From Bradyrhizobium uaiense (lineage in GTDB: Bacteria; Pseudomonadota; Alphaproteobacteria; Rhizobiales; Xanthobacteraceae): 64,000 bases of DNA. Location: assembly GCF_010811875.1 (NCBI RefSeq), contig NZ_VKHP01000013.1, forward strand, positions 1 to 64,000, in the 5' to 3' direction. A program made the position numbers and the translations under genes. Below, one piece after another: positions 1-64,000 of the stretch. The notes under the pieces are model-generated. The model had not been told where the DNA came from and made no database searches. It saw nothing but the letters and a program-made list of their open reading frames with translations. Within the stretch, counting starts at the first letter, position 1. Every line of letters starts with the position of its first letter.

Positions 1-32
1 GGGCTTTCGATCCCGTCGGCTGATGGCTTTGT

Positions 33-422
33 TCACGCCTTTCGGTTCGGCTGATCACGTCGCACGCCTTGAAATTCCTCCGGCCCCTTAACGAGCTTGC
101 GCTTGCGGTCCGATTGATCGTCCGGGCTGGCTGTAGGGTCGCGCACCTTGTCGATTGCGTTGCTCGCCAGTTCACGAGCCCGCTGCTTTGTGTTTTTACG
201 ATTCTGCTGATCTTCGAGCGCGGAGCGTGCCTCGGTTCGTATGGTCAATCCGAGCTCGACCAGTTGGCGGATAGCATCCGACCGCGTCGTTTCGCGCTCC
301 GCGGCCCACGCATCGACGGCGGCAACGGTGGCGGCAGGTATCCGAGATGAGACCATGGGGTCGCGCCCCGTGGAAGGGCGCCCCCGTTTTGATTTTTGGT
401 CTACCTTTATTGACTTCTTCAT
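33..422 (-). CDS. ribbon-helix-helix (CopG/Arc-type) domain protein
   Basis: This 129-residue basic protein probably binds DNA. After a Lys-rich start (MKKSIKVDQKSKRGRP) comes a segment around residues 23-60 with the strand-helix-helix look of an RHH fold (MVSSRIPAATVAAVDAWAAE, then TRSDAIRQLVELGL). The C-terminal half is charged and probably disordered. The ATG at 422 was chosen because the RHH domain follows directly; reading further upstream adds 26 residues without homologous character. The palindrome GGTATACC lies 8 bases upstream of this start and could serve autoregulation. No toxin partner is visible, but the gene ends 32 bases from the window edge, so a downstream partner could lie outside. 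It may be an antitoxin or an orphan regulator; the family does not decide this. Confidence 0.65.
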   Translation of the reverse strand: MKKSIKVDQKSKRGRPSTGRDPMVSSRIPAATVAAVDAWAAERETTRSDAIRQLVELGLTIRTEARSALEDQQNRKNTKQRARELASNAIDKVRDPTASPDDQSDRKRKLVKGPEEFQGVRRDQPNRKA

Positions 423-429
423 GAATTTA

Positions 430-437
430 GGTATACC
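430..437. promoter_or_regulatory. palindrome upstream of the RHH gene, possible autoregulatory site
   Basis: The perfect palindrome GGTATACC sits in an AT-rich patch just upstream of the RHH start codon. RHH proteins commonly bind short palindromes over their own promoters. This site is short, so the assignment is tentative. Confidence 0.25.
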
Positions 438-922
438 ATAAATGCAGGCCGGGTGGTACCCCGTCAGATCTGGGCAAGCACGCAGCGACGTCGGGTACAA
501 TTCAACTGCCGCGGATGTACCGGCAGTGCTGCTGAACCAAAGGCGGCCTGTTTATTGGCGCCCGTCCAGCAGTCGAAATGACGGTCTCAGCGGTCCCAAG
601 CTGGGGCCGTCTTCGATTGTGCGTGCGCCGGGGCGGCCGTGACTGGCTCCGGGCGCCGGTCCTAAGAAAAGACGCCGCCGGTCTCACAAATATACGCCCG
701 GCGGCGCTTTCTTCCTGAACTGGGACACTAAAATCCCCAGCCATAATCGTCCTGCACGAACCAAGCCACGGGCTGATGACAGTCGACATGCATTGCCGAG
801 TGCTGCCCGGTGAGCTGCTGCTTCAGCATCAAGTGCCCGTGAAATGTGAGGCCGTTCACACTCGAGCATCGCGAGTTGGTCTAAGGCACGGGTGGGTGGC
901 AGCTCGGTGTCGGAGAATCGTG
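438..922. other. 485-base stretch without a supportable gene
   Basis: The open frames here are GC-driven shadows with no ribosome site or recognisable protein character. The only clear structure is the hairpin at 673-706. Confidence 0.5.
673..706. repeat. hairpin with CGCCGCCGG arms, possible bidirectional terminator
   Basis: Arms CGCCGCCGG (673-681) and CCGGCGGCG (698-706) enclose a 16-base loop. CTTTCTTCC follows on the plus strand and TCTTTTCTT on the minus strand, so it could end transcription both ways. A closely similar hairpin lies at 1215-1249, which suggests a dispersed repeat. Confidence 0.5.
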
Positions 923-1168
923 ATGCCGTTTTTCAGCAGCCAAAGCTTGTCGGCAGCAGCCGCCGCTTCAGTGCTCGGTATTCTCATAGTGGGAGCGATT
1001 GCCGTTGGAGTCGGTGGCTATGTGGAGTGGTCATCGGGCGTTAATCTGACCCATTTCATGAGCCGCACTGCCGCAGATGAATCGACGCTGAGTCTACCGC
1101 CCAAGGGGCGAACAGGTTGCGAGCAGGGCAATAAGCCGCTGCCGGCGCTTTCCCTACCGCTCGAATGA
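923..1168 (+). CDS. small predicted membrane protein, hypothetical
   Basis: This 81-residue protein has one strong hydrophobic segment near residues 12-36 (ASVLGILIVGAIAVGVGGYV), followed by a polar tail. That fits a single-pass inner-membrane protein or an uncleaved signal anchor. The ATG at 923 has a good Shine-Dalgarno sequence, CGGAG, seven bases upstream; reading from further upstream adds a segment with no protein character. I do not recognise a family. It stands alone between two hairpin repeats and could be a spurious frame, but the ribosome site and hydrophobic block favour a gene. Confidence 0.45.
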   Translation: MPFFSSQSLSAAAAASVLGILIVGAIAVGVGGYVEWSSGVNLTHFMSRTAADESTLSLPPKGRTGCEQGNKPLPALSLPLE

Positions 1169-1214
1169 GTCGGCCTAAAGCGACAGCGCCCAACTTATCT
1201 CCCAAGGTAACCTA

Positions 1215-1249
1215 CGCCGCCGGGCTCGAAATACAGCGTTCCGGCGGCG
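1215..1249. repeat. second CGCCGCCGG hairpin
   Basis: Arms CGCCGCCGG (1215-1223) and CCGGCGGCG (1241-1249) enclose a 17-base loop containing AAATACAGCG. Arms, size and parts of the loop resemble the hairpin at 673-706, so both look like copies of one small intergenic element. Confidence 0.45.
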
Positions 1250-1371
1250 GTATTTCGTTGGTCCTGACAATATCCCAGCGTCGCGAGGGTAGCGGACTGA
1301 AGTCACACGCGTGTGACGGAGACCAAAGTGTCTGCCGGGCCACCCGCTGGCTTATCCTTCGCGTTCCCCCC

Positions 1372-1452
1372 TCAAAACGACGCCAGGATCTGCCAGATTA
1401 CGAGCAGCACCACGATTAGAAGCATTGCGAAGATAGTTCTGCGTCCGATCAT
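1372..1452 (-). CDS. 26-residue hydrophobic micro-protein
   Basis: The frame encodes MIGRRTIFAM followed by an unbroken Leu/Ile/Val stretch with one Trp, ending in LASF. It has a basic N-terminus and one membrane helix. The start has an excellent ribosome site, GAAGGAG, seven bases before the ATG. That is far better than expected by chance and is the main reason to call it. No family is recognised. Two comparable micro-ORFs on the same strand lie at 4242-4340 and 4442-4531. It may act as a membrane regulator or be a conserved orphan; function is unknown. Confidence 0.5.
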   Translation of the reverse strand: MIGRRTIFAMLLIVVLLVIWQILASF

Positions 1453-1813
1453 TCGCGCGCTCCTTCTCCGGGGTAACCCCTAGTGGCTCGCCGTGTGCAG
1501 CGAAGGGCCAGGAACAAGTGGCAGCGTCGAGAGTCACTCCTAGTGCTCCCGCTGTCACTCCTGCCCCCCGACTGCGGGAGTTGGAATGCGACCCTGGCGC
1601 GCCGACCGCGCCGGGGCCGTGCTTTGCAGGCGAACGCGGCAGAGTTGGCACCGCAATTGGCACCCAACTCAACAAAACGGACGGGGACTATTGAGGACGA
1701 GCTGGCCCCCTCAATCAAGAAACCGCTTTGCCTTTTCTGTCGACGCGCCCGCGGCGCAGATCATTCGCACATGCATGCAACGCGGTTGACCGCGAAGGCC
1801 GACATTGGCCATC
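1453..1813. other. 360-base stretch without a supportable gene
   Basis: Overlapping Arg-rich frames on both strands look like GC artefacts. I see no ribosome site, repeat or RNA structure that I can defend. Confidence 0.4.
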
Positions 1814-2254
1814 ATGTCGGCCATGAAGCGCATCCTCTTTCTTTGCACCGGCAACTACTACCGAAGTCGATACGCAGAAGAACTCTTCAATCATCTCGCA
1901 CGAACCGAACAGCTGGCGTGGCGCGCGTCCTCGAGAGGCGCGGCCGAACGTGGATCGCCCGACAATGTCGGGCCGATGTCGGTCTTTGCCGACGATCGTC
2001 TCCGCGCAGGCGGCATCGTTCCCGAGGGCGCAACGCGCGACCCGCAGCCCTGTTCATTGGCTGACTTCGACGGTGCGGATCTGGTGGTCGCGCTGAAGGA
2101 GGCCGAGCATCGTCCGCTGATCGAGCGGCGGTTCCCCGAGGTCGCCGACAGGGTGATGTATTGGCACGTGGACGATATCGACGTGGCTCATCCTTCGGTC
2201 GCGCTGGCGATGCTCGACGATCGCATCCGCGAGCTGGTTTCATCCCTCAGGTAA
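1814..2254 (+). CDS. low-molecular-weight protein tyrosine phosphatase-like protein
   Basis: The N-terminus carries the C-X5-R loop (LFLCTGNYYRSR) of the LMW phosphatase and arsenate reductase fold directly after the first beta strand. The Cys would be the nucleophile and the Arg would bind phosphate. The protein has 146 residues, normal for the family. It departs from classic phosphatases: the second Cys of the loop is Tyr, and near residues 117-126 the usual Asp-Pro general acid is replaced by WHVDDIDVAHP. Substrate and even activity are therefore uncertain. Three in-frame starts exist: TTG 1805 (with AAGG upstream), ATG 1814 and ATG 1823. The 3' end overlaps the convergent Nudix gene by 8 bases. 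Confidence 0.75.
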   Translation: MSAMKRILFLCTGNYYRSRYAEELFNHLARTEQLAWRASSRGAAERGSPDNVGPMSVFADDRLRAGGIVPEGATRDPQPCSLADFDGADLVVALKEAEHRPLIERRFPEVADRVMYWHVDDIDVAHPSVALAMLDDRIRELVSSLR

Positions 2255-2705
2255 TCGGTTCCCGCTTCAGGAATATCTCCAGCGCATATTCCGCCGCGCG
2301 CGCGAGCCTGCCGCGGATACGTTCCAGCTCGTCGATGGCGACGATCTCAAGGCGGCCCTCGTTCACCTTCAATTGGTCGATGGGCACGTCTCGCGCCAGG
2401 AACACCTGGCCGTGCAGCCTGCCGTTTGGCGTCAAATGATCCGTTCCAGAATACTGACCGATCAGCTCAAAGCGTTCGGGCGGCAAATAGTAACCGATCT
2501 CCTCATGGATTTCGCGCACGACGCACTCCAGGAAAGACTCGGTCCCCTCGCGCCGGCCGCCAAACAGGCTGATCTTTCCGGGATCGGAGACATGCGGCAG
2601 ATCATCGCGTAGCTGCATGAGCAAGCGACCGTCGGTGCTGATGAGCAGCGCAGATGTTCCCTCTCTCACGCGGCCGCTCATGCGTGATCTCGCTCCGTCG
2701 GACAT
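2247..2705 (-). CDS. Nudix hydrolase
   Basis: This 152-residue protein contains a complete Nudix box at about residues 50-72. It has the G-x5-E spacing followed by REIHEEIG, the Mg-binding helix that hydrolyses nucleoside diphosphates linked to another group. The surrounding beta strands (ALLISTDGRLLMQLRDD, ISLFGG) fit the fold. Length is typical of small single-domain Nudix enzymes, so substrate cannot be read from sequence. It converges on and overlaps the phosphatase-like gene. An alternative start is the Met at residue 9. Confidence 0.85.
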   Translation of the reverse strand: MSDGARSRMSGRVREGTSALLISTDGRLLMQLRDDLPHVSDPGKISLFGGRREGTESFLECVVREIHEEIGYYLPPERFELIGQYSGTDHLTPNGRLHGQVFLARDVPIDQLKVNEGRLEIVAIDELERIRGRLARAAEYALEIFLKREPIT

Positions 2706-2939
2706 GTCACCGCGCGGTCATGATCCTGCTCGGCCCGGATTCCTTTATCGTCGTTCCGCCACCGGCCCAAGCTGGAAAGCTTCGGGAACACTGTCAAGAT
2801 GACGAAGGGGAACATGGTCAAGTTCGACAATCGTTGGTAAAAACGCGCATTGAGTAGTGGTTGATCAAGTGAGTCTCTCGGTGAAGATCGAGACTGTCAT
2901 GCAAGCCACGGCAAATCATTGAGCCAGAGGCATCGCTAG

Positions 2940-4190
2940 ATGGCTGATTACGTTCTCGAAGGCTTCAAATGGGGTTCCAGCGCACTCGGCACCGCCTCGG
3001 GTGAGATCGATTGGAGCTTCGCGACGGCCAACCTCACGGGCCAATTCATTCAGTTCGACAGCTTCCTGACCGGGATGTTCCAGACCGAGATCAGGGAGGC
3101 GTTCGACCGGTGGGAATCGGCAGCCAATATCGACTTCCATGAAGTCACCGATGCCGCCGCAAATCAAATTCGTCTCGGGCTCAGCCACATCGACGGCCCG
3201 AACAACATCGTTGGCCAGGAACAGAACTCGTATTCGGCCGGCTCGGAGATTGCTTCCGACATCACGTTCGACATGGATGAGGGCTGGCACCTCGTCAATG
3301 GTCAGCTTGTCAGCAACGGTGGCGTCTCGTTCTACGACGTCGCGCTCCACGAGATCGGACATAGCCTGGGACTGGATCACTACAATATCAGTCCGGCGAT
3401 CATGAATGCGGTCGTCAATCCGGCGGTGACGGACCTCACTCAATCTGACATCGACGGTGTGCGGGCGCTCTACGGGGTGCTCCCCGGCGTCGCGGTTGCG
3501 ACTGCTGCCCAGCTCGCCAACGGACAGTTGGATTTCCTGCAATACAACACGTCCGGACATCTCGCGACTTCATTCCTAACGCAGCAATCATTCTGGAAGG
3601 TCGTCGGCAATGTCGACTTTTCGTCCAATGGAAATCCCGGCGTCCTTACCCAGTCGAATGGACAGATTGACTTGCTCAACTTCAGTGCGGGCCAGTTATC
3701 CAGCTCGCTGCTGATGACGGGGAGCTATTGGGACGTCAAAGGCGCCGGCTTGTTCAGTGGGGCCACGAACGCTGAATTCGTCACGCAGTCGTCGAACGGG
3801 CTGATTGACTTCCTGGGTTTCAGCGGTGCAGGCAAGCTCACCACGAGCGCGCTGACGACCCAGGCATTCTGGAATGTCGTCGGGGTTGCGGACGTCAACG
3901 GAGACGGGCACGCCGACATCGTCACGCAGTCTTCGTCCGGCGCGATCGATCTGCTTTACTTTGACAACTTCAAGTTTGTTGGAAGTAACTTGTTACCGGG
4001 AAACTACGATCCAGTTGTCGATGTCGCTGATATGAAAAACGGCTCAGCGGTTATTCTGACTGAGAGCGCATCCGGAGTACCGACCGAACTGGTGTTCGAC
4101 GGCACCCACGTCTCGAGTTTACATTTGTTGGATTCGGTTGGTCTTGCGCTCGTTCATGCGTCAGGCGCGGCCGGCCATTTGTTCGCTTGA
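2940..4190 (+). CDS. matrixin-type zinc metalloprotease with C-terminal repeat domain
   Basis: Residues 1-180 form a metzincin catalytic domain. The zinc site HEIGHSLGLDH (H137, H141, H147; catalytic E138) is followed by a Met-turn (AIMNAVV, M155) and the matrixin ending LTQSDIDGVRALYG. Residues 185-416 contain about four repeats of roughly 55 residues with the pattern ...GQ/IDFL..., TSxLTxxxFW.VVG.D, and one calcium-like DVNGDGHADIV. This resembles FG-GAP/VCBS beta-propeller blades. There is no N-terminal signal peptide and no obvious prodomain. Secretion, if any, would have to use another route such as type I export with an uncleaved C-terminus, which is inference. No transporter gene is adjacent. 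It stands alone after a 234-base gap. Confidence 0.85.
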   Translation: MADYVLEGFKWGSSALGTASGEIDWSFATANLTGQFIQFDSFLTGMFQTEIREAFDRWESAANIDFHEVTDAAANQIRLGLSHIDGPNNIVGQEQNSYSAGSEIASDITFDMDEGWHLVNGQLVSNGGVSFYDVALHEIGHSLGLDHYNISPAIMNAVVNPAVTDLTQSDIDGVRALYGVLPGVAVATAAQLANGQLDFLQYNTSGHLATSFLTQQSFWKVVGNVDFSSNGNPGVLTQSNGQIDLLNFSAGQLSSSLLMTGSYWDVKGAGLFSGATNAEFVTQSSNGLIDFLGFSGAGKLTTSALTTQAFWNVVGVADVNGDGHADIVTQSSSGAIDLLYFDNFKFVGSNLLPGNYDPVVDVADMKNGSAVILTESASGVPTELVFDGTHVSSLHLLDSVGLALVHASGAAGHLFA

Positions 4191-4241
4191 GTGGTTCCGG
4201 GGCACTCTTGAGGGCAGGCGACCTTGAGGGCCGCCGAAACT

Positions 4242-4340
4242 TCAGCCGAAAGCGAACGCCAGCAGGCTGGAGCACAGCAGCACGAGGCTTGCTGCGGTCA
4301 GGGTTAGAAACCCGTCGGAGACCAAATCGTGATTACGCAT
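4242..4340 (-). CDS. 32-residue membrane micro-protein
   Basis: The frame begins MRNHDLVSDGFLTLTAASLV and continues as a Leu/Ser/Ala-rich helix ending AFAFG, so it is a probable single-span membrane peptide. AGGTG lies six bases before the ATG at 4340. It is too short for a domain call and is not recognised. Another micro-ORF on the same strand lies about 100 bases upstream (4442-4531), so the two could share a transcript. The call rests on the ribosome site and the amphipathic-to-hydrophobic layout. Confidence 0.45.
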   Translation of the reverse strand: MRNHDLVSDGFLTLTAASLVLLCSSLLAFAFG

Positions 4341-4441
4341 GATACACCTGCTTTCAACCGATGCTCATCCGAATTGATTAAAGCTTTCCGAACTTCACTC
4401 CTGGAAAGAGGTGACGCGTCTTTCCGCCTTTCAACGGACCG

Positions 4442-4531
4442 TCAGGCCCGGTACCGATAGCCTTCCACGGCATGCGCCAAGAAGATCGCCGCACTCACCA
4501 GGCCCATCACCGCTGTAACCGTCTCGATCAT
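4442..4531 (-). CDS. 29-residue membrane micro-protein
   Basis: The frame reads MIETVTAVMGLVSAAIFLAH followed by a short polar tail AVEGYRYRA. The layout is one transmembrane helix with a basic C-terminus. AAGGAAG precedes the ATG by seven bases, an above-average ribosome site. From memory, short proteins of this style ending in AHAxEGYR recur in rhizobial genomes, but I cannot confirm this here. Function unknown. Confidence 0.5.
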   Translation of the reverse strand: MIETVTAVMGLVSAAIFLAHAVEGYRYRA

Positions 4532-4882
4532 CGCAAACTTCCTTTGCGCCCCACGCGGAGGAGAAAACGATTGCAGCCTTGCACAGTCAAAAAGATTCAA
4601 TTGTTGGAATCCAAGATGCCCCCCGACTGATGATTTGCTGCAACAGTGTGTCTGATCGCGGGACAGGCGAGGGCGTTTCTCCGGCGCGAGGGTCCGTAGA
4701 ACGACGGAGGAGGCGCAACAGACCATTCACCAAGACGCCACCGCCCAGCGGCTCTCCCCATTTCCGCCGTGTTCCGGTTGCGATATCTTCACCATCCGGT
4801 GCGGAGGTGGGCCGCACGGTGACAGAATCGATCCCGACGCCTCGAAGTAGGCGCGGGTCCGGCAGAATGGTACTTGGGGCAG
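4532..4882. other. 350-base gap before rlpA with no gene seen
   Basis: No credible coding frame or repeat is visible. It must hold the promoters of the divergent micro-ORF and rlpA, but I cannot place them. Confidence 0.4.
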
Positions 4883-5812
4883 ATGGGGATTAGACGGCCA
4901 GATTCGATGATCCGGACGGCGCGCAGCGCCGTTGCGGTGGCGACGTGCCTCGTCCTCGCCAATTGCGCCAACTCAAACCTCGCCAGCCGGGTCGATCCCA
5001 AATACGGCGTATCGTCGAGCCCGCGCGTCGTGGCGCTGGGCGACCCCGTGCCGAAGGGCGGCGGCACCTACCGCATCGGCAAGCCCTATGTCGTCGCCGG
5101 CCGCACCTATGTGCCGGAGGAGAACGAGAATTATCGCGCCGAGGGCATGGCGTCCTGGTACGGCGACGATTTCCACGGCCGCCTGACCGCCAATGGCGAG
5201 GTGTTCGACATGGGCTCACTCACGGCGGCCCATCCGACCCTGCCGATGCCGAGCTACGCGCGCGTCACCAATCTGAGCAACGGCAAATCGCTCGTCGTCC
5301 GCGTCAATGACCGCGGTCCGTACCACGGCAATCGCCTCATAGACGTCTCGAACAAAGCCGCCGAACTGCTTGATTTCAAAGGAAATGGTGTCGCTCGTGT
5401 CCGCGTCGAATATGTCGGCCGGGCACCGCTGGAAGGGTCCGACGACCGCCAGCTGATGGCAACCTTGCGCACCGGCACGCCGGCACCGTCACCGTCGATG
5501 GTGCGGGTCGCCTCGGCACGGCCGTTCATCCCAGAGGTATCGTCCTCATCGGGCCGGGTCCGCGGCGATGTCCCGCTGCCTGAGGGCCGGCCGTACAGCC
5601 TCGGCAACACCCAGGCGGACTACGCGTCGGCTAACGCGACCTCCGAAATGTCGGCCTCGAGCCGGTCGCACCGCCGCGTCGCGAACAATCAGCGCGAAGT
5701 CTCCTACGAGCGCGACCCGCGCTACGCCGCACGCCCGAGCCCAGCGGCAGCTTACGTGCCGATCGACGCGCGTGGCCCCGCCGAAGTCCTGAGCGGGCGC
5801 GGCCTCTACTGA
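4883..5812 (+). CDS. rlpA: RlpA-family septal-ring lytic transglycosylase lipoprotein
   Basis: A short basic N-terminus and hydrophobic core end in the lipobox LANC (Cys about residue 28), predicting a lipoprotein. A double-psi beta-barrel follows at about residues 85-180, with the family landmarks GMASWYG, a Thr-x-x-Gly-Glu-x-F/D-like stretch (LTANGEVFDM), the conserved AHPTLP and VNDRGPY. RlpA proteins cleave naked glycan strands at division sites. The C-terminal 120 residues are low-complexity Ser/Arg/Pro; no SPOR domain is apparent, so septal targeting by SPOR is not supported. Possible starts are TTG 4874, ATG 4883 (GGGG nearby) and ATG 4907; all keep the lipobox. Confidence 0.88.
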   Translation: MGIRRPDSMIRTARSAVAVATCLVLANCANSNLASRVDPKYGVSSSPRVVALGDPVPKGGGTYRIGKPYVVAGRTYVPEENENYRAEGMASWYGDDFHGRLTANGEVFDMGSLTAAHPTLPMPSYARVTNLSNGKSLVVRVNDRGPYHGNRLIDVSNKAAELLDFKGNGVARVRVEYVGRAPLEGSDDRQLMATLRTGTPAPSPSMVRVASARPFIPEVSSSSGRVRGDVPLPEGRPYSLGNTQADYASANATSEMSASSRSHRRVANNQREVSYERDPRYAARPSPAAAYVPIDARGPAEVLSGRGLY

Positions 5813-5830
5813 ATCAGGCACTTCGTCTGA

Positions 5831-6766
5831 TTATTTCAGAAACGCGATCAGCGCCGCGTTGACCTCGTCAGGGCGCTCCTGCTGGATCCAGTGACCGGCG
5901 CCCTCGATGATCAGCTTCTGCCGCAGGTTCGGCAGCACGCGTTCCATGTCCGCGACCCGCTTGGCGCCGATCAGGCCGGTAATCACAGAATCGTTCGAGC
6001 CGGCGATGAACAGCGACGGCTGAAGGATCTGCGCGTCCTGCCAGGGCGCCGTCAGCTCCCAGTTGCGATCCAGATTGCGGTACCAGTTGAGGCCGCCGCG
6101 GAAGCCGGAGTGCCGATAGCCCTCGGCGAATTCGGCGATGTCGGCTTCCGTGATCCAGGCCGGCAGCGGCATCCCGGACGGCAGCTTGCCAAGAAAGCCC
6201 TTGGCCTCGTCAACGAACATCGAGCTCGGATCGGAGACGCCGCGCCCGAGCACCAGCCGCATGGTGTGGGCGATGTCGCGCTCGAACTCGGCCTCGGCGA
6301 CGCCGGGTGGCTGAAAGTACTGCCAATAGAAATTGGTGATGCCGCTCTCGCGCAGGGTCTCGAGCGGACGCCCGCGGCCGCGGAACGGTGGCGGCACGCT
6401 GAGGCCGGCGACCTTGGTGAAGATATCAGGTCGGAACAGGGCTGCGTGCCAGGCCACCGGCGCTCCCCAATCGTGACCGACGATGACAGCCTGCCTCTCG
6501 CCGAGCGCAGCCACCAGCGCGACCATGTCGCCGACGGTATCGAAGATCGTGTAGGCGCCGACGTCGGCCGGTGCGCCGGTCCGGCCGAAGCCGCGCATAT
6601 CTGGGGCTACGACCCGAAAGCCTGCCGCGGCCAGCGCGGCGATCTGGTGCCGCCATGAGTAGGACAGTTCCGGCCAGCCGTGACAGAGCACGACCAATGG
6701 TCCTTGGCCGGCCTCGCGCACGAACATGTCGATACCGTTGGCTGAGATGGTGCGGGAGGATGACAT
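5831..6766 (-). CDS. alpha/beta hydrolase, epoxide hydrolase-like
   Basis: This 311-residue alpha/beta-hydrolase has the epoxide-hydrolase signature. The oxyanion motif HGWPE is at residues 29-33, the nucleophile Asp is at 99 in GHDWGAP, and the catalytic His is in GAGHWIQQERP near the C-terminus. The cap region includes Tyr-rich stretches (FYWQYFQPPG) that supply the ring-opening tyrosines in the family. The reaction would be hydrolysis of epoxides to diols; haloalkane dehalogenases share the Asp nucleophile and cannot be fully excluded. The ATG at 6766 was chosen because the first beta hairpin follows and GGCGGAA lies upstream. The gene is convergent with rlpA and divergent from dacA. Confidence 0.85.
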   Translation of the reverse strand: MSSSRTISANGIDMFVREAGQGPLVVLCHGWPELSYSWRHQIAALAAAGFRVVAPDMRGFGRTGAPADVGAYTIFDTVGDMVALVAALGERQAVIVGHDWGAPVAWHAALFRPDIFTKVAGLSVPPPFRGRGRPLETLRESGITNFYWQYFQPPGVAEAEFERDIAHTMRLVLGRGVSDPSSMFVDEAKGFLGKLPSGMPLPAWITEADIAEFAEGYRHSGFRGGLNWYRNLDRNWELTAPWQDAQILQPSLFIAGSNDSVITGLIGAKRVADMERVLPNLRQKLIIEGAGHWIQQERPDEVNAALIAFLK

Positions 6767-6941
6767 TCGCGTTTCCGCCTTGTTTGCCGGTTCTGCTGTC
6801 GTTAGCTGGTTCCCGGGATTACTGACAAGGATACGGACGTTCGACGGAGGCGGCAATCCAGCCGGCCGTGCACAAGCGCAGAAACCTCAGTTGTTTGCGA
6901 TACTTCCAGCTGTTAGAACGCAGTCTTTCAGGACATCGCCG

Positions 6942-8192
6942 ATGGCAGCCCAGACCGCAGTTCCCCGCACGTTGTCAGCTCGCGCCGGGCGCGGCCTGAT
7001 CGCGGCCGCCGTCGCGCTTGCGATCGGCTGCGGCGGGGTGGTCTACGCCGCCAACAACAGCGTTCAGGGCGCCAAGAAGGAAGAGGGCGGGTTCGACGGC
7101 GATGCGCCGACCGCGATCCTGGTCGAGGCCAGTAGCGGCAGCGTGCTGTTTGAGAAGAACGCCGACGAGCTGCGCGCGCCCTCCAGCATGATGAAGCTGA
7201 TGACGGCCGAGGTGGTGTTCGACGCCATCAAGAAGGGCGACATCAAGCTCACTGACGAGTACCGGATCAGCGAGAACGCCTGGCGGCGGGGCGGGGCGCC
7301 GTCCGGCACCTCGACGATGTTCGCGGCGATCAACAGCAAGGTCTCGGTCGACGACCTCCTGCACGGCGCGATCATCCCGAGCGGCAACGACGCCTGCATC
7401 GCGCTCGCCGAAGGCATTGCCGGCAACGAACATACGTTCGCGACCGACTTCATGACCAAGCGCGCCCGCGAGCTCGGCATGACGAAGTCGACCTTCGGCA
7501 ATTCCAACGGGCTGCCGGACCCCACCAACAAGATGACGGTGCGGGAACTCGCCGTGCTGGCGCGCCACATCATCCTGGCCTATCCCGACAGGTACAAGCT
7601 GTTCGGCGAGAAGGAATTCACCTGGAACAAGATCCGTCAGCAGAACCGCAATCCGCTGCTGAACGCCTTGCCCGGCGCTGACGGTCTGAAGACCGGCTAC
7701 ACCAAGGAAGGCGGCTACGGCATGGTCGGCTCGGCCGTGCAGAACGACACGCGGCTGATCGTCGTGGTCAACGGCCTCGAGGATTCCGAGGACCGCGCGA
7801 CCGAAGCCAAGAAGATGCTGGAATGGGGGTTCCGCAGCTTCGAGACCCGGGTCCTGATCGCGGCAAACCAGCCGGTCGGTTACGCCCGGGTATTTGGCGG
7901 CGAGAGCCGATCGGTCAAGCTCGTGAGTCCCGATCCGATCAAGGTGATGGTGTCGAAGAACGGCAACGACAAGCTGCTGGCGCGCGTCATCTATAGCGGC
8001 CCGGTCAAGGCGCCGATCACCGCCGGCCAGCAGATCGGCGTGGTGCGGGTGTGGCGCGGCGCAAATGTCGCGATGGAGGCTCCGGTCTTCGCCGCCGACG
8101 CCGTCGGCACGGGATCGACCATGCGCCGTGCGCTCGACGGCGCCCAGGAGTTGGTCATCGGAATGTTCCGCGCAGGAGTCGAGAAGCTCTGA
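6942..8192 (+). CDS. dacA: D-alanyl-D-alanine carboxypeptidase (PBP5/6 type)
   Basis: The 416-residue precursor has a signal sequence (hydrophobic core around residues 18-36, ending YAA). It then shows the three serine-peptidase motifs of peptidase S11: S82-M-M-K85, S147-G-N149 and K250-T-G252. The enzyme trims the terminal D-Ala from peptidoglycan pentapeptides in the periplasm. A C-terminal beta-rich domain (PBP5_C-like) and a terminal amphipathic segment (ELVIGMFRAGVEKL) suit membrane attachment. AGGA precedes the ATG at 6942. It is the first gene of a rightward run; tmk starts 2 bases after its stop. Confidence 0.93.
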   Translation: MAAQTAVPRTLSARAGRGLIAAAVALAIGCGGVVYAANNSVQGAKKEEGGFDGDAPTAILVEASSGSVLFEKNADELRAPSSMMKLMTAEVVFDAIKKGDIKLTDEYRISENAWRRGGAPSGTSTMFAAINSKVSVDDLLHGAIIPSGNDACIALAEGIAGNEHTFATDFMTKRARELGMTKSTFGNSNGLPDPTNKMTVRELAVLARHIILAYPDRYKLFGEKEFTWNKIRQQNRNPLLNALPGADGLKTGYTKEGGYGMVGSAVQNDTRLIVVVNGLEDSEDRATEAKKMLEWGFRSFETRVLIAANQPVGYARVFGGESRSVKLVSPDPIKVMVSKNGNDKLLARVIYSGPVKAPITAGQQIGVVRVWRGANVAMEAPVFAADAVGTGSTMRRALDGAQELVIGMFRAGVEKL

Positions 8193-8193
8193 C

Positions 8194-8880
8194 ATGGCGG
8201 AAGCAGCAGTCCAACGGCCGAGCTTGCGCGGGCGCTTCATCACCTTTGAGGGCGGCGAGGGATCGGGGAAATCGACCCAGATCCGCAAGCTCGCCGAACG
8301 GCTCGATGTCGCCAAGCTGCGTGCGATCGTGACCCGCGAGCCCGGTGGTTCGCCGGGGGCGGAGATCATCCGTCACCTCGTGCTGTCAGGGATGGGCAAA
8401 CTGCTGGGGCCGGAGGCCGAGACGCTGTTGTTCGCCGCCGCGCGCGATGACCATGTCCGCACCGTGATCCAGCCGGCGCTCAACCAGGGCATCTGGGTGC
8501 TGTGCGATCGCTTCTTCGATTCCACGCGCGTCTATCAGGGCCAGCTCGGGCAGGTGCCGCCGGCGCTCGTCAATGCCATGCAGCGCGTGACTATCGGCGA
8601 TCTCAAGCCCGATTTGACCTTCATCCTCGACGTGCCGGTCGAGGTCGGCCTGCAACGTGCCGCCGCGCGCCGCGGCAACGCCACGGCCGATCGCTTCGAG
8701 GCCGAGGGCATCAAGTTCCATCAGGATTTGCGTGACGCGTATCGCCGGATCGCGGCGGAAGACCCGGAGCGCTGCGTGCTGATCGACGCCACGGCCGACG
8801 CCGACACGGTCGCGGCCAGGATATGGTCCGCACTGCGCGAACATCTACGCGCAACGCTCACGGCGGACACTCCCGCATGA
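8194..8880 (+). CDS. tmk: thymidylate kinase
   Basis: The enzyme phosphorylates dTMP to dTDP with ATP. The 228-residue protein has the P-loop GGEGSGKST at residues 20-28, the dTMP-binding TREPGG, the DR motif in CDRFFDSTRVYQG, and a lid region with RRGNATADRFE. The length is normal. The start at 8194 follows the dacA stop by one base, and the 3' end overlaps holB in an ATGA, so translation is probably coupled across dacA, tmk and holB. Confidence 0.96.
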   Translation: MAEAAVQRPSLRGRFITFEGGEGSGKSTQIRKLAERLDVAKLRAIVTREPGGSPGAEIIRHLVLSGMGKLLGPEAETLLFAAARDDHVRTVIQPALNQGIWVLCDRFFDSTRVYQGQLGQVPPALVNAMQRVTIGDLKPDLTFILDVPVEVGLQRAAARRGNATADRFEAEGIKFHQDLRDAYRRIAAEDPERCVLIDATADADTVAARIWSALREHLRATLTADTPA

Positions 8881-9917
8881 GCCCGCGCAAGGTCGAACAG
8901 GAGAGCCCCGCTCGCCACCCGCGCGAAACGCCTGATCTGTTCGGGCATCGCGAGGCGGAGGCCACCTTGCTCGATGCCTATCGCAGCGGACGGATTCCGC
9001 ACGCCTGGCTGATCGGCGGCGCGCAGGGCATCGGCAAGGCGACGCTGGCCTACCGCATGGCGCGGTTCGTGCTCGCATTCCGCAATCCGAAATCGTCTCA
9101 GGTTCAGGCGGCGCCGACTTTGCGGGTCGATCCGTCCGATCCGGTGGCACGGCAGATCACGGCCGGCGCCCATGGCGGGCTCTTGGTGCTGGAGCGCGGC
9201 CTCAACGACCGCGGCGCGATGCGGACCGTGATCACGGTCGACGAGACGCGCGAGACGATCTCGTTCTTCGGCTCGACGGCCGCCGTCGACGGCTGGCGCG
9301 TCTGCATCGTCGACACCGTCGACGAGCTCAATCCGAACGCCGCGAACGCGCTGCTGAAAATCCTCGAGGAGCCACCGCAGCAATCGCTGTTCCTGCTGGT
9401 CAGCCACGCGCCGTCACGGGTGCTGCCGACCATCCTGTCCCGTTGTCGCAAACTGCTGCTGCGACCGCTGGAGACGCGCGACGTGGTGCGCGCAGCCGCG
9501 GCCGCAACCGATATCGACGCTGAGGATCCGGCGCTGACGGAAGCCGCAGCGGCCTCCGAAGGCAGCGTCGGGCGGGCATTGTCGCTGCTTGGCGGCGACG
9601 CGTTGAAGCTACAGCAGCGCACGGCTGCGCTGCTCGCGACGCTTCCGAGTGTCGATCCGCGCGAGCTGCATGCGCTGGGCGACGCGCTCGGCACCAGCGA
9701 CCGCGTCGCGCTCGCCGCCTTCATCGACGGCATCGATCGCTGGATGAGCGAGCGTATGCGCACCGGCGATGTCAACGCCAATCTGCCGCGCCTTGCACGG
9801 CTGGCGGAGGTATGGGAAAAGATCGTCCGCGCCGCGCGCGATACCGAAGCCTACAATCTGGAGCGCAAGCCGCTGGTTTTCTCGGTGTTTTCGATGCTCG
9901 CGGACGCGACCCGATAG
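8877..9917 (+). CDS. holB: DNA polymerase III subunit delta prime
   Basis: This clamp-loader subunit is an AAA+ family member of 346 residues. It has a Walker A-like loop GGAQGIGKAT at residues 47-56, the sensor-1 region SHAPSRVLPTILSRCRKL, and NPNAANALLKILEEPP, which is the hallmark of delta prime and DnaX proteins. The Cys zinc module of gamma/tau is absent, as expected for delta prime. It starts inside the tmk stop codon (ATGA) and is followed by 100 bases of short direct repeats before metG. Confidence 0.93.
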   Translation: MSPRKVEQESPARHPRETPDLFGHREAEATLLDAYRSGRIPHAWLIGGAQGIGKATLAYRMARFVLAFRNPKSSQVQAAPTLRVDPSDPVARQITAGAHGGLLVLERGLNDRGAMRTVITVDETRETISFFGSTAAVDGWRVCIVDTVDELNPNAANALLKILEEPPQQSLFLLVSHAPSRVLPTILSRCRKLLLRPLETRDVVRAAAAATDIDAEDPALTEAAAASEGSVGRALSLLGGDALKLQQRTAALLATLPSVDPRELHALGDALGTSDRVALAAFIDGIDRWMSERMRTGDVNANLPRLARLAEVWEKIVRAARDTEAYNLERKPLVFSVFSMLADATR

Positions 9918-9924
9918 ACGCCAG

Positions 9925-9981
9925 TCTGAAAACAAAACCGTCTGAAAACAATCTGTCTGAAAACACCTCTGCCTGACAACA
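9925..9981. repeat. four short direct repeats upstream of metG
   Basis: TCTGAAAACA occurs at 9925, 9941 and 9956, with a degenerate fourth copy CCTGACAACA at 9972. The period is 15-16 bases. They fill most of the holB-metG gap. Function is not evident. Confidence 0.55.
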
Positions 9982-10017
9982 CTCCCGACAATCTCGTTTC
10001 GATCTGCAAAGGATTCC

Positions 10018-12027
10018 GTGGTGGCGACCGCTAAGAAGAAATCGTCGAAGAAGGCCAACAAGACGAAGAAGGCATCGCCCGCTCGCGCGACCCGGAAGGC
10101 CGCGGCGAAGTCGCGTGCGGCCAAGAAGGGCGGGCGCGTCACCAAGATGGTGAAGAAGGCCGTCAAGGCGAAGACTGGAGCCAAGAAGTCGGGAGCCAAG
10201 AAGTCGGCCGCGAAGAAGGCCGCCAAAAAGACCGTGAAGAAGGCTACGAAGAAGACGGCCAAGAAAACGGTGAAGAAAACGGTCAAGAAAGCTGCTGCGA
10301 AGGCCACCAAGGCTGCGCCGAGGAAGGCAGCCGCAGCGGCCGTCGCACCGGTTGCAAAGAAGCCCGCTCTGCCGAAGGCTCCGGCTACCGAGAAGGCGCC
10401 GAGACCGGCAGCGGTTCGCGCGCCGAAGCCGCCCAAGCCCGTAGCAGCGGCTGCTGCATCGGCATCCGTCCCGGCGCCCGCCGCGGATCGCGGCAACGTC
10501 TATTACATCACGACCGCGATCGCGTATCCGAACGGTCAGCCGCATATCGGTCACGCCTATGAGGCGATCGCGACCGATGCGTTGGCGCGCTTCCAGCGGC
10601 TCGACGGCAAGGATGTGTTCTTCCTGACCGGCACCGACGAGCACGGCCAGAAGATGATCCAGACCGCGCAGGGCGAGGGGATGACGCCGCACGAGCTCGC
10701 GACCCGCAACGCCGCGCGATTCAAGGAGATGGACGAGCGTCTCAACGTCTCGTTCGACCGCTTCATCCGCACGTCTGAACCTGCTCACCACAAGTCGGTG
10801 CAGGAAATCTGGCGCCGTATGCAGGACAATGGCGACATCTATATCGACGCCTATGCCGGCTGGTACTCGGTGCGCGACGAGGCCTACTACGCCGAGGATG
10901 AGACCACAGTCGGCGAGGACAATGTCCGCCGCGGTCCGCAGGGCACGCCGGTGGAGTGGGTCGAGGAGAAGAGCTATTTCTTCAAGCTCTCGGCCTATCA
11001 GGACAAGCTCCTGCAACTCTACGAGAGCCAGCCCGATTTCATCGGCCCGGACTCGCGGCGCAACGAGGTGATGAGCTTCGTGCGGGGCGGGCTGAAAGAC
11101 CTCTCGATCTCGCGCACCACCTTCGACTGGGGCGTCAAGGTCCCCAATGATCCAGAGCACGTGATGTATGTCTGGGTCGACGCGCTGACCAATTACATCA
11201 CCGGTGTCGGTTATCCCGACGAGAACGACGCGCGCTGGCGCTACTGGCCGGCCGATGTGCACATCATCGGCAAGGACATCATCCGTTTCCACGCGGTGTA
11301 CTGGCCGGCTTTCCTGATGTCGGCCGGCATCCCCGTGCAGAGGCGGGTCTACGCGCACGGCTTCCTGTTCAACAGGGGCGAGAAGATGTCGAAGTCGGTC
11401 GGCAACGTGGTCGATCCCTTCAATCTGGCCAACCAGTACGGCGTCGACCAGGTGCGCTACTTCTTCCTGCGCGAGGTGCCGTTCGGCCAGGACGGCAACT
11501 ACAACCACGAGGCCATCGTCGCGCGCATCAATGCCGACCTCGCCAATGATTTCGGCAATCTGGCGCAGCGCTCGCTCTCGATGATCGCCAAGCAGCTCGG
11601 CGGCGTGCTGCCGGAGCCCGGCGAGTTCAGCGACAACGACAAGGCGATCCTGGCGCAGGCCGACGCCATGCTCAAGACGTCGCGGACCGCGATGGCCACG
11701 CAACAGATCCATCAATGGCTCAACACGGTCTGGGCGGTGGTGGCCGAAGCCAACCGCTATTTTGCAGGTGAGGCTCCGTGGGCGCTGGCGAAGACCGATC
11801 CGGCACGCCAGAAGACGGTGCTCTATGTCACCGCCGAAGTCGTGCGGCAGATCGCGATCATGGCGCAGGCCGTGATGCCAGAGTCCTGTGGCAAGATGCT
11901 CGACAGCCTCGGCATATCCGCGGATGCCCGCAACTTCACGGCGATCGCCGAGCGGATCAGGCCGGGCACGGTTCTGCCGGCGCCGGTCGGCGTGTTTCCG
12001 CGTTATGTGGAACCGAAGACCGAATGA
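10018..12027 (+). CDS. metG: methionyl-tRNA synthetase with Lys/Ala-rich N-terminal extension
   Basis: The catalytic part starts near residue 158 ([20 protein letters not shown]) and contains the class I motifs HIGH (176-179) and KMSKS (456-460), with an anticodon-binding helical domain behind. The enzyme charges tRNA-Met. The unusual part is residues 1-157. Residues 6-100 are almost only Lys, Ala, Thr, Ser and Arg in a KKxxxKKA rhythm like histone H1 tails, followed by a Pro/Ala linker. The start is GTG at 10018 (a second GTG follows at once), with AAAGGA five bases upstream. The tail is in the same frame without a stop, so the ribosome site supports its translation. No C-terminal tRNA-binding (Trbp111) domain is seen, so the tail might substitute as an RNA-binding arm; that is inference. 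Confidence 0.93.
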
Positions 12028-12833
12028 GCGGTTCGAAATTCATGCTGGTCGACAGTCACTGCCATCTGGATTTTCCCGATTTTGCCGACGATCTCGACGG
12101 GATCGTCGGACGCGCCGAAGCGGCCGGCGTCAGTCGCATGGTCACGATCTCGACCCGCGTAAAGCGGCTCGGCGGCCTGCTTGCGATCACGGAGCGCTTT
12201 CCGGACGTGTATTGTTCGGTCGGTACCCATCCGCATCATGCCGATGAAGAGGACGGCATCCCGGCCAGCGAGCTGATCGAGCTGACCAGGCACCCGAAGG
12301 TCGTGGCGCTCGGCGAGGCCGGGCTCGACTATTTCTATGAGCATGGTTCGCGCGAAGCGCAGGAGCGCGGCTTTCGCGCGCACATCACTGCTGCCCGCGA
12401 AACCGGCTTGCCGCTCGTCATCCACACCAGGGAGGCCGACGAGGATTGCGGCCGCATCCTGGAGGATGAAGTCGCAAAGGGCCCGTTCAAGGCGGTCCTG
12501 CATTGCTACACCGGCGGGCGCGAGCTCGCGATGAAGGCGATCGCGCTCGGGCTGTCGATCTCGTTCACGGGCATCCTGACCTTCAAGAAGTCGGACGCCC
12601 TGCGCTCGCTCGCGGCCGAGCTGCCGGCCGACCGCATCATGGTCGAGACTGACGCGCCGTATCTTGCGCCGGGCAAGTTCCGCGGCAAGCGCAACGAGCC
12701 GTCCTACGTCGTCGAGGTCGCCAAGGTGCTCGCCGAAACCCGCGGCGTCTCGCTCGAGGAGATCTCGCGGCAGACCACTGAAAACTTCTTCCGGCTGTTC
12801 TCCAAGGTGCCGGCGCCGAAGGTTGCTGCATGA
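12024..12833 (+). CDS. TatD-family metal-dependent hydrolase
   Basis: This is a 269-residue TIM-barrel hydrolase of the amidohydrolase superfamily. It has H12-x-H14 in [16 protein letters not shown] with the metal-bridging Glu, [17 protein letters not shown] and ETDAPYLAP. TatD relatives are 3'-5' DNA exonucleases or D-aminoacyl-tRNA deacylase-like enzymes, so exact activity is open. It starts within the metG stop (ATGA) and its own stop overlaps the next gene the same way, so the three genes are likely translated together. Confidence 0.92.
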
Positions 12834-13636
12834 CGCTGACACTGACTATTCTGGGCTGCGGCTCATCCGCCGGCGTGCCGCGCCCGGCGCTCGGCTGGGG
12901 GGCCTGCGATCCCGCCAATCCCAAAAACCGTCGTCGCCGCTGCTCGATCATGGCCGAGCGCACCATGGAGCACGGCACGACCCGCGTCGTGATCGATACG
13001 GCGCCCGACCTGCGCGAGCAGCTGATCGACAGCAATGTCGAGCATATCGACGCCGTTTTCCTGACCCATGAGCATGCCGATCAGACCCATGGCATCGACG
13101 ATCTGCGTTCGGTCGTCCTGCACCAGCGCCGTCGCATCCCGGTCTACTTCAACCAGTCGACCGCCAAGGACATCATGGCGCGGTTCTCCTATTGCTTCAT
13201 CGCGCCGGAGGGCAGCGACTATCCGCCGATCCTGACCCGGCATTCGATCGAGGCCGGCGAGAGCCACACGGTGCAAGGGAAGGGCGGTCCGTTGAAGCTC
13301 GAGGCCTTCCTGGTACAGCATGGCAACATCCCTGCGCTTGGCTACCGTATCGGTGACGCCGCCTACTCGCCCGATCTGCACGACATTCCCGAGGAGAGCT
13401 GGCCGGCACTGCAAGGTCTCGATCTCTGGATCGTCGACGGCCTGCGTTACGCGCAGCATCCCAGCCATTTCAGCGTCGCCGATGCACTGTCATGGATCGA
13501 ACGCTTCAAGCCGAAGCGTGCGGTCATCACCAACATGCATTCCGACCTCGACTACGAGGTGCTGCGGCAGAGCCTGCCGGCCGGCGTGATCCCGGCCTAT
13601 GACGGCATGCGGCTGACGCTCGATCGGGCCGGCTGA
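12830..13636 (+). CDS. MBL-fold metallo-hydrolase (PhnP-like)
   Basis: This 268-residue metallo-beta-lactamase fold protein starts with LTILGCGSSAGVPRP, typical of the PhnP/lipoyltransferase-associated group. It carries the metal-binding THEHADQTHGID and later VQHGN and HSDLDYE. PhnP members hydrolyse cyclic phosphodiesters; no phn genes are present, so that substrate is not supported. It is the last gene of the dacA-tmk-holB-metG-tatD run, overlapping tatD by ATGA. Confidence 0.88.
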   Translation: MTLTLTILGCGSSAGVPRPALGWGACDPANPKNRRRRCSIMAERTMEHGTTRVVIDTAPDLREQLIDSNVEHIDAVFLTHEHADQTHGIDDLRSVVLHQRRRIPVYFNQSTAKDIMARFSYCFIAPEGSDYPPILTRHSIEAGESHTVQGKGGPLKLEAFLVQHGNIPALGYRIGDAAYSPDLHDIPEESWPALQGLDLWIVDGLRYAQHPSHFSVADALSWIERFKPKRAVITNMHSDLDYEVLRQSLPAGVIPAYDGMRLTLDRAG

Positions 13637-13749
13637 AACTCAAATAGTCCTGAACTGGCCGGACCTCGCGTCTACCGGGCGCGCGCGGTTCCAAGCGCCA
13701 AGATGATGGCCAGACATCGCAGTCGGGCATTGACCTTTCGCGAAGTGTC

Positions 13750-13775
13750 GATATCGTTATGATCATAACAATATC
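13750..13775. promoter_or_regulatory. 26-base near-perfect palindrome, probable MarR operator
   Basis: GTTATGATCATAAC (13756-13769) is a perfect palindrome. The symmetry continues through GATAT and ATATC with one mismatched pair. It lies directly upstream of the GGGAGG ribosome site of the nitroreductase. Placement and size fit a MarR dimer site, and the regulator is encoded by the next gene. Confidence 0.7.
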
Positions 13776-13786
13776 GGGAGGCCTCA

Positions 13787-14545
13787 ATGGCGGAAGCTGT
13801 GGCAGCGCAGGATTACACCGACCGCACGCGATATGACGCGCTGATGGACGTCGTGAAGAACCGGCTGACGACCCGGGCGTTCGATTCCAGCTACGTGATG
13901 CCGAGCGAGCATTACGACATGATCCTGGAGGCGGCCCGCCACGCGCCGTCGGGCGCCAATGCGCAGCCCTGGCATTTCATTGCCGTCACCGATCAGGAGC
14001 TGAAGAGCCGGATCACCGAGTATTTCCGCGAGGAGCAGGTCGCCCGCGCCCGGCTCAAGATGAAGTTTCCGACACCCGATTATCGCGGTCTTGCATCGGC
14101 CCCCGGCTTCATCGTCGTCGCCAGCGACTTCCGCTGGGTCAAGGCGTTTCCCGTGCTCAATGACGGCTCCGACCTCGACAAGATGTACAAGGAGAACGCC
14201 GAGCGCATCCTGTTGCAGAGCGTGGCCGCCGCGACGATGTCGGCGCATCTCGCGGCCGCTGCGCTCGGCTATAACGTCTGGTGGGTGACCGCGATCGGGC
14301 AGGAGAAGGCCCAGCAGGCGATGAAGCCGCTGCTCGGCATCCCCGAGGAATTGTCCGTGCTCGACATCATGTGCTTCGGTCCGCCGGCGAAGCCGCCGTA
14401 CAAGCGCTGGAAGAAGAGCCTTTCCGAGATCAGCAACCGGAACAGGTTCGACGCCTCGCACTTCATGACCGAAGCCCAGATCGACGAATGGGTTTCGACC
14501 ACGCGCCACAAGGTGATGTACCGGGATGCCGAGAACGTCGACTAA
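13787..14545 (+). CDS. nitroreductase-family flavoprotein
   Basis: This is a 252-residue FMN-dependent oxidoreductase of the nitroreductase fold. It shows the N-terminal RLTTRAF phosphate-binding motif, ARHAPSGANAQPWHF for FMN, and a C-terminal segment with the typical GIPEEL-x-x-LDIMCFGPP. The substrate cannot be read; relatives reduce nitro groups, flavins, quinones or dehalogenate phenols. It has a strong ribosome site (GGGAGG) right after a palindromic operator. It overlaps the MarR gene by 20 bases, so the pair forms an operon under probable ligand control. Confidence 0.88.
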   Translation: MAEAVAAQDYTDRTRYDALMDVVKNRLTTRAFDSSYVMPSEHYDMILEAARHAPSGANAQPWHFIAVTDQELKSRITEYFREEQVARARLKMKFPTPDYRGLASAPGFIVVASDFRWVKAFPVLNDGSDLDKMYKENAERILLQSVAAATMSAHLAAAALGYNVWWVTAIGQEKAQQAMKPLLGIPEELSVLDIMCFGPPAKPPYKRWKKSLSEISNRNRFDASHFMTEAQIDEWVSTTRHKVMYRDAENVD

Positions 14546-14993
14546 GGCGCCGGCGCCAGCCGGGCGCATCGCGTCGGACTACAGGCTGGAGGACCAGGTC
14601 GGGTTCCTGCTGCGGCGGGCTTATCAACGCGCCTCGTCCAACCTGGTCGACCGGATCGGGTCCTCCGACCTGACGGCTCCGCAATATGCCACGCTGGCCC
14701 GGCTCTACGAGCGCGGGGCGCTGTCGCAGAACCTGCTCGGCCGGCTGGTTGCGATGGAGCCCGCCAACATCCGCGATGTCGTGCTGCGGCTGAAGAAGCG
14801 GCGGCTGGTTGCGACCCGGCGCGACCCGACCGACAAGCGGCTGATCCTGATCGATCTGACCGCGGCAGGCACAGCCCTGGTCGAGCAGTTGATCCCGATC
14901 GAGATCGCATGCACCGCGACGACGCTGGCGCCGCTCAAGGCGAACGAGAGGAAGCAGCTCTATGATCTGCTCGGCCGTCTGGCCGATGGCTGA
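14526..14993 (+). CDS. MarR-family transcriptional regulator
   Basis: This 155-residue winged-helix regulator has a helical dimerisation start (VGFLLRRAYQRASSNLVDRI), recognition region GALSQNLLGRLVAMEPANIRDVVLRL, and wing RRDPTDKRLILIDLT, which is the MarR signature (DxRxxxxxLT). It overlaps the nitroreductase 3' end, an arrangement usual for a local regulator. The 26-base palindrome at 13750-13775 is the obvious target, implying autoregulation of both genes with release by an aromatic ligand; the ligand is unknown. Confidence 0.9.
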   Translation: MPRTSTKAPAPAGRIASDYRLEDQVGFLLRRAYQRASSNLVDRIGSSDLTAPQYATLARLYERGALSQNLLGRLVAMEPANIRDVVLRLKKRRLVATRRDPTDKRLILIDLTAAGTALVEQLIPIEIACTATTLAPLKANERKQLYDLLGRLADG

Positions 14994-15025
14994 GCCGGCG
15001 CCACATACTCGCTGTCGAAAGCAGG

Positions 15026-15130
15026 GGACCCATAACCACAGGGCATCGTGGTTGAAGTAAGCTGTCGCTCCAGCGTTGCAACACAATCGGCATTCGTGGT
15101 TATGGGTCCCGGGTCAAGCCCGGGACGACA
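15026..15130. repeat. REP-like palindromic element
   Basis: Perfect 15-base arms GGGACCCATAACCAC (15026-15040) and GTGGTTATGGGTCCC (15096-15110) are followed by a CCCGGG-TCAAG-CCCGGG hairpin and GACGACAG. The same GGGTCCCGG...GACGACAG vocabulary occurs at 28383-28544, so this is one family. It lies between convergent genes. Confidence 0.75.
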
Positions 15131-15147
15131 GCGGGCATGTGGCGCTG

Positions 15148-16797
15148 TCAGGCCGAGATCGCCTTGGCCGATCCGACCTGGTTGCGCAGCAGGAATTTCT
15201 GGATCTTGCCCGTGGATGTCTTCGGGATCACGCCGAACACCACTGATTTGGGCGTCTTGAAGCCCGACATATGCTCGCGGCAATAGGCGATGATCTCGGC
15301 CTCGGTCGCCTTGGCGCCGTCCTTCAGCTCGAGGAAGGCGCAGGGCACTTCGCCCCATTTCGGGTCAGGCTTGGCGACGACCGCCGCGAACAGCACGGCA
15401 GGGTGCTTGTAGAGGATGTCCTCGACCTCGACTGAGGAGACGTTCTCGCCGCCGGAGATGATGATGTCCTTGGAGCGGTCCTTGATGATGACGTAGCCGT
15501 GCTCGTCGAGCACGCCGAGATCGCCGGTGTGAAACCAGCCGCCGGCGAACGCTTCCTGCGTCGCCTTCTCGTTCTTCAAATAGCCCTTCATCACGATGTT
15601 GCCGCGGAACATGACTTCGCCGATGGTCTCGCCGTCGCGCGGCACCTCACGCATGGTCTCGGGATCGAGCACGGTGACGCCTTCCTGCAACGGGTAGGCC
15701 ACGCCCTGGCGCCGCTTCAGCTGCGCGCGCGCATCGGCCGACAGTTCGTCCCAGCCGGGCTGCTCGGCGCAGACGGAGGCGGGGCCATAGACCTCGGTCA
15801 GCCCATAGACGTGGGTCAGCCTGATGCCGATGCGCTCGGCGCCTTCGAGCACCGCAACCGGGGGCGCTGCGCCCGCGATCAGGCCTGTGACAGGCTTTGC
15901 CTTGCCGCCCGTCGGCGCATCAGGCGCATTGATCAGCGTGTTGTAGACGATCGGCGCGCCGCACATGTGGGTGACGCCGTGCTTGGGGATCAGCTCGAAG
16001 ATCTTGGCCGGATCGACCTTGCGCAGGCAGACATTGATGCCGGCGGTCGCTGCGATCGTCCAGGGGAAGCACCAGCCGTTGCAGTGGAACATCGGCAAGG
16101 TCCAGAGATAGACCGGATGCTGGCCGAGATTGCCGGCAAGGATGTTGCTGACGGCGTTGAGATAGGCGCCGCGGTGATGGGTCACCACGCCCTTCGGGTT
16201 GCCCGTGGTGCCGGAGGTGTAGCTCAGCGCGATCGCATCCCATTCGTCGGCCGGCGGCCGCTCGGCAAATGCCGGATCGCCTGCGGCGACCGCCGCTTCA
16301 TACTCGATCTCGCCGATCCGCTTGCCGCCGCCAAACGCCGCATCATCGACATCGATCACGAACGGTTTTGCGCCCTTCATCAGTGTCAGCGCTTCCGCGA
16401 TCACGCCTGAGAATTCGGGATCGACCAGGATGATCTTCGCACCGCCGTGGTCGAGCTGGAATGCGATCGACGCCGCATCGAGGCGGATATTCAGCGCGTT
16501 GAGCACCGCGCCGGTCATCGGCACCGCAAAGTGCAGCTCGTTCATCGCCGGGATGTTCGGCAGCATCGCCGCAACCGTGTCGCCGTGACCGATGCCGTGG
16601 CCCGCAAGATAGGACGCGAAGCGCTTGCAGCGATCGTGGGTCTGTTTCCAGGTGAAGCTGCGGCCCTCATAGACCGCGCTGATGTGGTCGGGATACACGG
16701 TCGCCGAGCGCGCCAGGAAGCTCAGCGGCGTCAGCGGCACGTAGTTGGCTGATGTCTTGTCCAGCCCGATCGAGTACTGGTTTTGAGCTGCACTCAT
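15148..16797 (-). CDS. acyl-CoA synthetase (AMP-forming)
   Basis: This 549-residue ANL-superfamily enzyme activates a carboxylic acid to its CoA thioester through an acyl-AMP. It has the AMP-binding P-loop YTSGTTGNPKGVV, motif GLTEVYGP, the GWFHTGDLG motif, and the C-terminal catalytic Lys region PKTSTGKIQK. Overall pattern (LTPLSFLARSATVYPDH...; PMFHCNGWCFPW) fits medium-chain fatty acid or DMSP-lyase-type acyl-CoA ligases; the exact acid is not determinable. It starts 26 bases after the TRAP permease gene on the same strand. The likely role is therefore to trap the imported acid as a CoA ester. Confidence 0.9.
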   Translation of the reverse strand: MSAAQNQYSIGLDKTSANYVPLTPLSFLARSATVYPDHISAVYEGRSFTWKQTHDRCKRFASYLAGHGIGHGDTVAAMLPNIPAMNELHFAVPMTGAVLNALNIRLDAASIAFQLDHGGAKIILVDPEFSGVIAEALTLMKGAKPFVIDVDDAAFGGGKRIGEIEYEAAVAAGDPAFAERPPADEWDAIALSYTSGTTGNPKGVVTHHRGAYLNAVSNILAGNLGQHPVYLWTLPMFHCNGWCFPWTIAATAGINVCLRKVDPAKIFELIPKHGVTHMCGAPIVYNTLINAPDAPTGGKAKPVTGLIAGAAPPVAVLEGAERIGIRLTHVYGLTEVYGPASVCAEQPGWDELSADARAQLKRRQGVAYPLQEGVTVLDPETMREVPRDGETIGEVMFRGNIVMKGYLKNEKATQEAFAGGWFHTGDLGVLDEHGYVIIKDRSKDIIISGGENVSSVEVEDILYKHPAVLFAAVVAKPDPKWGEVPCAFLELKDGAKATEAEIIAYCREHMSGFKTPKSVVFGVIPKTSTGKIQKFLLRNQVGSAKAISA

Positions 16798-16822
16798 GGC
16801 TCTATCCCATCCGCAAGGTGCT

Positions 16823-18709
16823 TTAAAGGAAACCGATCGATATCCAGGGGAAGATGGCAACGATGATCAGGCCGATCAACAGCGCCAGCATGTAGCCCCA
16901 GATCGGCCGGATACCCTCGGCCGGATCGACGCGCCCGATGGCGCAGGCGGCATAGTAGCCGACGCCGAACGGCGGCGCGAACAGTCCGATGCCCATCGCC
17001 AGGATGATGATCATGGCGTAGTGCACCTCGTGGACGCCGACCTGGCGCGCAATCGGAAACAGCAGCGGCCCGAACAGCACGATCGCCGGAATGCCCTCGA
17101 GCACGCTGCCGAGGATGACGAAAGCCAGGATCGAGACCGCGATGAAGCTCGCCGACCCGCCGGGCAATCCGGCCATCGACGCCGCCAGCGCCCGCGAGAA
17201 GCCGGACTGGGTCAGGCCCCAGGCCATGCCGGTGGCCGTGCCGATGATGAACAGGATCGCGCCCGACAGGCACGCTGTGTCGATCAGCATCGGCACGAGC
17301 CGCCGCCAATTGAATTTGCGGTAGATCAACAGGCCGATGACGAAGGCGTAGACGATGCCGATGGTCGAGACCTCGGTGGCGGTGGCGATGCCTTCGACCA
17401 CGGCGTAGCGGATCACGAAGGGCAGGGCCAATGCGGGCAGGGCGAACACGAACGCCTTGCCGATCTCGCTGCCGGTGGCGCGCCGGACGTGGCTGAGGTC
17501 CTCGCCGCGGTAGCGCCACCACACCAGCGCCGACAGCGTGATCGCCAGCACCACGCCCGGCAGCAGGCCGCCGGTGAACAGCGCCGAGATCGAGACGCCG
17601 GTGACCGAGCCGATGGTGATCAGCACGAGGCTCGGCGGAATGGTTTCGGTCTGCGCGCCGGTGGCGGCGAGGAGGGCGACCAGATCGCCCGGCTTGGCGC
17701 CGCGCTCCTTCATTTCCGGGAACAGCACGGGCGCGACGGCGGCCATGTCGGCGGCCTTCGATCCGGAGATGCCGGAGACCAGATACATGGCGCCGACCAG
17801 CACATAATGCAGGCCGCCGCGGACATGCCCGAGCAGGCTTGCCAGGAAAGCGACCATCGCGCGCGCCATGCCGGTCATCTCGATCAGCAGACCGAGGAAG
17901 ACGAACAGCGGCACCGACAGCAGGATCAGATGGCTCATGCCCTCGTCCATCCGGCCGACCAGCACCATCAGCGGCGTCCGCGTCGTCAGCGCCAGATAGC
18001 CGAAGATCGCCATGCCGAAGGCAAAGCCGATCGGCACGCCTGCGAATACGCAGAAGCCGAGAACGCCGACGAAGAAGATGATCAGATTGAGGTTGCCGAG
18101 CGGCCGCAGCATCGGCTGCGCCAGCCAGAACACGCCGATCAAGGCAACCACGGTGAGCGCCGCCAGCAGGAAGGTCTTGAACTCGCCGACGCGGGCCAGC
18201 CGCAGCAGCGCGAACACCCCCATCAGGCAGATGCCGACCGGCAATGCTGCCGCACGCCATGTGTTGGAGATCTGCAACGCCGGCGTCGTGATGAAGCTTT
18301 CCTCGTAGGCGTATTCATAGGCCGGCCGAACGATCAGGATCAGGAAGGCCAGCGCGGCGCAGGTCGCGACCACGTCGAGATAGGCCCACAGCCTGGGCCC
18401 GACGCTTGCGACCAGCGCCGTCATCCGCATGTGCTCGCCGCGGCGGAAAGCGACCACCGATCCCAGCATGGCAAGCCACAGGAACAGGATCGACGCCAGT
18501 TCGTCGGACCAGATCAGCGGCGTGTGCAGCACGTAGCGCGCCACCACGCCCGCGAACAGGATGACGACCTCGGCGACGACAAGGATCGCCGCCGGGATTT
18601 CGACCAGCCATCCGAGCGCAGCGTCGACGGAACCGAGAACAGAGCGGCGGCGAGGGGGCTGTGACGCCGCCTCGCCGGCCACGGCCGGCGTCATCTCGAC
18701 ATGAGCCAT
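16823..18709 (-). CDS. TRAP transporter permease, small and large subunits fused (DctQM)
   Basis: This 628-residue inner-membrane protein joins two TRAP components. Residues about 30-190 resemble DctQ (four helices, with WSDELASILFLWLAMLGS and RRGEHMRM). The rest resembles DctM with about 12 helices, including GISGSKAADMAAVAPVLFPEM and GLFAPPFGVGYY. TRAP systems use ion gradients to import acids delivered by a periplasmic binding protein, here the next upstream gene. The ATG at 18709 lies 37 bases after the binding-protein stop. Fusion of Q and M is known in other TRAP systems. Confidence 0.92.
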   Translation of the reverse strand: MAHVEMTPAVAGEAASQPPRRRSVLGSVDAALGWLVEIPAAILVVAEVVILFAGVVARYVLHTPLIWSDELASILFLWLAMLGSVVAFRRGEHMRMTALVASVGPRLWAYLDVVATCAALAFLILIVRPAYEYAYEESFITTPALQISNTWRAAALPVGICLMGVFALLRLARVGEFKTFLLAALTVVALIGVFWLAQPMLRPLGNLNLIIFFVGVLGFCVFAGVPIGFAFGMAIFGYLALTTRTPLMVLVGRMDEGMSHLILLSVPLFVFLGLLIEMTGMARAMVAFLASLLGHVRGGLHYVLVGAMYLVSGISGSKAADMAAVAPVLFPEMKERGAKPGDLVALLAATGAQTETIPPSLVLITIGSVTGVSISALFTGGLLPGVVLAITLSALVWWRYRGEDLSHVRRATGSEIGKAFVFALPALALPFVIRYAVVEGIATATEVSTIGIVYAFVIGLLIYRKFNWRRLVPMLIDTACLSGAILFIIGTATGMAWGLTQSGFSRALAASMAGLPGGSASFIAVSILAFVILGSVLEGIPAIVLFGPLLFPIARQVGVHEVHYAMIIILAMGIGLFAPPFGVGYYAACAIGRVDPAEGIRPIWGYMLALLIGLIIVAIFPWISIGFL

Positions 18710-18746
18710 AGCAAATCTCCCGCTGGCGAGCCTCCCGCTTGACTGT

Positions 18747-19766
18747 TCAGGACAGTTTGCCGACGGACTTCTCGAGCAGCTCCCAGGCCTTCTCGCCGTA
18801 CTTCCCCTTCCATTCGGCGTAGAAGCCCGCGGTGCGCAGCTTGTCGCGGAACGGCCCAACCTCGGGCTGGTTGAACACGAGACCCTTGCCCGCGAGCTCC
18901 TGCTTGACGGTCGCGTTCAGCTTCTCGGTGTCTTCGCGTTCCTTGACGGCCGCCGCGTTGACGTGCTTGGCGACGATGGTCTTGATATCGTCCGGCAAGG
19001 CCGCCCAGGCTTTGCGGTTCATCAGGAACCAGAAGCCGTCCCACATGTGGTTGGTGAGCGAGCAATACTTCTGGACTTCATACAGCTTCGCCGTCGAGAT
19101 CAGCGCCAGCGGGTTTTCCTGGCCTTCGACGATCTTGGTCTGCAGCGCCGAATAGACCTCGCTGAAATTGATCGAGGCGGGCGAGGCGTCGAACGCCTTG
19201 AACATCGAGGTCCAGAGCGGCGATACCGGCACGCGGATCTTGAAACCCTTGAAGTCGTCGGGCCCGTTGATCGGCTTGGTCGAGGACGTGGTCTGGCGGA
19301 ATCCGTTGTCCCAGATCTTGTCCATGACCTCGAGGCCGGCCTTTTTGATCTCATCGCGGACATAGGCGCCGAGGTCGCCGTCCATCGCCTTCCAGACCGT
19401 GGGATAATCCGGGAACGCGAAGCCGATGCCGTTGATCGAAGCCGCCGGCACCAGGGTCGCCAGGATCAGGCCGGACAGCGTGAAGAACTCGACGCCGCCT
19501 GAGCGCACCTGGCTCAGCACGTCGGTATCCGAGCCGAGCTGGTTGTTCGGGAACACCTGAAGGTCGAAGCGGCCGTTGGTCTCGGTCTTGATCGCCGCGG
19601 ACATCTCCCGGGCGCGAGCCACCAACGGGTGCGACTCCGGCAGGTTGTTGGCGAACTTGTAAGAGAACTCGGCCGACTGGGCGCGCGCCACATACGGCGC
19701 GCCAATTCCGCCCATGACGGCGGAAGCGGCGGAGACCTTCAGCAGCGTGCGTCGGGAAAAGCTCAT
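18747..19766 (-). CDS. TRAP transporter substrate-binding protein (DctP family)
   Basis: The 339-residue precursor begins MSFSRRTLLKVSAASA, a twin-arginine (Tat) type signal ending at VARAQS. The mature part shows DctP features: NNLPESHPL, QVFPNNQLGSD, the substrate Arg region GFKIRVPVSPLW, and NPLALISTAKLYEVQKY. It would capture an organic acid in the periplasm for the fused permease. GGGAG lies upstream of the start. It is the first gene of a leftward operon with permease and acyl-CoA synthetase. Two palindromes lie about 230-270 bases upstream. Confidence 0.92.
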   Translation of the reverse strand: MSFSRRTLLKVSAASAVMGGIGAPYVARAQSAEFSYKFANNLPESHPLVARAREMSAAIKTETNGRFDLQVFPNNQLGSDTDVLSQVRSGGVEFFTLSGLILATLVPAASINGIGFAFPDYPTVWKAMDGDLGAYVRDEIKKAGLEVMDKIWDNGFRQTTSSTKPINGPDDFKGFKIRVPVSPLWTSMFKAFDASPASINFSEVYSALQTKIVEGQENPLALISTAKLYEVQKYCSLTNHMWDGFWFLMNRKAWAALPDDIKTIVAKHVNAAAVKEREDTEKLNATVKQELAGKGLVFNQPEVGPFRDKLRTAGFYAEWKGKYGEKAWELLEKSVGKLS

Positions 19767-20169
19767 TGGGTTTGCTCCCTCGAGAGGCTTGTTGTTGTTC
19801 TGAGATGCCATCCTATACGGACCTGATGCCGCGGGGTCACCAGCGATCTCGGCGCAGGCCGCGCTTATTGCAGCGTCCGTACGCCGCGGCAATATCGGCT
19901 TTCTGACGAGATGCCTGTGCGTGGATCGCCATGGAATTCGCACCAGCCGAATGCACGACCGGGCGAGCCTGGGACAGACGCCGAGTTACGGGCCAGTGCG
20001 AAGATTTCGCACTAAATATCTGATCTAATTGTAGATCTAAATATTCCATAATATACCTTATGCGAATTACGGATATGGGCGTGGCCACGATCGCCGGCGG
20101 CTATCCCGTCGCTTCGCTCTGGCTCGGCCTGATGGATTTTGTGACCCGGACCTAAGCTAACGCATCGCC
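19767..20169. other. 400-base regulatory gap, AT-rich core
   Basis: No gene is supported. Around 20010-20060 the DNA is strikingly AT-rich for this genome and contains two palindromes (listed separately), so this is the likely promoter region of the TRAP operon. Confidence 0.5.
19996..20037. promoter_or_regulatory. two adjacent palindromes, candidate operators of the TRAP operon
   Basis: GTGCGAAGATTTCGCAC (19996-20012) is a 7+3+7 inverted repeat. GATCTAATTGTAGATC (20022-20037) is a 6+4+6 inverted repeat ten bases away. Both sit beside an AT-rich block with TATAATAT-like character. No dedicated regulator gene is adjacent, so the binding protein is unknown. Confidence 0.45.
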
Positions 20170-20730
20170 TCAGACCTGATCCTGCCGCCCGTACCCTGTG
20201 ACGCATCGGATCAGCCGCTCGAGTATCACCCCGATCGCCGATCCCACGACAACGTCACTCGTCCAATGCGCCAGCAACAGAACGCGGGTCGATATCAGGC
20301 AAGCGCCGAGCGCCCGGACGATCCCGCGCTCGCCCTCTGGAAGCTCGCTCGCTGCCGAACTGATGGCGCCGACCTGAATTGCGTGTCCGGACGGAAACGA
20401 GTCTTCAGCTTTGCCCGAGATTGGAACGCCGTGCAGATGACCAAGGACGGTGAGCCGGTCCGGCCGCTTCTGGTTGAATACCCGTTTGAGCAGGTGCGGA
20501 ACCAGCGATGCGGCCAACGCCGTGATCAGAAGATGGTCACTCGCCAGGCGTCGCGGCTCTGGCTTGCTCCGACACCATAGCCACCATCCAAGTGCCAGGG
20601 CGCAGGCGACATGCTCGTCCGCCGCCCATGTCAGGATTGAGGCGGCGCGTTCTGTTGGCGGAGTCGTGTTGCGCGAGATAACGCGCGCAATGGCAATATC
20701 CGGCTGGGTCGGTCGCACCGTGATCGGCAT
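20170..20730 (-). CDS. PAP2-family phosphatase
   Basis: This is a 186-residue membrane protein with the three phosphatase motifs: KRVFNQKRP, FPSGHA and TRVLLLAHWTSD. The last supplies the nucleophilic His and its Asp. Members dephosphorylate lipid phosphates or undecaprenyl pyrophosphate; the substrate is not evident. The ATG at 20730 has AAGG about seven bases upstream. It lies downstream of csbD on the same strand, separated by the csbD terminator. Confidence 0.88.
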   Translation of the reverse strand: MPITVRPTQPDIAIARVISRNTTPPTERAASILTWAADEHVACALALGWWLWCRSKPEPRRLASDHLLITALAASLVPHLLKRVFNQKRPDRLTVLGHLHGVPISGKAEDSFPSGHAIQVGAISSAASELPEGERGIVRALGACLISTRVLLLAHWTSDVVVGSAIGVILERLIRCVTGYGRQDQV

Positions 20731-20809
20731 GGATGCCCTTGCTTGAGGCGATGACGGCACCTTTCAAACGTTTCGCATTCGCCCCTGTTCCAAGCGGCGC
20801 AAAGCAAAG

Positions 20810-20831
20810 GGCCCCGCTCAAGCGGGGCCCT
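20810..20831 (-). terminator. rho-independent terminator of csbD
   Basis: GGGCCCCGCT and AGCGGGGCCC form a perfect 10-base stem with a 2-base loop. On the minus strand TTTGCTTTG follows, 15 bases past the csbD stop. Confidence 0.8.
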
Positions 20832-20845
20832 GGAATGCGTAGCGG

Positions 20846-21049
20846 TCACCATTTCTGGCGGCCGTACCAGTCATTCACTTCCTTCGTGGCTTGATCCTTG
20901 GCATAGCCGTAACGCTGCTGCAAACGGCCTTCGAGCTGGTCCTGCTTGCCGGCGATCACATCGAGGTCGTCATCGGTCAGCTTGCCCCACTGCTCCTTGA
21001 CCTTACCCTTCATCTGCTTCCAGTTGCCTTCGACACGATTCCAGTCCAT
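20846..21049 (-). CDS. CsbD-family stress protein
   Basis: This is a 67-residue hydrophilic protein. It opens MDWNRVEGNWKQMKGKVKEQ, followed by WGKLTDDDLDVIAGKQDQLEG and the WYGRQ ending of the CsbD family. These proteins are induced in general stress responses; their biochemical role is unsettled. GGAG lies seven bases before the ATG. It is divergent from a YciE-like gene, and with the DUF4142 gene forms a group of stress-associated families. A strong terminator follows. Confidence 0.93.
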   Translation of the reverse strand: MDWNRVEGNWKQMKGKVKEQWGKLTDDDLDVIAGKQDQLEGRLQQRYGYAKDQATKEVNDWYGRQKW

Positions 21050-21224
21050 CGCGGTTCTCCATTGAAAGATGAGATCGTCCAACGGGTCCGCCGACGCTTC
21101 GTTCCTCGCGAGCGTTGCGTCAAAGCTGCGCAGTCGCAAGTCCGTGCGTCAACCAGGACAGATAGGAACGACATTGTAGGGTCCCTGTTGTGGGTACAGA
21201 TCAACCCACACTGGAGCGACACCG

Positions 21225-21713
21225 ATGCCGGAGAAAGACCTGAGCGCCCTCTTCCTGGATACCCTCAAGGACATCTACTACGCCGAAAAACAGATCCTCA
21301 AGGCGCTGCCGCGGATGGCCAAGGCCGCCGGGTCCGAGCAGTTGCGTGCGGCTTTCGAGAAGCACCATGACGAGACCGAAGGACAGATCGATCGGCTCGA
21401 GCAGATCTTCGATCTGATGGGCAAGCCGGCGCGCGGCAAGAAGTGCGACGCCATCGAGGGCATCCTCGACGAAGGCAAGGAGATCATGGAAGAGTACGCC
21501 GACACGCCGGCGCTCGATCCGGGCCTGGTCTCTGCCGCCCAGGCGGTCGAGCATTACGAGATTGCCCGTTACGGCACACTGAAAGCATGGGCGACCAAGC
21601 TCAGCATGAAGGACGCCGTCAAGCTCATCGACCAGACCCTGGCCGAGGAAAAGAAGACGGATGAAGCGCTCACCAAGCTCGCCATCGGCGCAATCAACGC
21701 CGAGGCGGCCTGA
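21225..21713 (+). CDS. YciE/DUF892 ferritin-like protein
   Basis: This 162-residue helical protein has the DUF892 pattern: LFLDTLKDIYYAEKQILKAL at the start, FEKHHDETEGQIDRLEQIF, then AVEHYEIARYGTL. The Glu and His residues sit where the four-helix ferritin fold binds metal. Family members are stress-induced; iron binding is likely from structure but function is unproven. It is followed 11 bases later by the DUF4142 gene, so they are probably cotranscribed. Confidence 0.93.
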   Translation: MPEKDLSALFLDTLKDIYYAEKQILKALPRMAKAAGSEQLRAAFEKHHDETEGQIDRLEQIFDLMGKPARGKKCDAIEGILDEGKEIMEEYADTPALDPGLVSAAQAVEHYEIARYGTLKAWATKLSMKDAVKLIDQTLAEEKKTDEALTKLAIGAINAEAA

Positions 21714-21724
21714 GGAGACGCGCG

Positions 21725-22261
21725 ATGAAGCGAACTATTCTGGCAATTGCCATCAGTTGCGGGCTGACAGTGCCCGCGCTGGCCCAATCGGTCGGCGAGA
21801 AGACCGGCGTCAATTCCGTGCTTGGCGTCGCACCGAAAACGGAAGACTTCATCAAGGAAGTGGCCATGAGCGACATGCTGGAGATCGAAGCAGCGAAGAT
21901 CGCCCAGCAGAAGGGCAATGCGGCGGAAAAGAAGTTCGCCGACCAGATGGTCACGGACCATACCAAGACCAGTACCGAGTTGAAGGCGCTGGTCACCGGC
22001 GAGATGAAGGCCGCATTGCCGACCGGCCTCGACGACAGCTCGCAGAAGAAGCTCGACGTGCTGCGCAACACCAAGCCGGACAATTTCGCCAGCGAATATG
22101 ATCCGATGCAGGTCAGCGCCCACAAGGATGCGGTCTCGCTGTTCGAACGCTACGCCAAGGGCGGCGAGGATCCGAAGCTGAAGGACTGGGCTGATAAGAC
22201 CCTGCTCGCGCTCAAGCACCATCTCGCGATGGCGCAGGAGCTGGACAAGAACCGAAAGTAG
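21725..22261 (+). CDS. DUF4142-domain exported protein
   Basis: The 178-residue protein has a signal peptide cleaved near PALAQS. The DUF4142 helical domain follows: DFIKEVAMSDMLEIEAAKIA, then FADQMVTDHTKTSTEL, and a closing LALKHHLAMAQELD. The fold is a ferritin-like four-helix bundle found in periplasmic proteins; no activity is known. It is cotranscribed with the YciE-like gene and followed by a GC-rich hairpin. Confidence 0.92.
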   Translation: MKRTILAIAISCGLTVPALAQSVGEKTGVNSVLGVAPKTEDFIKEVAMSDMLEIEAAKIAQQKGNAAEKKFADQMVTDHTKTSTELKALVTGEMKAALPTGLDDSSQKKLDVLRNTKPDNFASEYDPMQVSAHKDAVSLFERYAKGGEDPKLKDWADKTLLALKHHLAMAQELDKNRK

Positions 22262-22270
22262 TCGCCAGTC

Positions 22271-22298
22271 GCCGGCAGCCCCCGCTCCGGCTGCCGGC
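22271..22298 (+). terminator. hairpin after the DUF4142 gene
   Basis: GCCGGCAGCC and GGCTGCCGGC form a perfect 10-base stem with an 8-base loop, ten bases past the stop. There is no T-run after it, so termination is plausible but not certain. Confidence 0.5.
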
Positions 22299-22571
22299 GG
22301 CCCCGCTATTCCGGCTTCATGAGGCAATTCCAGCGGCGCAACTCGACGCGCGCATCCGCTGCTTGCCACCGCCTTCTTAGCCACCGCCCAGATATTCCGG
22401 CCGGGTCTCCGCAGGGTCGACAGCGAGGCGTTTGGCGACCACAATCCCCTCGCGATCCTCGATGGGTTGCCAACGAGTCGATGACAGGCTCATCGTCGAG
22501 GATAGTCTGCCTCGACTCACGGACGTCGCATCGAGGCTCGATCTAAGGCGTGATCCAAGGTGTGGAGACCG
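22299..22571. other. 270-base gap before the DUF763 gene
   Basis: I see nothing specific beyond the GTGGAG ribosome site at its right end. Confidence 0.4.
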
Positions 22572-23819
22572 ATGGCCCGACGTACCGGCAGCGCTGATCT
22601 GCCCCTCCATGGTGGACGCGTGCCGCCGTGGCTGGCGCAGCGCATGGCGACGCTGGGTGCCATCATCACCCAGGCGGTGGTCCATCATTACGGACGAGAC
22701 GCGTTCCTGCAGCGGCTGTCGCATCCGTTCTGGTTCCAGTCGTTCGGCGCCGTGATGGGCATGGACTGGCACTCGTCGGGAATCACCACGAGCGTCATCG
22801 GCGCGCTGAAACGCGGGCTGGCGCCGTTGCAGGACGAGCTCGGCATCTATGTCTGCGGCGGCCGCGGCAATCATTCGCGGCGCACGCCGGACGAGCTGAC
22901 GGCGCTGGGCGAGCGGACCGGCTTTGATGGCGTTGCCCTCACCCGCGCCAGCCGTCTGGTCGCCAAGGTCGACAGCGCCGCGGTCCAGGACGGTTTCGAG
23001 CTCTATCTGCATGGCTTCTTCGTCACCACGGACGGCAAATGGACCGTGGTCCAGCAAGGCATGAGCGACAGCAAGCGGCAGGCGCGACGGTATCACTGGC
23101 ATTCCGAGGGCCTGCGCAGCTTTGTCGACGAGCCGCACAGCGCGATCGATGGACCATCGCAGGGCGAGATCGTCAATCTCACCGACCACCGCGCCGACGC
23201 CTCGCGCCAGGCCCAGCTCGATCTGCTCGCCGCGCTCGGTCCCGACGGCATTGCGCGGGAATATGCCGGACTGACCGAGAAGGTGGAGGCGCAGGGCGAT
23301 CTCCTGCATCTGATCATGCCCGCTCATCACGACGTGCGCTCGAGCGACGTCTTTATCCGCCGCCTGCACGGCACCCTCGCCGCCGCCGCGGAGCGTGGGC
23401 CGCTGGACTTCCCCGAGCTGCTGCTGACGCCCGGCGTCGGCGCCCGCACCGTGGAGTCGCTCGCGATGGTCGCCGAGGTCGTGCACGGTACGCCGTATCG
23501 TTTCCGTGATCCGGCGCGTTTCTCGCTCGCGCATGGCGGCAAGGACCGTCATCCGTTTCCGGTGCCGATCAAGGTCTATGACGAGACCATCGGCGTGCTG
23601 AAATCGGCGGTGCAGCAGGCGAAGCTCGGCCGCGACGAGGAACTGCAGGCGTTGAAGCGGCTGGACGATCAGGCGCGCAGGCTCGAATTGACGGCATCCG
23701 GCCCGTCCTTCGATGCCTTCGTGGCCAACGAGCGCGCGCGTTCGCCAAGCCTCGACGGCCGCTCCGTGTTCGGCTGGGAGGCCGACCTCGCCGGCCGCGA
23801 CCGCATCACCAAACGCTAG
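22572..23819 (+). CDS. DUF763-domain protein
   Basis: This 415-residue protein shows the DUF763 hallmark at its N-terminus (RTGSADLPLHGGRVPPWL), with conserved blocks [23 protein letters not shown] and YHWHSE. Around residues 285-300, LTPGVGARTVESLAMV has the look of a helix-hairpin-helix DNA-binding element, followed by SLAHGGKDRHPFPVP. The family has no established function; the HhH-like segment suggests nucleic-acid contact, which is inference. The ATG at 22572 follows GTGGAG closely. It is a single gene, convergent with the enoyl-CoA hydratase. Confidence 0.85.
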   Translation: MARRTGSADLPLHGGRVPPWLAQRMATLGAIITQAVVHHYGRDAFLQRLSHPFWFQSFGAVMGMDWHSSGITTSVIGALKRGLAPLQDELGIYVCGGRGNHSRRTPDELTALGERTGFDGVALTRASRLVAKVDSAAVQDGFELYLHGFFVTTDGKWTVVQQGMSDSKRQARRYHWHSEGLRSFVDEPHSAIDGPSQGEIVNLTDHRADASRQAQLDLLAALGPDGIAREYAGLTEKVEAQGDLLHLIMPAHHDVRSSDVFIRRLHGTLAAAAERGPLDFPELLLTPGVGARTVESLAMVAEVVHGTPYRFRDPARFSLAHGGKDRHPFPVPIKVYDETIGVLKSAVQQAKLGRDEELQALKRLDDQARRLELTASGPSFDAFVANERARSPSLDGRSVFGWEADLAGRDRITKR

Positions 23820-23846
23820 AGCGGCGTTTGTCGACCGCGACACCTG

Positions 23847-24653
23847 TTAGCGCCCCCTGAAGCGTGGCTTCCGCCGTCCAAGGAACGCCGCGACGCCTTC
23901 CTTGTGATCGTCGGTCAGGCTCGCCAGCGCGAACTGGTCGAGATCCATGTGGCTGGCGAGGTCGTCGAGCGCATGCGCCAGTCGATTGACGGTCAGCTTG
24001 GTCATCGCCACCGACATCGGCGGCTGGGCGGCGACCTTGGCCGCCAGCGCCATTGCGGCCTCGTATGATTTGCCCGGATCAACCACCTGCTCCACCAGAC
24101 CCCATTCGTAGGCCTCCTCGGCCGAAATCCGGTCGTCGGCCAGGATCACGGCCTGCTTGGTGCGCGCCGGGCCCATCAGATGCAGCATGCGCGGCACGCT
24201 CTGCCAGCTCATGTTCATGCCGAGCGCGATCTCCGGCACCCGCATGTGCGCATCGCGCGCCATGACGCGGAAATCCAGCGCGACCGCGAGCGCCACGCCG
24301 CCGCCGACGCAAAACCCTTCGATCGCGCCGATCGTGACCTGCTCCATCTCCTGCCAGGCGCGCGTCAGCCGCGGCCCGAGCTTCAGATGGCGGCGCAGCG
24401 TGCCCATATCCATGGTCTGGCGCGAGCGCCCTTCGGCATCTTTGAGGTCGAAGCCGGCGCTGAACGATTTGGCGCCGCCGGTCAGCACCACCACCGAGGT
24501 GTCGCCATCGTCCTCGAAGCTGCGCGCCGCATCGGTCAGTTGCCGCAGCGCCTCCGGCGACAGCGCGTTGATACCGTCGCCACGGTCGAACCGCACCACC
24601 GCGATGCGGCCCTCCGGCCCGAGGCCCTTCTCGATCGTCACATGGTCAACCAC
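23847..24653 (-). CDS. enoyl-CoA hydratase/isomerase family protein
   Basis: This is a 268-residue crotonase-fold protein. Oxyanion-hole loops are visible as GGAKSFSAGFDLKD and GAIEGFCVGGGVALAVALD; the family's acidic catalytic positions fall in the MRVPEIALGMNMSW region. GTG at 24653 was chosen because GGGAGG precedes it by five bases; an upstream ATG at 24698 lacks a site. The specific reaction (hydratase, isomerase or other) is not determinable. It is divergent from the nitrile hydratase genes with 74 bases between. Confidence 0.88.
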   Translation of the reverse strand: MVDHVTIEKGLGPEGRIAVVRFDRGDGINALSPEALRQLTDAARSFEDDGDTSVVVLTGGAKSFSAGFDLKDAEGRSRQTMDMGTLRRHLKLGPRLTRAWQEMEQVTIGAIEGFCVGGGVALAVALDFRVMARDAHMRVPEIALGMNMSWQSVPRMLHLMGPARTKQAVILADDRISAEEAYEWGLVEQVVDPGKSYEAAMALAAKVAAQPPMSVAMTKLTVNRLAHALDDLASHMDLDQFALASLTDDHKEGVAAFLGRRKPRFRGR

Positions 24654-24727
24654 GCATACCTCCCTGCTCGCATTGTTGTGTACGGCTTGCCTCGACATAG
24701 CACGGCAGTTTCGCCTATTCTGTTGGC

Positions 24728-25357
24728 ATGAGCGAACATGATCATCACCACCACGATCACGACCATTCCGAACTGTCGGAGACCGAACTGCGCGTCCGCG
24801 CGCTGGAATCGATCCTGACCGAAAAAGGCTATGTCGAGGCGGCCGCGCTCGACGCCATCGTGCAGGCCTATGAGACCAAGATCGGCCCGCACAACGGCGC
24901 CCGGGTCGTCGCCAAGGCCTGGACCGATCCCGCCTTCAAGCAGGCGCTGCTCGAGGACGCCAGCAAGGCGGTCGGCACCCTCGGCCATGTCAGTCGGGTC
25001 GGCGACCATCTGGTTGCGATCGAGAACACAACTGGCCGGCACAACATGGTCGTCTGCACACTCTGCTCCTGTTACCCTTGGGAAATGCTCGGGCTGCCGC
25101 CGGTCTGGTACAAGGCCTCGCCGTACCGCTCGCGCGCGGTCAAGGATCCGCGCGGCGTGCTCGCCGATTTCGGCGTCAGCCTGCCGAAGGAGACGGAAAT
25201 CCGGGTCTGGGACTCTACCGCTGAAACGCGCTTCCTGGTGCTGCCGATGCGGCCCGCAGGCACCGAGGGCTGGAGCGAAGACCAACTGGCCGAACTCGTG
25301 ACGCGCGATTCCATGATCGGCACCGGCTTCCCGAAAACACCGGGAGCACCGTCATGA
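24728..25357 (+). CDS. nthA: nitrile hydratase alpha subunit, cobalt type
   Basis: Nitrile hydratase converts nitriles to amides in the cytoplasm. The metal claw C110-T-L-C113-S-C115 is present. Thr rather than Ser at the second position is the cobalt-type signature, and its cysteines are normally oxidised to sulfinate/sulfenate. The downstream block [20 protein letters not shown] is highly typical. The N-terminus is unusual: [15 protein letters not shown] holds eight His in the first 14 residues, a possible metal-capture arm. The gene overlaps nthB by ATGA. Confidence 0.96.
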
Positions 25358-26013
25358 ACGGCGTCCACGACATGGGCGGCATGGACGGATTCGGCAAGGT
25401 CGTGCCCGAGCTGAACGAGCCGATGTTCCATGAGGAATGGGAATCGCGCGTGCTCGCGATGGTCCGTGCGATGGGCGCGGCCGGTGCCTTCAACATCGAT
25501 ACATCGCGCTTCTATCGCGAGACCCTGCCCCCGCAGGTCTATCTGTCGAGCTCCTATTACAAGAAATGGTTCCTTGGGCTGGAAGCCCTGCTGCTCGACA
25601 AGGGCTATATCTCCAAGGACGACGTCGCATCCGGACATTCCGTCGCGCCGGCGAAATCGCTCAAGCACGGCAAATTCTCCATGGCCGACGTCGAGCGCAT
25701 CATGGTGCGCGGCAAGTTCGGCCGAGCGGCACCAGCGCCGGCGAAATTCAAGGCGGGCGATCGGGTGCGGGCGAAGAACATTCATCCCGCCACGCACACG
25801 CGGCTGCCGCGCTATGTGCGCGGTCATGTCGGCGTGGTCGAGCGCGATCACGGTTGTCACGTGTTTCCCGATACGGTCGCGAACGACGCCGGCGAGCAGC
25901 CGCAATGGCTGTACACCGTTGTGTTCGACGGACGCGAACTCTGGGGACCGGATTCCGATCCGACCATCAAGGTCTCGATCGACGCGTTCGAGCCCTATCT
26001 GGAGGCCGCCTGA
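25354..26013 (+). CDS. nthB: nitrile hydratase beta subunit
   Basis: This is a 219-residue partner of the alpha subunit. The N-terminal helical half begins [16 protein letters not shown], and the C-terminal half is an SH3-like barrel ([23 protein letters not shown] ... [11 protein letters not shown]). The beta subunit shapes the active site with two Arg that contact the claw. It starts in the nthA stop (ATGA), and its stop shares a base with the accessory gene (TGATG), so all three are coupled. Confidence 0.96.
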
Positions 26014-26390
26014 TGGATTCCGGCGCCGCCGCGCGCGCGACCAGCGCCGTCTCCAGCATTCCCCGCGATCAGGACGGCCCGGTGTTTCGCGCGCCGTGGG
26101 AGGCGCAGGCGTTCGCAATGGCGCTGACGCTGCATGACCGCGGTGTCTTCACCTGGCCCGAATGGGCCGCAGCGCTTGCCGACCAGATCAAACGTGCGCA
26201 GGCCGCCGGCGATCCCGACACCGGCGAGACCTATTACCAGCATTGGCTGGCGACGCTGGAACACCTCGTCGCCGCCAAGGGCGTCACGACCCATGAGACG
26301 CTGCACCGCTACCGCGATGCCTGGGATCATGCCGCCGACCGCACCCCGCACGGCCAGCCGATCGAGCTGGTGCCGGGGGATTTTAGGTAG
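26013..26390 (+). CDS. nitrile hydratase accessory/activator protein (P14K-like)
   Basis: This 125-residue protein resembles the beta-subunit N-terminal domain: DQDGPVFRAPWEAQAFAMAL, then WAAALADQI and YYQHWLATLEHLV. Such proteins act as self-subunit-swapping chaperones that deliver cobalt to the alpha subunit. It begins in the nthB stop codon. No amidase gene follows in this window, so the amide product would have to be used by an enzyme encoded elsewhere. A palindromic repeat element follows. Confidence 0.9.
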   Translation: MDSGAAARATSAVSSIPRDQDGPVFRAPWEAQAFAMALTLHDRGVFTWPEWAAALADQIKRAQAAGDPDTGETYYQHWLATLEHLVAAKGVTTHETLHRYRDAWDHAADRTPHGQPIELVPGDFR

Positions 26391-26410
26391 CGGCGCTTCC
26401 CTTCTCTTCC

Positions 26411-26515
26411 GTCATTCCGGGGCGCGCCTCTTGGCGCGAGCCCGGAATCCATCAGGCCACATAGCTCGTGGAAGAATGGATTCCGGGCTCTCGCTTCGCG
26501 AGCCCCGGAATAACG
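26411..26515. repeat. extragenic palindromic repeat element
   Basis: Two divergent hairpin arms, CATTCCGGGGC...GAGCCCGGAATCCAT (about 26413-26452) and ATGGATTCCGGGCTC...GAGCCCCGGAATAACG (about 26476-26515), face each other. It could also act as the terminator of the nitrile hydratase operon. The style matches the short mobile palindromes common in Bradyrhizobium intergenic DNA. Confidence 0.75.
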
Positions 26516-26704
26516 GATGGGACTGCAAATGCCATATGCAGTGGCCCCCGAGGGCGCGTGATTTCGGAATAATGGAAAAGTGCAGCTGAGTTGCCCGACG
26601 TGTCAAGGGTTGCGTGTCGAACGGCGGCAGCCCACGGCTACTGTGCATGGGGTTGTTTTCGATATTTTGGCAGAGGCGCCCTGCAACGCGGCGTTGGAGA
26701 CAAC

Positions 26705-27433
26705 TCAGTGATTGTCGCCACCACCCTGCGCGACATATTCCCGCCAGCCCTTGGCCCGCAGGCTGCACGCCGGGCATTCGCCGCAGCCATAGCCCCAATC
26801 GTGCTGTGCGCCCCGTTCGCCGAGATAGCAGGTATGCGAATGCTCGCGGATCAGATCGACCAGCCCTGCCCCGCCGAGATCGTGCGCAAGGCGCCAGGTC
26901 GCGGCCTTGTCGAGCCACATCAGCGGCGTGTGCAGCTCGAAATCCTTGGCCATGCCGAGGTTGAGCGCAGACTGCAACGCTTTGATGGTCTCGTCGCGGC
27001 AATCCGGATAGCCGGAATAGTCGGTCTCGCACATGCCGCCGATGATGTGACGGATGCCGCGCCGGTAGGCCAGCGCCGCGGCAAAGGTGAGGAACACGAG
27101 GTTGCGGCCGGGCACGAAGGTGTTGGGCAACCCGTCCGAACCCATTTCGATCGCAACGTCGCGGGTCAGCGCGGTATCCGAGATTTCCGACAGCGTCGGG
27201 ATCGCGAGCGTATGGCTGTCGCCGAGCTTCGCCGACCAATCGGGCCGCATTTGCTTGATCCCGGCCAGCAGCCGATCGCGGCAATCAAGTTCGACGGCAT
27301 GGCGCTGGCCGTAGGAGAAGCCGAGCATCTCGACGCGCGCAAAGCGCGACAGGGCCCAGGCCAGGCAGGTGGTGGAATCCTGGCCGCCGGAAAACAGCAC
27401 CAGCGCCGTGTCGGAATTGATCTGATCGGTCAT
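26705..27433 (-). CDS. queC: 7-cyano-7-deazaguanine synthase
   Basis: QueC makes preQ0 from 7-carboxy-7-deazaguanine with ammonia and ATP, in queuosine synthesis. The 242-residue protein has the PP-loop SGGQDSTT at residues 15-22, [12 protein letters not shown], and the zinc site C-terminus with [13 protein letters not shown] 27433 is favoured since the PP-loop strand follows closely; upstream frame extension is short. It is divergent from mazG. No other que genes are in the window. Confidence 0.95.
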
Positions 27434-27563
27434 TGAACGCGCTTTACCACTCCTTGGCCCGACGGCCAATCGGTGGACAGCGCCGCGATTTCGGCGCGTT
27501 TTGCTGGGATCGGCAGGGCTGATTTGGCATAAGGCCTATACCCCTGACCGTCCGGTGTGTCCC

Positions 27564-28418
27564 ATGACCCCTTCCCGCGATATTTCCCGCCTGATCGAGA
27601 TCATGGCTGCGCTGCGCACGCCGGTGAGCGGCTGCCCGTGGGATCTCGTGCAGAATTTCGAGACCATCGCGCCCTACACGATCGAGGAGGCCTACGAGGT
27701 CGCCGACGCGATCACGCGCGGCGATCTCGACGATCTGCGCGAGGAGCTCGGCGATCTCCTGTTGCAGGTGGTCTATCACGCAAGGATGGCGGAGGAGCAG
27801 AACGCGTTTGCGTTCGGCGATGTGGTCGAGGCGATCACGAAAAAGATGATCCGCCGTCACCCGCACGTCTTTGCCGACAAGGACGGCAACATCCAGCCCG
27901 CCGGCGTCAAGAGCGCGTGGGAGCGCATCAAGGCCGAGGAAAAAGCCGAGCGCGCCGCGCGGCGGCCGCCGGAGGACACTGCGCATACTTCGCTGCTGGC
28001 GAGCGTGAAGGCCGGCCTCCCTGCCCTGACGCGGGCGATGGAATTGCAGCGCAAGGCATCGACCGTCGGCTTCGACTGGAACGATCCGCGCGCGGTGCTC
28101 GCCAAGATCCGCGAGGAAGCCGACGAGATCGAGGCCGCGCTCGACCGCAACGACAAGCAGGAGATCGCGGAAGAGACCGGCGATCTCATGTTCGCGCTGG
28201 TCAACCTCGCCCGCCACGTCGACGCCGATCCGGAAACCGCGCTGCGCGCCACCAACGCCAAGTTCGAGCGACGCTTTGCCTATATCGAGAAGGCGCTGGC
28301 CGCGAAGGGCCGCTCGCTCGACGGCGCGTCGCTCGAAGAGATGGATGCGCTGTGGAATGAGGCGAAGATGGCAAATGAAGCCGTCGTCCCGGCGAAGGCC
28401 GGGACCCATACCGCGTGA
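27564..28418 (+). CDS. mazG: nucleoside triphosphate pyrophosphohydrolase
   Basis: This 284-residue all-alpha NTP pyrophosphatase has two MazG domains. The first covers residues about 5-115 (CPWDLVQNFETIAPYTIEEAYE and EELGDLLLQVVYHA). The second covers about 160-265 (KIREEADEIEAAL and EETGDLMFALVNLARH). It hydrolyses non-canonical or excess NTPs. The last residues VVPAKAGTHTA are encoded by one arm of a REP-like palindrome (28383-28410), so the natural C-terminus has been replaced or extended by the repeat. The divergent neighbour is queC. Confidence 0.95.
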   Translation: MTPSRDISRLIEIMAALRTPVSGCPWDLVQNFETIAPYTIEEAYEVADAITRGDLDDLREELGDLLLQVVYHARMAEEQNAFAFGDVVEAITKKMIRRHPHVFADKDGNIQPAGVKSAWERIKAEEKAERAARRPPEDTAHTSLLASVKAGLPALTRAMELQRKASTVGFDWNDPRAVLAKIREEADEIEAALDRNDKQEIAEETGDLMFALVNLARHVDADPETALRATNAKFERRFAYIEKALAAKGRSLDGASLEEMDALWNEAKMANEAVVPAKAGTHTA

Positions 28419-28544
28419 TCTATCGGTTGGTTGACGGTATCAGTCCCGCGCGAGTGATCGACGGACGAAGTTGCAATTCGGAACTGCGATCGAGCGCAAT
28501 AACAACGGCCGGTGGTTATGGGTCCCGGCCTTCGCCGGGACGAC
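28383..28544. repeat. REP-like element with perfect 28-base inverted arms
   Basis: Arms at 28383-28410 and 28517-28544 are exact reverse complements over 28 bases. Each arm is itself a hairpin (CCCGGC-GAAG-GCCGGG) next to GACGAC. The left arm lies within the mazG reading frame and supplies its last codons. It shares vocabulary with 15026-15130. It lies between convergent mazG and mgtE and could terminate both. Confidence 0.85.
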
Positions 28545-28590
28545 AGTGAGTTTGTGGACGCAGTCGCCTCAAATCGCGCAGCCCCTCCTC

Positions 28591-29961
28591 CTACAACAGC
28601 GTGCCGCGCAGGATCACCGCCGCAACGCCGAAATAGATCACGAGGCCGGTGACGTCGACCAGCGTCGCGACGAACGGCGCGGAGGCGCTGGCCGGATCGA
28701 AGCCGATGCGCTTGAGGATGAACGGCAGCATCGAGCCGCACAGCGATCCGAAGGTGACGATGCCGATCAGCGCGGCGCCGACGGTGACGGCCACCAGCAA
28801 CCAATGCGGGCCGTAATCGAACAGGCCCAGCGTCTGCCAGACGGTGATCCTGACAATGCCGATCAGGCCGAGGATGGAGCCGAGCACGATACCTGTCGGT
28901 AGCTCGCGCACGGCGACCCGCCACCAGTCTCGCAGCCGCACCTCGTGCAGCGCCAGCGAACGGATCAGCAGCGAGGTTGCCTGCGAGCCGGAATTGCCGC
29001 CGGAGCTCATGATCAGCGGAATGAACAGGGTCAGGACGATCGCCTTCTCGAGCTCGCTCTGGTACGACTGCATTGCGGTGGCGGTCAGCATTTCCGACAG
29101 GAACAGCGCGCACAGCCAGCCGGCGCGCTTCTTGATCATCTCGCTGAAACCGATCCGCAGATAAGGCTCGTCGATCGCTTCCATGCCGCCGAACTTCTGG
29201 GCGTCCTCGGTCGATTCCTCGACGATGGCGTCGATGACGTCGTCGACCGTGACAATGCCAAGGATGTGCCCTGGGCCGTCGACCACCGCAACCGCGAGCA
29301 GATCGTAGCGCGAGATCAGCCGCGCCGCCTCCATGCGATCGGCTTCGGGCGCAATCATCAGCGGCTTTCGCGCCGGTGCCGCGGTCAGCACGTTGGCATG
29401 AGGATCGGCCGAGATCAGCCGGCGCAGCGGCACGGCCTGGATCAAGGTCTTCTTGATCGGGTCGATCACGAAGATCGAGTAGACGGTCTCGCGGGTGCGC
29501 TCGACCATCCGGATGTGATGCAGGACCTCGGCGATGGTCCAGCTCGAGGGCACGCTGACGAACTCCGTCGTCATGATGCTGCCGGCGCTGCGTTCGGGAT
29601 AGGCCAGCAGCCCCGAGATGACGTTCCGGGTATCCGGGTTGAGGCCGTTCAGCAGCGTCGTGCGCAGCGGCTCGACCAGCTCCTTGAAGATGTCGGCGGC
29701 ACGGTCGTCGGAGACGCCCGATAGCAGCGACACCGCGGTGTCCTTCGGCAGCTCGGCCAGGATCTCGCAGGTGTTGTCGAGCCCGGGCAGGTCGAGCACC
29801 TCGATCGCCTTCTCGGCGGGCAAGGACCGCAGCAGCTGCGCGGCATCGGCCGGCTCCCGGGCATTGAGCGCATCGACGATCTCGGGCGCCCGGGCATGGG
29901 CAAGATCACCGTTCTGGCCGGCGAGCGTGTCGTGGGGGATGGTGTTGCTGGTGTCCTGCAT
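28591..29961 (-). CDS. mgtE: magnesium transporter MgtE
   Basis: This 456-residue protein has the full MgtE layout. The N-terminal helical domain covers residues about 15-130, with repeated acidic motifs that sense Mg. A CBS pair covers about 135-260 (GSIMTTEFVSVPSSWTIAE, ILGIVTVDDVIDAI). A five-helix membrane domain starts near 285, with the signature IPLIMSSGGNSGSQATSLLI and PFVATLVDVTGLVIYF. It is a gated Mg channel of the inner membrane. The gene stands alone between mazG and hflX. Confidence 0.95.
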   Translation of the reverse strand: MQDTSNTIPHDTLAGQNGDLAHARAPEIVDALNAREPADAAQLLRSLPAEKAIEVLDLPGLDNTCEILAELPKDTAVSLLSGVSDDRAADIFKELVEPLRTTLLNGLNPDTRNVISGLLAYPERSAGSIMTTEFVSVPSSWTIAEVLHHIRMVERTRETVYSIFVIDPIKKTLIQAVPLRRLISADPHANVLTAAPARKPLMIAPEADRMEAARLISRYDLLAVAVVDGPGHILGIVTVDDVIDAIVEESTEDAQKFGGMEAIDEPYLRIGFSEMIKKRAGWLCALFLSEMLTATAMQSYQSELEKAIVLTLFIPLIMSSGGNSGSQATSLLIRSLALHEVRLRDWWRVAVRELPTGIVLGSILGLIGIVRITVWQTLGLFDYGPHWLLVAVTVGAALIGIVTFGSLCGSMLPFILKRIGFDPASASAPFVATLVDVTGLVIYFGVAAVILRGTLL

Positions 29962-30031
29962 CGATCGGCCTCGGCTTTGCGTCCAGCAGCGCAATGAACC
30001 AAGGCGGCGCAGATTTCAAACAGAAAGCGCA

Positions 30032-30054
30032 CCGGCACGTCGCAGCCGTGCCGG
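30032..30054 (-). terminator. hairpin downstream of hflX
   Basis: CCGGCACG and CGTGCCGG form an 8-base stem with a 7-base loop, about 60 bases after the hflX stop. There is no T-run, so the call is weak. Confidence 0.35.
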
Positions 30055-30111
30055 AGTGAGGCCACGTCACAGCGTCGTCATATTTGGTTGCGCGGCGCCG
30101 CGCCGAAGGGT

Positions 30112-31506
30112 TTACGCCTCGAGGGGCACCGCGGCGAACCGGCTCACCACGATGTCGCGCTTGGTCTCGTCGACGCGCACTGTCATATCGAAGCGCTCGC
30201 CTTGCAGTTCCTTGTTCAGGACCTCAGCATTACGGTGCAGCCAGCTGATGCCGGCACCGTCGGAGGCGTCGATCGAGAGCCGCAGGGTCATGCGCTTGGC
30301 CGCGAGGCGATCCTCAATTGCTGACAGCAGCGCGTCGATCCCCTCGCCGGTCGCGGCCGAGACGAGGAAGCAGGGCCGCTCCGGCGGGCGGCGCGCGGCG
30401 ATATTGCGCAGATTGTCCCGCTCCTCGGGATCGAAGCGGTCGATCTTGTTCCAGACCTCGATGATGCGCTGGCCGCCATCGGCGTCGGGATCGATGCCAA
30501 GCTGGCGCAGCACGCCCTCGACGTCGCGCTCCTGCGCCTCGGCATCCTCATGCGAGATGTCGCGGACATGCAGGATGATGTCGGCCTCCAGAACCTCCTC
30601 CAGCGTGGCGCGGAACGCGGCCACCAGCTGGGTCGGCAGGTTGGAGATGAAGCCGACGGTGTCGGACAGCATCGCCTTGCCGCCATGCGGCAGGTTGAGC
30701 GCACGCAGGGTCGGGTCGAGCGTCGCAAACAACATGTCGGCGGCCTGCACGTCGGCGCGCGTCAGGCGGTTGAACAGGGTCGACTTGCCGGCGTTGGTGT
30801 AGCCGACCAGCGCCACCACGCGGTACGGCACGCGCTGGCGGCCGGCGCGATGCAGCCGTCGCGTCGCCTGCACCTTCTTCAATTCGCCTTCGAGCTTGGT
30901 GATGCGCTCGCTGATCAGGCGGCGGTCGGCCTCGATCTGGGTTTCGCCAGGTCCGCCCATGAAGCCGAAGCCGCCGCGCTGGCGCTCGAGATGGGTCCAG
31001 GAGCGCACCAGGCGGCTGCGCTGATAATTCAGATGGGCGAGCTCGACCTGCAGCGCGCCCTCCTTGGTCTTGGCGCGGCGGCCGAAGATTTCCAGGATCA
31101 GGCCGGTGCGGTCGAGCACCTTGGTGCTCCAGGCCTTCTCGAGGTTGCGCTGCTGGATCGGCGACAGCGCGCAATCCATCACCACGAGCTCGACCATGTT
31201 GCCGGCGACGAGGCCGTTGATCTCCTCGACCTTGCCCTTGCCGAGATAGGTGGCAGGCCGGATCTGATTGATCGGCGCGATGATGGATTCCACCACGGTG
31301 AGGTCGATCGCACCGGCAAGGCCGGCGGCCTCCTCGATTCGCGCTTCATAGTCGCGGACAGAGGGATCCGTTTGCGCATCGCCGTCGCCCCGGCGCGTGC
31401 GCAGGTACGGGCCGATGACGATCACCCGCCCGCTGCTGCCGTCCCCAGCCGACCCGGGCCTAGACTTGGTCCGGTCGGCGCCCCCTTCACGGTTGAAGGG
31501 TTCCAA
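30112..31506 (-). CDS. hflX: ribosome-associated GTPase HflX
   Basis: This 464-residue GTPase acts on stalled or dissociating ribosomes. It has the N-terminal HflX domain ([12 protein letters not shown], then [16 protein letters not shown]), the glycine-rich linker [18 protein letters not shown], and the G domain with G1 [15 protein letters not shown] (G3) and NKID (G4). The start appears to be TTG at 31506, 11 bases after hfq. The first 27 residues are low complexity, and a GTG start at residue 28 is an alternative. The hfq-hflX order is common in proteobacteria. Confidence 0.94.
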
Positions 31507-31517
31507 TCACTTCACTC

Positions 31518-31766
31518 TCAAGCCGGTGCGTCCTCACCACCTTCGAACAGCTGAATCGGAGCCCCCGGCATGATGGTCGAGATCGCGTGCTTGTAGACCA
31601 GCTGCGAGTGACCGTCGCGCCGCAGCAGCAAGCAGAAATTGTCGAACCATGTGACAATGCCCTGCAGCTTTACTCCGTTGACCAGAAATATCGTCAGTGG
31701 CGTCTTGGTTTTACGAACGTGATTAAGGAAGGTGTCTTGTAGATTTTGTGCGCGGTCTGCCGCCAT
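31518..31766 (-). CDS. hfq: RNA chaperone Hfq
   Basis: Hfq is an Sm-fold hexamer that pairs small RNAs with mRNAs. The 82-residue protein has Sm1 ([20 protein letters not shown]) and Sm2 ([10 protein letters not shown]), including the KH residues of the proximal RNA site. The C-terminal tail is short, as usual in Alphaproteobacteria. It precedes hflX by 11 bases and lies about 340 bases downstream of ntrX on the same strand. In this bacterial group, Hfq supports nitrogen-fixation gene expression, which suits the neighbourhood. Confidence 0.97.
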
Positions 31767-32110
31767 TGTTTTTGTCCCGCAAGCTTGTGCTTCTTTTTAT
31801 TGAACCGGTTGCGGCTCTCTCACGGAGCCTCCTCCGGCTGCCCACCTGCCCTGAGATCCCCCTCTGGCAGGCGTAGCGGTAGGATTAGAGGCCACGCGCG
31901 GTTTTTAGGCAAGCCGGTTCGCGGTGCAGTCGGTAGGAACACGGTGGCAATTCTAAGAAAGGGCGGGGAAAGAGACGAATATTCTCGTGGAGAGTGGATA
32001 AATCCCCGGTTGTGCCGCCCCCGCCTTCGGCTCGCCGGCCAACCCCGCCTGCCCTTGCTTCCCCCCGGCGGGTAATCGCCGGGGCAATTGCCGACCCTGG
32101 CGCGCCGGGG
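31767..32110. other. 344-base gap between ntrX and hfq
   Basis: It contains the ntrX 3' hairpins near 32063-32112. The half next to hfq must contain its promoter, which I cannot place. No coding frame is credible. Confidence 0.45.
32063..32084 (-). terminator. hairpin downstream of ntrX
   Basis: CCCCGGCG and CGCCGGGG pair around a 6-base loop. A second hairpin (GACCC...GGGTC, 32093-32112) overlaps the ntrX stop. Neither has a T-run. Confidence 0.4.
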
Positions 32111-33481
32111 TCAGCCGACCCCGAGCGCCTTCAGCTTGCGGTGTAGTGCCGAGCGCTCCATGCCGACGAACTCTGCGGTGCGCGAGATATTGCCGGAGAA
32201 GCGGCTGATCTGGGCGATCAGGTAGTCGCGCTCGAACACCTCACGGGCCTCGCGCAGCGGCAGGCCCATGATGTGCTCGCCATTGTTGGAGGTCGGCATC
32301 GCCGGTACCATGGAGCCGACGTCCTGCGGCAGCATGTCGGCGGTGATGATCGCCTCCGGGCCGCCGCCGGCCAGGATCATCACGCGCTCCACGTTGTTGC
32401 GGAGCTGGCGGACGTTGCCCGGCCAGACATGCGACTGCAGCACGGCCATCGCGTCCTGCCCGATCTGCCGCTTCGGCAGGCCGGTGGCGGCCGAGATCTG
32501 GTCCATGAAATAGTCGATCAGCTCGGGGATGTCCTCGCGCCGCTCCGACAACGGCGGCACCCGGATCGGCACCACCGAGAGGCGATGATAGAGGTCCTCG
32601 CGGAAACGCCCGCCGGCGATCTCCTCCTCGAGATTGCGCGCGGTCGAGGAGATGATGCGGACGTCGACATGGACCTTGCTGGTGCCGCCCTGGCGCTGGA
32701 AGGTCTGATCGACCAGCACGCGCAGGATCTTGTTCTGGGTCTCGCGCGGCATGTCCGCGATCTCGTCGATGAACAGCGTGCCGCCATGCGCTTCCTCGAG
32801 CGCGCCGGCCTTGCGCTGCTGCTCGCCGTTCGATCCCTCGATGCCGAACAGCTCGATCTCCATGCGCTCCGGCGTGATCGCGGCCGCATTGATCACCACG
32901 AACGGCCCCTCGGCGCGCCCGGAGGCATGATGCAGCGTCCGCGCGGCGAGCTCCTTGCCGGCGCCCGACGGCCCGACGATCAGGATGCGGCTGTTGGCCT
33001 TGGCGGCGCGGTCGATGGTCTGGCGCAGCTGGTTCATGCAGGCCGAGCGGCCGGTCAGCACGCTGGCTGCGGGCGCCAGTTGCTTCAGCTCCTTCACCTC
33101 GCGGCGGAGCCGCGACGTCTCCAGCGCCCGCGTCGCGACCAGGATCAGCCGATCCGACTTGAACGGCTTCTCGATGAAGTCATAGGCGCCGCGCTTGATC
33201 GCGGCGACCGCGGTTTCGATGTTGCCGTGGCCGGAGATCATCACGACCGGCAGATCGGCATTGTCCTTCTTGATCTGCTCGAGCAGCTGCAGGCCGTCGA
33301 GCTTGGAGCCCTGCAACCAGATGTCGAGGAACACCAGGTTCGGGCGGCGGTTGGCGATCTCGGCAAGTGCCGAATCGCTGTCGCGCGCGGTGCGGGTGGA
33401 GAAGCCCTCATCGTCCAGGATACCCGCAACGAGGTCGCGAATGTCGGCTTCGTCGTCGACAATCAGAATGTCACTTGCCAT
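32111..33481 (-). CDS. ntrX: nitrogen-responsive sigma-54-type response regulator NtrX
   Basis: This 456-residue regulator has a receiver domain (phospho-acceptor D53 in VFLDIWLQ), an AAA+ domain (Walker A GPSGAGKE, Walker B GGTLFIDEIADMP) and a Fis-type HTH (NISRTAEFVGMERSALHRKLKALG). Where sigma-54 activators carry GAFTGA, this protein reads FGIEGSNGEQQRKAGALEEA, so the sigma-54-contact loop is missing. It probably acts without sigma-54 activation, or as a repressor. It follows ntrY by 17 bases and forms the NtrYX two-component pair. Confidence 0.95.
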   Translation of the reverse strand: MASDILIVDDEADIRDLVAGILDDEGFSTRTARDSDSALAEIANRRPNLVFLDIWLQGSKLDGLQLLEQIKKDNADLPVVMISGHGNIETAVAAIKRGAYDFIEKPFKSDRLILVATRALETSRLRREVKELKQLAPAASVLTGRSACMNQLRQTIDRAAKANSRILIVGPSGAGKELAARTLHHASGRAEGPFVVINAAAITPERMEIELFGIEGSNGEQQRKAGALEEAHGGTLFIDEIADMPRETQNKILRVLVDQTFQRQGGTSKVHVDVRIISSTARNLEEEIAGGRFREDLYHRLSVVPIRVPPLSERREDIPELIDYFMDQISAATGLPKRQIGQDAMAVLQSHVWPGNVRQLRNNVERVMILAGGGPEAIITADMLPQDVGSMVPAMPTSNNGEHIMGLPLREAREVFERDYLIAQISRFSGNISRTAEFVGMERSALHRKLKALGVG

Positions 33482-33498
33482 GGGTTACACCTGCCTTG

Positions 33499-35958
33499 TC
33501 AGTCGCCCGTCGCAGCTTTGATTTTTGGCTCTTGCGCATTTGGCTCTTGATTATTTGGTTCAGGACTATCGGATGCTTGGATCGGTTCTCGGATCGGTTC
33601 TTGGATTTTTGGTTCATTGTTGGTCGCCTGTGCCGGGCCGTTGGTCGGCTCTTCCGGCGGATTTTTTTCACTGGTGGGTTCGGTCTTGTCCGGTTTCACG
33701 TCCGGCTTTTGGTCCTTGTTCTCCGGCTTGGCCGCCTGGCCGGTGACGGCAAAGCGCAGCCGCATCCAGGCACCGCGCTGCCCCTCGCGGAAATCGGACG
33801 CATCCTTGAGCTCGATGCGGCCGCCGTGGTCCTCGAGGACGCGGCCGACGATGGCGAGCCCCAGACCGGTGCCCTTCGCCCGCGTCGTGACATAGGGCTC
33901 GAGCAGGCGCGAACGGGCGACCTTGGGCAGGCCGATACCGTTGTCGACGACGTCAATCAGGATGTCGTCGTTCTCGCGCTGCGCCACGACGTCGATGCGG
34001 CCCTTGCCGAGCTCCTCGCGCGGCACCTGCTCGATCGCCTCGGTGGCGTTCTTGATGATGTTGGTCAACGCCTGCGAGATCAGCCGGCGGTCGAACTGCG
34101 CCGGCAGCGGCGACTGCTTGATGTCGGCCTCGATGTCGAGATCGGGGTGGGCGACCTTCATCAGGAACACCGCCTGTCGCACCACGTCGGCGACGTCCTC
34201 GCCCTCCATCACGGGCTTGGGCATCCGCGCGAAGCGCGAGAACTCGTCGACCATGCGCCTGATGTCGTCGACCTGGCGCACAATGGTGTCGGTGCACTGC
34301 TCGAAGATCGACTTGTCCTTCTCTTCGGTGATCGTCTTGCCGAACTTGCGGCGGATCCGCTCGGCGGACAGCTGGATCGGGGTCAGCGGATTCTTGATCT
34401 CGTGGGCGATGCGGCGGGCGACGTCGCCCCAGGCCGAGGTGCGCTGCGCCGAGACCAGTTCGGTGATGTCGTCGAGCGTGATGATGTAGCTGTCGCGCGA
34501 CTGGCTGGTCTGCTCGGCGGAGACGCGAACCGACAGATTGCGCTCGTTGCCGTCGCGCAGGATCGTCACCTGCCCCTGCACCAGCCGCTGCGTTCCCTCG
34601 CGCGCGGTCTTCATCATCTCGTCGAGTTCGGGCAGCACGTCCGAAAGCGGATGGCCGAGCGTTTCCGACTCGGCGTGCCCAATCAGCTTTTCCGCCGAGC
34701 GGTTGAGGATGCCGACGCTGCCTGAGGCGTCAACGCCGATGATGCCGGCAGAGGCCGACGACAGCACCGCCTCGATGAAACGGCGGCGGCTGTCGATAGT
34801 CTCGCTGGCATCGACCAGCTCGTTGCGCTGGGTGCGCAGCTCCTGCGTCATCTTGTTGAAGATCTCGCCGAGCAGCGCGAGGTCGCTGGCCGATTTATGG
34901 ACCGGCACCTGGACGTTGAGATTGCCGGTCGAAACCTCGCTCGCCGCACCCATCAACTGGCGGATCGGCGACACCAGCCCGTTGGCGAAGTTGAGTCCGA
35001 TCAGCACCGAGGCCATCAGGATGGTCAGCGCGATCACCGCAAACATCAGCGCGAACGCGACCTGGATGCCGAGCCTGCGAGTCTCGAGCTGCGCATATTC
35101 GGCGGCGCTGGTCTGGGTCTGCTTGAGCTGCGCGACGACGGCCGGATCGAGCAGCCGCGCCACGTACAGGAACATGTCGTCATAGGCCCGCAGCCGGACC
35201 ACGGAGGCGACGTAGTTTTCCGGGAAGACCGAGATCTTCGGCTCGGTTTCGTTGATGTCCTTCAGGATGTCAGGCGGCGGCGCTTCATAGTTCAGGCGGA
35301 CGCCGGTTTCCGCGCTGGCGACGATCTTGCCGTCCTTGTCCATCAGCACAGCGACCGGCAGGTTGCGCGACTCGGCCCCGGCCGTCATCAGCTGCAGGAA
35401 CGTCATGCGATCCTGGTCATAGAGCGGCCGCGCATGGGCGAGATCGTTGGCCATCGCCAGCGTGTCGCCGTTGATGAGCTGGGCGTGCTCCTGCATGTAG
35501 GCGCTGGCGATGGTCAGCGAGTTCTGGATCACCTGCTTGGTCGGCCCCGAGAACAGCCGGTCGAGGCCGCGCTCGATGGTGACGTTGGCGACGATCGACA
35601 CCAGCACGGCGGGCAAGACCGCGATCACCGAGAACAGGCCGACGATCTGCACATGCAGCCGCGCCGCCGCCCGGCCGCGCCGCCTCGCCTGCACCATCTG
35701 CCAGACTTCCCGGACGATGATGCCGACCAGCAGCAGGATCGTGGCGGCATTGATCATCAGGAAGGAGCGGACCACCTCGGAGGTGGGCTCGATCGGGGTC
35801 AGGCCGGTCAGGACCACGAAGGTCAGGAAGCCGGACAGCAGCGCGATAGCCACCGCGAACGGCGCCAGCCAGCGCCGCAGCGGAAAGCCCCGCGCCTCCG
35901 CAGTGGGCTCGGCCGGTGGCGCGTGTAACGTTGAAGCGGTGGTCTCTGCGCTGGTCAT
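33499..35958 (-). CDS. ntrY: sensor histidine kinase NtrY
   Basis: This 819-residue membrane kinase starts with hydrophobic segments (LAPFAVAIALLSGFLTFVV and two more). A periplasmic region and another helix near residue 300 follow, then HAMP (GLVSPIRQLMGAASEVS), a PAS-like region, HisKA with [20 protein letters not shown], and the ATPase domain (DVVDNGIGLPK, TRAKGTGLGLAIV). The last 80 residues (DNA 33502-33741) are an odd Pro/Glu/Lys/Asn-rich tail with repeated QEP, REP and NEP motifs, encoded by DNA visibly less GC-rich than the rest. The partner is NtrX. Confidence 0.95.
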   Translation of the reverse strand: MTSAETTASTLHAPPAEPTAEARGFPLRRWLAPFAVAIALLSGFLTFVVLTGLTPIEPTSEVVRSFLMINAATILLLVGIIVREVWQMVQARRRGRAAARLHVQIVGLFSVIAVLPAVLVSIVANVTIERGLDRLFSGPTKQVIQNSLTIASAYMQEHAQLINGDTLAMANDLAHARPLYDQDRMTFLQLMTAGAESRNLPVAVLMDKDGKIVASAETGVRLNYEAPPPDILKDINETEPKISVFPENYVASVVRLRAYDDMFLYVARLLDPAVVAQLKQTQTSAAEYAQLETRRLGIQVAFALMFAVIALTILMASVLIGLNFANGLVSPIRQLMGAASEVSTGNLNVQVPVHKSASDLALLGEIFNKMTQELRTQRNELVDASETIDSRRRFIEAVLSSASAGIIGVDASGSVGILNRSAEKLIGHAESETLGHPLSDVLPELDEMMKTAREGTQRLVQGQVTILRDGNERNLSVRVSAEQTSQSRDSYIITLDDITELVSAQRTSAWGDVARRIAHEIKNPLTPIQLSAERIRRKFGKTITEEKDKSIFEQCTDTIVRQVDDIRRMVDEFSRFARMPKPVMEGEDVADVVRQAVFLMKVAHPDLDIEADIKQSPLPAQFDRRLISQALTNIIKNATEAIEQVPREELGKGRIDVVAQRENDDILIDVVDNGIGLPKVARSRLLEPYVTTRAKGTGLGLAIVGRVLEDHGGRIELKDASDFREGQRGAWMRLRFAVTGQAAKPENKDQKPDVKPDKTEPTSEKNPPEEPTNGPAQATNNEPKIQEPIREPIQASDSPEPNNQEPNAQEPKIKAATGD

Positions 35959-36142
35959 ACCGGCAATTGAGCTGAGTGCGATCGCCCGCGGGAATTGCGA
36001 ACTGATGCAATCATATCACAATGTTGCCGAATTGCGACATTTCCGCGGCGCAAACGGTGGTGCGGCGCCGTGTCCTCAAAACCATTTGTGACTACTCAAT
36101 ACCGGTGGGCGGTGGCGGGGCCCGCGCTCCGCCCCGTCAGCC
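35959..36142 (-). promoter_or_regulatory. ntrC-ntrY intergenic region
   Basis: This 184-base AT-richer gap splits ntrBC from ntrYX and probably holds a separate ntrYX promoter. A TATGAT-like hexamer is seen on the minus strand near 36013. I cannot assign a sigma factor. Confidence 0.3.
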
Positions 36143-37585
36143 CTACCCGCCGCTCCGATAGACCTGGATATCGAGGTCGCGGATCTTCTTGCGCAGCGTA
36201 TTGCGGTTCAATCCGAGCAGGTCGGCGGCCCGGATCTGGTTGCCGCGGGTCGCCGCCAGCGCGGCGGTCAGCAGCGGGATCTCGATCTCCTTGAGGATGC
36301 GGTGGTAGAGGCCCGGCGGAGGCACGCCGTTCGGGAAGCCGGAGAAGTGCGAGGACAGATAGGCCTCGACCGCGCCGCCGAGATTGTCGACGCCGACGCT
36401 CGCGGTGCTGCCCGAGGTGACCGCCGGCGGCGCCAGCTCACCGTCGATGACCGAGGCGGTGATGACGTCCTGCGGATACAGCGCGGCGAGCCGCCGGGCG
36501 AGGTTTTCCAGCTCGCGGACATTGCCCGGCCAGCGGTGCTGCTTGAGCCGTTCCAGCGCCTGGGCGTCGAGCTTCTTCGGCGGCAAGCCGTCCTTCTCGG
36601 CGAGCGAGAAGAAGTGCCGGATCAGGTCGGGCAGATCCTCGATGCGCTCGCGCAGCGGCGGCAGCCGCAGCGGCACCACGTTGAGGCGGAAGAACAGATC
36701 CTCGCGGAACAGGCCCTGCTGGATCAGGATGCGCAGGTCCTTGTTGGAGGCCGCGACGATGCGCACGTCGGTCTTGATCGGGGTGCGGCCGCCGACGGTG
36801 GTGTACTCGCCCTGCTGCAGCACGCGCAGCAGCCGGGTCTGCGCCTCCATCGGCATGTCGCCGATCTCATCGAGGAACAGCGTGCCGCCCTCGGCCTGCT
36901 CGAAGCGGCCGGAGGCGCGGGTGTTGGCGCCGGTGAACGCACCGCGCTCATGGCCGAACAGCTCTGATTCAATGAGGTCGCGCGGGATCGCCGCCATGTT
37001 GACCGCGACGAACGGGCCGTTGCGGCGCCGACCGTAATCGTGCAGCGCGCGGGCGACCAGCTCCTTGCCGGTGCCTGACTCACCCGAGATCATCACGGTG
37101 AGATCGGTCTGCATCAGCCGCGCCAGCACGCGGTAGATTTCCTGCATCGCCGGCGACCGGCCGACCAGCGGGATCGAGTCGAACTCGCCCTCGTCGGCAG
37201 GACTGGAGACGCGCTCCTTCGGCTCGGCCAGCGCGCGGCCGACGATGGTGATCAGCTCCTTCAGGTCGAACGGCTTCGGCAAGTATTCATAGGCGCCGCG
37301 CTCGGAGGCGCGGATCGCGGTCATGAAGGTGTTCTGCGCGCTCATCACGATGACCGGCAGGTTGGGCCGCATCTTCTTGATCCGCGGCAAGAGATCGAAT
37401 GCGTTCTCGTCGGGCATCACCACGTCGGTGATGACAAGGTCGCCCTCACCCTGGCTGACCCAGCGCCACAGCGTGGCGGCGTTGCCGGTCAGGCGAACCT
37501 CGTAGCCGGCGCGCGAGAGCGCCTGGTTCAGGACGGTCCGGATGGCAGTGTCGTCGTCAGCGACAAGTATGCTACCTGCAGGCAT
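36143..37585 (-). CDS. ntrC: nitrogen regulator NtrC (sigma-54 activator)
   Basis: This 480-residue protein has a receiver domain with D54 ([13 protein letters not shown]) and a central AAA+ domain with Walker [15 protein letters not shown] is intact in [18 protein letters not shown], followed by [13 protein letters not shown], and a Fis HTH closes the protein ([21 protein letters not shown]). It activates nitrogen-assimilation genes with RpoN when phosphorylated by NtrB. It follows ntrB by 12 bases in the dusB-ntrB-ntrC operon. Confidence 0.97.
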
Positions 37586-37597
37586 TGTTGTTGTTCC

Positions 37598-38773
37598 TCA
37601 TCGTGCGTCCTGAGAGGCAGGCGAGGACGTACCCGGAACGTCATCGCGGTTGCTATGGTCGTGTTGCTTGGCGGCGCTGTACATCGGCATCAGCACGCGG
37701 AAAGTGGTCTTGCGCGGCTGCGACTCGCATTCGATGATGCCGCCGTGATCGCCGACGATCTTGGCGACCAGCGCGAGGCCGAGCCCGCTGCCGGTCTGCT
37801 TGGTGGTGACGAAGGGATCGAACAGGTTCGGCAGCAAATCTTCCGGCACGCCTGAACCGTTGTCCTTGACGCAGAATTCGAGCGGCAGCGAGACCCGCGA
37901 TTTCTTGCCGGGCACCGACAGCCGCACGCCCGGCCGGAACGCCGTGGTGAGGTGGATTTCGGCATCGGTGCCGAGATCGGCGACCGCTTCCGCCGCGTTC
38001 TTCACCAGATTGAGGAAGACCTGGATCAGCTGGTCCTGGTTGGCGAGCACCGGCGGCAGCGACGGATCATAGTCCTCGATGAAGCGGACGTTGCGGGCAA
38101 AGCCCGACTGCGCCAGGCGCTTCACATGGTCGAGCACGGAATGGATGTTGACCGGCCCGCGCGCCACCGGGCGGTCGTCGCCGAACACTTCCATGCGGTC
38201 GACCAGCGTGACGATGCGGTCGGCCTCGTCGCAGATCAGCCGCGTCAGCAGCCGGTCCTCGGAGGACGCCTGCTGCTCCAGCAGTTGCGCCGCGCCGCGG
38301 ATGCCGGACAGCGGGTTCTTGATCTCGTGGGCGAGCATAGCAGCCAGCGCGATCACCGAGCGTGCGGCGCTGCGATGGGTGAGCTGGCGGTCCATCTTGT
38401 CGGCGATGGTGCGCTCTTGCAGCATCACCACGATGTGCCCGGGCCGCTCGGTCAGCGGCGCGACGTGCAGGTCGACCTGACGATCGCCGCCGATCCGCGG
38501 CGTGCCGAGATCGACCTTGTATTCGTTGACCGGCGAGCCGCTCGCCCGCACCTGCTCGATCAGCGCCAGCAGCGGGCTGCCGAACGGCACCAGTTCCTTC
38601 AGCGACTGCCGGCGCAAAAACTGCGTCGAGATCTCGAAGAAGGATTCGGCGGCGATGTTGGCGTCGACGATCCGGCCGTCGGGTGCGACCAGCAGCACCG
38701 GATTGGGCAGCGCGTTGAGGATGGCCTCGCCGTCGGTCGGCACGGGCCGGCGGAATTCCATGGCTGACGTCAT
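37598..38773 (-). CDS. ntrB: nitrogen sensor kinase/phosphatase NtrB
   Basis: This is a 391-residue cytoplasmic kinase. A PAS domain at the start ([20 protein letters not shown]) is followed by HisKA with the phospho-His in [20 protein letters not shown] and the ATPase domain ([30 protein letters not shown]). It phosphorylates or dephosphorylates NtrC under PII control. Its ATG overlaps the dusB stop (ATGA), giving tight coupling. There are no membrane segments. Confidence 0.96.
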
Positions 38774-39804
38774 GCGGCAGCACTCCAGGCAAAATCGTCG
38801 TAGGCATCCTCGAGCGCGCGATGCACGCTGGACGGCTCCTCCGAGGTCAGGATCGCCTGCCGCCAGGTCTTCAATGTTGCCGCCGGCGCGCAGCTATAGG
38901 CGGCAGCCGTCTCCAGCGCCCAGCCGAGATGCTTGCGCGCATGCTTGAGTCCGATGCGCAGGCCATAATGGCTGCAGACCTCGTCATAGAGCGCGCGAAC
39001 GTGCTTGAGCTGCTCGGCGAGCGACGGCGCGGTCTCGGTGATCCCGGTCTCGAGGCGGCGGCCGATCTGGCCGGGCAACCAGGGCTGCCCTTGCGCGCCG
39101 CGACCGATCATGACGGCATCCGCGCCGGACATCTCCAGCGCGCCGATAGCCTTGTCGAACGAGGTGATGTCGCCATTGACCACGACCGGGATCGTGACGG
39201 CGTCCTTGACCGGGCGTACCGCGTTCCAGTTCGCCTCGCCCTTGTAGAACTGGCAGCGGGTGCGGCCATGCACGGTGATCATCTGCACGCCTGACGCCTC
39301 GGCGCGGCGCGCCAGTTCGGGCGAATTGAGCGAGCGGTCGTCCCAGCCGAGCCGCATCTTCAGCGTCACCGGCACCTTGACCGCGGCGATGGTCGCATCG
39401 ATCAGCGCGACCGCATGGTCCAGGTCGCGCATCAGGGCCGAGCCGGACTGGCCACCGGTCACATGGCGCGCCGGGCAGCCCATGTTGATGTCGATGATGT
39501 CGGCGCCGGCGCCCTCGGCGATCCGTGCGCCCTCCGCCATCCAGTGGGTCTCGCAGCCGGCAAGCTGGACCACATGCGGCCCGATCCCGGCTGCCTCACA
39601 ACGCAGCTTCGACATCGGCTTGCCGTTCACCAGGTCGTCGCTGGCGGTCATCTCGGAGACCACCAGGCCGGCCCCCAGAGTGGCAGCGAGTCGCCGGAAG
39701 GGCGCGTCGGTGATGCCGGACATGGGCGCGAGGAGAACCCGGTTGGCGACAGCAATATCGCCTATCTTCAATGGGTTACGAGGAGTACTTTGCACGCCGA
39801 TCAC
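38770..39804 (-). CDS. dusB: tRNA-dihydrouridine synthase (NifR3)
   Basis: This 344-residue FMN enzyme reduces uridines in the tRNA D-loop. It has the N-terminal barrel with [15 protein letters not shown], the catalytic Cys in [31 protein letters not shown], and [11 protein letters not shown]. It is the first gene of the dusB-ntrBC block, the classical nifR3-ntrB-ntrC arrangement of Alphaproteobacteria. The start appears to be GTG at 39804; another GTG lies three codons in. Confidence 0.95.
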
Positions 39805-40056
39805 AGCCGTCTCGTCGTTCTGTCAGCCACGCCATTGCGGCTGACGCTGTCTATTCTGCGCACAATTCTTGTGCAGTCAAGGTTCATGCCTACGGTTTAG
39901 ACATTTCTACCATCTACGCAAGTGCACTGCAACAAAATCTGCTTTTCCCACAGTCATCGGCAAACGCTCTGTTTTTGCGCAGCGGTCATGCTAAGGGCTG
40001 TGCGCGGCGGCCCTCGCCGTCCCCCTCATCCCCGATTCGTCTGTCACTGGTTCAAA

Positions 40057-41253
40057 ATGCCGAAGCCTGAGCGTACCGCCGCTATCCTTGTCGCAGCCGG
40101 CCGTGGACTGCGCGCCGGCGCCGGTGGACCGAAGCAATACCGGACGATCGGCGGACAGACGGTGATCTACCGCGCCATGGAGGCGTTCTCCGGGCATCCG
40201 GACGTGTTTGCCGTGCAGCCGGTGGTCAATCCTGATGATGCCGCACTGTTCGATGAAGCCGTCGCGAGCCTGCGCCATCAGCCGCCGACGCCGGGCGGTG
40301 CGACCCGGCAGGCCTCGGTCCATGCCGGGCTCGAGGCGCTCGCCGGCGAGAAGCCCGACATCGTTCTGATCCACGACGCCGCGCGCCCCTTCGTCACCGC
40401 AGCCGTGATCTCGCGCGCGATCGCTGCGGCCGGCCGGACCGGCGCTGCGATCCCCGTGATTCCCGTCACCGACACGATCAAGCTCACCGGCGATACCGGC
40501 GACGTCGAGGCGACGCCGGAGCGCGCGCGCTTGAGGATCGCGCAAACGCCGCAGGCTTTTCGTTTCGATGTAATATTGGAAGCGCATCGTCGCGCCGCGC
40601 GCGAGGGCCGCAGCGATTTCACCGACGATGCCGCACTTGCAGAATGGGCGGGATTGACGGTCGCGACGTTTGAAGGTGATCTTGCCAACATGAAATTGAC
40701 CACACCCGAAGACTTCGTGCGCGAGGAAGCGCGGCTCGCAAGCCAGCTCGGCGACATCAGGACCGGCACCGGCTACGACGTGCACGCCTTTGGCGACGGC
40801 GACCACGTGATGCTCTGCGGCGTGCGCGTGCCGCACACCAAAGGATTCCTGGCCCATTCCGACGGTGATGTCGGGCTGCATGCGCTGGTCGACGCCATTC
40901 TCGGCGCGCTGGCCGACGGCGACATCGGCTCGCATTTCCCGCCGAGCGACGCCAAGTGGAAGGGCGCCTCCTCCGACCAATTCCTCAAATACGCCGTCGA
41001 ACGCGTTACCGCGCGGGGCGGACGGATCGCCAATCTCGAAGTGACGATGATCTGCGAACGGCCGAAGATCGGTCCGCTGCGCGACACGATGCGGGCCAAG
41101 ATCGCGGAGATCTCCGGCGTGCACATCTCGCGCGTGGCGGTCAAGGCGACCACCAGCGAGCGGCTCGGCTTCACCGGCCGCGAGGAAGGTATCGCGGCGA
41201 CCGCGAGTGCCACGATCCGCCTTCCCTGGGACGACAAGAGCTGGAGTGCCTGA
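40057..41253 (+). CDS. ispDF: bifunctional IspD/IspF isoprenoid enzyme
   Basis: This 398-residue fusion covers two steps of the MEP pathway. Residues 1-230 form the CDP-ME synthase: [14 protein letters not shown] with [12 protein letters not shown], and TPQAFR. Residues 238-398 form the MEcPP synthase: [28 protein letters not shown], and the C-terminal [16 protein letters not shown]. Fusion of IspD and IspF is the alphaproteobacterial norm. The ATG at 40057 is supported by the immediate nucleotide-binding strand. The cinA gene follows after one base. Confidence 0.96.
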
Positions 41254-41254
41254 C

Positions 41255-41854
41255 ATGGGCGGCAGCGACGCTCGTGCCCTGTCCCGCTCGCTGCTCGACC
41301 TGTGCCGGATGCGCAAGCTGACCATCGCGACCGCCGAGTCCTGCACCGGCGGCCTGGTTGCGGGCGCGCTCACCGACATCCCCGGCTCTTCCGACGTGAT
41401 CGATCGCGGCTTCGTCACCTATTCGAACGAGGCCAAGCGGGTGATGCTTGGCGTCAAGGCCGCAACGCTTGAGACGTTCGGCGCTGTGAGCAAGGAAACC
41501 GCGACCGCGATGGCGATCGGTGCGCTGGAGAAGGCCGGCGTCGACCTTTCGGTCTCGATCACCGGGATCGCGGGCCCCGGCGGCGCGACGCCGGGCAAGC
41601 CGGTCGGCCTGGTGCATTTCGCCGTCGCCGCGCGCGACGGCCGCATCCTTCACCGTGAGCAGCGATTTGGCGCGATCGGCCGCAGCACGGTACGGCAGCG
41701 CTCTGTGGTCGAAGCGTTGCGCATGCTGATGGAGCTTGCGCGCCCGCCGCAGGCCGCAAAGCCCCGCCGCGAGGCCGCCAGCCGGTTGCGGCCACGGGTG
41801 GCCCGTTCGCCGCGAAGCCACGCCGCGAAACGGCGGCGGCCGCCGCGCGGATAG
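41255..41854 (+). CDS. CinA-family nicotinamide-nucleotide amidohydrolase
   Basis: This 199-residue protein is the CinA/PncC amidase domain: TIATAESCTGGLVAGAL, DRGFVTYSNEAKRVMLGV, and SITGIAGPGGATPGKPVGLV. It deamidates NMN to NaMN in pyridine-nucleotide recycling. The last 30 residues or so are Arg/Pro/Ala-rich (LRPRVARSPRSHAAKRRRPP), beyond the usual end of about 165 residues. It is directly behind ispDF, likely cotranscribed. Confidence 0.93.
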   Translation: MGGSDARALSRSLLDLCRMRKLTIATAESCTGGLVAGALTDIPGSSDVIDRGFVTYSNEAKRVMLGVKAATLETFGAVSKETATAMAIGALEKAGVDLSVSITGIAGPGGATPGKPVGLVHFAVAARDGRILHREQRFGAIGRSTVRQRSVVEALRMLMELARPPQAAKPRREAASRLRPRVARSPRSHAAKRRRPPRG

Positions 41855-42032
41855 GTCGACGAGAGAGTCGAAACGCGCAAAAGCGCCGACTTCGCACCAC
41901 TCTCTGTCAACTGCGACCCTGTGCCGCCCATCGCAGGTGGAACGACGACGGCGCTTCGCCATTTTCTCCTGTTCCAACTCTGCTGTTTCAACTGTTCTTC
42001 GAACAGCAAAATCCCACAACAAGGAGAAAATG

Positions 42033-42428
42033 ATGAAGTTGGGAACTTTGGTCGTGGCTGCGATCACCGCTGGCGCCATGGCGCTGTCGACTGTTGTCCC
42101 CTCGATTGCCGCACCGCTCGCGCCCGCCGCCCGCTTGCAGGACCAGCCTACCTCCGTCGAGCACGTGCAGTATCGCCATTGGCATGGCGGCCCGCGTTAC
42201 GGCTATCGGGGTGGTTACGGCTACCGCGACGGTTATTATCATCGCGACCGTGGAAACGGCGCTGCGATCATCGGCGGCCTCGCAGCCGGCGCGATCATCG
42301 GTGGCGCCATCGCGGCAAGCCAGGCGAAGGCCAATAACGACGCCTATTGCTCCCAGCGCTTCCGCACCTACGATCCGGCTTCGGGCACCTACATTGCGTC
42401 CGGCGGCGTGCGCCGCTCCTGCCCGTAA
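42033..42428 (+). CDS. BA14K-family exported protein
   Basis: This 131-residue protein has a signal peptide cleaved near PSIAAP. It continues with a Tyr/Gly/Arg/His-rich low-complexity stretch (HGGPRYGYRGGYGYRDGYYH), a Gly/Ala hydrophobic segment (IIGGLAAGAIIGGAIAAS), and the BA14K C-terminus AYCSQRFRTYDPASGTYIAS with paired Cys. The family is known in Rhizobiales; a Brucella member is an immunoreactive lectin-like protein. AAGGAG lies six bases before the ATG at 42033; ATG 42030 is an alternative. A hairpin terminator follows. Confidence 0.88.
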   Translation: MKLGTLVVAAITAGAMALSTVVPSIAAPLAPAARLQDQPTSVEHVQYRHWHGGPRYGYRGGYGYRDGYYHRDRGNGAAIIGGLAAGAIIGGAIAASQAKANNDAYCSQRFRTYDPASGTYIASGGVRRSCP

Positions 42429-42459
42429 CTCGGCGAACGCGCATACGCGTCGCTCGTCA

Positions 42460-42480
42460 TGCCCGGCCTTGTGCCGGGCA
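42460..42480 (+). terminator. hairpin terminator after the BA14K gene
   Basis: TGCCCGGC and GCCGGGCA pair around 5 bases, followed by TTTG, 32 bases past the stop. This CATGCCCGGC...GCCGGGCA form is a common short repeat in this bacterial group. Confidence 0.6.
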
Positions 42481-42513
42481 TTTGCGTTCCGGGAGGAAGG
42501 CCAGACGGCTTCG

Positions 42514-42981
42514 TTAGGTCGAGAGCTGCGGCTTGCCGTAGACCTGATCCGCCCGCTTCTCGAACGCGTGGGCAAACCGCCCGAAGGCGGCGTCGAACAT
42601 CGAGCCCATCAGCATCGCCAGCATCCGGCTCTTGAATTCGTAGTTCAGGAAGAAGCCGACATCGCATTCGGCCTCAGACTTCGGCTCGAAGCTCCAGCGG
42701 TTCTCCAGATTGCTGAACGGGCCGCGCAGGTATTCGACCAGGATCTTCAGGTTGGGCCGATCGAGCGTCACCCTGCTGGTGAAGGTTTCCTTGACCAGCT
42801 TGAAGGAGACCGTCATGTCGGCGACCACGATTTCGGTGCCGTCGTCCTTGGGCGTGCGCTGGCGGATCTTGAGCGCCTGGCACAGCGGCACGAATTCCGG
42901 ATAGCGCTCGACGTCGGCGACCAGATCGAACATTTGAGGGGCTGTGTGGCGGACCCGCCGCTTGCTGGAGAATCGTGGCAT
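42514..42981 (-). CDS. Coq10/RatA-type START-domain protein
   Basis: This 155-residue START/SRPBCC protein has the family pattern: RRVRHTAPQMFDLVADVERYPEFVPLC at the start, a central FTSRVTLDRPN, then GPFSNLENRWSFEP and a C-terminal helix. Homologues bind ubiquinone (Coq10) or are labelled RatA toxins. The toxin label is based on one E. coli study, and nothing here shows an antitoxin partner, so a quinone or lipid role is the safer reading. Its ATG shares a base with the stop of the upstream kinase-like gene. Confidence 0.9.
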   Translation of the reverse strand: MPRFSSKRRVRHTAPQMFDLVADVERYPEFVPLCQALKIRQRTPKDDGTEIVVADMTVSFKLVKETFTSRVTLDRPNLKILVEYLRGPFSNLENRWSFEPKSEAECDVGFFLNYEFKSRMLAMLMGSMFDAAFGRFAHAFEKRADQVYGKPQLST

Positions 42982-43520
42982 CAGTGGATACTCGCACGGT
43001 TTTGCCGGAGTGCGAGGCGCTTCAGGTAATCGTCCGCCTGGGCCCGATCGGTGAAGCAGACCAGCGATTGATCGGGGCGCAAGCCCGCAAAATACTCGAT
43101 CAGCTTCGGGCGCTGCTGCCGGCGATAGGTCCAGACATAGCGGAAGAATTCCAGGTCGATCTTCTCCGGGCAGCCTTCGGCCATCTCGGGGCGAACCTGG
43201 CCATAGCTCCCGGCAATGCGGCCGAGGATTCCGAGCATGCAGGTCGACCGCGGCAGGTCGAACCAGATGATCGTATCGGACAGCTCCCGGCGCAGCTCAC
43301 CTGCCCCGCTCTTCATGTAGTTCCCATCCATGATCCAGCGCGGCTCTCGTGCGGCGTCGATCATGCGGCGCTCGAATTCGTGCTTGTCGGATTCGACCCA
43401 GCCCGGTTTCCAGAACAGCGCATCAATCGACACGGTCGGAATGCCCGTCATGGTGGACAGCCGCCGCGCAAAGGTCGACTTGCCGGATCCCGACGATCCC
43501 ATCACCAGAACGCGCTGCAT
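42981..43520 (-). CDS. P-loop kinase-like protein (adenylate kinase/topology-modulation type)
   Basis: This 179-residue protein has the P-loop MGSSGSGKSTFARRLS at residues 6-21, then IDALFWKPGWVESD and WIMDGNYMKS, which match the FlaR-like DNA topology modulation/adenylate kinase-related family. The substrate is unknown. Lids and Arg residues (LDLPRS-like WFDLPRSTC) suggest phosphoryl transfer. It lies between lipA and the START-domain gene on one strand; the start at 43520 has no strong ribosome site. Confidence 0.82.
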   Translation of the reverse strand: MQRVLVMGSSGSGKSTFARRLSTMTGIPTVSIDALFWKPGWVESDKHEFERRMIDAAREPRWIMDGNYMKSGAGELRRELSDTIIWFDLPRSTCMLGILGRIAGSYGQVRPEMAEGCPEKIDLEFFRYVWTYRRQQRPKLIEYFAGLRPDQSLVCFTDRAQADDYLKRLALRQNRASIH

Positions 43521-43598
43521 TGGTCCAGTCCAAGGTTCGGTCAAGGCTCGATCGAGCAATGGCGCATGATGGCGCCCGCCTACCGCCGCTTACAAAAT

Positions 43599-44558
43599 CT
43601 AGCGGCCGCGAGCCGTGCGGGCCGCCTGCAGCTTCGCAAAATCCTCGCCGGCGTGATGCGACGAGCGTGTCAGCGGGCTCGCCGACACCATAAGAAAACC
43701 CTTGGTATAGGCCACGCGCTCGTAGCCTCCGAATTCGTCCGGCGTCACGTAGCGCATCACGGCGTGATGCTTGCGGGACGGCTGCAGGTATTGGCCGATG
43801 GTCAGGAAATCCACCTCGGCCGAGCGCAGATCATCCATCACTTGCAGCACCTCATGGCGCTCTTCGCCGAGGCCGACCATGATGCCCGACTTGGTGAAGA
43901 TGGTCGGGTCGATCTCCTTGACCCGCTGCAGCAGCCGGATCGAATGGAAATAGCGGGCGCCGGGACGGACCGTCAGATAGCGCGACGGCACGGTTTCCAG
44001 ATTGTGGTTGAAGACGTCGGGCTTGGCCGCAACCACGCGCTCGAGCGCGCCGTCCTTGCGCAGGAAGTCCGGCGTCAGGATCTCGATCGTGGTGGACGGG
44101 CAGCGCGCGCGGATGGCGCGGATCACTTGCGCAAAATGCTCGGCGCCGCCGTCGGCGAGATCATCGCGATCGACAGAGGTGATGACGACATGGGCCAGTC
44201 CCAGCTTGGAGACCGCCTCGGCAACGTGTTCAGGCTCATGGGCATCGAGCGCGCCGGGCATGCCGGTCTTGACGTTGCAGAACGCGCAGGCGCGGGTGCA
44301 GGTGTCTCCCATGATCATGAAAGTGGCGTGCTTCTTGTCCCAGCACTCACCGATATTGGGGCAGCCCGCCTCCTCGCACACCGTGACGAGGCCGTTCTCC
44401 TTCACGATCTTGCGCGTATCGGCATAGCCGCGCGTGTTCGGCGCGCGAACCCGGATCCAGTCCGGCTTCGGCGGCGACACGGCATCGGGCCGGTTCACCT
44501 TTTCGGGGTGGCGCGGGCGGAGCTGGGTGGTGGAAACGGTGTCGACGATGGTGACCAT
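43599..44558 (-). CDS. lipA: lipoyl synthase
   Basis: This 319-residue radical-SAM enzyme inserts two sulfurs into octanoyl chains on lipoyl domains. It shows both clusters: the auxiliary one C61-x4-C66-x5-C72 ([12 protein letters not shown]) and the radical-SAM one C87-x3-C91-x2-C94 (CTRACAFC). The C-terminal [10 protein letters not shown] contains the Ser that ligates the auxiliary cluster. The ATG at 44558 lies only 20 bases from a palindromic repeat, so the 5' leader is short or includes the repeat. It heads a leftward group with the kinase-like and START genes. Confidence 0.97.
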
Positions 44559-44578
44559 AGGTGCCTGCAAGTCGCGCG

Positions 44579-44652
44579 AGCATGATCCGGAAAAGTGTAG
44601 CCCGGTTTTCCCGCGACAAACCCGGGACGGGTTTGCGCTGGAGATCATGATC
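44579..44652. repeat. GATCATGATC-type palindromic repeat
   Basis: It starts AGCATGATCCGGAAAAGTG and ends in the perfect palindrome GATCATGATC, with inner CCCGTCCCGGGTTTGTC on the minus strand. This layout (GATCATG...CTTTTCCGGATCATG) matches a well-known repeat of Bradyrhizobium and Rhodopseudomonas, as I recall. It lies in the divergent lipA/glycosylase promoter region. Confidence 0.7.
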
Positions 44653-44773
44653 CTAAACTGAAGACCTTAGCTAATCGGTGTTGATGCGGCTCGCAACCCG
44701 CCCCACGACCCTAGCAGACCAGCCCATATATTGGCAGTCTTGCGGCCTGTTCCACGCCGATTCCCACCTCAAA

Positions 44774-45379
44774 ATGGCTCAAAAACCCCGCTTGACCCGT
44801 GCGACCGCGCCGCGCCTCGGCAAGGCGCTCAAGCGCTCCTTCTTCGATCGCAGCGTTCTCGAGGTCGCCCCCGACCTGATCGGAACGACCTTCCTGGTCG
44901 GCGGCGTCGGCGGCATCATCACCGAGGTCGAGGCCTACCATCACACCGAACCGGCGGCGCACTCCTACAACGGGCCGACCCCGCGCAACCAGGTGATGTT
45001 CGGCCCGCCGGGCTTCTCCTATGTCTACCGCTCCTACGGCATCCATTGGTGCGTCAACCTCGTCTGCGAGCAGCCGGGCTCGGCGAGCGCGGTCTTGATC
45101 CGCGCGCTCGAGCCAACCCATGGGCTGGCCGCGATGCGCCGGCGGCGCGGTCTGGAAGACGAACGCGCGCTGTGCTCGGGGCCGGGCAAGCTCTGCGAGG
45201 CGCTCGGCATCACCATCGCCCACAGCGAGCTGCCGCTCGACCGTCCGCCGATCGCGCTCCACGCGCGGCTGGAGACGCCCGACATCGTCACCGGACTGCG
45301 GATCGGCATCACCAAGGCCGTCGAGCTGCCCTGGCGCTACGGGCTGAAGGGATCGAAATTCCTCAGCAAGCGGTTCTGA
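44774..45379 (+). CDS. DNA-3-methyladenine glycosylase (AAG/MPG family)
   Basis: This 201-residue base-excision enzyme removes alkylated purines. It has the AAG pattern [15 protein letters not shown], the catalytic Glu in [17 protein letters not shown], the intercalating Tyr loop [20 protein letters not shown], and [12 protein letters not shown]. The length is normal for bacterial members. The ATG at 44774 was chosen because homology-like sequence starts soon after; longer starts reach into the promoter gap. It is convergent with valS. Confidence 0.93.
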
Positions 45380-45395
45380 GCGTCACAGCCTTAGC

Positions 45396-48263
45396 CTATG
45401 ACGCCTTCTTCAACCGCTCGATCGCCTCGAGAATCTTGGTCCGGCGCTCCTGCGCAGCGGCGCGCTTTTCCTTCTCTTCCTCGACCAGCTCTTCCGGCGC
45501 GTTGGCGACGAACTTCTCGTTGGACAGTTTTGCGTCGACCCGCTTGATGTCGGCATCGGCCTTGCCGAGCTCCTTCTCCAGCCGCGCCCGTTCGGCGGCC
45601 AGATCAATCACGCCCTTCAACGGCAGCGCGACGACTTCGCCGCGCACCAGCAGCTGCATGGCGCCCTCCGGCGCAGCGTCCGCGAAGGAAATGTCCGACA
45701 ATCGCGCGAGGCGCTTGATGGTGTCGTTCCAGCGCTGCGCGCGATCCCGTGTTTCATCGGAACTGGTCACGATCACCAGCGGCGTCAGCGTCGACGGCGG
45801 GATGTTCATCTCCGCCTTCACCGAGCGCATCGCGGTGACGAGATCGACCACCCAGCCGATCTCGGCCTCGGCCGCGGGATCGCTGAACTCATCGGCGTCG
45901 AGCGCGGCAATGACAGGCGGAATGATCGGATCGACCACCGGCCCCGCAGTGGCGATCGCCGCCAGCTGCTCGCTGGTCACGCCCGATTTGCGCGGCCAGG
46001 GCGCCAGCACCAGGAGGCCGTCGCGCTTTGCCGTCACGGCCCACAGCTCTTCGGTGATGAAGGGCATGAACGGATGCAGCAGCTTGAGGATCTCATCGCG
46101 CGTCCAGGCGATCATGGCCCGCGTTTCGGCCTTGGCGGCGCCCTCCTCCCCCATCAGCACCGGCTTTGCCAGCTCGAGATACCAGTCGCAGAACACGTTC
46201 CAGACGAAGCGGTAGATTGCAGCCGCCGCATCGTTGAAGCGATGATCCTCGATCGTCTCGGTCACTTCGCGGGTGACGCGCGAGGTCTCGTGCGCGATCC
46301 AGCGGTTCAACGTCTCCTTGGCGCCCTTCGGATCGAAGCCGTCCGGCTTCACGCACTCGTTCATCTCGGCGAAGCGGCAGGCGTTCCAGAACTTGGTCGC
46401 GAAGTTGCGGTTGGTTTCGACGAGATGCGGCGACAGACGGATGTCATGGCCCTGCGCCGCCTCGCGGGTCAGCGCGAAGCGCAGCGCGTCGGCGCCGTAT
46501 TCGTCGATCACGCCGAGCGGATCGATCACGTTGCCCTTCGACTTCGACATCTTGGCGCCCTTCTCGTCACGGACGAGACGGTGGATGTAGACGGTCGAGA
46601 ACGGCGCCTCCTTCATGAAATGGAGGCCCATCATCATCATGCGGGCGACCCAGAAGAAGATGATGTCGAAGCCCGTCACCAGCGTGTTGGTCGGGTAATA
46701 GCGCGCGACTTCCGGCGCATCGTCCGGCCAGCCCAGCGTCGAGAACGGCCACAGCGCCGACGAGAACCAGGTGTCGAGCACGTCTTCATCACGCGTGATG
46801 AAGCCCTCGCGCTTGGCGGGGTCGACCGCCATGTCGTGGCCCTGCTCCGGCGTGATGACTTCCTGCTCGACGTAATAGCCGAGCGCGTTGCCGACCGCCT
46901 CCTCCTCGGTCTCGGCGACGAACACCTTGCCGTCGGGGCCGTACCAGGCCGGGATCTGGTGGCCCCACCACAGCTGGCGCGAGATGCACCAGGGCTGGAT
47001 GTTCTCCATCCAATCGAAATAGGTCTTTTCCCAGTTCCTCGGCACGAACGTGGTTTCGCCGGAGCGCACCGCCGCGATCGCCGGCTGCGCCAGCGTGTGG
47101 GCGTCGACATACCACTGGTCGGTGAGATACGGCTCGATCACGACGCCGGAGCGGTCGCCATGCGGCACCATGTGGGTGTTGGGCTCGATCCGCTCGAGGA
47201 AGCCGAACTCCTCCAGCCGCGCCACGATCTTCTTGCGCGCCGTGAAGCGCTCTATCCCCTGAAACTCCGTCGCGAACTCGTCAGCACCCACCGGCAGGCC
47301 GCGCAGATAATCCTCGTTGCCGGAGAGGCTGAGGCAGCCTTCCTGGTCGAGCACGCTGATCTGCGGCAGGCCGTGGCGCTTGCCGATCTCGAAGTCGTTG
47401 AAGTCGTGCGCCGGCGTCACCTTGACCGCGCCCGAGCCCTTCTCGGGATCGGAGTAGTCGTCGGCGACGATCGGAATCCGGCGGCCGACCAGCGGCAGGA
47501 TGACATGCTGGCCGACCAGATCGGTGTAGCGCTCGTCGTCCGGATGCACCGCGACCGCGGTGTCGCCCAGCATCGTCTCGGGACGCGTCGTCGCGACCAC
47601 GATGAACGACTTTGGATCCTCAGGATTGAAAGTCCGGCCCTCGATCGGATAGCGCAGGTACCAGAGATGGCCCCTGACCTCGACCTGCTGCACTTCGAGA
47701 TCGGAGATCGCGGTGAGCAGCTTCGGGTCCCAATTGACCAGGCGCTTGTCCTTGTAGATCAGGCCCTGGCGGTGCAGCTCGACGAACACCTTGACGACGG
47801 CGCGCGACAGGCCCTCGTCCATGGTGAAGCGCTCGCGCGACCAATCGCAGGACGCGCCGAGGCGCTTGAGCTGGTTGACGATGGTGCCGCCACTTTCCGC
47901 CTTCCACTGCCAGACCCGCTCGAGGAACTTGGCGCGGCCCATGTCGCGCCGGCCCGGCTCCTGCCGTTCCATCAGCTGACGCTCGACCACCATCTGGGTG
48001 GCGATGCCGGCGTGGTCAGTGCCGGGCTGCCACAGCACGTCGCGGCCGCGCATCCGCTCGAAGCGGCACAGGATGTCCTGCAAGGTGTTGTTGAGCGCGT
48101 GACCCATGTGCAGCGAGCCGGTCACGTTCGGCGGCGGGATCACGATGGTGAAAGGCGCGGCGTCCTTGCGCTCGGGCCGGCCGGCCTTGAACGCACCGCT
48201 GTCCTCCCAGATCTGGGCCATGCGGTGCTCGATATCGGCGGGCTGGTAGTTTTTCTCGATCAT
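45396..48263 (-). CDS. valS: valyl-tRNA synthetase
   Basis: This 955-residue class I synthetase has the HIGH variant H52-M-G-H55 (PPNVTGSLHMGHALN), a CP1 editing domain, and KMSKS in GAKMSKSKGNVIDPLG. A helical anticodon domain with DWYLELAKP and a C-terminal coiled coil (ELGKADADIKRVDAKLSNEKF) close the protein; the coiled coil is the ValRS arm that contacts tRNA. Length and domains are complete. It is a leftward single gene after popZ, convergent with the glycosylase. Confidence 0.97.
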   Translation of the reverse strand: MIEKNYQPADIEHRMAQIWEDSGAFKAGRPERKDAAPFTIVIPPPNVTGSLHMGHALNNTLQDILCRFERMRGRDVLWQPGTDHAGIATQMVVERQLMERQEPGRRDMGRAKFLERVWQWKAESGGTIVNQLKRLGASCDWSRERFTMDEGLSRAVVKVFVELHRQGLIYKDKRLVNWDPKLLTAISDLEVQQVEVRGHLWYLRYPIEGRTFNPEDPKSFIVVATTRPETMLGDTAVAVHPDDERYTDLVGQHVILPLVGRRIPIVADDYSDPEKGSGAVKVTPAHDFNDFEIGKRHGLPQISVLDQEGCLSLSGNEDYLRGLPVGADEFATEFQGIERFTARKKIVARLEEFGFLERIEPNTHMVPHGDRSGVVIEPYLTDQWYVDAHTLAQPAIAAVRSGETTFVPRNWEKTYFDWMENIQPWCISRQLWWGHQIPAWYGPDGKVFVAETEEEAVGNALGYYVEQEVITPEQGHDMAVDPAKREGFITRDEDVLDTWFSSALWPFSTLGWPDDAPEVARYYPTNTLVTGFDIIFFWVARMMMMGLHFMKEAPFSTVYIHRLVRDEKGAKMSKSKGNVIDPLGVIDEYGADALRFALTREAAQGHDIRLSPHLVETNRNFATKFWNACRFAEMNECVKPDGFDPKGAKETLNRWIAHETSRVTREVTETIEDHRFNDAAAAIYRFVWNVFCDWYLELAKPVLMGEEGAAKAETRAMIAWTRDEILKLLHPFMPFITEELWAVTAKRDGLLVLAPWPRKSGVTSEQLAAIATAGPVVDPIIPPVIAALDADEFSDPAAEAEIGWVVDLVTAMRSVKAEMNIPPSTLTPLVIVTSSDETRDRAQRWNDTIKRLARLSDISFADAAPEGAMQLLVRGEVVALPLKGVIDLAAERARLEKELGKADADIKRVDAKLSNEKFVANAPEELVEEEKEKRAAAQERRTKILEAIERLKKAS

Positions 48264-48424
48264 GACAATGCGCTGTGGACCTTTGGGGAAAGGCTAGAAA
48301 GCCGCCAGAACGCACCAAGTCAACCGGACCGGCGCGTCAAAACGGCGTTTTGGGCGTTTTGGGCATTTGGGGGCTGAAATGAAGGCCGCCAGCCCTCGCG
48401 GCCAGCATTGCCGCCTGCGCGGAG

Positions 48425-49144
48425 CTAGCGCCCGCGGGAGACCCGCTCGATCTCGGCCTTGACGATCCGCTCAACCAGCCCCGGCAGGTTGTCGTCCAGC
48501 CAGGACTTCAACATCGGTCGCAGCATCTCCTTGACCAGATCCTCCAGCGTCCGGGCATTGTTGCTCAGGACGGTGTTGGCCAGCGAGTTGAAGGCGGACT
48601 CGACCGCCCGCATCGTGGTTCCGGAGATGATCTGCTGCATCGGCGCGGGCTCGATCGCGGGCGGCTCCCGAACCGGTTCCGGTGCCCGGGTCCGGGCTTC
48701 CGTGAACTCGACATCGTCCTGCGGCTCGACCTTGCGGAACGACGGTGCGGGGGCCGGGGCCGGCAGCGCCATGTCGTCGGTGAGCTCGAACACATCGGCT
48801 TCGGGTTGGGCTTCGGGCTGCGGCGACGGCCTGATCTCGGCGGCGGGCGTCGCCTCATCGAGGCTGGCGAGCAGCGAATCGATGTCGTCCTGACTGTTGC
48901 TGGCCGGTGCCGGCGCAGGCGGCGGTGATTTCGGCGCGGGCGCGGCAGCCTTCGCGGCCGGTGACGGCGGGCTCTTCATCGCCGGCTTGGCTGCTGGTGG
49001 TGGCTCGACCTTCGGCGGCGCTGCCGCGGCAGCCGCAGGCTTCTCGGCCGCAGCCGGCTTTGCCTCGTCGTCGGCAATGATGCGACGGATCGACGCCAGG
49101 ATCTCCTCCATCGAGGGCTCTTGGACCTTCGCAGGTTGCGTCAT
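48425..49144 (-). CDS. popZ: polar organizing protein PopZ (DUF2497)
   Basis: This 239-residue protein has the PopZ plan. A short N-terminal client-binding helix (SMEEILASIRRIIADDEAKP) is followed by a long Pro/Ala/Glu-rich disordered middle (about residues 30-160) and C-terminal oligomerisation helices (TLEDLVKEMLRPMLKSWLDD, VERIVKAEIERVSRG). In Alphaproteobacteria PopZ builds a polar network that anchors centromere and signalling proteins. The gene sits upstream of valS, a common neighbour arrangement in the group as I recall. ATG 49144 is preferred over 49156. Confidence 0.9.
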   Translation of the reverse strand: MTQPAKVQEPSMEEILASIRRIIADDEAKPAAAEKPAAAAAAPPKVEPPPAAKPAMKSPPSPAAKAAAPAPKSPPPAPAPASNSQDDIDSLLASLDEATPAAEIRPSPQPEAQPEADVFELTDDMALPAPAPAPSFRKVEPQDDVEFTEARTRAPEPVREPPAIEPAPMQQIISGTTMRAVESAFNSLANTVLSNNARTLEDLVKEMLRPMLKSWLDDNLPGLVERIVKAEIERVSRGR

Positions 49145-49496
49145 CTCCGACTCCACATCGAAACTATTTTACATCAAGCCCAAGAGGATTCGCCGGTTCC
49201 GATGATGCGGGCGGAGATTTTCATTGCTCCCGCCCGACTTGTCCCCAGATCAAGCCCGCCCAAGGCTTTGTGCAAGCTTCGTGTCGCCCACTGCAGCGTG
49301 ATCAGAGGTGGCGTCGCACCTTTCATCACGCTACGCCGGCGCGCCACGAATCGCCTTGCTGCCCGACAAAACGGTATGTCAGGCCAATTATCGATTGCAA
49401 GCAAACGCGCCTGCTTGTGGTCCTGATTAACTCAGAACCACAAACATGGCGCGACAAGCGACGATGATGTGCAGGGTGTTTGGAAGTTAAGGGCGT
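49145..49496. other. 350-base gap between tolC and popZ
   Basis: No gene or clear repeat is seen. It includes the popZ promoter region. Confidence 0.4.
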
Positions 49497-50897
49497 TTAG
49501 CGGCCGTCGGGCGTGCGCACGCCGGCCCAGTTGTCGCGCACCTGCTGGTAATGCACGCTGGGATCATAGACGTTGGTCGAAAGGCCCATCACCTGCGGCG
49601 ACAGCCGACCGACGGCGGCCAGCACGTTGTACGACGCGACGACGCGGTCGTGCTGCGCGGTGACCAGCGCATTGCGCGCGTTGACCAGCGCCTGCTGCGC
49701 GTTGAGCACGTCGAGCGTGGTGCGCTGACCAGCCTTGGCTTCTTCGCGCACGCCGTTCAACGCAATCTCGGACGCAGTCACCTGCGCCTGGGCCGATGCC
49801 ACCTGCGACTTGCCGGCGACCAGCTGGCCCCATGCGGTAACGACGTTGGCGCGGGCCTGATCGCGGGTCTGCTCCAGAACGAGGCGCTGCTGCGCCAGCG
49901 ATTCCTTGGACTGCCGGATCAGCGAGTACTCCGTGCCGCCTTGATAGATCGGCACCGAGATCTGAACGTTGGCCGCGGCATTGAAGAGGCGGTTCACCGA
50001 CAATTGCTGCTGGTAGCCTTCGGTCACCGTCGCCTGCAAGCCAACAGTCGGAAGCAGCGCGCCCTCGGCAACCTTGGTCTGCAGGAAATTGACGTCGACG
50101 CCGAACATCGCGGAGGTGACGTTCGGATTCTGGGTCAGGCCAAGCTCGACGGCGGCCGCAAGCGTCGCCGGCAGGAAGCGGTCGACCGGCGCGCCGGGCG
50201 CAAGGTTCTGCGGTTCGTTGCCGATGATGCGGCGGAAATTCGATCGCGTCGTCGTCAGGTTCGATTCCGCGGTGAGCTGCTGGGTTCTGCCGGCCGCAAG
50301 CTGCGCCTCGGATTGCGCGACGTCGGTCCGCGTCACCTCGCCGACATTGAAGCGGTCCTGGGTCTGCTTCAGCGTCTGTTCCAGCACGCGCGTGTTGCTG
50401 CGCTGGACCTCGACGATCGCCGAGTCGCGCAGATAGTCCATGTAGATCGTGGCCGCGCTCAGGATGACGGTCTGCTCGAGCACGCGCAGACCTTCGCGTG
50501 CCGACGAGACCTGGCTTTCGGCCGCGCGCACCTTGTGCGGGGTCTGCGCGTTGAACAGCGACTGGCTCACCGTCAGGCCGGCACTGGCCGGATTTTGAGT
50601 GCCCTTGATCGAGTCCTTGATGCCCGTCGGCTGTTGGTCGGTGTATTGATACCCACCACCCACGGTCAGCGAGGCCCTCGGACGATAGCCAGACAGCGCC
50701 TGCGGAACGTTTTCGTCAGTCGCCCGCACCAGCGCGCGTTGCGCGTTCAGCTGAGGATTGTTTTGGTAGGACCGCACCAGCGCGGCCTCGATAGTATCGG
50801 CGAGCGCGGGCACGGGGCCCAGCTCAGCCAACAGAAGGACGGCAGTCGCAGCCGCGGTGACAACCTTCACCCCACGCATCCCCGGTAATCCAATCAT
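49497..50897 (-). CDS. tolC: TolC-family outer-membrane channel protein
   Basis: The 466-residue precursor has a signal peptide (VTAAATAVLLLAELGPVPALA). The duplicated TolC architecture follows, with coiled-coil helices (TRTDVAQSEAQLAAGRTQQL; AKAGQRTTLDVLNAQQALV) and beta strands with ASLTVGGGYQY. It would form the trimeric exit duct for type I secretion or efflux. It has no transporter partner next to it, which is typical of the general-purpose TolC. It is distinct from the NodT-like factor at 63385. ATG 50897 is preferred to the slightly longer start. Confidence 0.92.
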   Translation of the reverse strand: MIGLPGMRGVKVVTAAATAVLLLAELGPVPALADTIEAALVRSYQNNPQLNAQRALVRATDENVPQALSGYRPRASLTVGGGYQYTDQQPTGIKDSIKGTQNPASAGLTVSQSLFNAQTPHKVRAAESQVSSAREGLRVLEQTVILSAATIYMDYLRDSAIVEVQRSNTRVLEQTLKQTQDRFNVGEVTRTDVAQSEAQLAAGRTQQLTAESNLTTTRSNFRRIIGNEPQNLAPGAPVDRFLPATLAAAVELGLTQNPNVTSAMFGVDVNFLQTKVAEGALLPTVGLQATVTEGYQQQLSVNRLFNAAANVQISVPIYQGGTEYSLIRQSKESLAQQRLVLEQTRDQARANVVTAWGQLVAGKSQVASAQAQVTASEIALNGVREEAKAGQRTTLDVLNAQQALVNARNALVTAQHDRVVASYNVLAAVGRLSPQVMGLSTNVYDPSVHYQQVRDNWAGVRTPDGR

Positions 50898-51094
50898 TGT
50901 AGTCGCCGTCTCCCACAAGCAAGTCAGCCCGGCGGTCGCTTCAGACGAAGTGAGTCCCGCCTCACCTTAGTCCGCAGCTAAGGGCAACGGAACTACCCCG
51001 CAACGGAACACGGTGGAAACTCTTCACATGGGGCAAACGGGCCACACTTCTGATTCAGAACGGGATTTTTTCAGCTAGCGCAGCGCAGTAGCCG

Positions 51095-51760
51095 TCAGAA
51101 GACGAAGGCGGGAAGCTGCTCGAACCCGGGCAGCACGGGGGCGGTGGCATCGAACAGCTCGCGATGTCCGAAATCCCCGTGGGAGTGAGTCACGAGGGTG
51201 GCGCGTGGCGGCGGCGTCAGGCCGAACACCCCGACCAGCCGCCCCCCCTCCTTGAGCTGGCCGAACAGCCCGGTCGGAACAACGGCTGTGGCACCGTTGA
51301 GAACGATGACGTCAAACGGCGCCCCCGCGGCATCGCCGTCGGCGGCCGCTGCGGTCTTGACGGTCACATTCTGGACGCCGAGCTGGGCCAACGCGGCGGT
51401 CGCTTTTGCGGCAAGCGCCGGATCGCCCTCGGTCGCGCTGACCTCCGCGGCAAAGCGCGCCACGACGGCGGCGGCGTAGCCCGTTGCGCAGCCGACCACC
51501 AGCACACGATCGGTGGCCTTGATCTCGGCGGCCTGCAGCATCCTGGCAAGCAGCGCCGGCGTAATCAGGTAGCGCCGCACCGCGCCGCCCTCGGTCACAT
51601 CGAGATCGAGATCCAGATAGGCAAGCGCCTGCTTGCTGGCCGGCACGAATACCTCGCGCGGCACGGTCAGCATGGCATCGAGAATACGATCATCGGTCAC
51701 GTCGCTCGGACGCACCTGACCATCGACCATGTACTGGCGCGCGGTCGAAAAACCGGTCAT
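51095..51760 (-). CDS. pcm: protein-L-isoaspartate O-methyltransferase-family protein
   Basis: This 221-residue methyltransferase of the PCMT family begins MTGFSTARQYMVDGQVRPSD, with TDDRILDAMLTVPREVFVP typical of Pcm. The SAM motif I is VLVVGCATGYAAAV, where the usual GxGxG is GCATG. The C-terminal part is shorter than in the repair enzyme, so a related alpha-proteobacterial methyltransferase role is possible. It lies upstream of tolC on the same strand with a gap of 200 bases. A 59-residue gene precedes it. Confidence 0.85.
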   Translation of the reverse strand: MTGFSTARQYMVDGQVRPSDVTDDRILDAMLTVPREVFVPASKQALAYLDLDLDVTEGGAVRRYLITPALLARMLQAAEIKATDRVLVVGCATGYAAAVVARFAAEVSATEGDPALAAKATAALAQLGVQNVTVKTAAAADGDAAGAPFDVIVLNGATAVVPTGLFGQLKEGGRLVGVFGLTPPPRATLVTHSHGDFGHRELFDATAPVLPGFEQLPAFVF

Positions 51761-51896
51761 TGGCGGGACCCTGCAAGTCGCGGCATTGCCGCTGGAGAAA
51801 GCTAGAACAGGGCCATCTTTTGGAACAAGCTCCGCCAAAACGCAACACGCGTTGCGCGCGCAAAAAATGCTCCCGGAACGCGCTCCGCCGTGCAGC

Positions 51897-52076
51897 CTAT
51901 TCGATCGTGACGGCAAGCCGGCCGATCAGGCGGGCTACTTCGTCGAGATGCTCGGAATCGTGTTCCTCCACCGCTTTTGCGAGCAGGCGAACGCACTCAT
52001 CATCACTGATGTCGGGGGCATCGTTCGGAACCAGCGTCGGCTGCGGCATCGACAGGTCGATCAGGTTAATCGCCAT
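51897..52076 (-). CDS. small acidic hypothetical protein, 59 residues
   Basis: The protein begins MAINLIDLSMPQPTLVPNDA and ends in an acidic helix (ISDDECVRLLAKAVEEHDSE followed by HLDEVARLIGRL). It has no membrane segment and no recognised family. GAGAGG lies eight bases before the ATG at 52076. It is upstream of pcm on the same strand and downstream of tRNA-Asn. The regular helical C-terminus suggests a real folded protein. Confidence 0.6.
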   Translation of the reverse strand: MAINLIDLSMPQPTLVPNDAPDISDDECVRLLAKAVEEHDSEHLDEVARLIGRLAVTIE

Positions 52077-52208
52077 CAAAATCACCTCTCAAGACCCGGC
52101 GAGACGAAGTGTCGACGGCTATTGAGTCGATTTGACGACGATTTTTGCCTGTCTGCGGCGAACCACAGGCTTGTGATCTGGTGATGGATGTTGATGGGGC
52201 CAGCAAGC

Positions 52209-52283
52209 TGGCTCCCCGGGCTGGATTCGAACCAGCGACCATTCGATTAACAGTCGAATGCTCTACCGCTGAGCTACCGAGGA
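52209..52283 (-). tRNA. tRNA-Asn (GTT)
   Basis: A complete cloverleaf is visible: 7-base acceptor TCCTCGG with CCGGGGA (one G-T pair), D-stem GCTC/GAGC, anticodon arm TTCGA-CTGTTAA-TCGAA with anticodon GTT, T-arm GCTGG-TTCGAAT-CCAGC, discriminator G and encoded CCA. Length is 75. Confidence 0.97.
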
Positions 52284-52536
52284 ATAGGCGAACAAAACGT
52301 TCGCGAGCCGGCAGCGTATAACAAAGCCTTTCGGGCTTGCAAAGAACCAAATGGGCCTCCGGCGAAACTTTAGCGCGGGACGGTAAACCCCTGCGGTGCA
52401 AGGGTTTGCCGGCGTCCCAGAGAGAAGCAGGCCTGTCCCGGCTGTCCCAGCATCCGCACCGCCGGCGCCCGGATGGACCAACGGCGCGGCATTGGCGCGG
52501 CGCCGTGATTCCCCGAGACACCACCCGCCCCCGCCA

Positions 52537-52765
52537 TCATTCCGCGGTGAACGAGGTGGTCTTGGTGCCGGGGTCGTAGCGCAGCCGCAGAACGTTCAGC
52601 CTGCAGAGGTTGACGTTCTTCCACAGCACCGACTCGTCGTAATTCGCCCAGTCGACCTTGATGTTCCAGACGCAGCCTTCGTCCTGGCGGTCGGCAGCAC
52701 ATCGGCGTGCGGCGCCACTTCCTTAGCGACCGTGCCCTACGAGTACAGATCGTGCACAAAATGCG
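52537..52765 (-). pseudogene. decayed gene with one stop and one frameshift
   Basis: On the minus strand one frame reads ASHFVHDLYS, a TAG stop, then GTVAKEVAPHADVLPT. Near 52690 the good reading shifts frame and continues DRQDEGCVWNIKVDWANYDE, then SVLWKNVNLCRLNVLRLRYD, ending PGTKTTSFTAE and a TGA. The shifted part has convincing protein character. No start is found. The parent family is not recognised; a small exported Cys-containing protein is likely. Confidence 0.6.
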
Positions 52766-52805
52766 AAGCGCGCGCCCCGCCCCGTCGATTGAACCGGAGA
52801 ACGCG

Positions 52806-53291
52806 CTATCGCGCGGCGATGGCGACGATGAACAGCGTGGTCGCCGCAAGCGAGGCGATGGTCCGGACGTGGTTCCAGATGGTCCAATCGGTCAGATAGC
52901 GCGCCCAGACCGGCGCAGCCGCAGCGCTCGCGGGATCGACCGCCGCAAGCTGATCGTTCAGCGGCACGTTGAAGACAACAGTGACGATGAACATGCCGAC
53001 CACGTAGAGGGCGCCGCCGCAAATCATCGCAATTGCACCCGGCTCCTGCCAGCGCAGCGCGCCGAGCACCACCAGCGCCGCGCAGGACAGCGTGGTGCCG
53101 AGGAAGACCGGCATGAACAGCGAGCGCACGATGTCGACACTGATCGCGTTCATCGCCGAGATGCCGGCGGCCTGATCTATCCGGCCGAGCGCGGTCATGA
53201 CGAAAGCCGAGAACGCGAAATAAAGCCCGGCAAGCAGGCCGCAGCCGAGTGCAGAAAACCACAGCAAGCCCGAGGTCAGGATATTGCGCAT
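52806..53291 (-). CDS. DUF1772-domain membrane protein
   Basis: This 161-residue protein has four hydrophobic segments. It opens LLWFSALGCGLLAGLYFAFS and closes WTIWNHVRTIASLAATTLFI, the DUF1772 (anthrone-oxygenase-like) pattern that includes FNVPLND and a Trp-Asn-His-x-R motif. The function in bacteria is unknown. It is transcribed divergently from a TetR regulator, with two tandem palindromes in the 92-base gap, so the regulator probably controls it directly. Confidence 0.9.
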   Translation of the reverse strand: MRNILTSGLLWFSALGCGLLAGLYFAFSAFVMTALGRIDQAAGISAMNAISVDIVRSLFMPVFLGTTLSCAALVVLGALRWQEPGAIAMICGGALYVVGMFIVTVVFNVPLNDQLAAVDPASAAAAPVWARYLTDWTIWNHVRTIASLAATTLFIVAIAAR

Positions 53292-53304
53292 CGCTCCACC
53301 TCCA

Positions 53305-53351
53305 AATGCGAGAGATACTCGTATTTGTAAAATGCGATAGACTCTCGTATT
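53305..53351. promoter_or_regulatory. two tandem 21-base operators between DUF1772 and TetR genes
   Basis: Copies at 53305-53325 (AATGCGA...CTCGTATT) and 53331-53351 (AATGCGA...CTCGTATT) are 26 bases apart. Each is an imperfect palindrome with half-site AATRCGA. They lie between the two divergent starts, as expected for TetR-family control of both genes. Confidence 0.75.
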
Positions 53352-53383
53352 GGAAACGTCAACCCCGTTTGCGGAGGACAGAG

Positions 53384-54031
53384 ATGGCGAGACGAAAGGC
53401 CGCGCCGGCGACGGAAGCCGCTCCGCCCGGACTGGCGCGGCTTGCCCCGACGCAGCAGCGCAGCCGCGAGCGCTTCGAGCGCATCCTCGCCTGCGCGACC
53501 GAGATCATGGCGGAAAAGGGCAGCGAGGCGTTCCGCATGAGCGACATCGTCGAACGCAGCGGAGTCGCATTCGGCTCGCTCTATCAATATTTCCCGGACA
53601 AGGCCGCCATCATCGGCACGCTGGCGGAACGGCATAACGCCGTCGGGCGTGATTGCGTCAGGCGCGATCTGGCCGAAGTTGCGGCCGCACGCGACCTGCA
53701 CCCGGCGCTCTGCCGGATCGTCGACAGCTACTACGAGATGTTCATGCGTGAGCCTGTCATGCGCGACATCTGGCAGGCAACGCAGGCCGACCGTGCCCTG
53801 CAAAAGCTCGATGCAGACGACATGGCCGTGCTCTCAGGCCTGTTGTCCGACACCGTCAAGCGGGTTGCGCCCGACATGCCGGCCGCCACCCTCGCCACGC
53901 TCTCGGGATTGACGATGACGCTGATCGCCGCGGCCGTCCGACACGCGATCACCTTGCCACCGAAGAAGGCGCGGCAGGTGCTGACCCAATTCAAGACCAT
54001 GTTGCCGGACGACCTCACCAGGCTGGCATGA
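53384..54031 (+). CDS. TetR-family transcriptional regulator
   Basis: This 215-residue regulator has an N-terminal HTH at residues about 25-70 (RFERILACATEIMAEKGSEA, then FRMSDIVERSGVAFGSLYQYF, PDKAAIIGTLAERH), the classic TetR signature. The C-terminal helices form a ligand pocket, unassigned. GGAGG lies seven bases before the ATG at 53384. It is divergent from the DUF1772 gene with paired operators between, so it is probably a local repressor responding to a small hydrophobic ligand. Confidence 0.93.
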   Translation: MARRKAAPATEAAPPGLARLAPTQQRSRERFERILACATEIMAEKGSEAFRMSDIVERSGVAFGSLYQYFPDKAAIIGTLAERHNAVGRDCVRRDLAEVAAARDLHPALCRIVDSYYEMFMREPVMRDIWQATQADRALQKLDADDMAVLSGLLSDTVKRVAPDMPAATLATLSGLTMTLIAAAVRHAITLPPKKARQVLTQFKTMLPDDLTRLA

Positions 54032-54473
54032 TCGCGGTCGCGAAGGCGCGTCGGGAATTTCCGCTGCGCAGAGGCGATAGACAGCTGGCGTAGACGACCT
54101 ACGCCGTTTGGGAACTGCCCACGGGGCCCAGCGCTGTCCTGCTGGCGAACCATGTCAGCAAGAGTCGAGGATCGATGCGAGATGCGGCTGGCGACGGTTC
54201 TGCAATGCTCGCTTTCATTGTCACGTCTCCCTAAAATTCCTGCGATATTTGAAGGCTATGAATATTGCCGGGAATTCCGGGAAGAGTTTTTCGAAACATG
54301 TGATTTGTCTCACACGAGGTGCGGCCATGCCGACCTAGGTTCCCCAAGGGGTCATCAGTCATTTATTAACCAAAGCGGGCGCCATCGTTCTTTTCATAAA
54401 ATTCGAACGAATCGCTCAATCCCGACCGAAGACAGTTTTGCGACCATGGCGCTCTCGAACCTCGGAGAGCGCG
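54032..54473. other. 440-base gap after the TetR gene
   Basis: There is no convincing gene. The part from 54350 to 54425 is AT-richer and may hold the promoter of the 60-residue ORF. Confidence 0.4.
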
Positions 54474-54656
54474 ATGAGCGAAGTCGAATTTGATCTGCTG
54501 CTTGACGCCGTGCGAACGGCGATCGCGCCTATTGCTCAGGAGGATTTCGTGGCCCAGCCTTCGCCCCGCATTCAGCCGCCACCGCGCGCTGCCAATGACA
54601 ACCAGGCGCCGTGGCCGCTGATTCCGTTTCCTGAAGGTTGGTACGCCGCGAGCTGA
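54474..54656 (+). CDS. 60-residue hypothetical protein
   Basis: The protein begins MSEVEFDLLLDAVRTAIAPI and ends Pro-rich, with RAANDNQAPWPLIPFPEGW. GGAGAG precedes the ATG at 54474 by four bases. The RAANDN motif recurs in small rhizobial proteins as I recall, but I cannot verify that here. No membrane segment or known domain is present. It lies just before tRNA-Cys on the opposite strand. Confidence 0.55.
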   Translation: MSEVEFDLLLDAVRTAIAPIAQEDFVAQPSPRIQPPPRAANDNQAPWPLIPFPEGWYAAS

Positions 54657-54699
54657 TGCGGCTTCTCATTTGTTGGCTGCAAGCCATTGATGAGATGAG

Positions 54700-54773
54700 T
54701 GGAGGCCACGACCAGAATTGAACTGGTGTACACGGTTTTGCAGACCGTTGCGTAACCACTCCGCCACGTGGCC
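54700..54773 (-). tRNA. tRNA-Cys (GCA)
   Basis: A full cloverleaf is visible: acceptor GGCCACG with CGTGGCC, anticodon stem ACGGT/ACCGT with anticodon GCA in CTGCAAA, T-arm ACCAG-TTCAATT-CTGGT, discriminator T and encoded CCA. Length is 74. Confidence 0.97.
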
Positions 54774-54827
54774 CCTTGCGGCGGACTTCATATACGCCCT
54801 CTCTTCGATAGGCAACCAATCGCGCAA

Positions 54828-55553
54828 TTAACGCCGGCGCCTCCGGAAGTCCCGCTTCTTGGGTTTTGGCGCCAATTCCGGCATTTTGGCCTGCACTTCG
54901 CTGAATCTCGCCAGCATCCGGTCGAAACTATCGGCTAAGGTTGCGGCAATATCCGGCCGCTTCTGCAACCCGGCCAGCAGGATCGCGGCCGCCTCGATGG
55001 TCGACAGACCGTCGCGCCTCGGTTCCCGACGCAGCTTGCCGTAGCGCGAGGGCCGTTTCGGTCCGAGAATCACCCGCTGGCACTTCAGCATCCAGGCATT
55101 GCGCCACCACAGCGCCTTGGCCTGGCTCCAGGTGCCGTCGAGCAGGACGATGCCCTCGATGTCGGAGAGGATCGCCCGCTGATGCGGCTCGAGCTCGCCC
55201 TTACGGTTGATCGCGACGATCTCGGCATCGGTATCGAGGTCTTCGACCTTGGCCGAGCCGAGATAGAGCACCGCCCAGCGTGACGGATCGGGCACCGGCC
55301 GGCCGAGCGCCTTGGCGAGGCTCGGCCAGGACAGCCCGATCCGGACCACGGCGGGCTCGAAATGCCGCGCCAGCAGCCGCGCGGTGCCGAGCGCCCTGTC
55401 CTGCTCCTGCGGATGGATCAGGATCAGGATCTGGACGCGGCTTTCGATGGGCGTGACGCTGTCGCAGATGCACAGCGGCAGTGGCTTGCCGCAATGCGGG
55501 CAATCCTCGATCTCGTCGGCAATATCTGGCTTTGCTTCGGTCGGGTCGGACAT
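54828..55553 (-). CDS. DTW-domain tRNA-uridine aminocarboxypropyltransferase
   Basis: This 241-residue DTW-domain protein transfers the aminocarboxypropyl group of SAM to tRNA uridine (acp3U) in family members. It has an N-terminal zinc-like cluster CPHCGKPLPLCICD, ILIHPQEQDRALGTARLL, and the DTW motif as LLDGTWSQAKALW. The C-terminus is strongly basic (KPKKRDFRRRRR). The start at 55553 is chosen over 55589, which adds 12 residues. It lies 37 bases downstream of the RND operon and could be its last gene. Confidence 0.9.
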   Translation of the reverse strand: MSDPTEAKPDIADEIEDCPHCGKPLPLCICDSVTPIESRVQILILIHPQEQDRALGTARLLARHFEPAVVRIGLSWPSLAKALGRPVPDPSRWAVLYLGSAKVEDLDTDAEIVAINRKGELEPHQRAILSDIEGIVLLDGTWSQAKALWWRNAWMLKCQRVILGPKRPSRYGKLRREPRRDGLSTIEAAAILLAGLQKRPDIAATLADSFDRMLARFSEVQAKMPELAPKPKKRDFRRRRR

Positions 55554-55590
55554 CGCTTCGCTATACGCGCGCGGAGCCGTACAATTCAAC

Positions 55591-58500
55591 CTATTCCGCC
55601 GGCGCGTGCACGCCTGAAGGCTCGCGGCGCCGGCGCAGCCGGTCGATCAGCAGATAGATCACCGGCGTGGTGTAGAGCGTCAGGATCTGCGACACGAACA
55701 GGCCACCGATGATGGTGATGCCGAGCGGCCGGCGCAACTCGGTGCCCGGGCCGGTCGCGATCACCAGCGGAATGCCGGCGAACAGCGCGGCCATGGTCGT
55801 CATCAGGATCGGGCGGAAACGGGCCCGGCAGGCTTCGAAGATTGCATCCCGTGACGACAGCCCCTGATGCCGCTCGGCCTCGAGTGCGAAGTCGACCATC
55901 ATGATGCCGTTCTTCTTGACGATGCCGATCAGCAGGATAATGCCGACGAACGCGATCACCGTCAGTGGCGTGTTGGTGACCTGGAGCGCCAGCAAGGCGC
56001 CGAGGCCGGCCGAAGGCAGTGTGGAGATGATCGTGATCGGGTGCGCCAGGCTCTCGTAGAGCACCCCCAGCACGATATACATTGCGATCAGCGCGCCAAG
56101 GATCAGCAGCGGCTGCCGCCCGCTGGTCTTGTTGAAGTCGCCGGCATTGCCGTCGAAGCTGCCGTGAATCCCCTCAGGCATATGCAGCTCGTCGACCGCC
56201 CGCTGGATGTTCGTCGTCGCCACCTCCAGCGGCACGTCCGGCAGCAGGTTGAACGACACCGTCGTCGAGGGGAAACCGCCGGAGTGATAGACCGCGAGCG
56301 CCGACAGGCCGCGCTGGGTGTGCACGAGGGTCGATAGGGGCACCTGCACGTCATTGGCGCCGGCGACGTAGATTCGCTCGAGGTTCGACGGATCACTCTG
56401 GAATTTCGGATCGATCTCGAGCACCACGACGTACTGGTTACGCTGCGTATAGATGTACGAGATCTGCCGCTGCGAGAACGCGTTGTTGAGCGCGTTGTCG
56501 ATGTCCTGGACGCGGACGCCGAGGCTGGAGGCGATCTTGCGGTCGATCACGAGGTTGAGCTGCAGGCCGCCGGGATCGCGATCGGACGAGACATCCGTGA
56601 TGCCCTCCACCGTCTCCATGCGCTTGGCGACCAGCGGCGCCCATTTCTGCAACAGATCAAGATCGGTCGAAGAGAGCGTGTACTGATAGTCGGAATCGCT
56701 CTGCCGGCCGCCGGTGCGGATGTCCTGGGCAGCGAACATGAACAGCCGAATGCCCGGCACCATGAACAAATTGCGGCGCAGCCGGTCGATCACCTGTGCG
56801 GTCGACATGCCTCCCCGCTCCTCCGGCGGCTTCAGGCTGATGAACATGGTGCCGCGGTTCGAGGTGGCGCCGCCCGGGCCGCCGCCGGAGCCGACCGACG
56901 AGCCGATGCCGGCGACCGCCGGATCGGCCATCACGATGTCGGCGAGCCGCTGCTGCGACTGGAGCATCGCCTGGAACGAGATATCCGCCGACGCCCGCGT
57001 CGAGCCGATCACAAAACCGCTGTCGTCGGTCGGGAAATAGCCCTTCGGCGTCTTGTAGTAGAGCACCACCGTCAGCGCGACGGTTGCGGTGAACACCACC
57101 ATCGTCAGCCAGGGGTATCCGAGCACACTCCGCAAGGTCGACGCATAGAACGCCACCACCCGCGACAGCGCGCCTTCGATGGCGCGGTCGTACCAGGTGG
57201 CGTGATCCGAGGTCGCCTCCTTGATGTAGTGCGCGCAGATCATCGGCGTGATCGTCACCGACACCAGGGTCGACACGATGATGGCAAAGGTCAGGGTCAG
57301 CGAGAACTCCCGCAGCAGCCGGCCGACGATCCCGTCCATGAAGATCAGCGGCGTGAAGGCCGCGATCAACGACAGCGAGATCGACAGCACCGTGAAGCTG
57401 ATCTGCTTGGCGCCCTCGACCGCGGCCGGATACGGCGCCATGCCCTGCTCGAGATTGCGGTACATGTTCTCGATCATCACGATGGCGTCGTCGACCACGA
57501 AGCCGACCGAGATCGCGAGCGCCATCAGCGACAGATTGTCGATCGAGAAGCCGGCGAGCCACATCCCGGCGCAGGTGCCGGCCAGCGCCAGCGGCACCGA
57601 GACGCCGGCGGCGATCGTCGGCACGATCCGGCGAAGGAACACGAACACCACGACCATGACAAGCATGGCGGTCGCCAGCAGCGTGAACTGCATGTCCTGG
57701 ACGCTGGCGCGGATCGTTCCGGTGCGATCGACCAGTGTCGAGATCTCGACGCCGGCCGGGATCCACTTCCTCAGTTCCGGCAGCATCCTGCGGACGCTGT
57801 CGACGGTCTCGATGACGTTGGCGTCGCCCTGCTTGGTGATCTGGATCAGCACTGCCGGCTGCTTGTTGAACCAGGCGATCGAGCGCGAGTTGCGGACGGA
57901 ATCCTCGACCTCGGCGACGTCAGAGAGGCGGACGAAATTGCCGTTCGAGCTCTTGATGACGATGTCGCGGAACTCGGCCGCGGTGCGCATCTGCTTGTTG
58001 ATCGAGAGCGTCTCGGCCAGCCGGTCGCCATTGAAGATGCCGACGGGGCCCAGCGGATTGGCATTGATGATCGCCTGCCGGACGTCATCGGTCGCGATCC
58101 CGGCATTGGCCAGCGACACCGGATTGAGCGCGATGCGTACCGCCGGCTGGTCGGCGCCGCTGACGGTGACCTCGCCGACCCCCGGCACCTGCGAGATGCG
58201 CTGCGCCAGCACGGTGTCGGCGACGTCGTACATCGCACTGGTCGAGATCGTCTTCGAGGTCAGCGCCAGCACGAACACCGGCGCCGCGGCCGGGTTGGCC
58301 TTGCGGAACTTGGGCAGCGACGGCAGGTCGCTCGGCAGATCGGCGAGCGAGGCATTGATCGCGGCCTGCACGTCGCGCGCGGCGCGGTCGATGTTGCGGC
58401 CGATCGAGAACTGCACCTGAATGCTTGTCGTGCCGAGCGAACTCGTCGAGGTGATCTGGTCGACGCCCGAGATGGTGCCGAGCTTGCGCTCCAGCGGCGC

Positions 58501-58695
58501 GGCGACGGTCGAAGCCATCACCGACGGATCGGCGCCGGGACGGGACGCCGACACGCGGATGGTCGGGAAGTCGACATTCGGAACCGACGACACCGGCAGA
58601 AATTCGTAGGCGACGATCCCGACCAGGAACAGCCCGATCGCCAGCAAGGTGGTGCCCACCGGCCGGCGGATGAAGGGCTCCGAGATCGAGATCAC
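55591..58695 (-). CDS. RND efflux pump subunit (MdtC-like)
   Basis: This 1034-residue inner-membrane RND transporter starts ISEPFIRRPVGTTLLAIGLF. It has the proton-relay acidic pair in TM4 (GFVVDDAIVMIENMYRNLE), two large periplasmic loops, and the C-terminal VGIILLIGIVKKNGIMMVDF. The HAE-1 family exports drugs, dyes or bile-salt-like compounds. It overlaps the preceding pump gene by ATGA, so two different RND subunits are made together, as in MdtB/MdtC heteromers. Confidence 0.95.
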   Translation of the reverse strand: MISISEPFIRRPVGTTLLAIGLFLVGIVAYEFLPVSSVPNVDFPTIRVSASRPGADPSVMASTVAAPLERKLGTISGVDQITSTSSLGTTSIQVQFSIGRNIDRAARDVQAAINASLADLPSDLPSLPKFRKANPAAAPVFVLALTSKTISTSAMYDVADTVLAQRISQVPGVGEVTVSGADQPAVRIALNPVSLANAGIATDDVRQAIINANPLGPVGIFNGDRLAETLSINKQMRTAAEFRDIVIKSSNGNFVRLSDVAEVEDSVRNSRSIAWFNKQPAVLIQITKQGDANVIETVDSVRRMLPELRKWIPAGVEISTLVDRTGTIRASVQDMQFTLLATAMLVMVVVFVFLRRIVPTIAAGVSVPLALAGTCAGMWLAGFSIDNLSLMALAISVGFVVDDAIVMIENMYRNLEQGMAPYPAAVEGAKQISFTVLSISLSLIAAFTPLIFMDGIVGRLLREFSLTLTFAIIVSTLVSVTITPMICAHYIKEATSDHATWYDRAIEGALSRVVAFYASTLRSVLGYPWLTMVVFTATVALTVVLYYKTPKGYFPTDDSGFVIGSTRASADISFQAMLQSQQRLADIVMADPAVAGIGSSVGSGGGPGGATSNRGTMFISLKPPEERGGMSTAQVIDRLRRNLFMVPGIRLFMFAAQDIRTGGRQSDSDYQYTLSSTDLDLLQKWAPLVAKRMETVEGITDVSSDRDPGGLQLNLVIDRKIASSLGVRVQDIDNALNNAFSQRQISYIYTQRNQYVVVLEIDPKFQSDPSNLERIYVAGANDVQVPLSTLVHTQRGLSALAVYHSGGFPSTTVSFNLLPDVPLEVATTNIQRAVDELHMPEGIHGSFDGNAGDFNKTSGRQPLLILGALIAMYIVLGVLYESLAHPITIISTLPSAGLGALLALQVTNTPLTVIAFVGIILLIGIVKKNGIMMVDFALEAERHQGLSSRDAIFEACRARFRPILMTTMAALFAGIPLVIATGPGTELRRPLGITIIGGLFVSQILTLYTTPVIYLLIDRLRRRREPSGVHAPAE

Positions 58696-61600
58696 TGCAT
58701 GCCCTCGGTGGCGCCTGCGATCGGCGGGCCGCGTGGCCCGGCCTCCGGCACCGCCTTCTCGATCCGGCGGTTGAGCCGGTCGAGCGCCAGATAGATCACC
58801 GGCGTGGTGTAGAGCGTCAGCAGTTGGCTGAGCAGCAGGCCGCCGATGATCGAGATGCCGAGCGGAAACCGTAACTCGGCGCCGGTGCCGCTTTCGATCG
58901 CGAGCGGCAGCGCGCCGAACAGCGCCGCCAGCGTCGTCATCATGATCGGACGGAAGCGCAACAGGCAGGCCTGCACGATGGCGTCATAGGACGACATGCC
59001 CTTGTGGCGCTCGGCCTCCAGCGCGAAGTCGATCATCATGATCGCGTTTTTCTTGACGATGCCCATCAACAGGATGATGCCGATCAGGCCGATCACCGAG
59101 AGGTCCTGCCCGCACAGCATCAAGGCAAGGATGGCGCCGACGCCGGCCGAGGGCAGCGTCGACAGGATCGTGATCGGATGGATGTAGCTCTCGTAGAGCA
59201 CACCGAGCACGATGTAGATCGTGATGATCGCAGCCAGGATCAGCCAGGGCTGGCCGGCGAGCGAACGCGCGAATTCGGCGGCGTCGCCGGAATAGATGCC
59301 GACGATGCTGCCGGGCATTCCGATCCTGGTCTCGATCGCCTTCACCGCCTCGACCGCATCGCCCAGCGCCTCACCCGGCGCGAGGTTGAAACTGAGCGAA
59401 ACCGACGGGAATTGCGCCTGGTGCGAGATCGCGAGCGGCGCCGTGGTGCGGACCAGCGTCGCCACCGCCGACAGCGGCACCTGTGCGCCATTGGCTCCCG
59501 GCAGATAGAGTTTGTCCAGGATCGACGGGTCGCGCTGGTACATCGGCAGCGCCTCGAGCACCACGCGGTACTGGTTGGCCTGGCCGTAGATCGTCGAGAT
59601 CTGCCGCTGCGCGAAGGCGTCGTTCAGCGTGTCGGTGACGCCCTGCAGATTGACGCCGAGCTGGCCGGCGCGCTGGCGGTTGACGTCGAGCGCGGCGCGC
59701 AAGCCCCCGTCCTGCGCCTCCGAGGAGACATCGCGGAAGATCGGGTCGCGCCGCATCTCGGCGACGAGCTTTTGCGCCCATTGCGATACCTCGGCGGCAT
59801 CGGTCGCGGTCAACGTATACTGGTATTGCGAGCGGCTGGACTGGGTCGAGATCTGAACGTCCTGCACCGGCTGGAAGTAGACGGTCATGCCGGGCACCGT
59901 CGCGACCTTCTGCTTGAGCCGCTCGATCACCTCGACGACGCCGTCGCGCCGCTGGTCGAGCGGCTTCAGCGTCATCACCAGACGGCCGACATTGGTGGTC
60001 GGATTGACCGAGCCCGAGCCGATCACCGAGACCACACCGACCACGTCAGGATCGGCCTTGATCAGGTCGGAGACGGCGCCCTGCCGCCGCTGCATCTCCG
60101 CGAACGAGACGTCGGGGCCGGCCTCGGTCACCGCCGTGATCGAGGAGGTATCCTGCAGCGGCAGAAAGCCCTTCGGCGCCAGCACATACATCACGAGCGT
60201 CAGCGCGATGGTCGCAAACGTCACCAGCAGCGTCGCGCGCTGGCGCCGCAGCACCCAGAGCAGCGTCCGATGATAGAACTCCACCATCCGGTCGATGAAG
60301 CGGCTGACCGCAGCCAGGCCCGGGACCGCCATCTCCTCGTGGATGTTCTTGAGCAACCGCGAACACATCATCGGCGTCAGCGTCAGCGAGACGATCGCCG
60401 AGGTCACGACCGCGATCGTCAAGGTCAGCGCGAACTCGCGGAACATGCGGCCGACCAGGCCGGACATGAACAGCAGCGGGATGAACACCGCGATCAGCGA
60501 CACCGTCAGCGAGATCACGGTGAAGCCGATCTCGCTGGCGCCTTTCAGCGAGGCCTCCATAACCGTCTCGCCGCCTTCCATGTGGCGGACGATGTTCTCG
60601 ATCATGACGATGGCGTCGTCGACCACGAAGCCGGTTCCGATGGTCAGCGCCATCAGCGACAGATTGTCGAGGCTGAAGCCGGCGAAATACATGATGCCGA
60701 AGCTCGTGATCAGCGACAGCGGCAGCGCGACGCCGGCGATCAAGGTCGCGCGCAGCGACCGCAGGAACAAGAGCACCACCAGCGTCACCAGCACGACGCT
60801 CAGGATCAGCGTGAACTGCACGTCGTGGACCGAGGCGCGGATCGTCACCGTGCGGTCGGAGACCACGGTCAGCTTGACGCCGGCCGGGACCGACCGCTGC
60901 AGCCGCGGGATTTCGGCCCGGATCTGCTGGACGACGTCGATGACGTTGGCGCCGGGCTGGCGTTGGATATCGATGATCACCGCCGGTGTGCCCTGATACC
61001 AACCGCCGGTGCGGTCGTTCTCGAGCCCGTCGACGATCTGTGCGACGTCGCCGATCGTGACCGGCGAGCCGTTGCGATAGGCGATGATGATCGGCCGGTA
61101 GGCGGCGGCGGCGGCGATCTGGTCGTTGGCGGCGATGGTGTAGGATTGCTGGGCGCCGTCGAGCGATCCCTTCGGCCCCGACACGTTGGCGCCCGCAATT
61201 GCGTTGCGCAAATCCTCCATCGCGATGCCATAGGCCGCGAGCCGGGCCAAATCCGCCTGCACGCGCACCGCGGGCTTCAAGCCGCCAAGGATCGAGACCC
61301 GGCCGACGCCGGAAATCTGGCTCAGCCGTTGGCCGAGGATGGTGTCGGCGAGATCGCTCATCGCCCGCAGCGAGATCGTGTCCGAGGTCAGCGCCAGGGT
61401 CATGACCGGCGCATCCGCCGGGTTCACCTTGGCGTAGACAGGAGGGTACGGCAGGGTCTTCGGCAGGATGCCCGCCGCGGCATTGATCGCCGCCTGGACG
61501 TCCTGGGTGGCGCCGTCGATGTCGCGGTTGAGGTCGAACTGCAGCGAAATCTGGCTGACGCCGAACGAACTGGTCGAGTTCATCGACGACAGCGACGGGA

Positions 61601-61820
61601 TCTGCCCGAGCTGCCGCTCCAGCGGCGCCGTGATCAGCGAGGCCACCACGTCAGGGCTTGCACCGGGCAACTGCGTCGTCACCTGCACGGTCGGGAAATC
61701 GACCTGCGGCAGTGCCGAGACCGGCAACGCCCAATAGCCCAGCGCGCCGCCGATCATCAGGGCAATGCCGAGCAGCGAGGTGGCTATCGGCCGGCGGATG
61801 AACGGTTCGGAGACGCTCAT
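58692..61820 (-). CDS. RND efflux pump subunit (MdtB-like)
   Basis: This 1042-residue RND pump opens SEPFIRRPIATSLLGIALM. The TM4 acidic pair lies in GTGFVVDDAIVMIENIVRHM, and the C-terminal IGIILLMGIVKKNAIMMIDF matches its partner. The two pumps share the same layout and similar length but clearly differ in sequence, supporting a hetero-oligomer rather than a recent duplication. It lies 48 bases after the adaptor gene and overlaps the next pump gene. Confidence 0.95.
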   Translation of the reverse strand: MSVSEPFIRRPIATSLLGIALMIGGALGYWALPVSALPQVDFPTVQVTTQLPGASPDVVASLITAPLERQLGQIPSLSSMNSTSSFGVSQISLQFDLNRDIDGATQDVQAAINAAAGILPKTLPYPPVYAKVNPADAPVMTLALTSDTISLRAMSDLADTILGQRLSQISGVGRVSILGGLKPAVRVQADLARLAAYGIAMEDLRNAIAGANVSGPKGSLDGAQQSYTIAANDQIAAAAAYRPIIIAYRNGSPVTIGDVAQIVDGLENDRTGGWYQGTPAVIIDIQRQPGANVIDVVQQIRAEIPRLQRSVPAGVKLTVVSDRTVTIRASVHDVQFTLILSVVLVTLVVLLFLRSLRATLIAGVALPLSLITSFGIMYFAGFSLDNLSLMALTIGTGFVVDDAIVMIENIVRHMEGGETVMEASLKGASEIGFTVISLTVSLIAVFIPLLFMSGLVGRMFREFALTLTIAVVTSAIVSLTLTPMMCSRLLKNIHEEMAVPGLAAVSRFIDRMVEFYHRTLLWVLRRQRATLLVTFATIALTLVMYVLAPKGFLPLQDTSSITAVTEAGPDVSFAEMQRRQGAVSDLIKADPDVVGVVSVIGSGSVNPTTNVGRLVMTLKPLDQRRDGVVEVIERLKQKVATVPGMTVYFQPVQDVQISTQSSRSQYQYTLTATDAAEVSQWAQKLVAEMRRDPIFRDVSSEAQDGGLRAALDVNRQRAGQLGVNLQGVTDTLNDAFAQRQISTIYGQANQYRVVLEALPMYQRDPSILDKLYLPGANGAQVPLSAVATLVRTTAPLAISHQAQFPSVSLSFNLAPGEALGDAVEAVKAIETRIGMPGSIVGIYSGDAAEFARSLAGQPWLILAAIITIYIVLGVLYESYIHPITILSTLPSAGVGAILALMLCGQDLSVIGLIGIILLMGIVKKNAIMMIDFALEAERHKGMSSYDAIVQACLLRFRPIMMTTLAALFGALPLAIESGTGAELRFPLGISIIGGLLLSQLLTLYTTPVIYLALDRLNRRIEKAVPEAGPRGPPIAGATEGMQ

Positions 61821-61868
61821 GGCTGCGTGCTCGCTGTAAGGTCGGACATTACGAGGTCAGGATGCCGG

Positions 61869-63395
61869 TCATGGCTGCGCCTTCGGTGCGCCGCCCGACT
61901 GTTCGCCCCCCGCCGCGGGCGTCGGCCCGGCCTGCCCCTTCTGATCGCCTTCGCTATGCTCGCGCTGGCCGCGATGCTCGCCGTTCTTGCCCTGCCCGTT
62001 CTGCTGGCCGTCCTTGCCCAGGTCTTTGCCTTGGTCTTTGCCTTGGTCTTTGCCTTGGTCTTTGCCTTGGTCTTTGCCTTGATCCTTGCTGGAGCCGTCG
62101 CCTTGCGCCCCGCGCTTGCTGTCGGGATTCTTGCCGTCGGGATTGCGGCTGCGCTTGCGCGGCGCGAGATCGGCGGCCGGCGGCCCGTCGTCCTTGCCGA
62201 CCACGACCTTCGATCCGTCCGCGAGATTGGCAAAACCCGTCGTCACGACACGGTCCGACGTGGTCAGGCCGCTGGCGATGACAGCCTCATGCTCGTTCTG
62301 CTGCGTGACCGTGACCGGCTTGGCGGTGACGATGTTGTCGGCACCGATCACATAGCTGAAAGTCCCGGCCGGACCGCGCTGCACCGCCGAGGTCGACACC
62401 ACGATCGCCTGCGGCAGGGTCTCGACCTTGAGGCGGACATTGACGAACTGGCCGGGCCAAAGCTGGTAGCTGGCATTCGGCAACTCCGCCTTCAGCTTCA
62501 GCGTGCCGGTGGTCGGATCGACCTGGTTGTCGATGCCGGTCAACTTGCCGGTATCGATCACGGTGACGCCGTCATTGCCGAACACGTCGACGGCGAGCTG
62601 GCCCTTCGCGGCCGCGGCGTTCACCCGCATGATCTGCTGCTGCGGCAGGCTGAACCACACCGCGATCGGCTGCAGCTGGGTCAGGATCACGAGCCCCGTG
62701 GTGTCGGAGGCGTGGATGATATTGCCCTGGTCGACCTGGCGCAGGCCGGCGCGCCCCGCGATCGGCGCGACGATCTTGGTGTAGCCGAGCGTAGTGCGCG
62801 CATTATCAATCTGGGCCTGATCGGCCTTGATGATGGCCTGCTGCTGCGCGACCAGCGCGCGCTGCGTATCGGCCTGCTGCTTGGAACCCGCGTTGGTGGC
62901 GGCGAGTTGCTCATAGCGGGCGAGGTCGATCTTCTGATTGGCGAGCAGCGCTTCGTCCTTGGCCTTCGTGGCCACCGCCTGGTCGTATTGCGCTTGATAG
63001 ATCGCCGGATCGATCTCGCCCAGAACGTCGTCCTTCTTGACGTCCTGGCCCTCGACGAAATTCACCTTGAGCAGCTTGCCGTCGACCTGCGAGCGCACGA
63101 TCACGGTGTTCAGCGCCCTCACCGAGCCGACGCCGTCGAGATAAACAGGCACGTCATGCACCTGCGGCGTGGCCGCAAGCACCGGCACCGGCAGGTCCGG
63201 CCGCGCGCCCGCGCCGCGGCCGCCGCCTCCATTTTGCTTGGGCTGGAAAGCGAGCCAACCGAGATAGCCGAGGCCGCCAAGGATCACGAGCGTGATGAGC
63301 AGCGACACCATGCGTCCAAGCACGCGCGAGACCAGGCTGCGCTTGCGCGGGGCAGTGCTTTTCTCGTCGTCCGTCGAGTCAGGCTTAAAGAGCAT
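61869..63395 (-). CDS. RND periplasmic adaptor (MdtA-like) with KDQG-repeat tail
   Basis: This 508-residue membrane-fusion protein has an N-terminal anchor (MVSLLITLVILGGLGYLGWL), a biotinyl-lipoyl-like first half (VIVRSQVDGKLLKVNFVEGQ), and a coiled-coil hairpin (ATKAKDEALLANQKIDLARY). The lipoyl second half and beta-barrel follow (VAPIAGRAGLRQVDQGN). The last 100 residues are unusual: a basic stretch, then five tandem KDQG units and Gln/Gly-rich sequence. Adaptors normally end near residue 400, so the tail is an add-on. It overlaps the outer-membrane gene by 11 bases. Confidence 0.94.
   Translation of the reverse strand: MLFKPDSTDDEKSTAPRKRSLVSRVLGRMVSLLITLVILGGLGYLGWLAFQPKQNGGGGRGAGARPDLPVPVLAATPQVHDVPVYLDGVGSVRALNTVIVRSQVDGKLLKVNFVEGQDVKKDDVLGEIDPAIYQAQYDQAVATKAKDEALLANQKIDLARYEQLAATNAGSKQQADTQRALVAQQQAIIKADQAQIDNARTTLGYTKIVAPIAGRAGLRQVDQGNIIHASDTTGLVILTQLQPIAVWFSLPQQQIMRVNAAAAKGQLAVDVFGNDGVTVIDTGKLTGIDNQVDPTTGTLKLKAELPNASYQLWPGQFVNVRLKVETLPQAIVVSTSAVQRGPAGTFSYVIGADNIVTAKPVTVTQQNEHEAVIASGLTTSDRVVTTGFANLADGSKVVVGKDDGPPAADLAPRKRSRNPDGKNPDSKRGAQGDGSSKDQGKDQGKDQGKDQGKDQGKDLGKDGQQNGQGKNGEHRGQREHSEGDQKGQAGPTPAAGGEQSGGAPKAQP
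62019..62092. repeat. 12-base tandem repeat in the adaptor gene
   Basis: CCTTGGTCTTTG repeats about five to six times with edge variants, encoding KDQG on the minus strand. The unit is 12 bases, so copy changes keep the frame. Confidence 0.85.
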
Positions 63396-64000
63396 CGACC
63401 GGTCTTTCCATCTTCGGTTCCCAGCCGCCCCCCAAGGCCTGATACAGGCTCACGATCGCCAATAGCCGGGCCAGCTGGGCCTGGGAATAAGCATCTTCCG
63501 CCTGGAACAGGGTCAGCTGCGTATTTAACACAGTTACGATGTCGGCGGTGCCGGCCTTGAGCTGCTGCTCGGCCAGGTCGAAGGCGCGCCGCGACGACGA
63601 CAGCACGTCGCGCTGCAGCTGCAGCCGTCGCGTGGTCTCGCGAATTGCGACCAGCGCGTTGTCGACGTCGGTGAATGACTGCACCACCGTCTTGCGGTAG
63701 GTCTGCAACAGCTCGTCCTGCCGCGCCTTCATGTTCTCGAAATTTCCGAGGATCCGGCCGCCGTCGAAGATCGGCTGGGTCATGCTGCCGACCAGGTTGA
63801 AGAACGCCGCATGCGGCTGGAACAGAGAGACCAGCGCCTGGCTCTGGTAGCCGCCCGTTCCGGTCAGCTGGATGCTTGGGAAGAACTGCGCCCGCGCGCT
63901 GCCGACATTTGCGGTGGCGGATGCAAGCTGCGCTTCCTGCCGGCGGATATCCGGACGCTGGGTGAGCAATTCGGACGGCAGGCCCGGCGTGACGCGCGGA
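63385..64000 (-). CDS. outer-membrane efflux factor (NodT family), truncated by window edge
   Basis: Only the C-terminal 205 residues or so are present; the 5' part lies beyond base 64000. The visible part has the NodT/OprM layout. It begins PGLPSELLTQRPDIRRQEAQ and continues with ARAQFFPSIQLTGTGGYQS, QPIFDGGRI and the closing coiled coil LQRDVLSSSRRAFDLAEQQL. It forms the outer-membrane duct of the efflux system whose adaptor and two pumps follow. This is a second, dedicated TolC-like protein besides the one at 49497. Confidence 0.93.
   Translation of the reverse strand, partial: PRVTPGLPSELLTQRPDIRRQEAQLASATANVGSARAQFFPSIQLTGTGGYQSQALVSLFQPHAAFFNLVGSMTQPIFDGGRILGNFENMKARQDELLQTYRKTVVQSFTDVDNALVAIRETTRRLQLQRDVLSSSRRAFDLAEQQLKAGTADIVTVLNTQLTLFQAEDAYSQAQLARLLAIVSLYQALGGGWEPKMERPVDAL

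Follow-up and report, generated by a model that had tools for sequence, protein, structure and literature searches.

The mazG gene in the analysed stretch of Bradyrhizobium uaiense DNA (the window; 64,000 nucleotides, contig NZ_VKHP01000013.1) runs into a dimer of CGTC-tagged REP elements, and to judge from the sequence the first arm of this dimer is read as protein, with its frame kept. The REP superfamily is known; mazG is a new, well-resolved example of a protein end that is coded by a repeat. The comparison of mazG among relatives suggests that this end was probably obtained by capture of a REP rather than by the landing of one.

The mazG gene and the REP dimer at its 3' end

The mazG gene occupies positions 27,564–28,418 of the forward strand (284 codons followed by TGA) and was assigned as an NTP pyrophosphohydrolase from its ORF, profile and structure alignment. 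The product is a full MazG, scoring 363.4 bits against NF007113 at a cut-off of 208. The MazG family profiles and two solved MazG chains (3cra and 3crc) align only up to residues 267–269, so residues 270–284 are extra. In the predicted structure, which is poor overall (mean pLDDT 51.7), residues 271–284 are placed after the last helix (257–270) and belong, like the N-terminus, to the least confident parts. Behind a conserved EAK, a linker of 15 nt (28,368–28,382, forward strand) codes for MANEA and leads to the REP head, where the repeat-derived tail and its stop codon begin (28,383–28,418, forward strand; TGA at 28,416–28,418). The earlier note had the repeat arm running in frame through the last mazG codons, and position 28,383 is indeed a codon start in the ORF from the ATG at 27,564, since (28383-27564)/3 = 273. 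The codons GTC GTC CCG GCG AAG GCC GGG ACC CAT ACC GCG TGA give VVPAKAGTHTA*, of which VVPAKAGTH is coded by the REP arm; the spacer behind it contributes the codons for TA and the TGA.

The first REP arm covers 28,383–28,410 (forward strand, core 28,385–28,408) and is translated; the second, at 28,517–28,544 (reverse strand, core 28,519–28,542), is not translated as part of mazG. They form the perfect inverted repeat described earlier, with 100% complementarity over 28 nt and 106 nt between them. The spacer that separates both units (28,411–28,516, forward strand) begins with ACCGCGTGATCT and holds the mazG stop codon, a TGA 6 nt past the first arm. The unit reads CGTC-CCGGCGAAGGCCGG-GACCCA and is joined by its inverted copy with the CGTC ends pointing outward; CGTC is found at 28,385–28,388 and again in the reverse copy. 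The stem-loop GTCCCGGC-GAAG-GCCGGGAC, with an 8-bp stem and a 4-nt loop, is followed by CCA. The whole dimer folds as a single long RNA hairpin of -99 kcal/mol (z -7.9), a stability that was equalled by none of 200 shuffles.

Several identities of the repeat were considered and rejected. At up to three mismatches the window holds two copies of the core CGTCCCGGNNNNNNCCGGGACCCA, against 0.21 expected, and none of 100 shuffles had two; together with the core copies across the genome this rules out a chance palindrome. The sole Rfam match at E ≤ 1 was MIR918 (28,381–28,546, reverse strand), which at 28.5 bits against a gathering threshold of 268 is a chance match to a long hairpin. An intrinsic terminator with a T-run was not found in 28,300–28,700. 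A RAYT-driven element (a REPIN or a RAYT-mobilised REP) disagrees with the end, which is CGTC rather than GTAG, and with the absence of a Y1_Tnp match in the host genome.

Across the dimer lies the convergent neighbour mgtE (28,591–29,994, reverse strand), assigned to its family by profile. It sits, within 28,591–31,506, between mazG and the next ORF, which we take to be hflX. In several relatives outside the clade described below, mazG is followed by an hflX-like ORF or first by a gene for a GNAT acetyltransferase (L056). As an uncounted impression, genes on the 3' side of mazG seem to be exchanged frequently.

The REP family across the host genome

The core followed by CCCA or TCCA has 90 mismatch-free copies in the host genome and none in a reversed control, which marks the element as dispersed and bears out its earlier description as REP-like. 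A sister type with the stem CCCTGC/GCAGGG contributes 55 mismatch-free cores, and a further CCTGG REP type is also present. Counted by eye, 30 neighbouring pairs occur among the 90 cores, each in plus-then-minus order with CGTC outward, and a script that pairs only this orientation found 44 dimers in 68 sampled elements. At 110 host heads the letters C, G, T and C reach 98, 98, 97 and 97%, values that are partly circular because the selection pattern itself contains CGTC. The search for a transposase of the Y1_Tnp class (RAYT-type) gave no match in the host genome and matches in 5 of 14 control genomes. Mismatch-free cores also lie 98–214 nt from the starts of eight contigs (C411, C465, C474, C517, C536, C610, C794 and C1230), which suggests that the REP repeats break the host assembly.

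The gene ends next to these elements were surveyed in 57 stretches around hits at up to four mismatches, with a codon score trained on 140 ORFs of the same DNA; several hits at contig edges were left out, as was the larger part of the 55 sister-type sites. The 68 elements have 112 outward sides, of which 57 face the 3' end of a gene and 10 a 5' end, another 6 being contig edges and 39 undecided. At 56 of the 57 scored gene ends the first base of the stop codon lies 8–92 nt before the CGTC head, and only mazG reads into the REP, although further cases are possible among the 39 undecided sides. Genes that read into REPs are apparently unusual in this host.

The CGTC-tagged REP superfamily occurs in alphaproteobacteria (Di Nocera et al. 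2013, PMC3733652). In the available text of that paper its members are described by a CGTC (or TGTC/CCTC) end, a stem of 8–9 bp, a loop of 4–5 nt and a CCA tail; they are present in high copy number, mainly as inverted dimers downstream of genes, and lack a dedicated flanking transposase gene. The mazG repeat shares the CGTC end, the 8-bp stem, the 4-nt loop, the CCA tail and the occurrence as dimers and, also in view of its copy number, its position and the missing Y1_Tnp gene, belongs to this superfamily. Going by the published text alone for the sub-family number, it is probably of the CGTC-1 group.

Distribution of the tail among relatives

The mazG set comprises 110 loci of the genus, taken from the best 80 of 582 candidates and from the best 30 of 260 genomes that gave a match, and represents the closest relatives only; dropping 13 duplicates left 97 distinct coding sequences. 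Of these, 27 read into a REP head, 23 have one 4–24 nt past the stop, and 47 have none nearby. Tails of the VVPAKAGTHTA type are present in 22 of the 97 sequences (18 identical, 4 with one residue changed), all inside one 31-member clade with support of 100/99 in a tree whose bootstrap had not fully settled. The same tail in all relatives, which the earlier note had set against its own reading, is not what was found. At mazG in this clade two stem types occur, CCCGGC/GCCGGG with GAAG and CCCTGC/GCAGGG with GAAA. In the VVPAKAGTH frame all differences between them fall on third codon positions, and inspection of the opposite-strand frame, WVPAFAGTT, shows the same. This synonymy is possibly a matter of palindrome geometry.

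Nine of the 31 clade members have kept mazG without the tail. In L024 only the first REP bases remain before a deletion, and its linker is also 6 nt. L117 ends at a stop of its own, and another REP follows after 4 nt; its distance of 22 nt from EAK to the REP is not a multiple of three, and that stop comes earlier. No REP is present in the other seven (L017, L021, L098, L102, L106, L109 and L110), where mgtE lies 744–2020 nt from mazG or is absent from the stretch (L109), compared with 111–225 nt in most sequences with the tail. L017, the sister of the window sequence, ends in EAKRAT* and has a replaced flank with an ORF of metallo-beta-lactamase fold, and the insert before mgtE in L021 holds an ORF with only a sub-threshold SMP-30-like score. 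Strains lacking the element, which the earlier note had proposed to look for, were thus found, but a clean empty site was not found among the clade members without a REP because their mazG–mgtE gap is long or replaced. No sequenced capture intermediate was found among the mazG sequences.

Outside the clade, a REP head lies exactly 7 nt past the gene's own stop in 18 of 66 sequences, which corresponds to 12 nt on the scale of the host survey, counted from the first base of the stop to CGTC. The remaining heads behind the stop are located at 6 nt (one), 20 nt (two) and 24 nt (one), and 40 of the 66 sequences have no REP near the mazG stop. In the sister group of four (clade plus sisters 100/92), L031 and L034 carry the REP at 7 nt and L023 and L084 have none near the stop. 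A REP at this address is accordingly older than the clade, or recurrent. Four outside sequences (L026, L029, L030 and L079) read into other REP subtypes. These have longer loops and are read in a different frame, giving tails that end in ...SEARAGTHTAESRD and ...SSRPSEQRER; they are probable independent captures, and the dispensable tail of MazG has seemingly been replaced by a REP more than once.

The REPs at 6–7 nt from the stop, found in 19 sequences (L031, L034, L047, L048, L050–L054, L057, L061, L063, L064, L066, L072, L076, L078, L081 and L082), fall into at least five sequence classes, set by author-defined patterns, with at least ten type changes on the tree. This looks like turnover of content at a fixed address, by conversion among dispersed copies or by repeated re-insertion. 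Two kinds of sequence evidence for a single address were rejected. The 6-nt flank before the REP is TCCGCC in L097, identical to the outgroup consensus and close to the generic host flank CCCGCC; the likeness of the clade consensus ACCGCT to the outgroup is reached by 16% of host copies (5% for L097, 2% for L116), and the flank discriminates poorly. The spacer subtype CATACCGCGTGAT occurs at mazG in the outgroups L047 and L053 and a different spacer in the sister L031, and this subtype is weak proof of a shared address since the L053 genome has 43 copies of it.

Conservation of the reading frame

The linkers between EAK and the REP in the 22 sequences with the tail measure 15 nt (eleven), 6 nt (eight), 21 nt (two) and 3 nt (one). 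All 22 are multiples of three, despite at least eight length changes on the tree (8–10 on 200 bootstrap trees). Past the TGA, the spacer is 74–101 nt long in the 18 sequences where it is measurable (one, L010, includes a run of N); the remainders 0, 1 and 2 occur in 4, 5 and 9 cases, with at least ten changes. Eight successive changes by a multiple of three have a chance of about 1 in 6,500 if changes are independent and free, and parsimony changes are taken as independent in this test; with just the four distinct linker lengths counted it rises to about 1 in 27 (~0.04). Read in either of the other frames, the tails would be 12–94 codons long, against a constant 11. The translated arm is without indel in 22 of 22 sequences and its untranslated partner is intact in 17 and damaged or missing in 5 (Fisher p 0.048), a comparison that is conditioned on sequences having the first arm and is weak alone. 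The keeping of the frame by the linkers supports translation and identifies the spacer TGA as the real mazG stop. It also upholds the earlier claim that the repeat supplies the C-terminus of MazG, with the refinement that the TGA lies in the spacer.

Possible origins of the tail

The explanation that we favour, and regard as fairly probable, is capture of a resident REP dimer as the MazG tail through loss of the stop in the ancestor of one clade. A CGTC-type dimer, of the kind that usually lies just past stop codons, would already have been present at the mazG 3' end. The ancestor of the clade (31 of the 97 sequences) would have lost the short, fast-changing natural tail together with the stop codon, after which translation would enter the first REP arm and end at the TGA of the spacer, giving EAK-(1–7 residues)-VVPAKAGTHTA. 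The new tail would probably be mostly neutral, and its frame would be retained since the spacer TGA is now the mazG stop. We infer that the captured REP has the same address as the REP resident in the outgroups, and that the junction was made by deletion, not insertion. Given the 18 of 66 outside sequences with a REP 7 nt past the stop, a fresh insertion would call for more assumptions than the capture of a REP already next to the gene, and the host gene ends that stop 8–92 nt before a head represent the position from which stop loss would capture a REP. In the earlier note a mobile element had landed at the end of a gene and was translated; the frame test sustains the translation, and the landing is weakened by these same 18 sequences.

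Direct insertion, in which the clade ancestor received a mobile REP dimer by transposition into the last mazG codons and with it the stop, appears rather unlikely. It would suit a dispersed family with 90 and 55 mismatch-free cores, REPs within genes have been published (in the available text of PMC3733652), and the clade linkers have no clear match to the outgroup flank. Other subtypes are moreover read in frame in L026/L029/L030 and in L079, and the lack of a REP at the site in two of the four sisters and in 40 of the 66 outside sequences makes repeated insertion at this spot possible. However, a second event would be needed where 18 of 66 outgroup sequences already hold a REP 7 nt past the stop. 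Of the 57 scored host gene ends a single one has a REP in frame, and neither a RAYT-type (Y1_Tnp) gene in the host genome nor a clean empty site was found.

Domestication, compatible with either route of origin, would mean that the peptide or the in-frame hairpin is useful and selected. The frame-preserving linkers, the 18 identical tails among 22 with a single change in the other 4, and the synonymy of the two stem types in the tail frame agree with this. We nevertheless consider it improbable: 9 of 31 clade members retain mazG without the tail, the genus has many versions of the natural tail, which is hypervariable, the synonymy may come from palindrome geometry, and the need for a stop codon explains the keeping of the frame. 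A more elaborate adaptive scheme, which seems less probable still, starts from a fixed address with swapped REPs and proposes that the in-frame move freed mazG from ribosome stalling, so that the tail is an adaptive regulatory change. In E. coli, REPs less than 16 nt from the stop reduce translation, according to the available text of PMC12306157. The outgroup REP at 7 nt is within this range and the captured REP outside it; by analogy this may affect mazG. Finally, that the hairpin is a terminator and transcripts end before the TGA, so that the tail is never made, would fit the very stable fold and the place of the dimer between convergent genes but is very improbable, given that a T-run terminator was not found in 28,300–28,700 and that an untranslated stretch would not keep the reading frame of its linkers.

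Relation to known systems and implications

The main text of PMC3733652 contains no occurrence of MazG (its supplementary gene lists are outside this count); what the mazG case adds to that text is a phylogeny for a single captured tail, a test of the reading frame and the route through stop loss. As described there, RPE-4 and RPE-6 are the CGTC-4 and CGTC-1 elements of R. conorii and, like the mazG REP, are palindromes translated within proteins. Unlike these Rickettsia elements, the mazG REP codes for the extreme C-terminus, where the dimer provides the stop, and reading into the element is exceptional in its host (1 of 57 scored gene ends). The GTAG REPs of the same paper also supply stops to flanking ORFs, but there the GTAG end gives a TAG, whereas the TGA of mazG stands in the spacer, behind an arm that is translated in full. 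Br-REP1 and Br-REP2 of B. japonicum USDA 110, in the available text of PMC5082802, are likewise 3'-UTR repeats between convergent genes, with different sequences. A search by titles and the beginnings of abstracts, with most subscription papers outside its coverage, found no paper on MazG tails derived from REPs.

The mazG case allows two routes from repeat to protein to be told apart, namely a repeat that jumps into a gene and one that is swallowed when a neighbouring stop is lost. With a REP at most 92 nt from the stop at 56 of 57 scored host gene ends, the capture route needs no transposition, and it could account for part of the published C-terminal REP 'insertions'. The genus offers a natural series, in which mazG has its own stop followed by a REP, has the REP as its tail, or has lost the REP, and this series is suited to measuring how a hairpin close to the stop affects translation.
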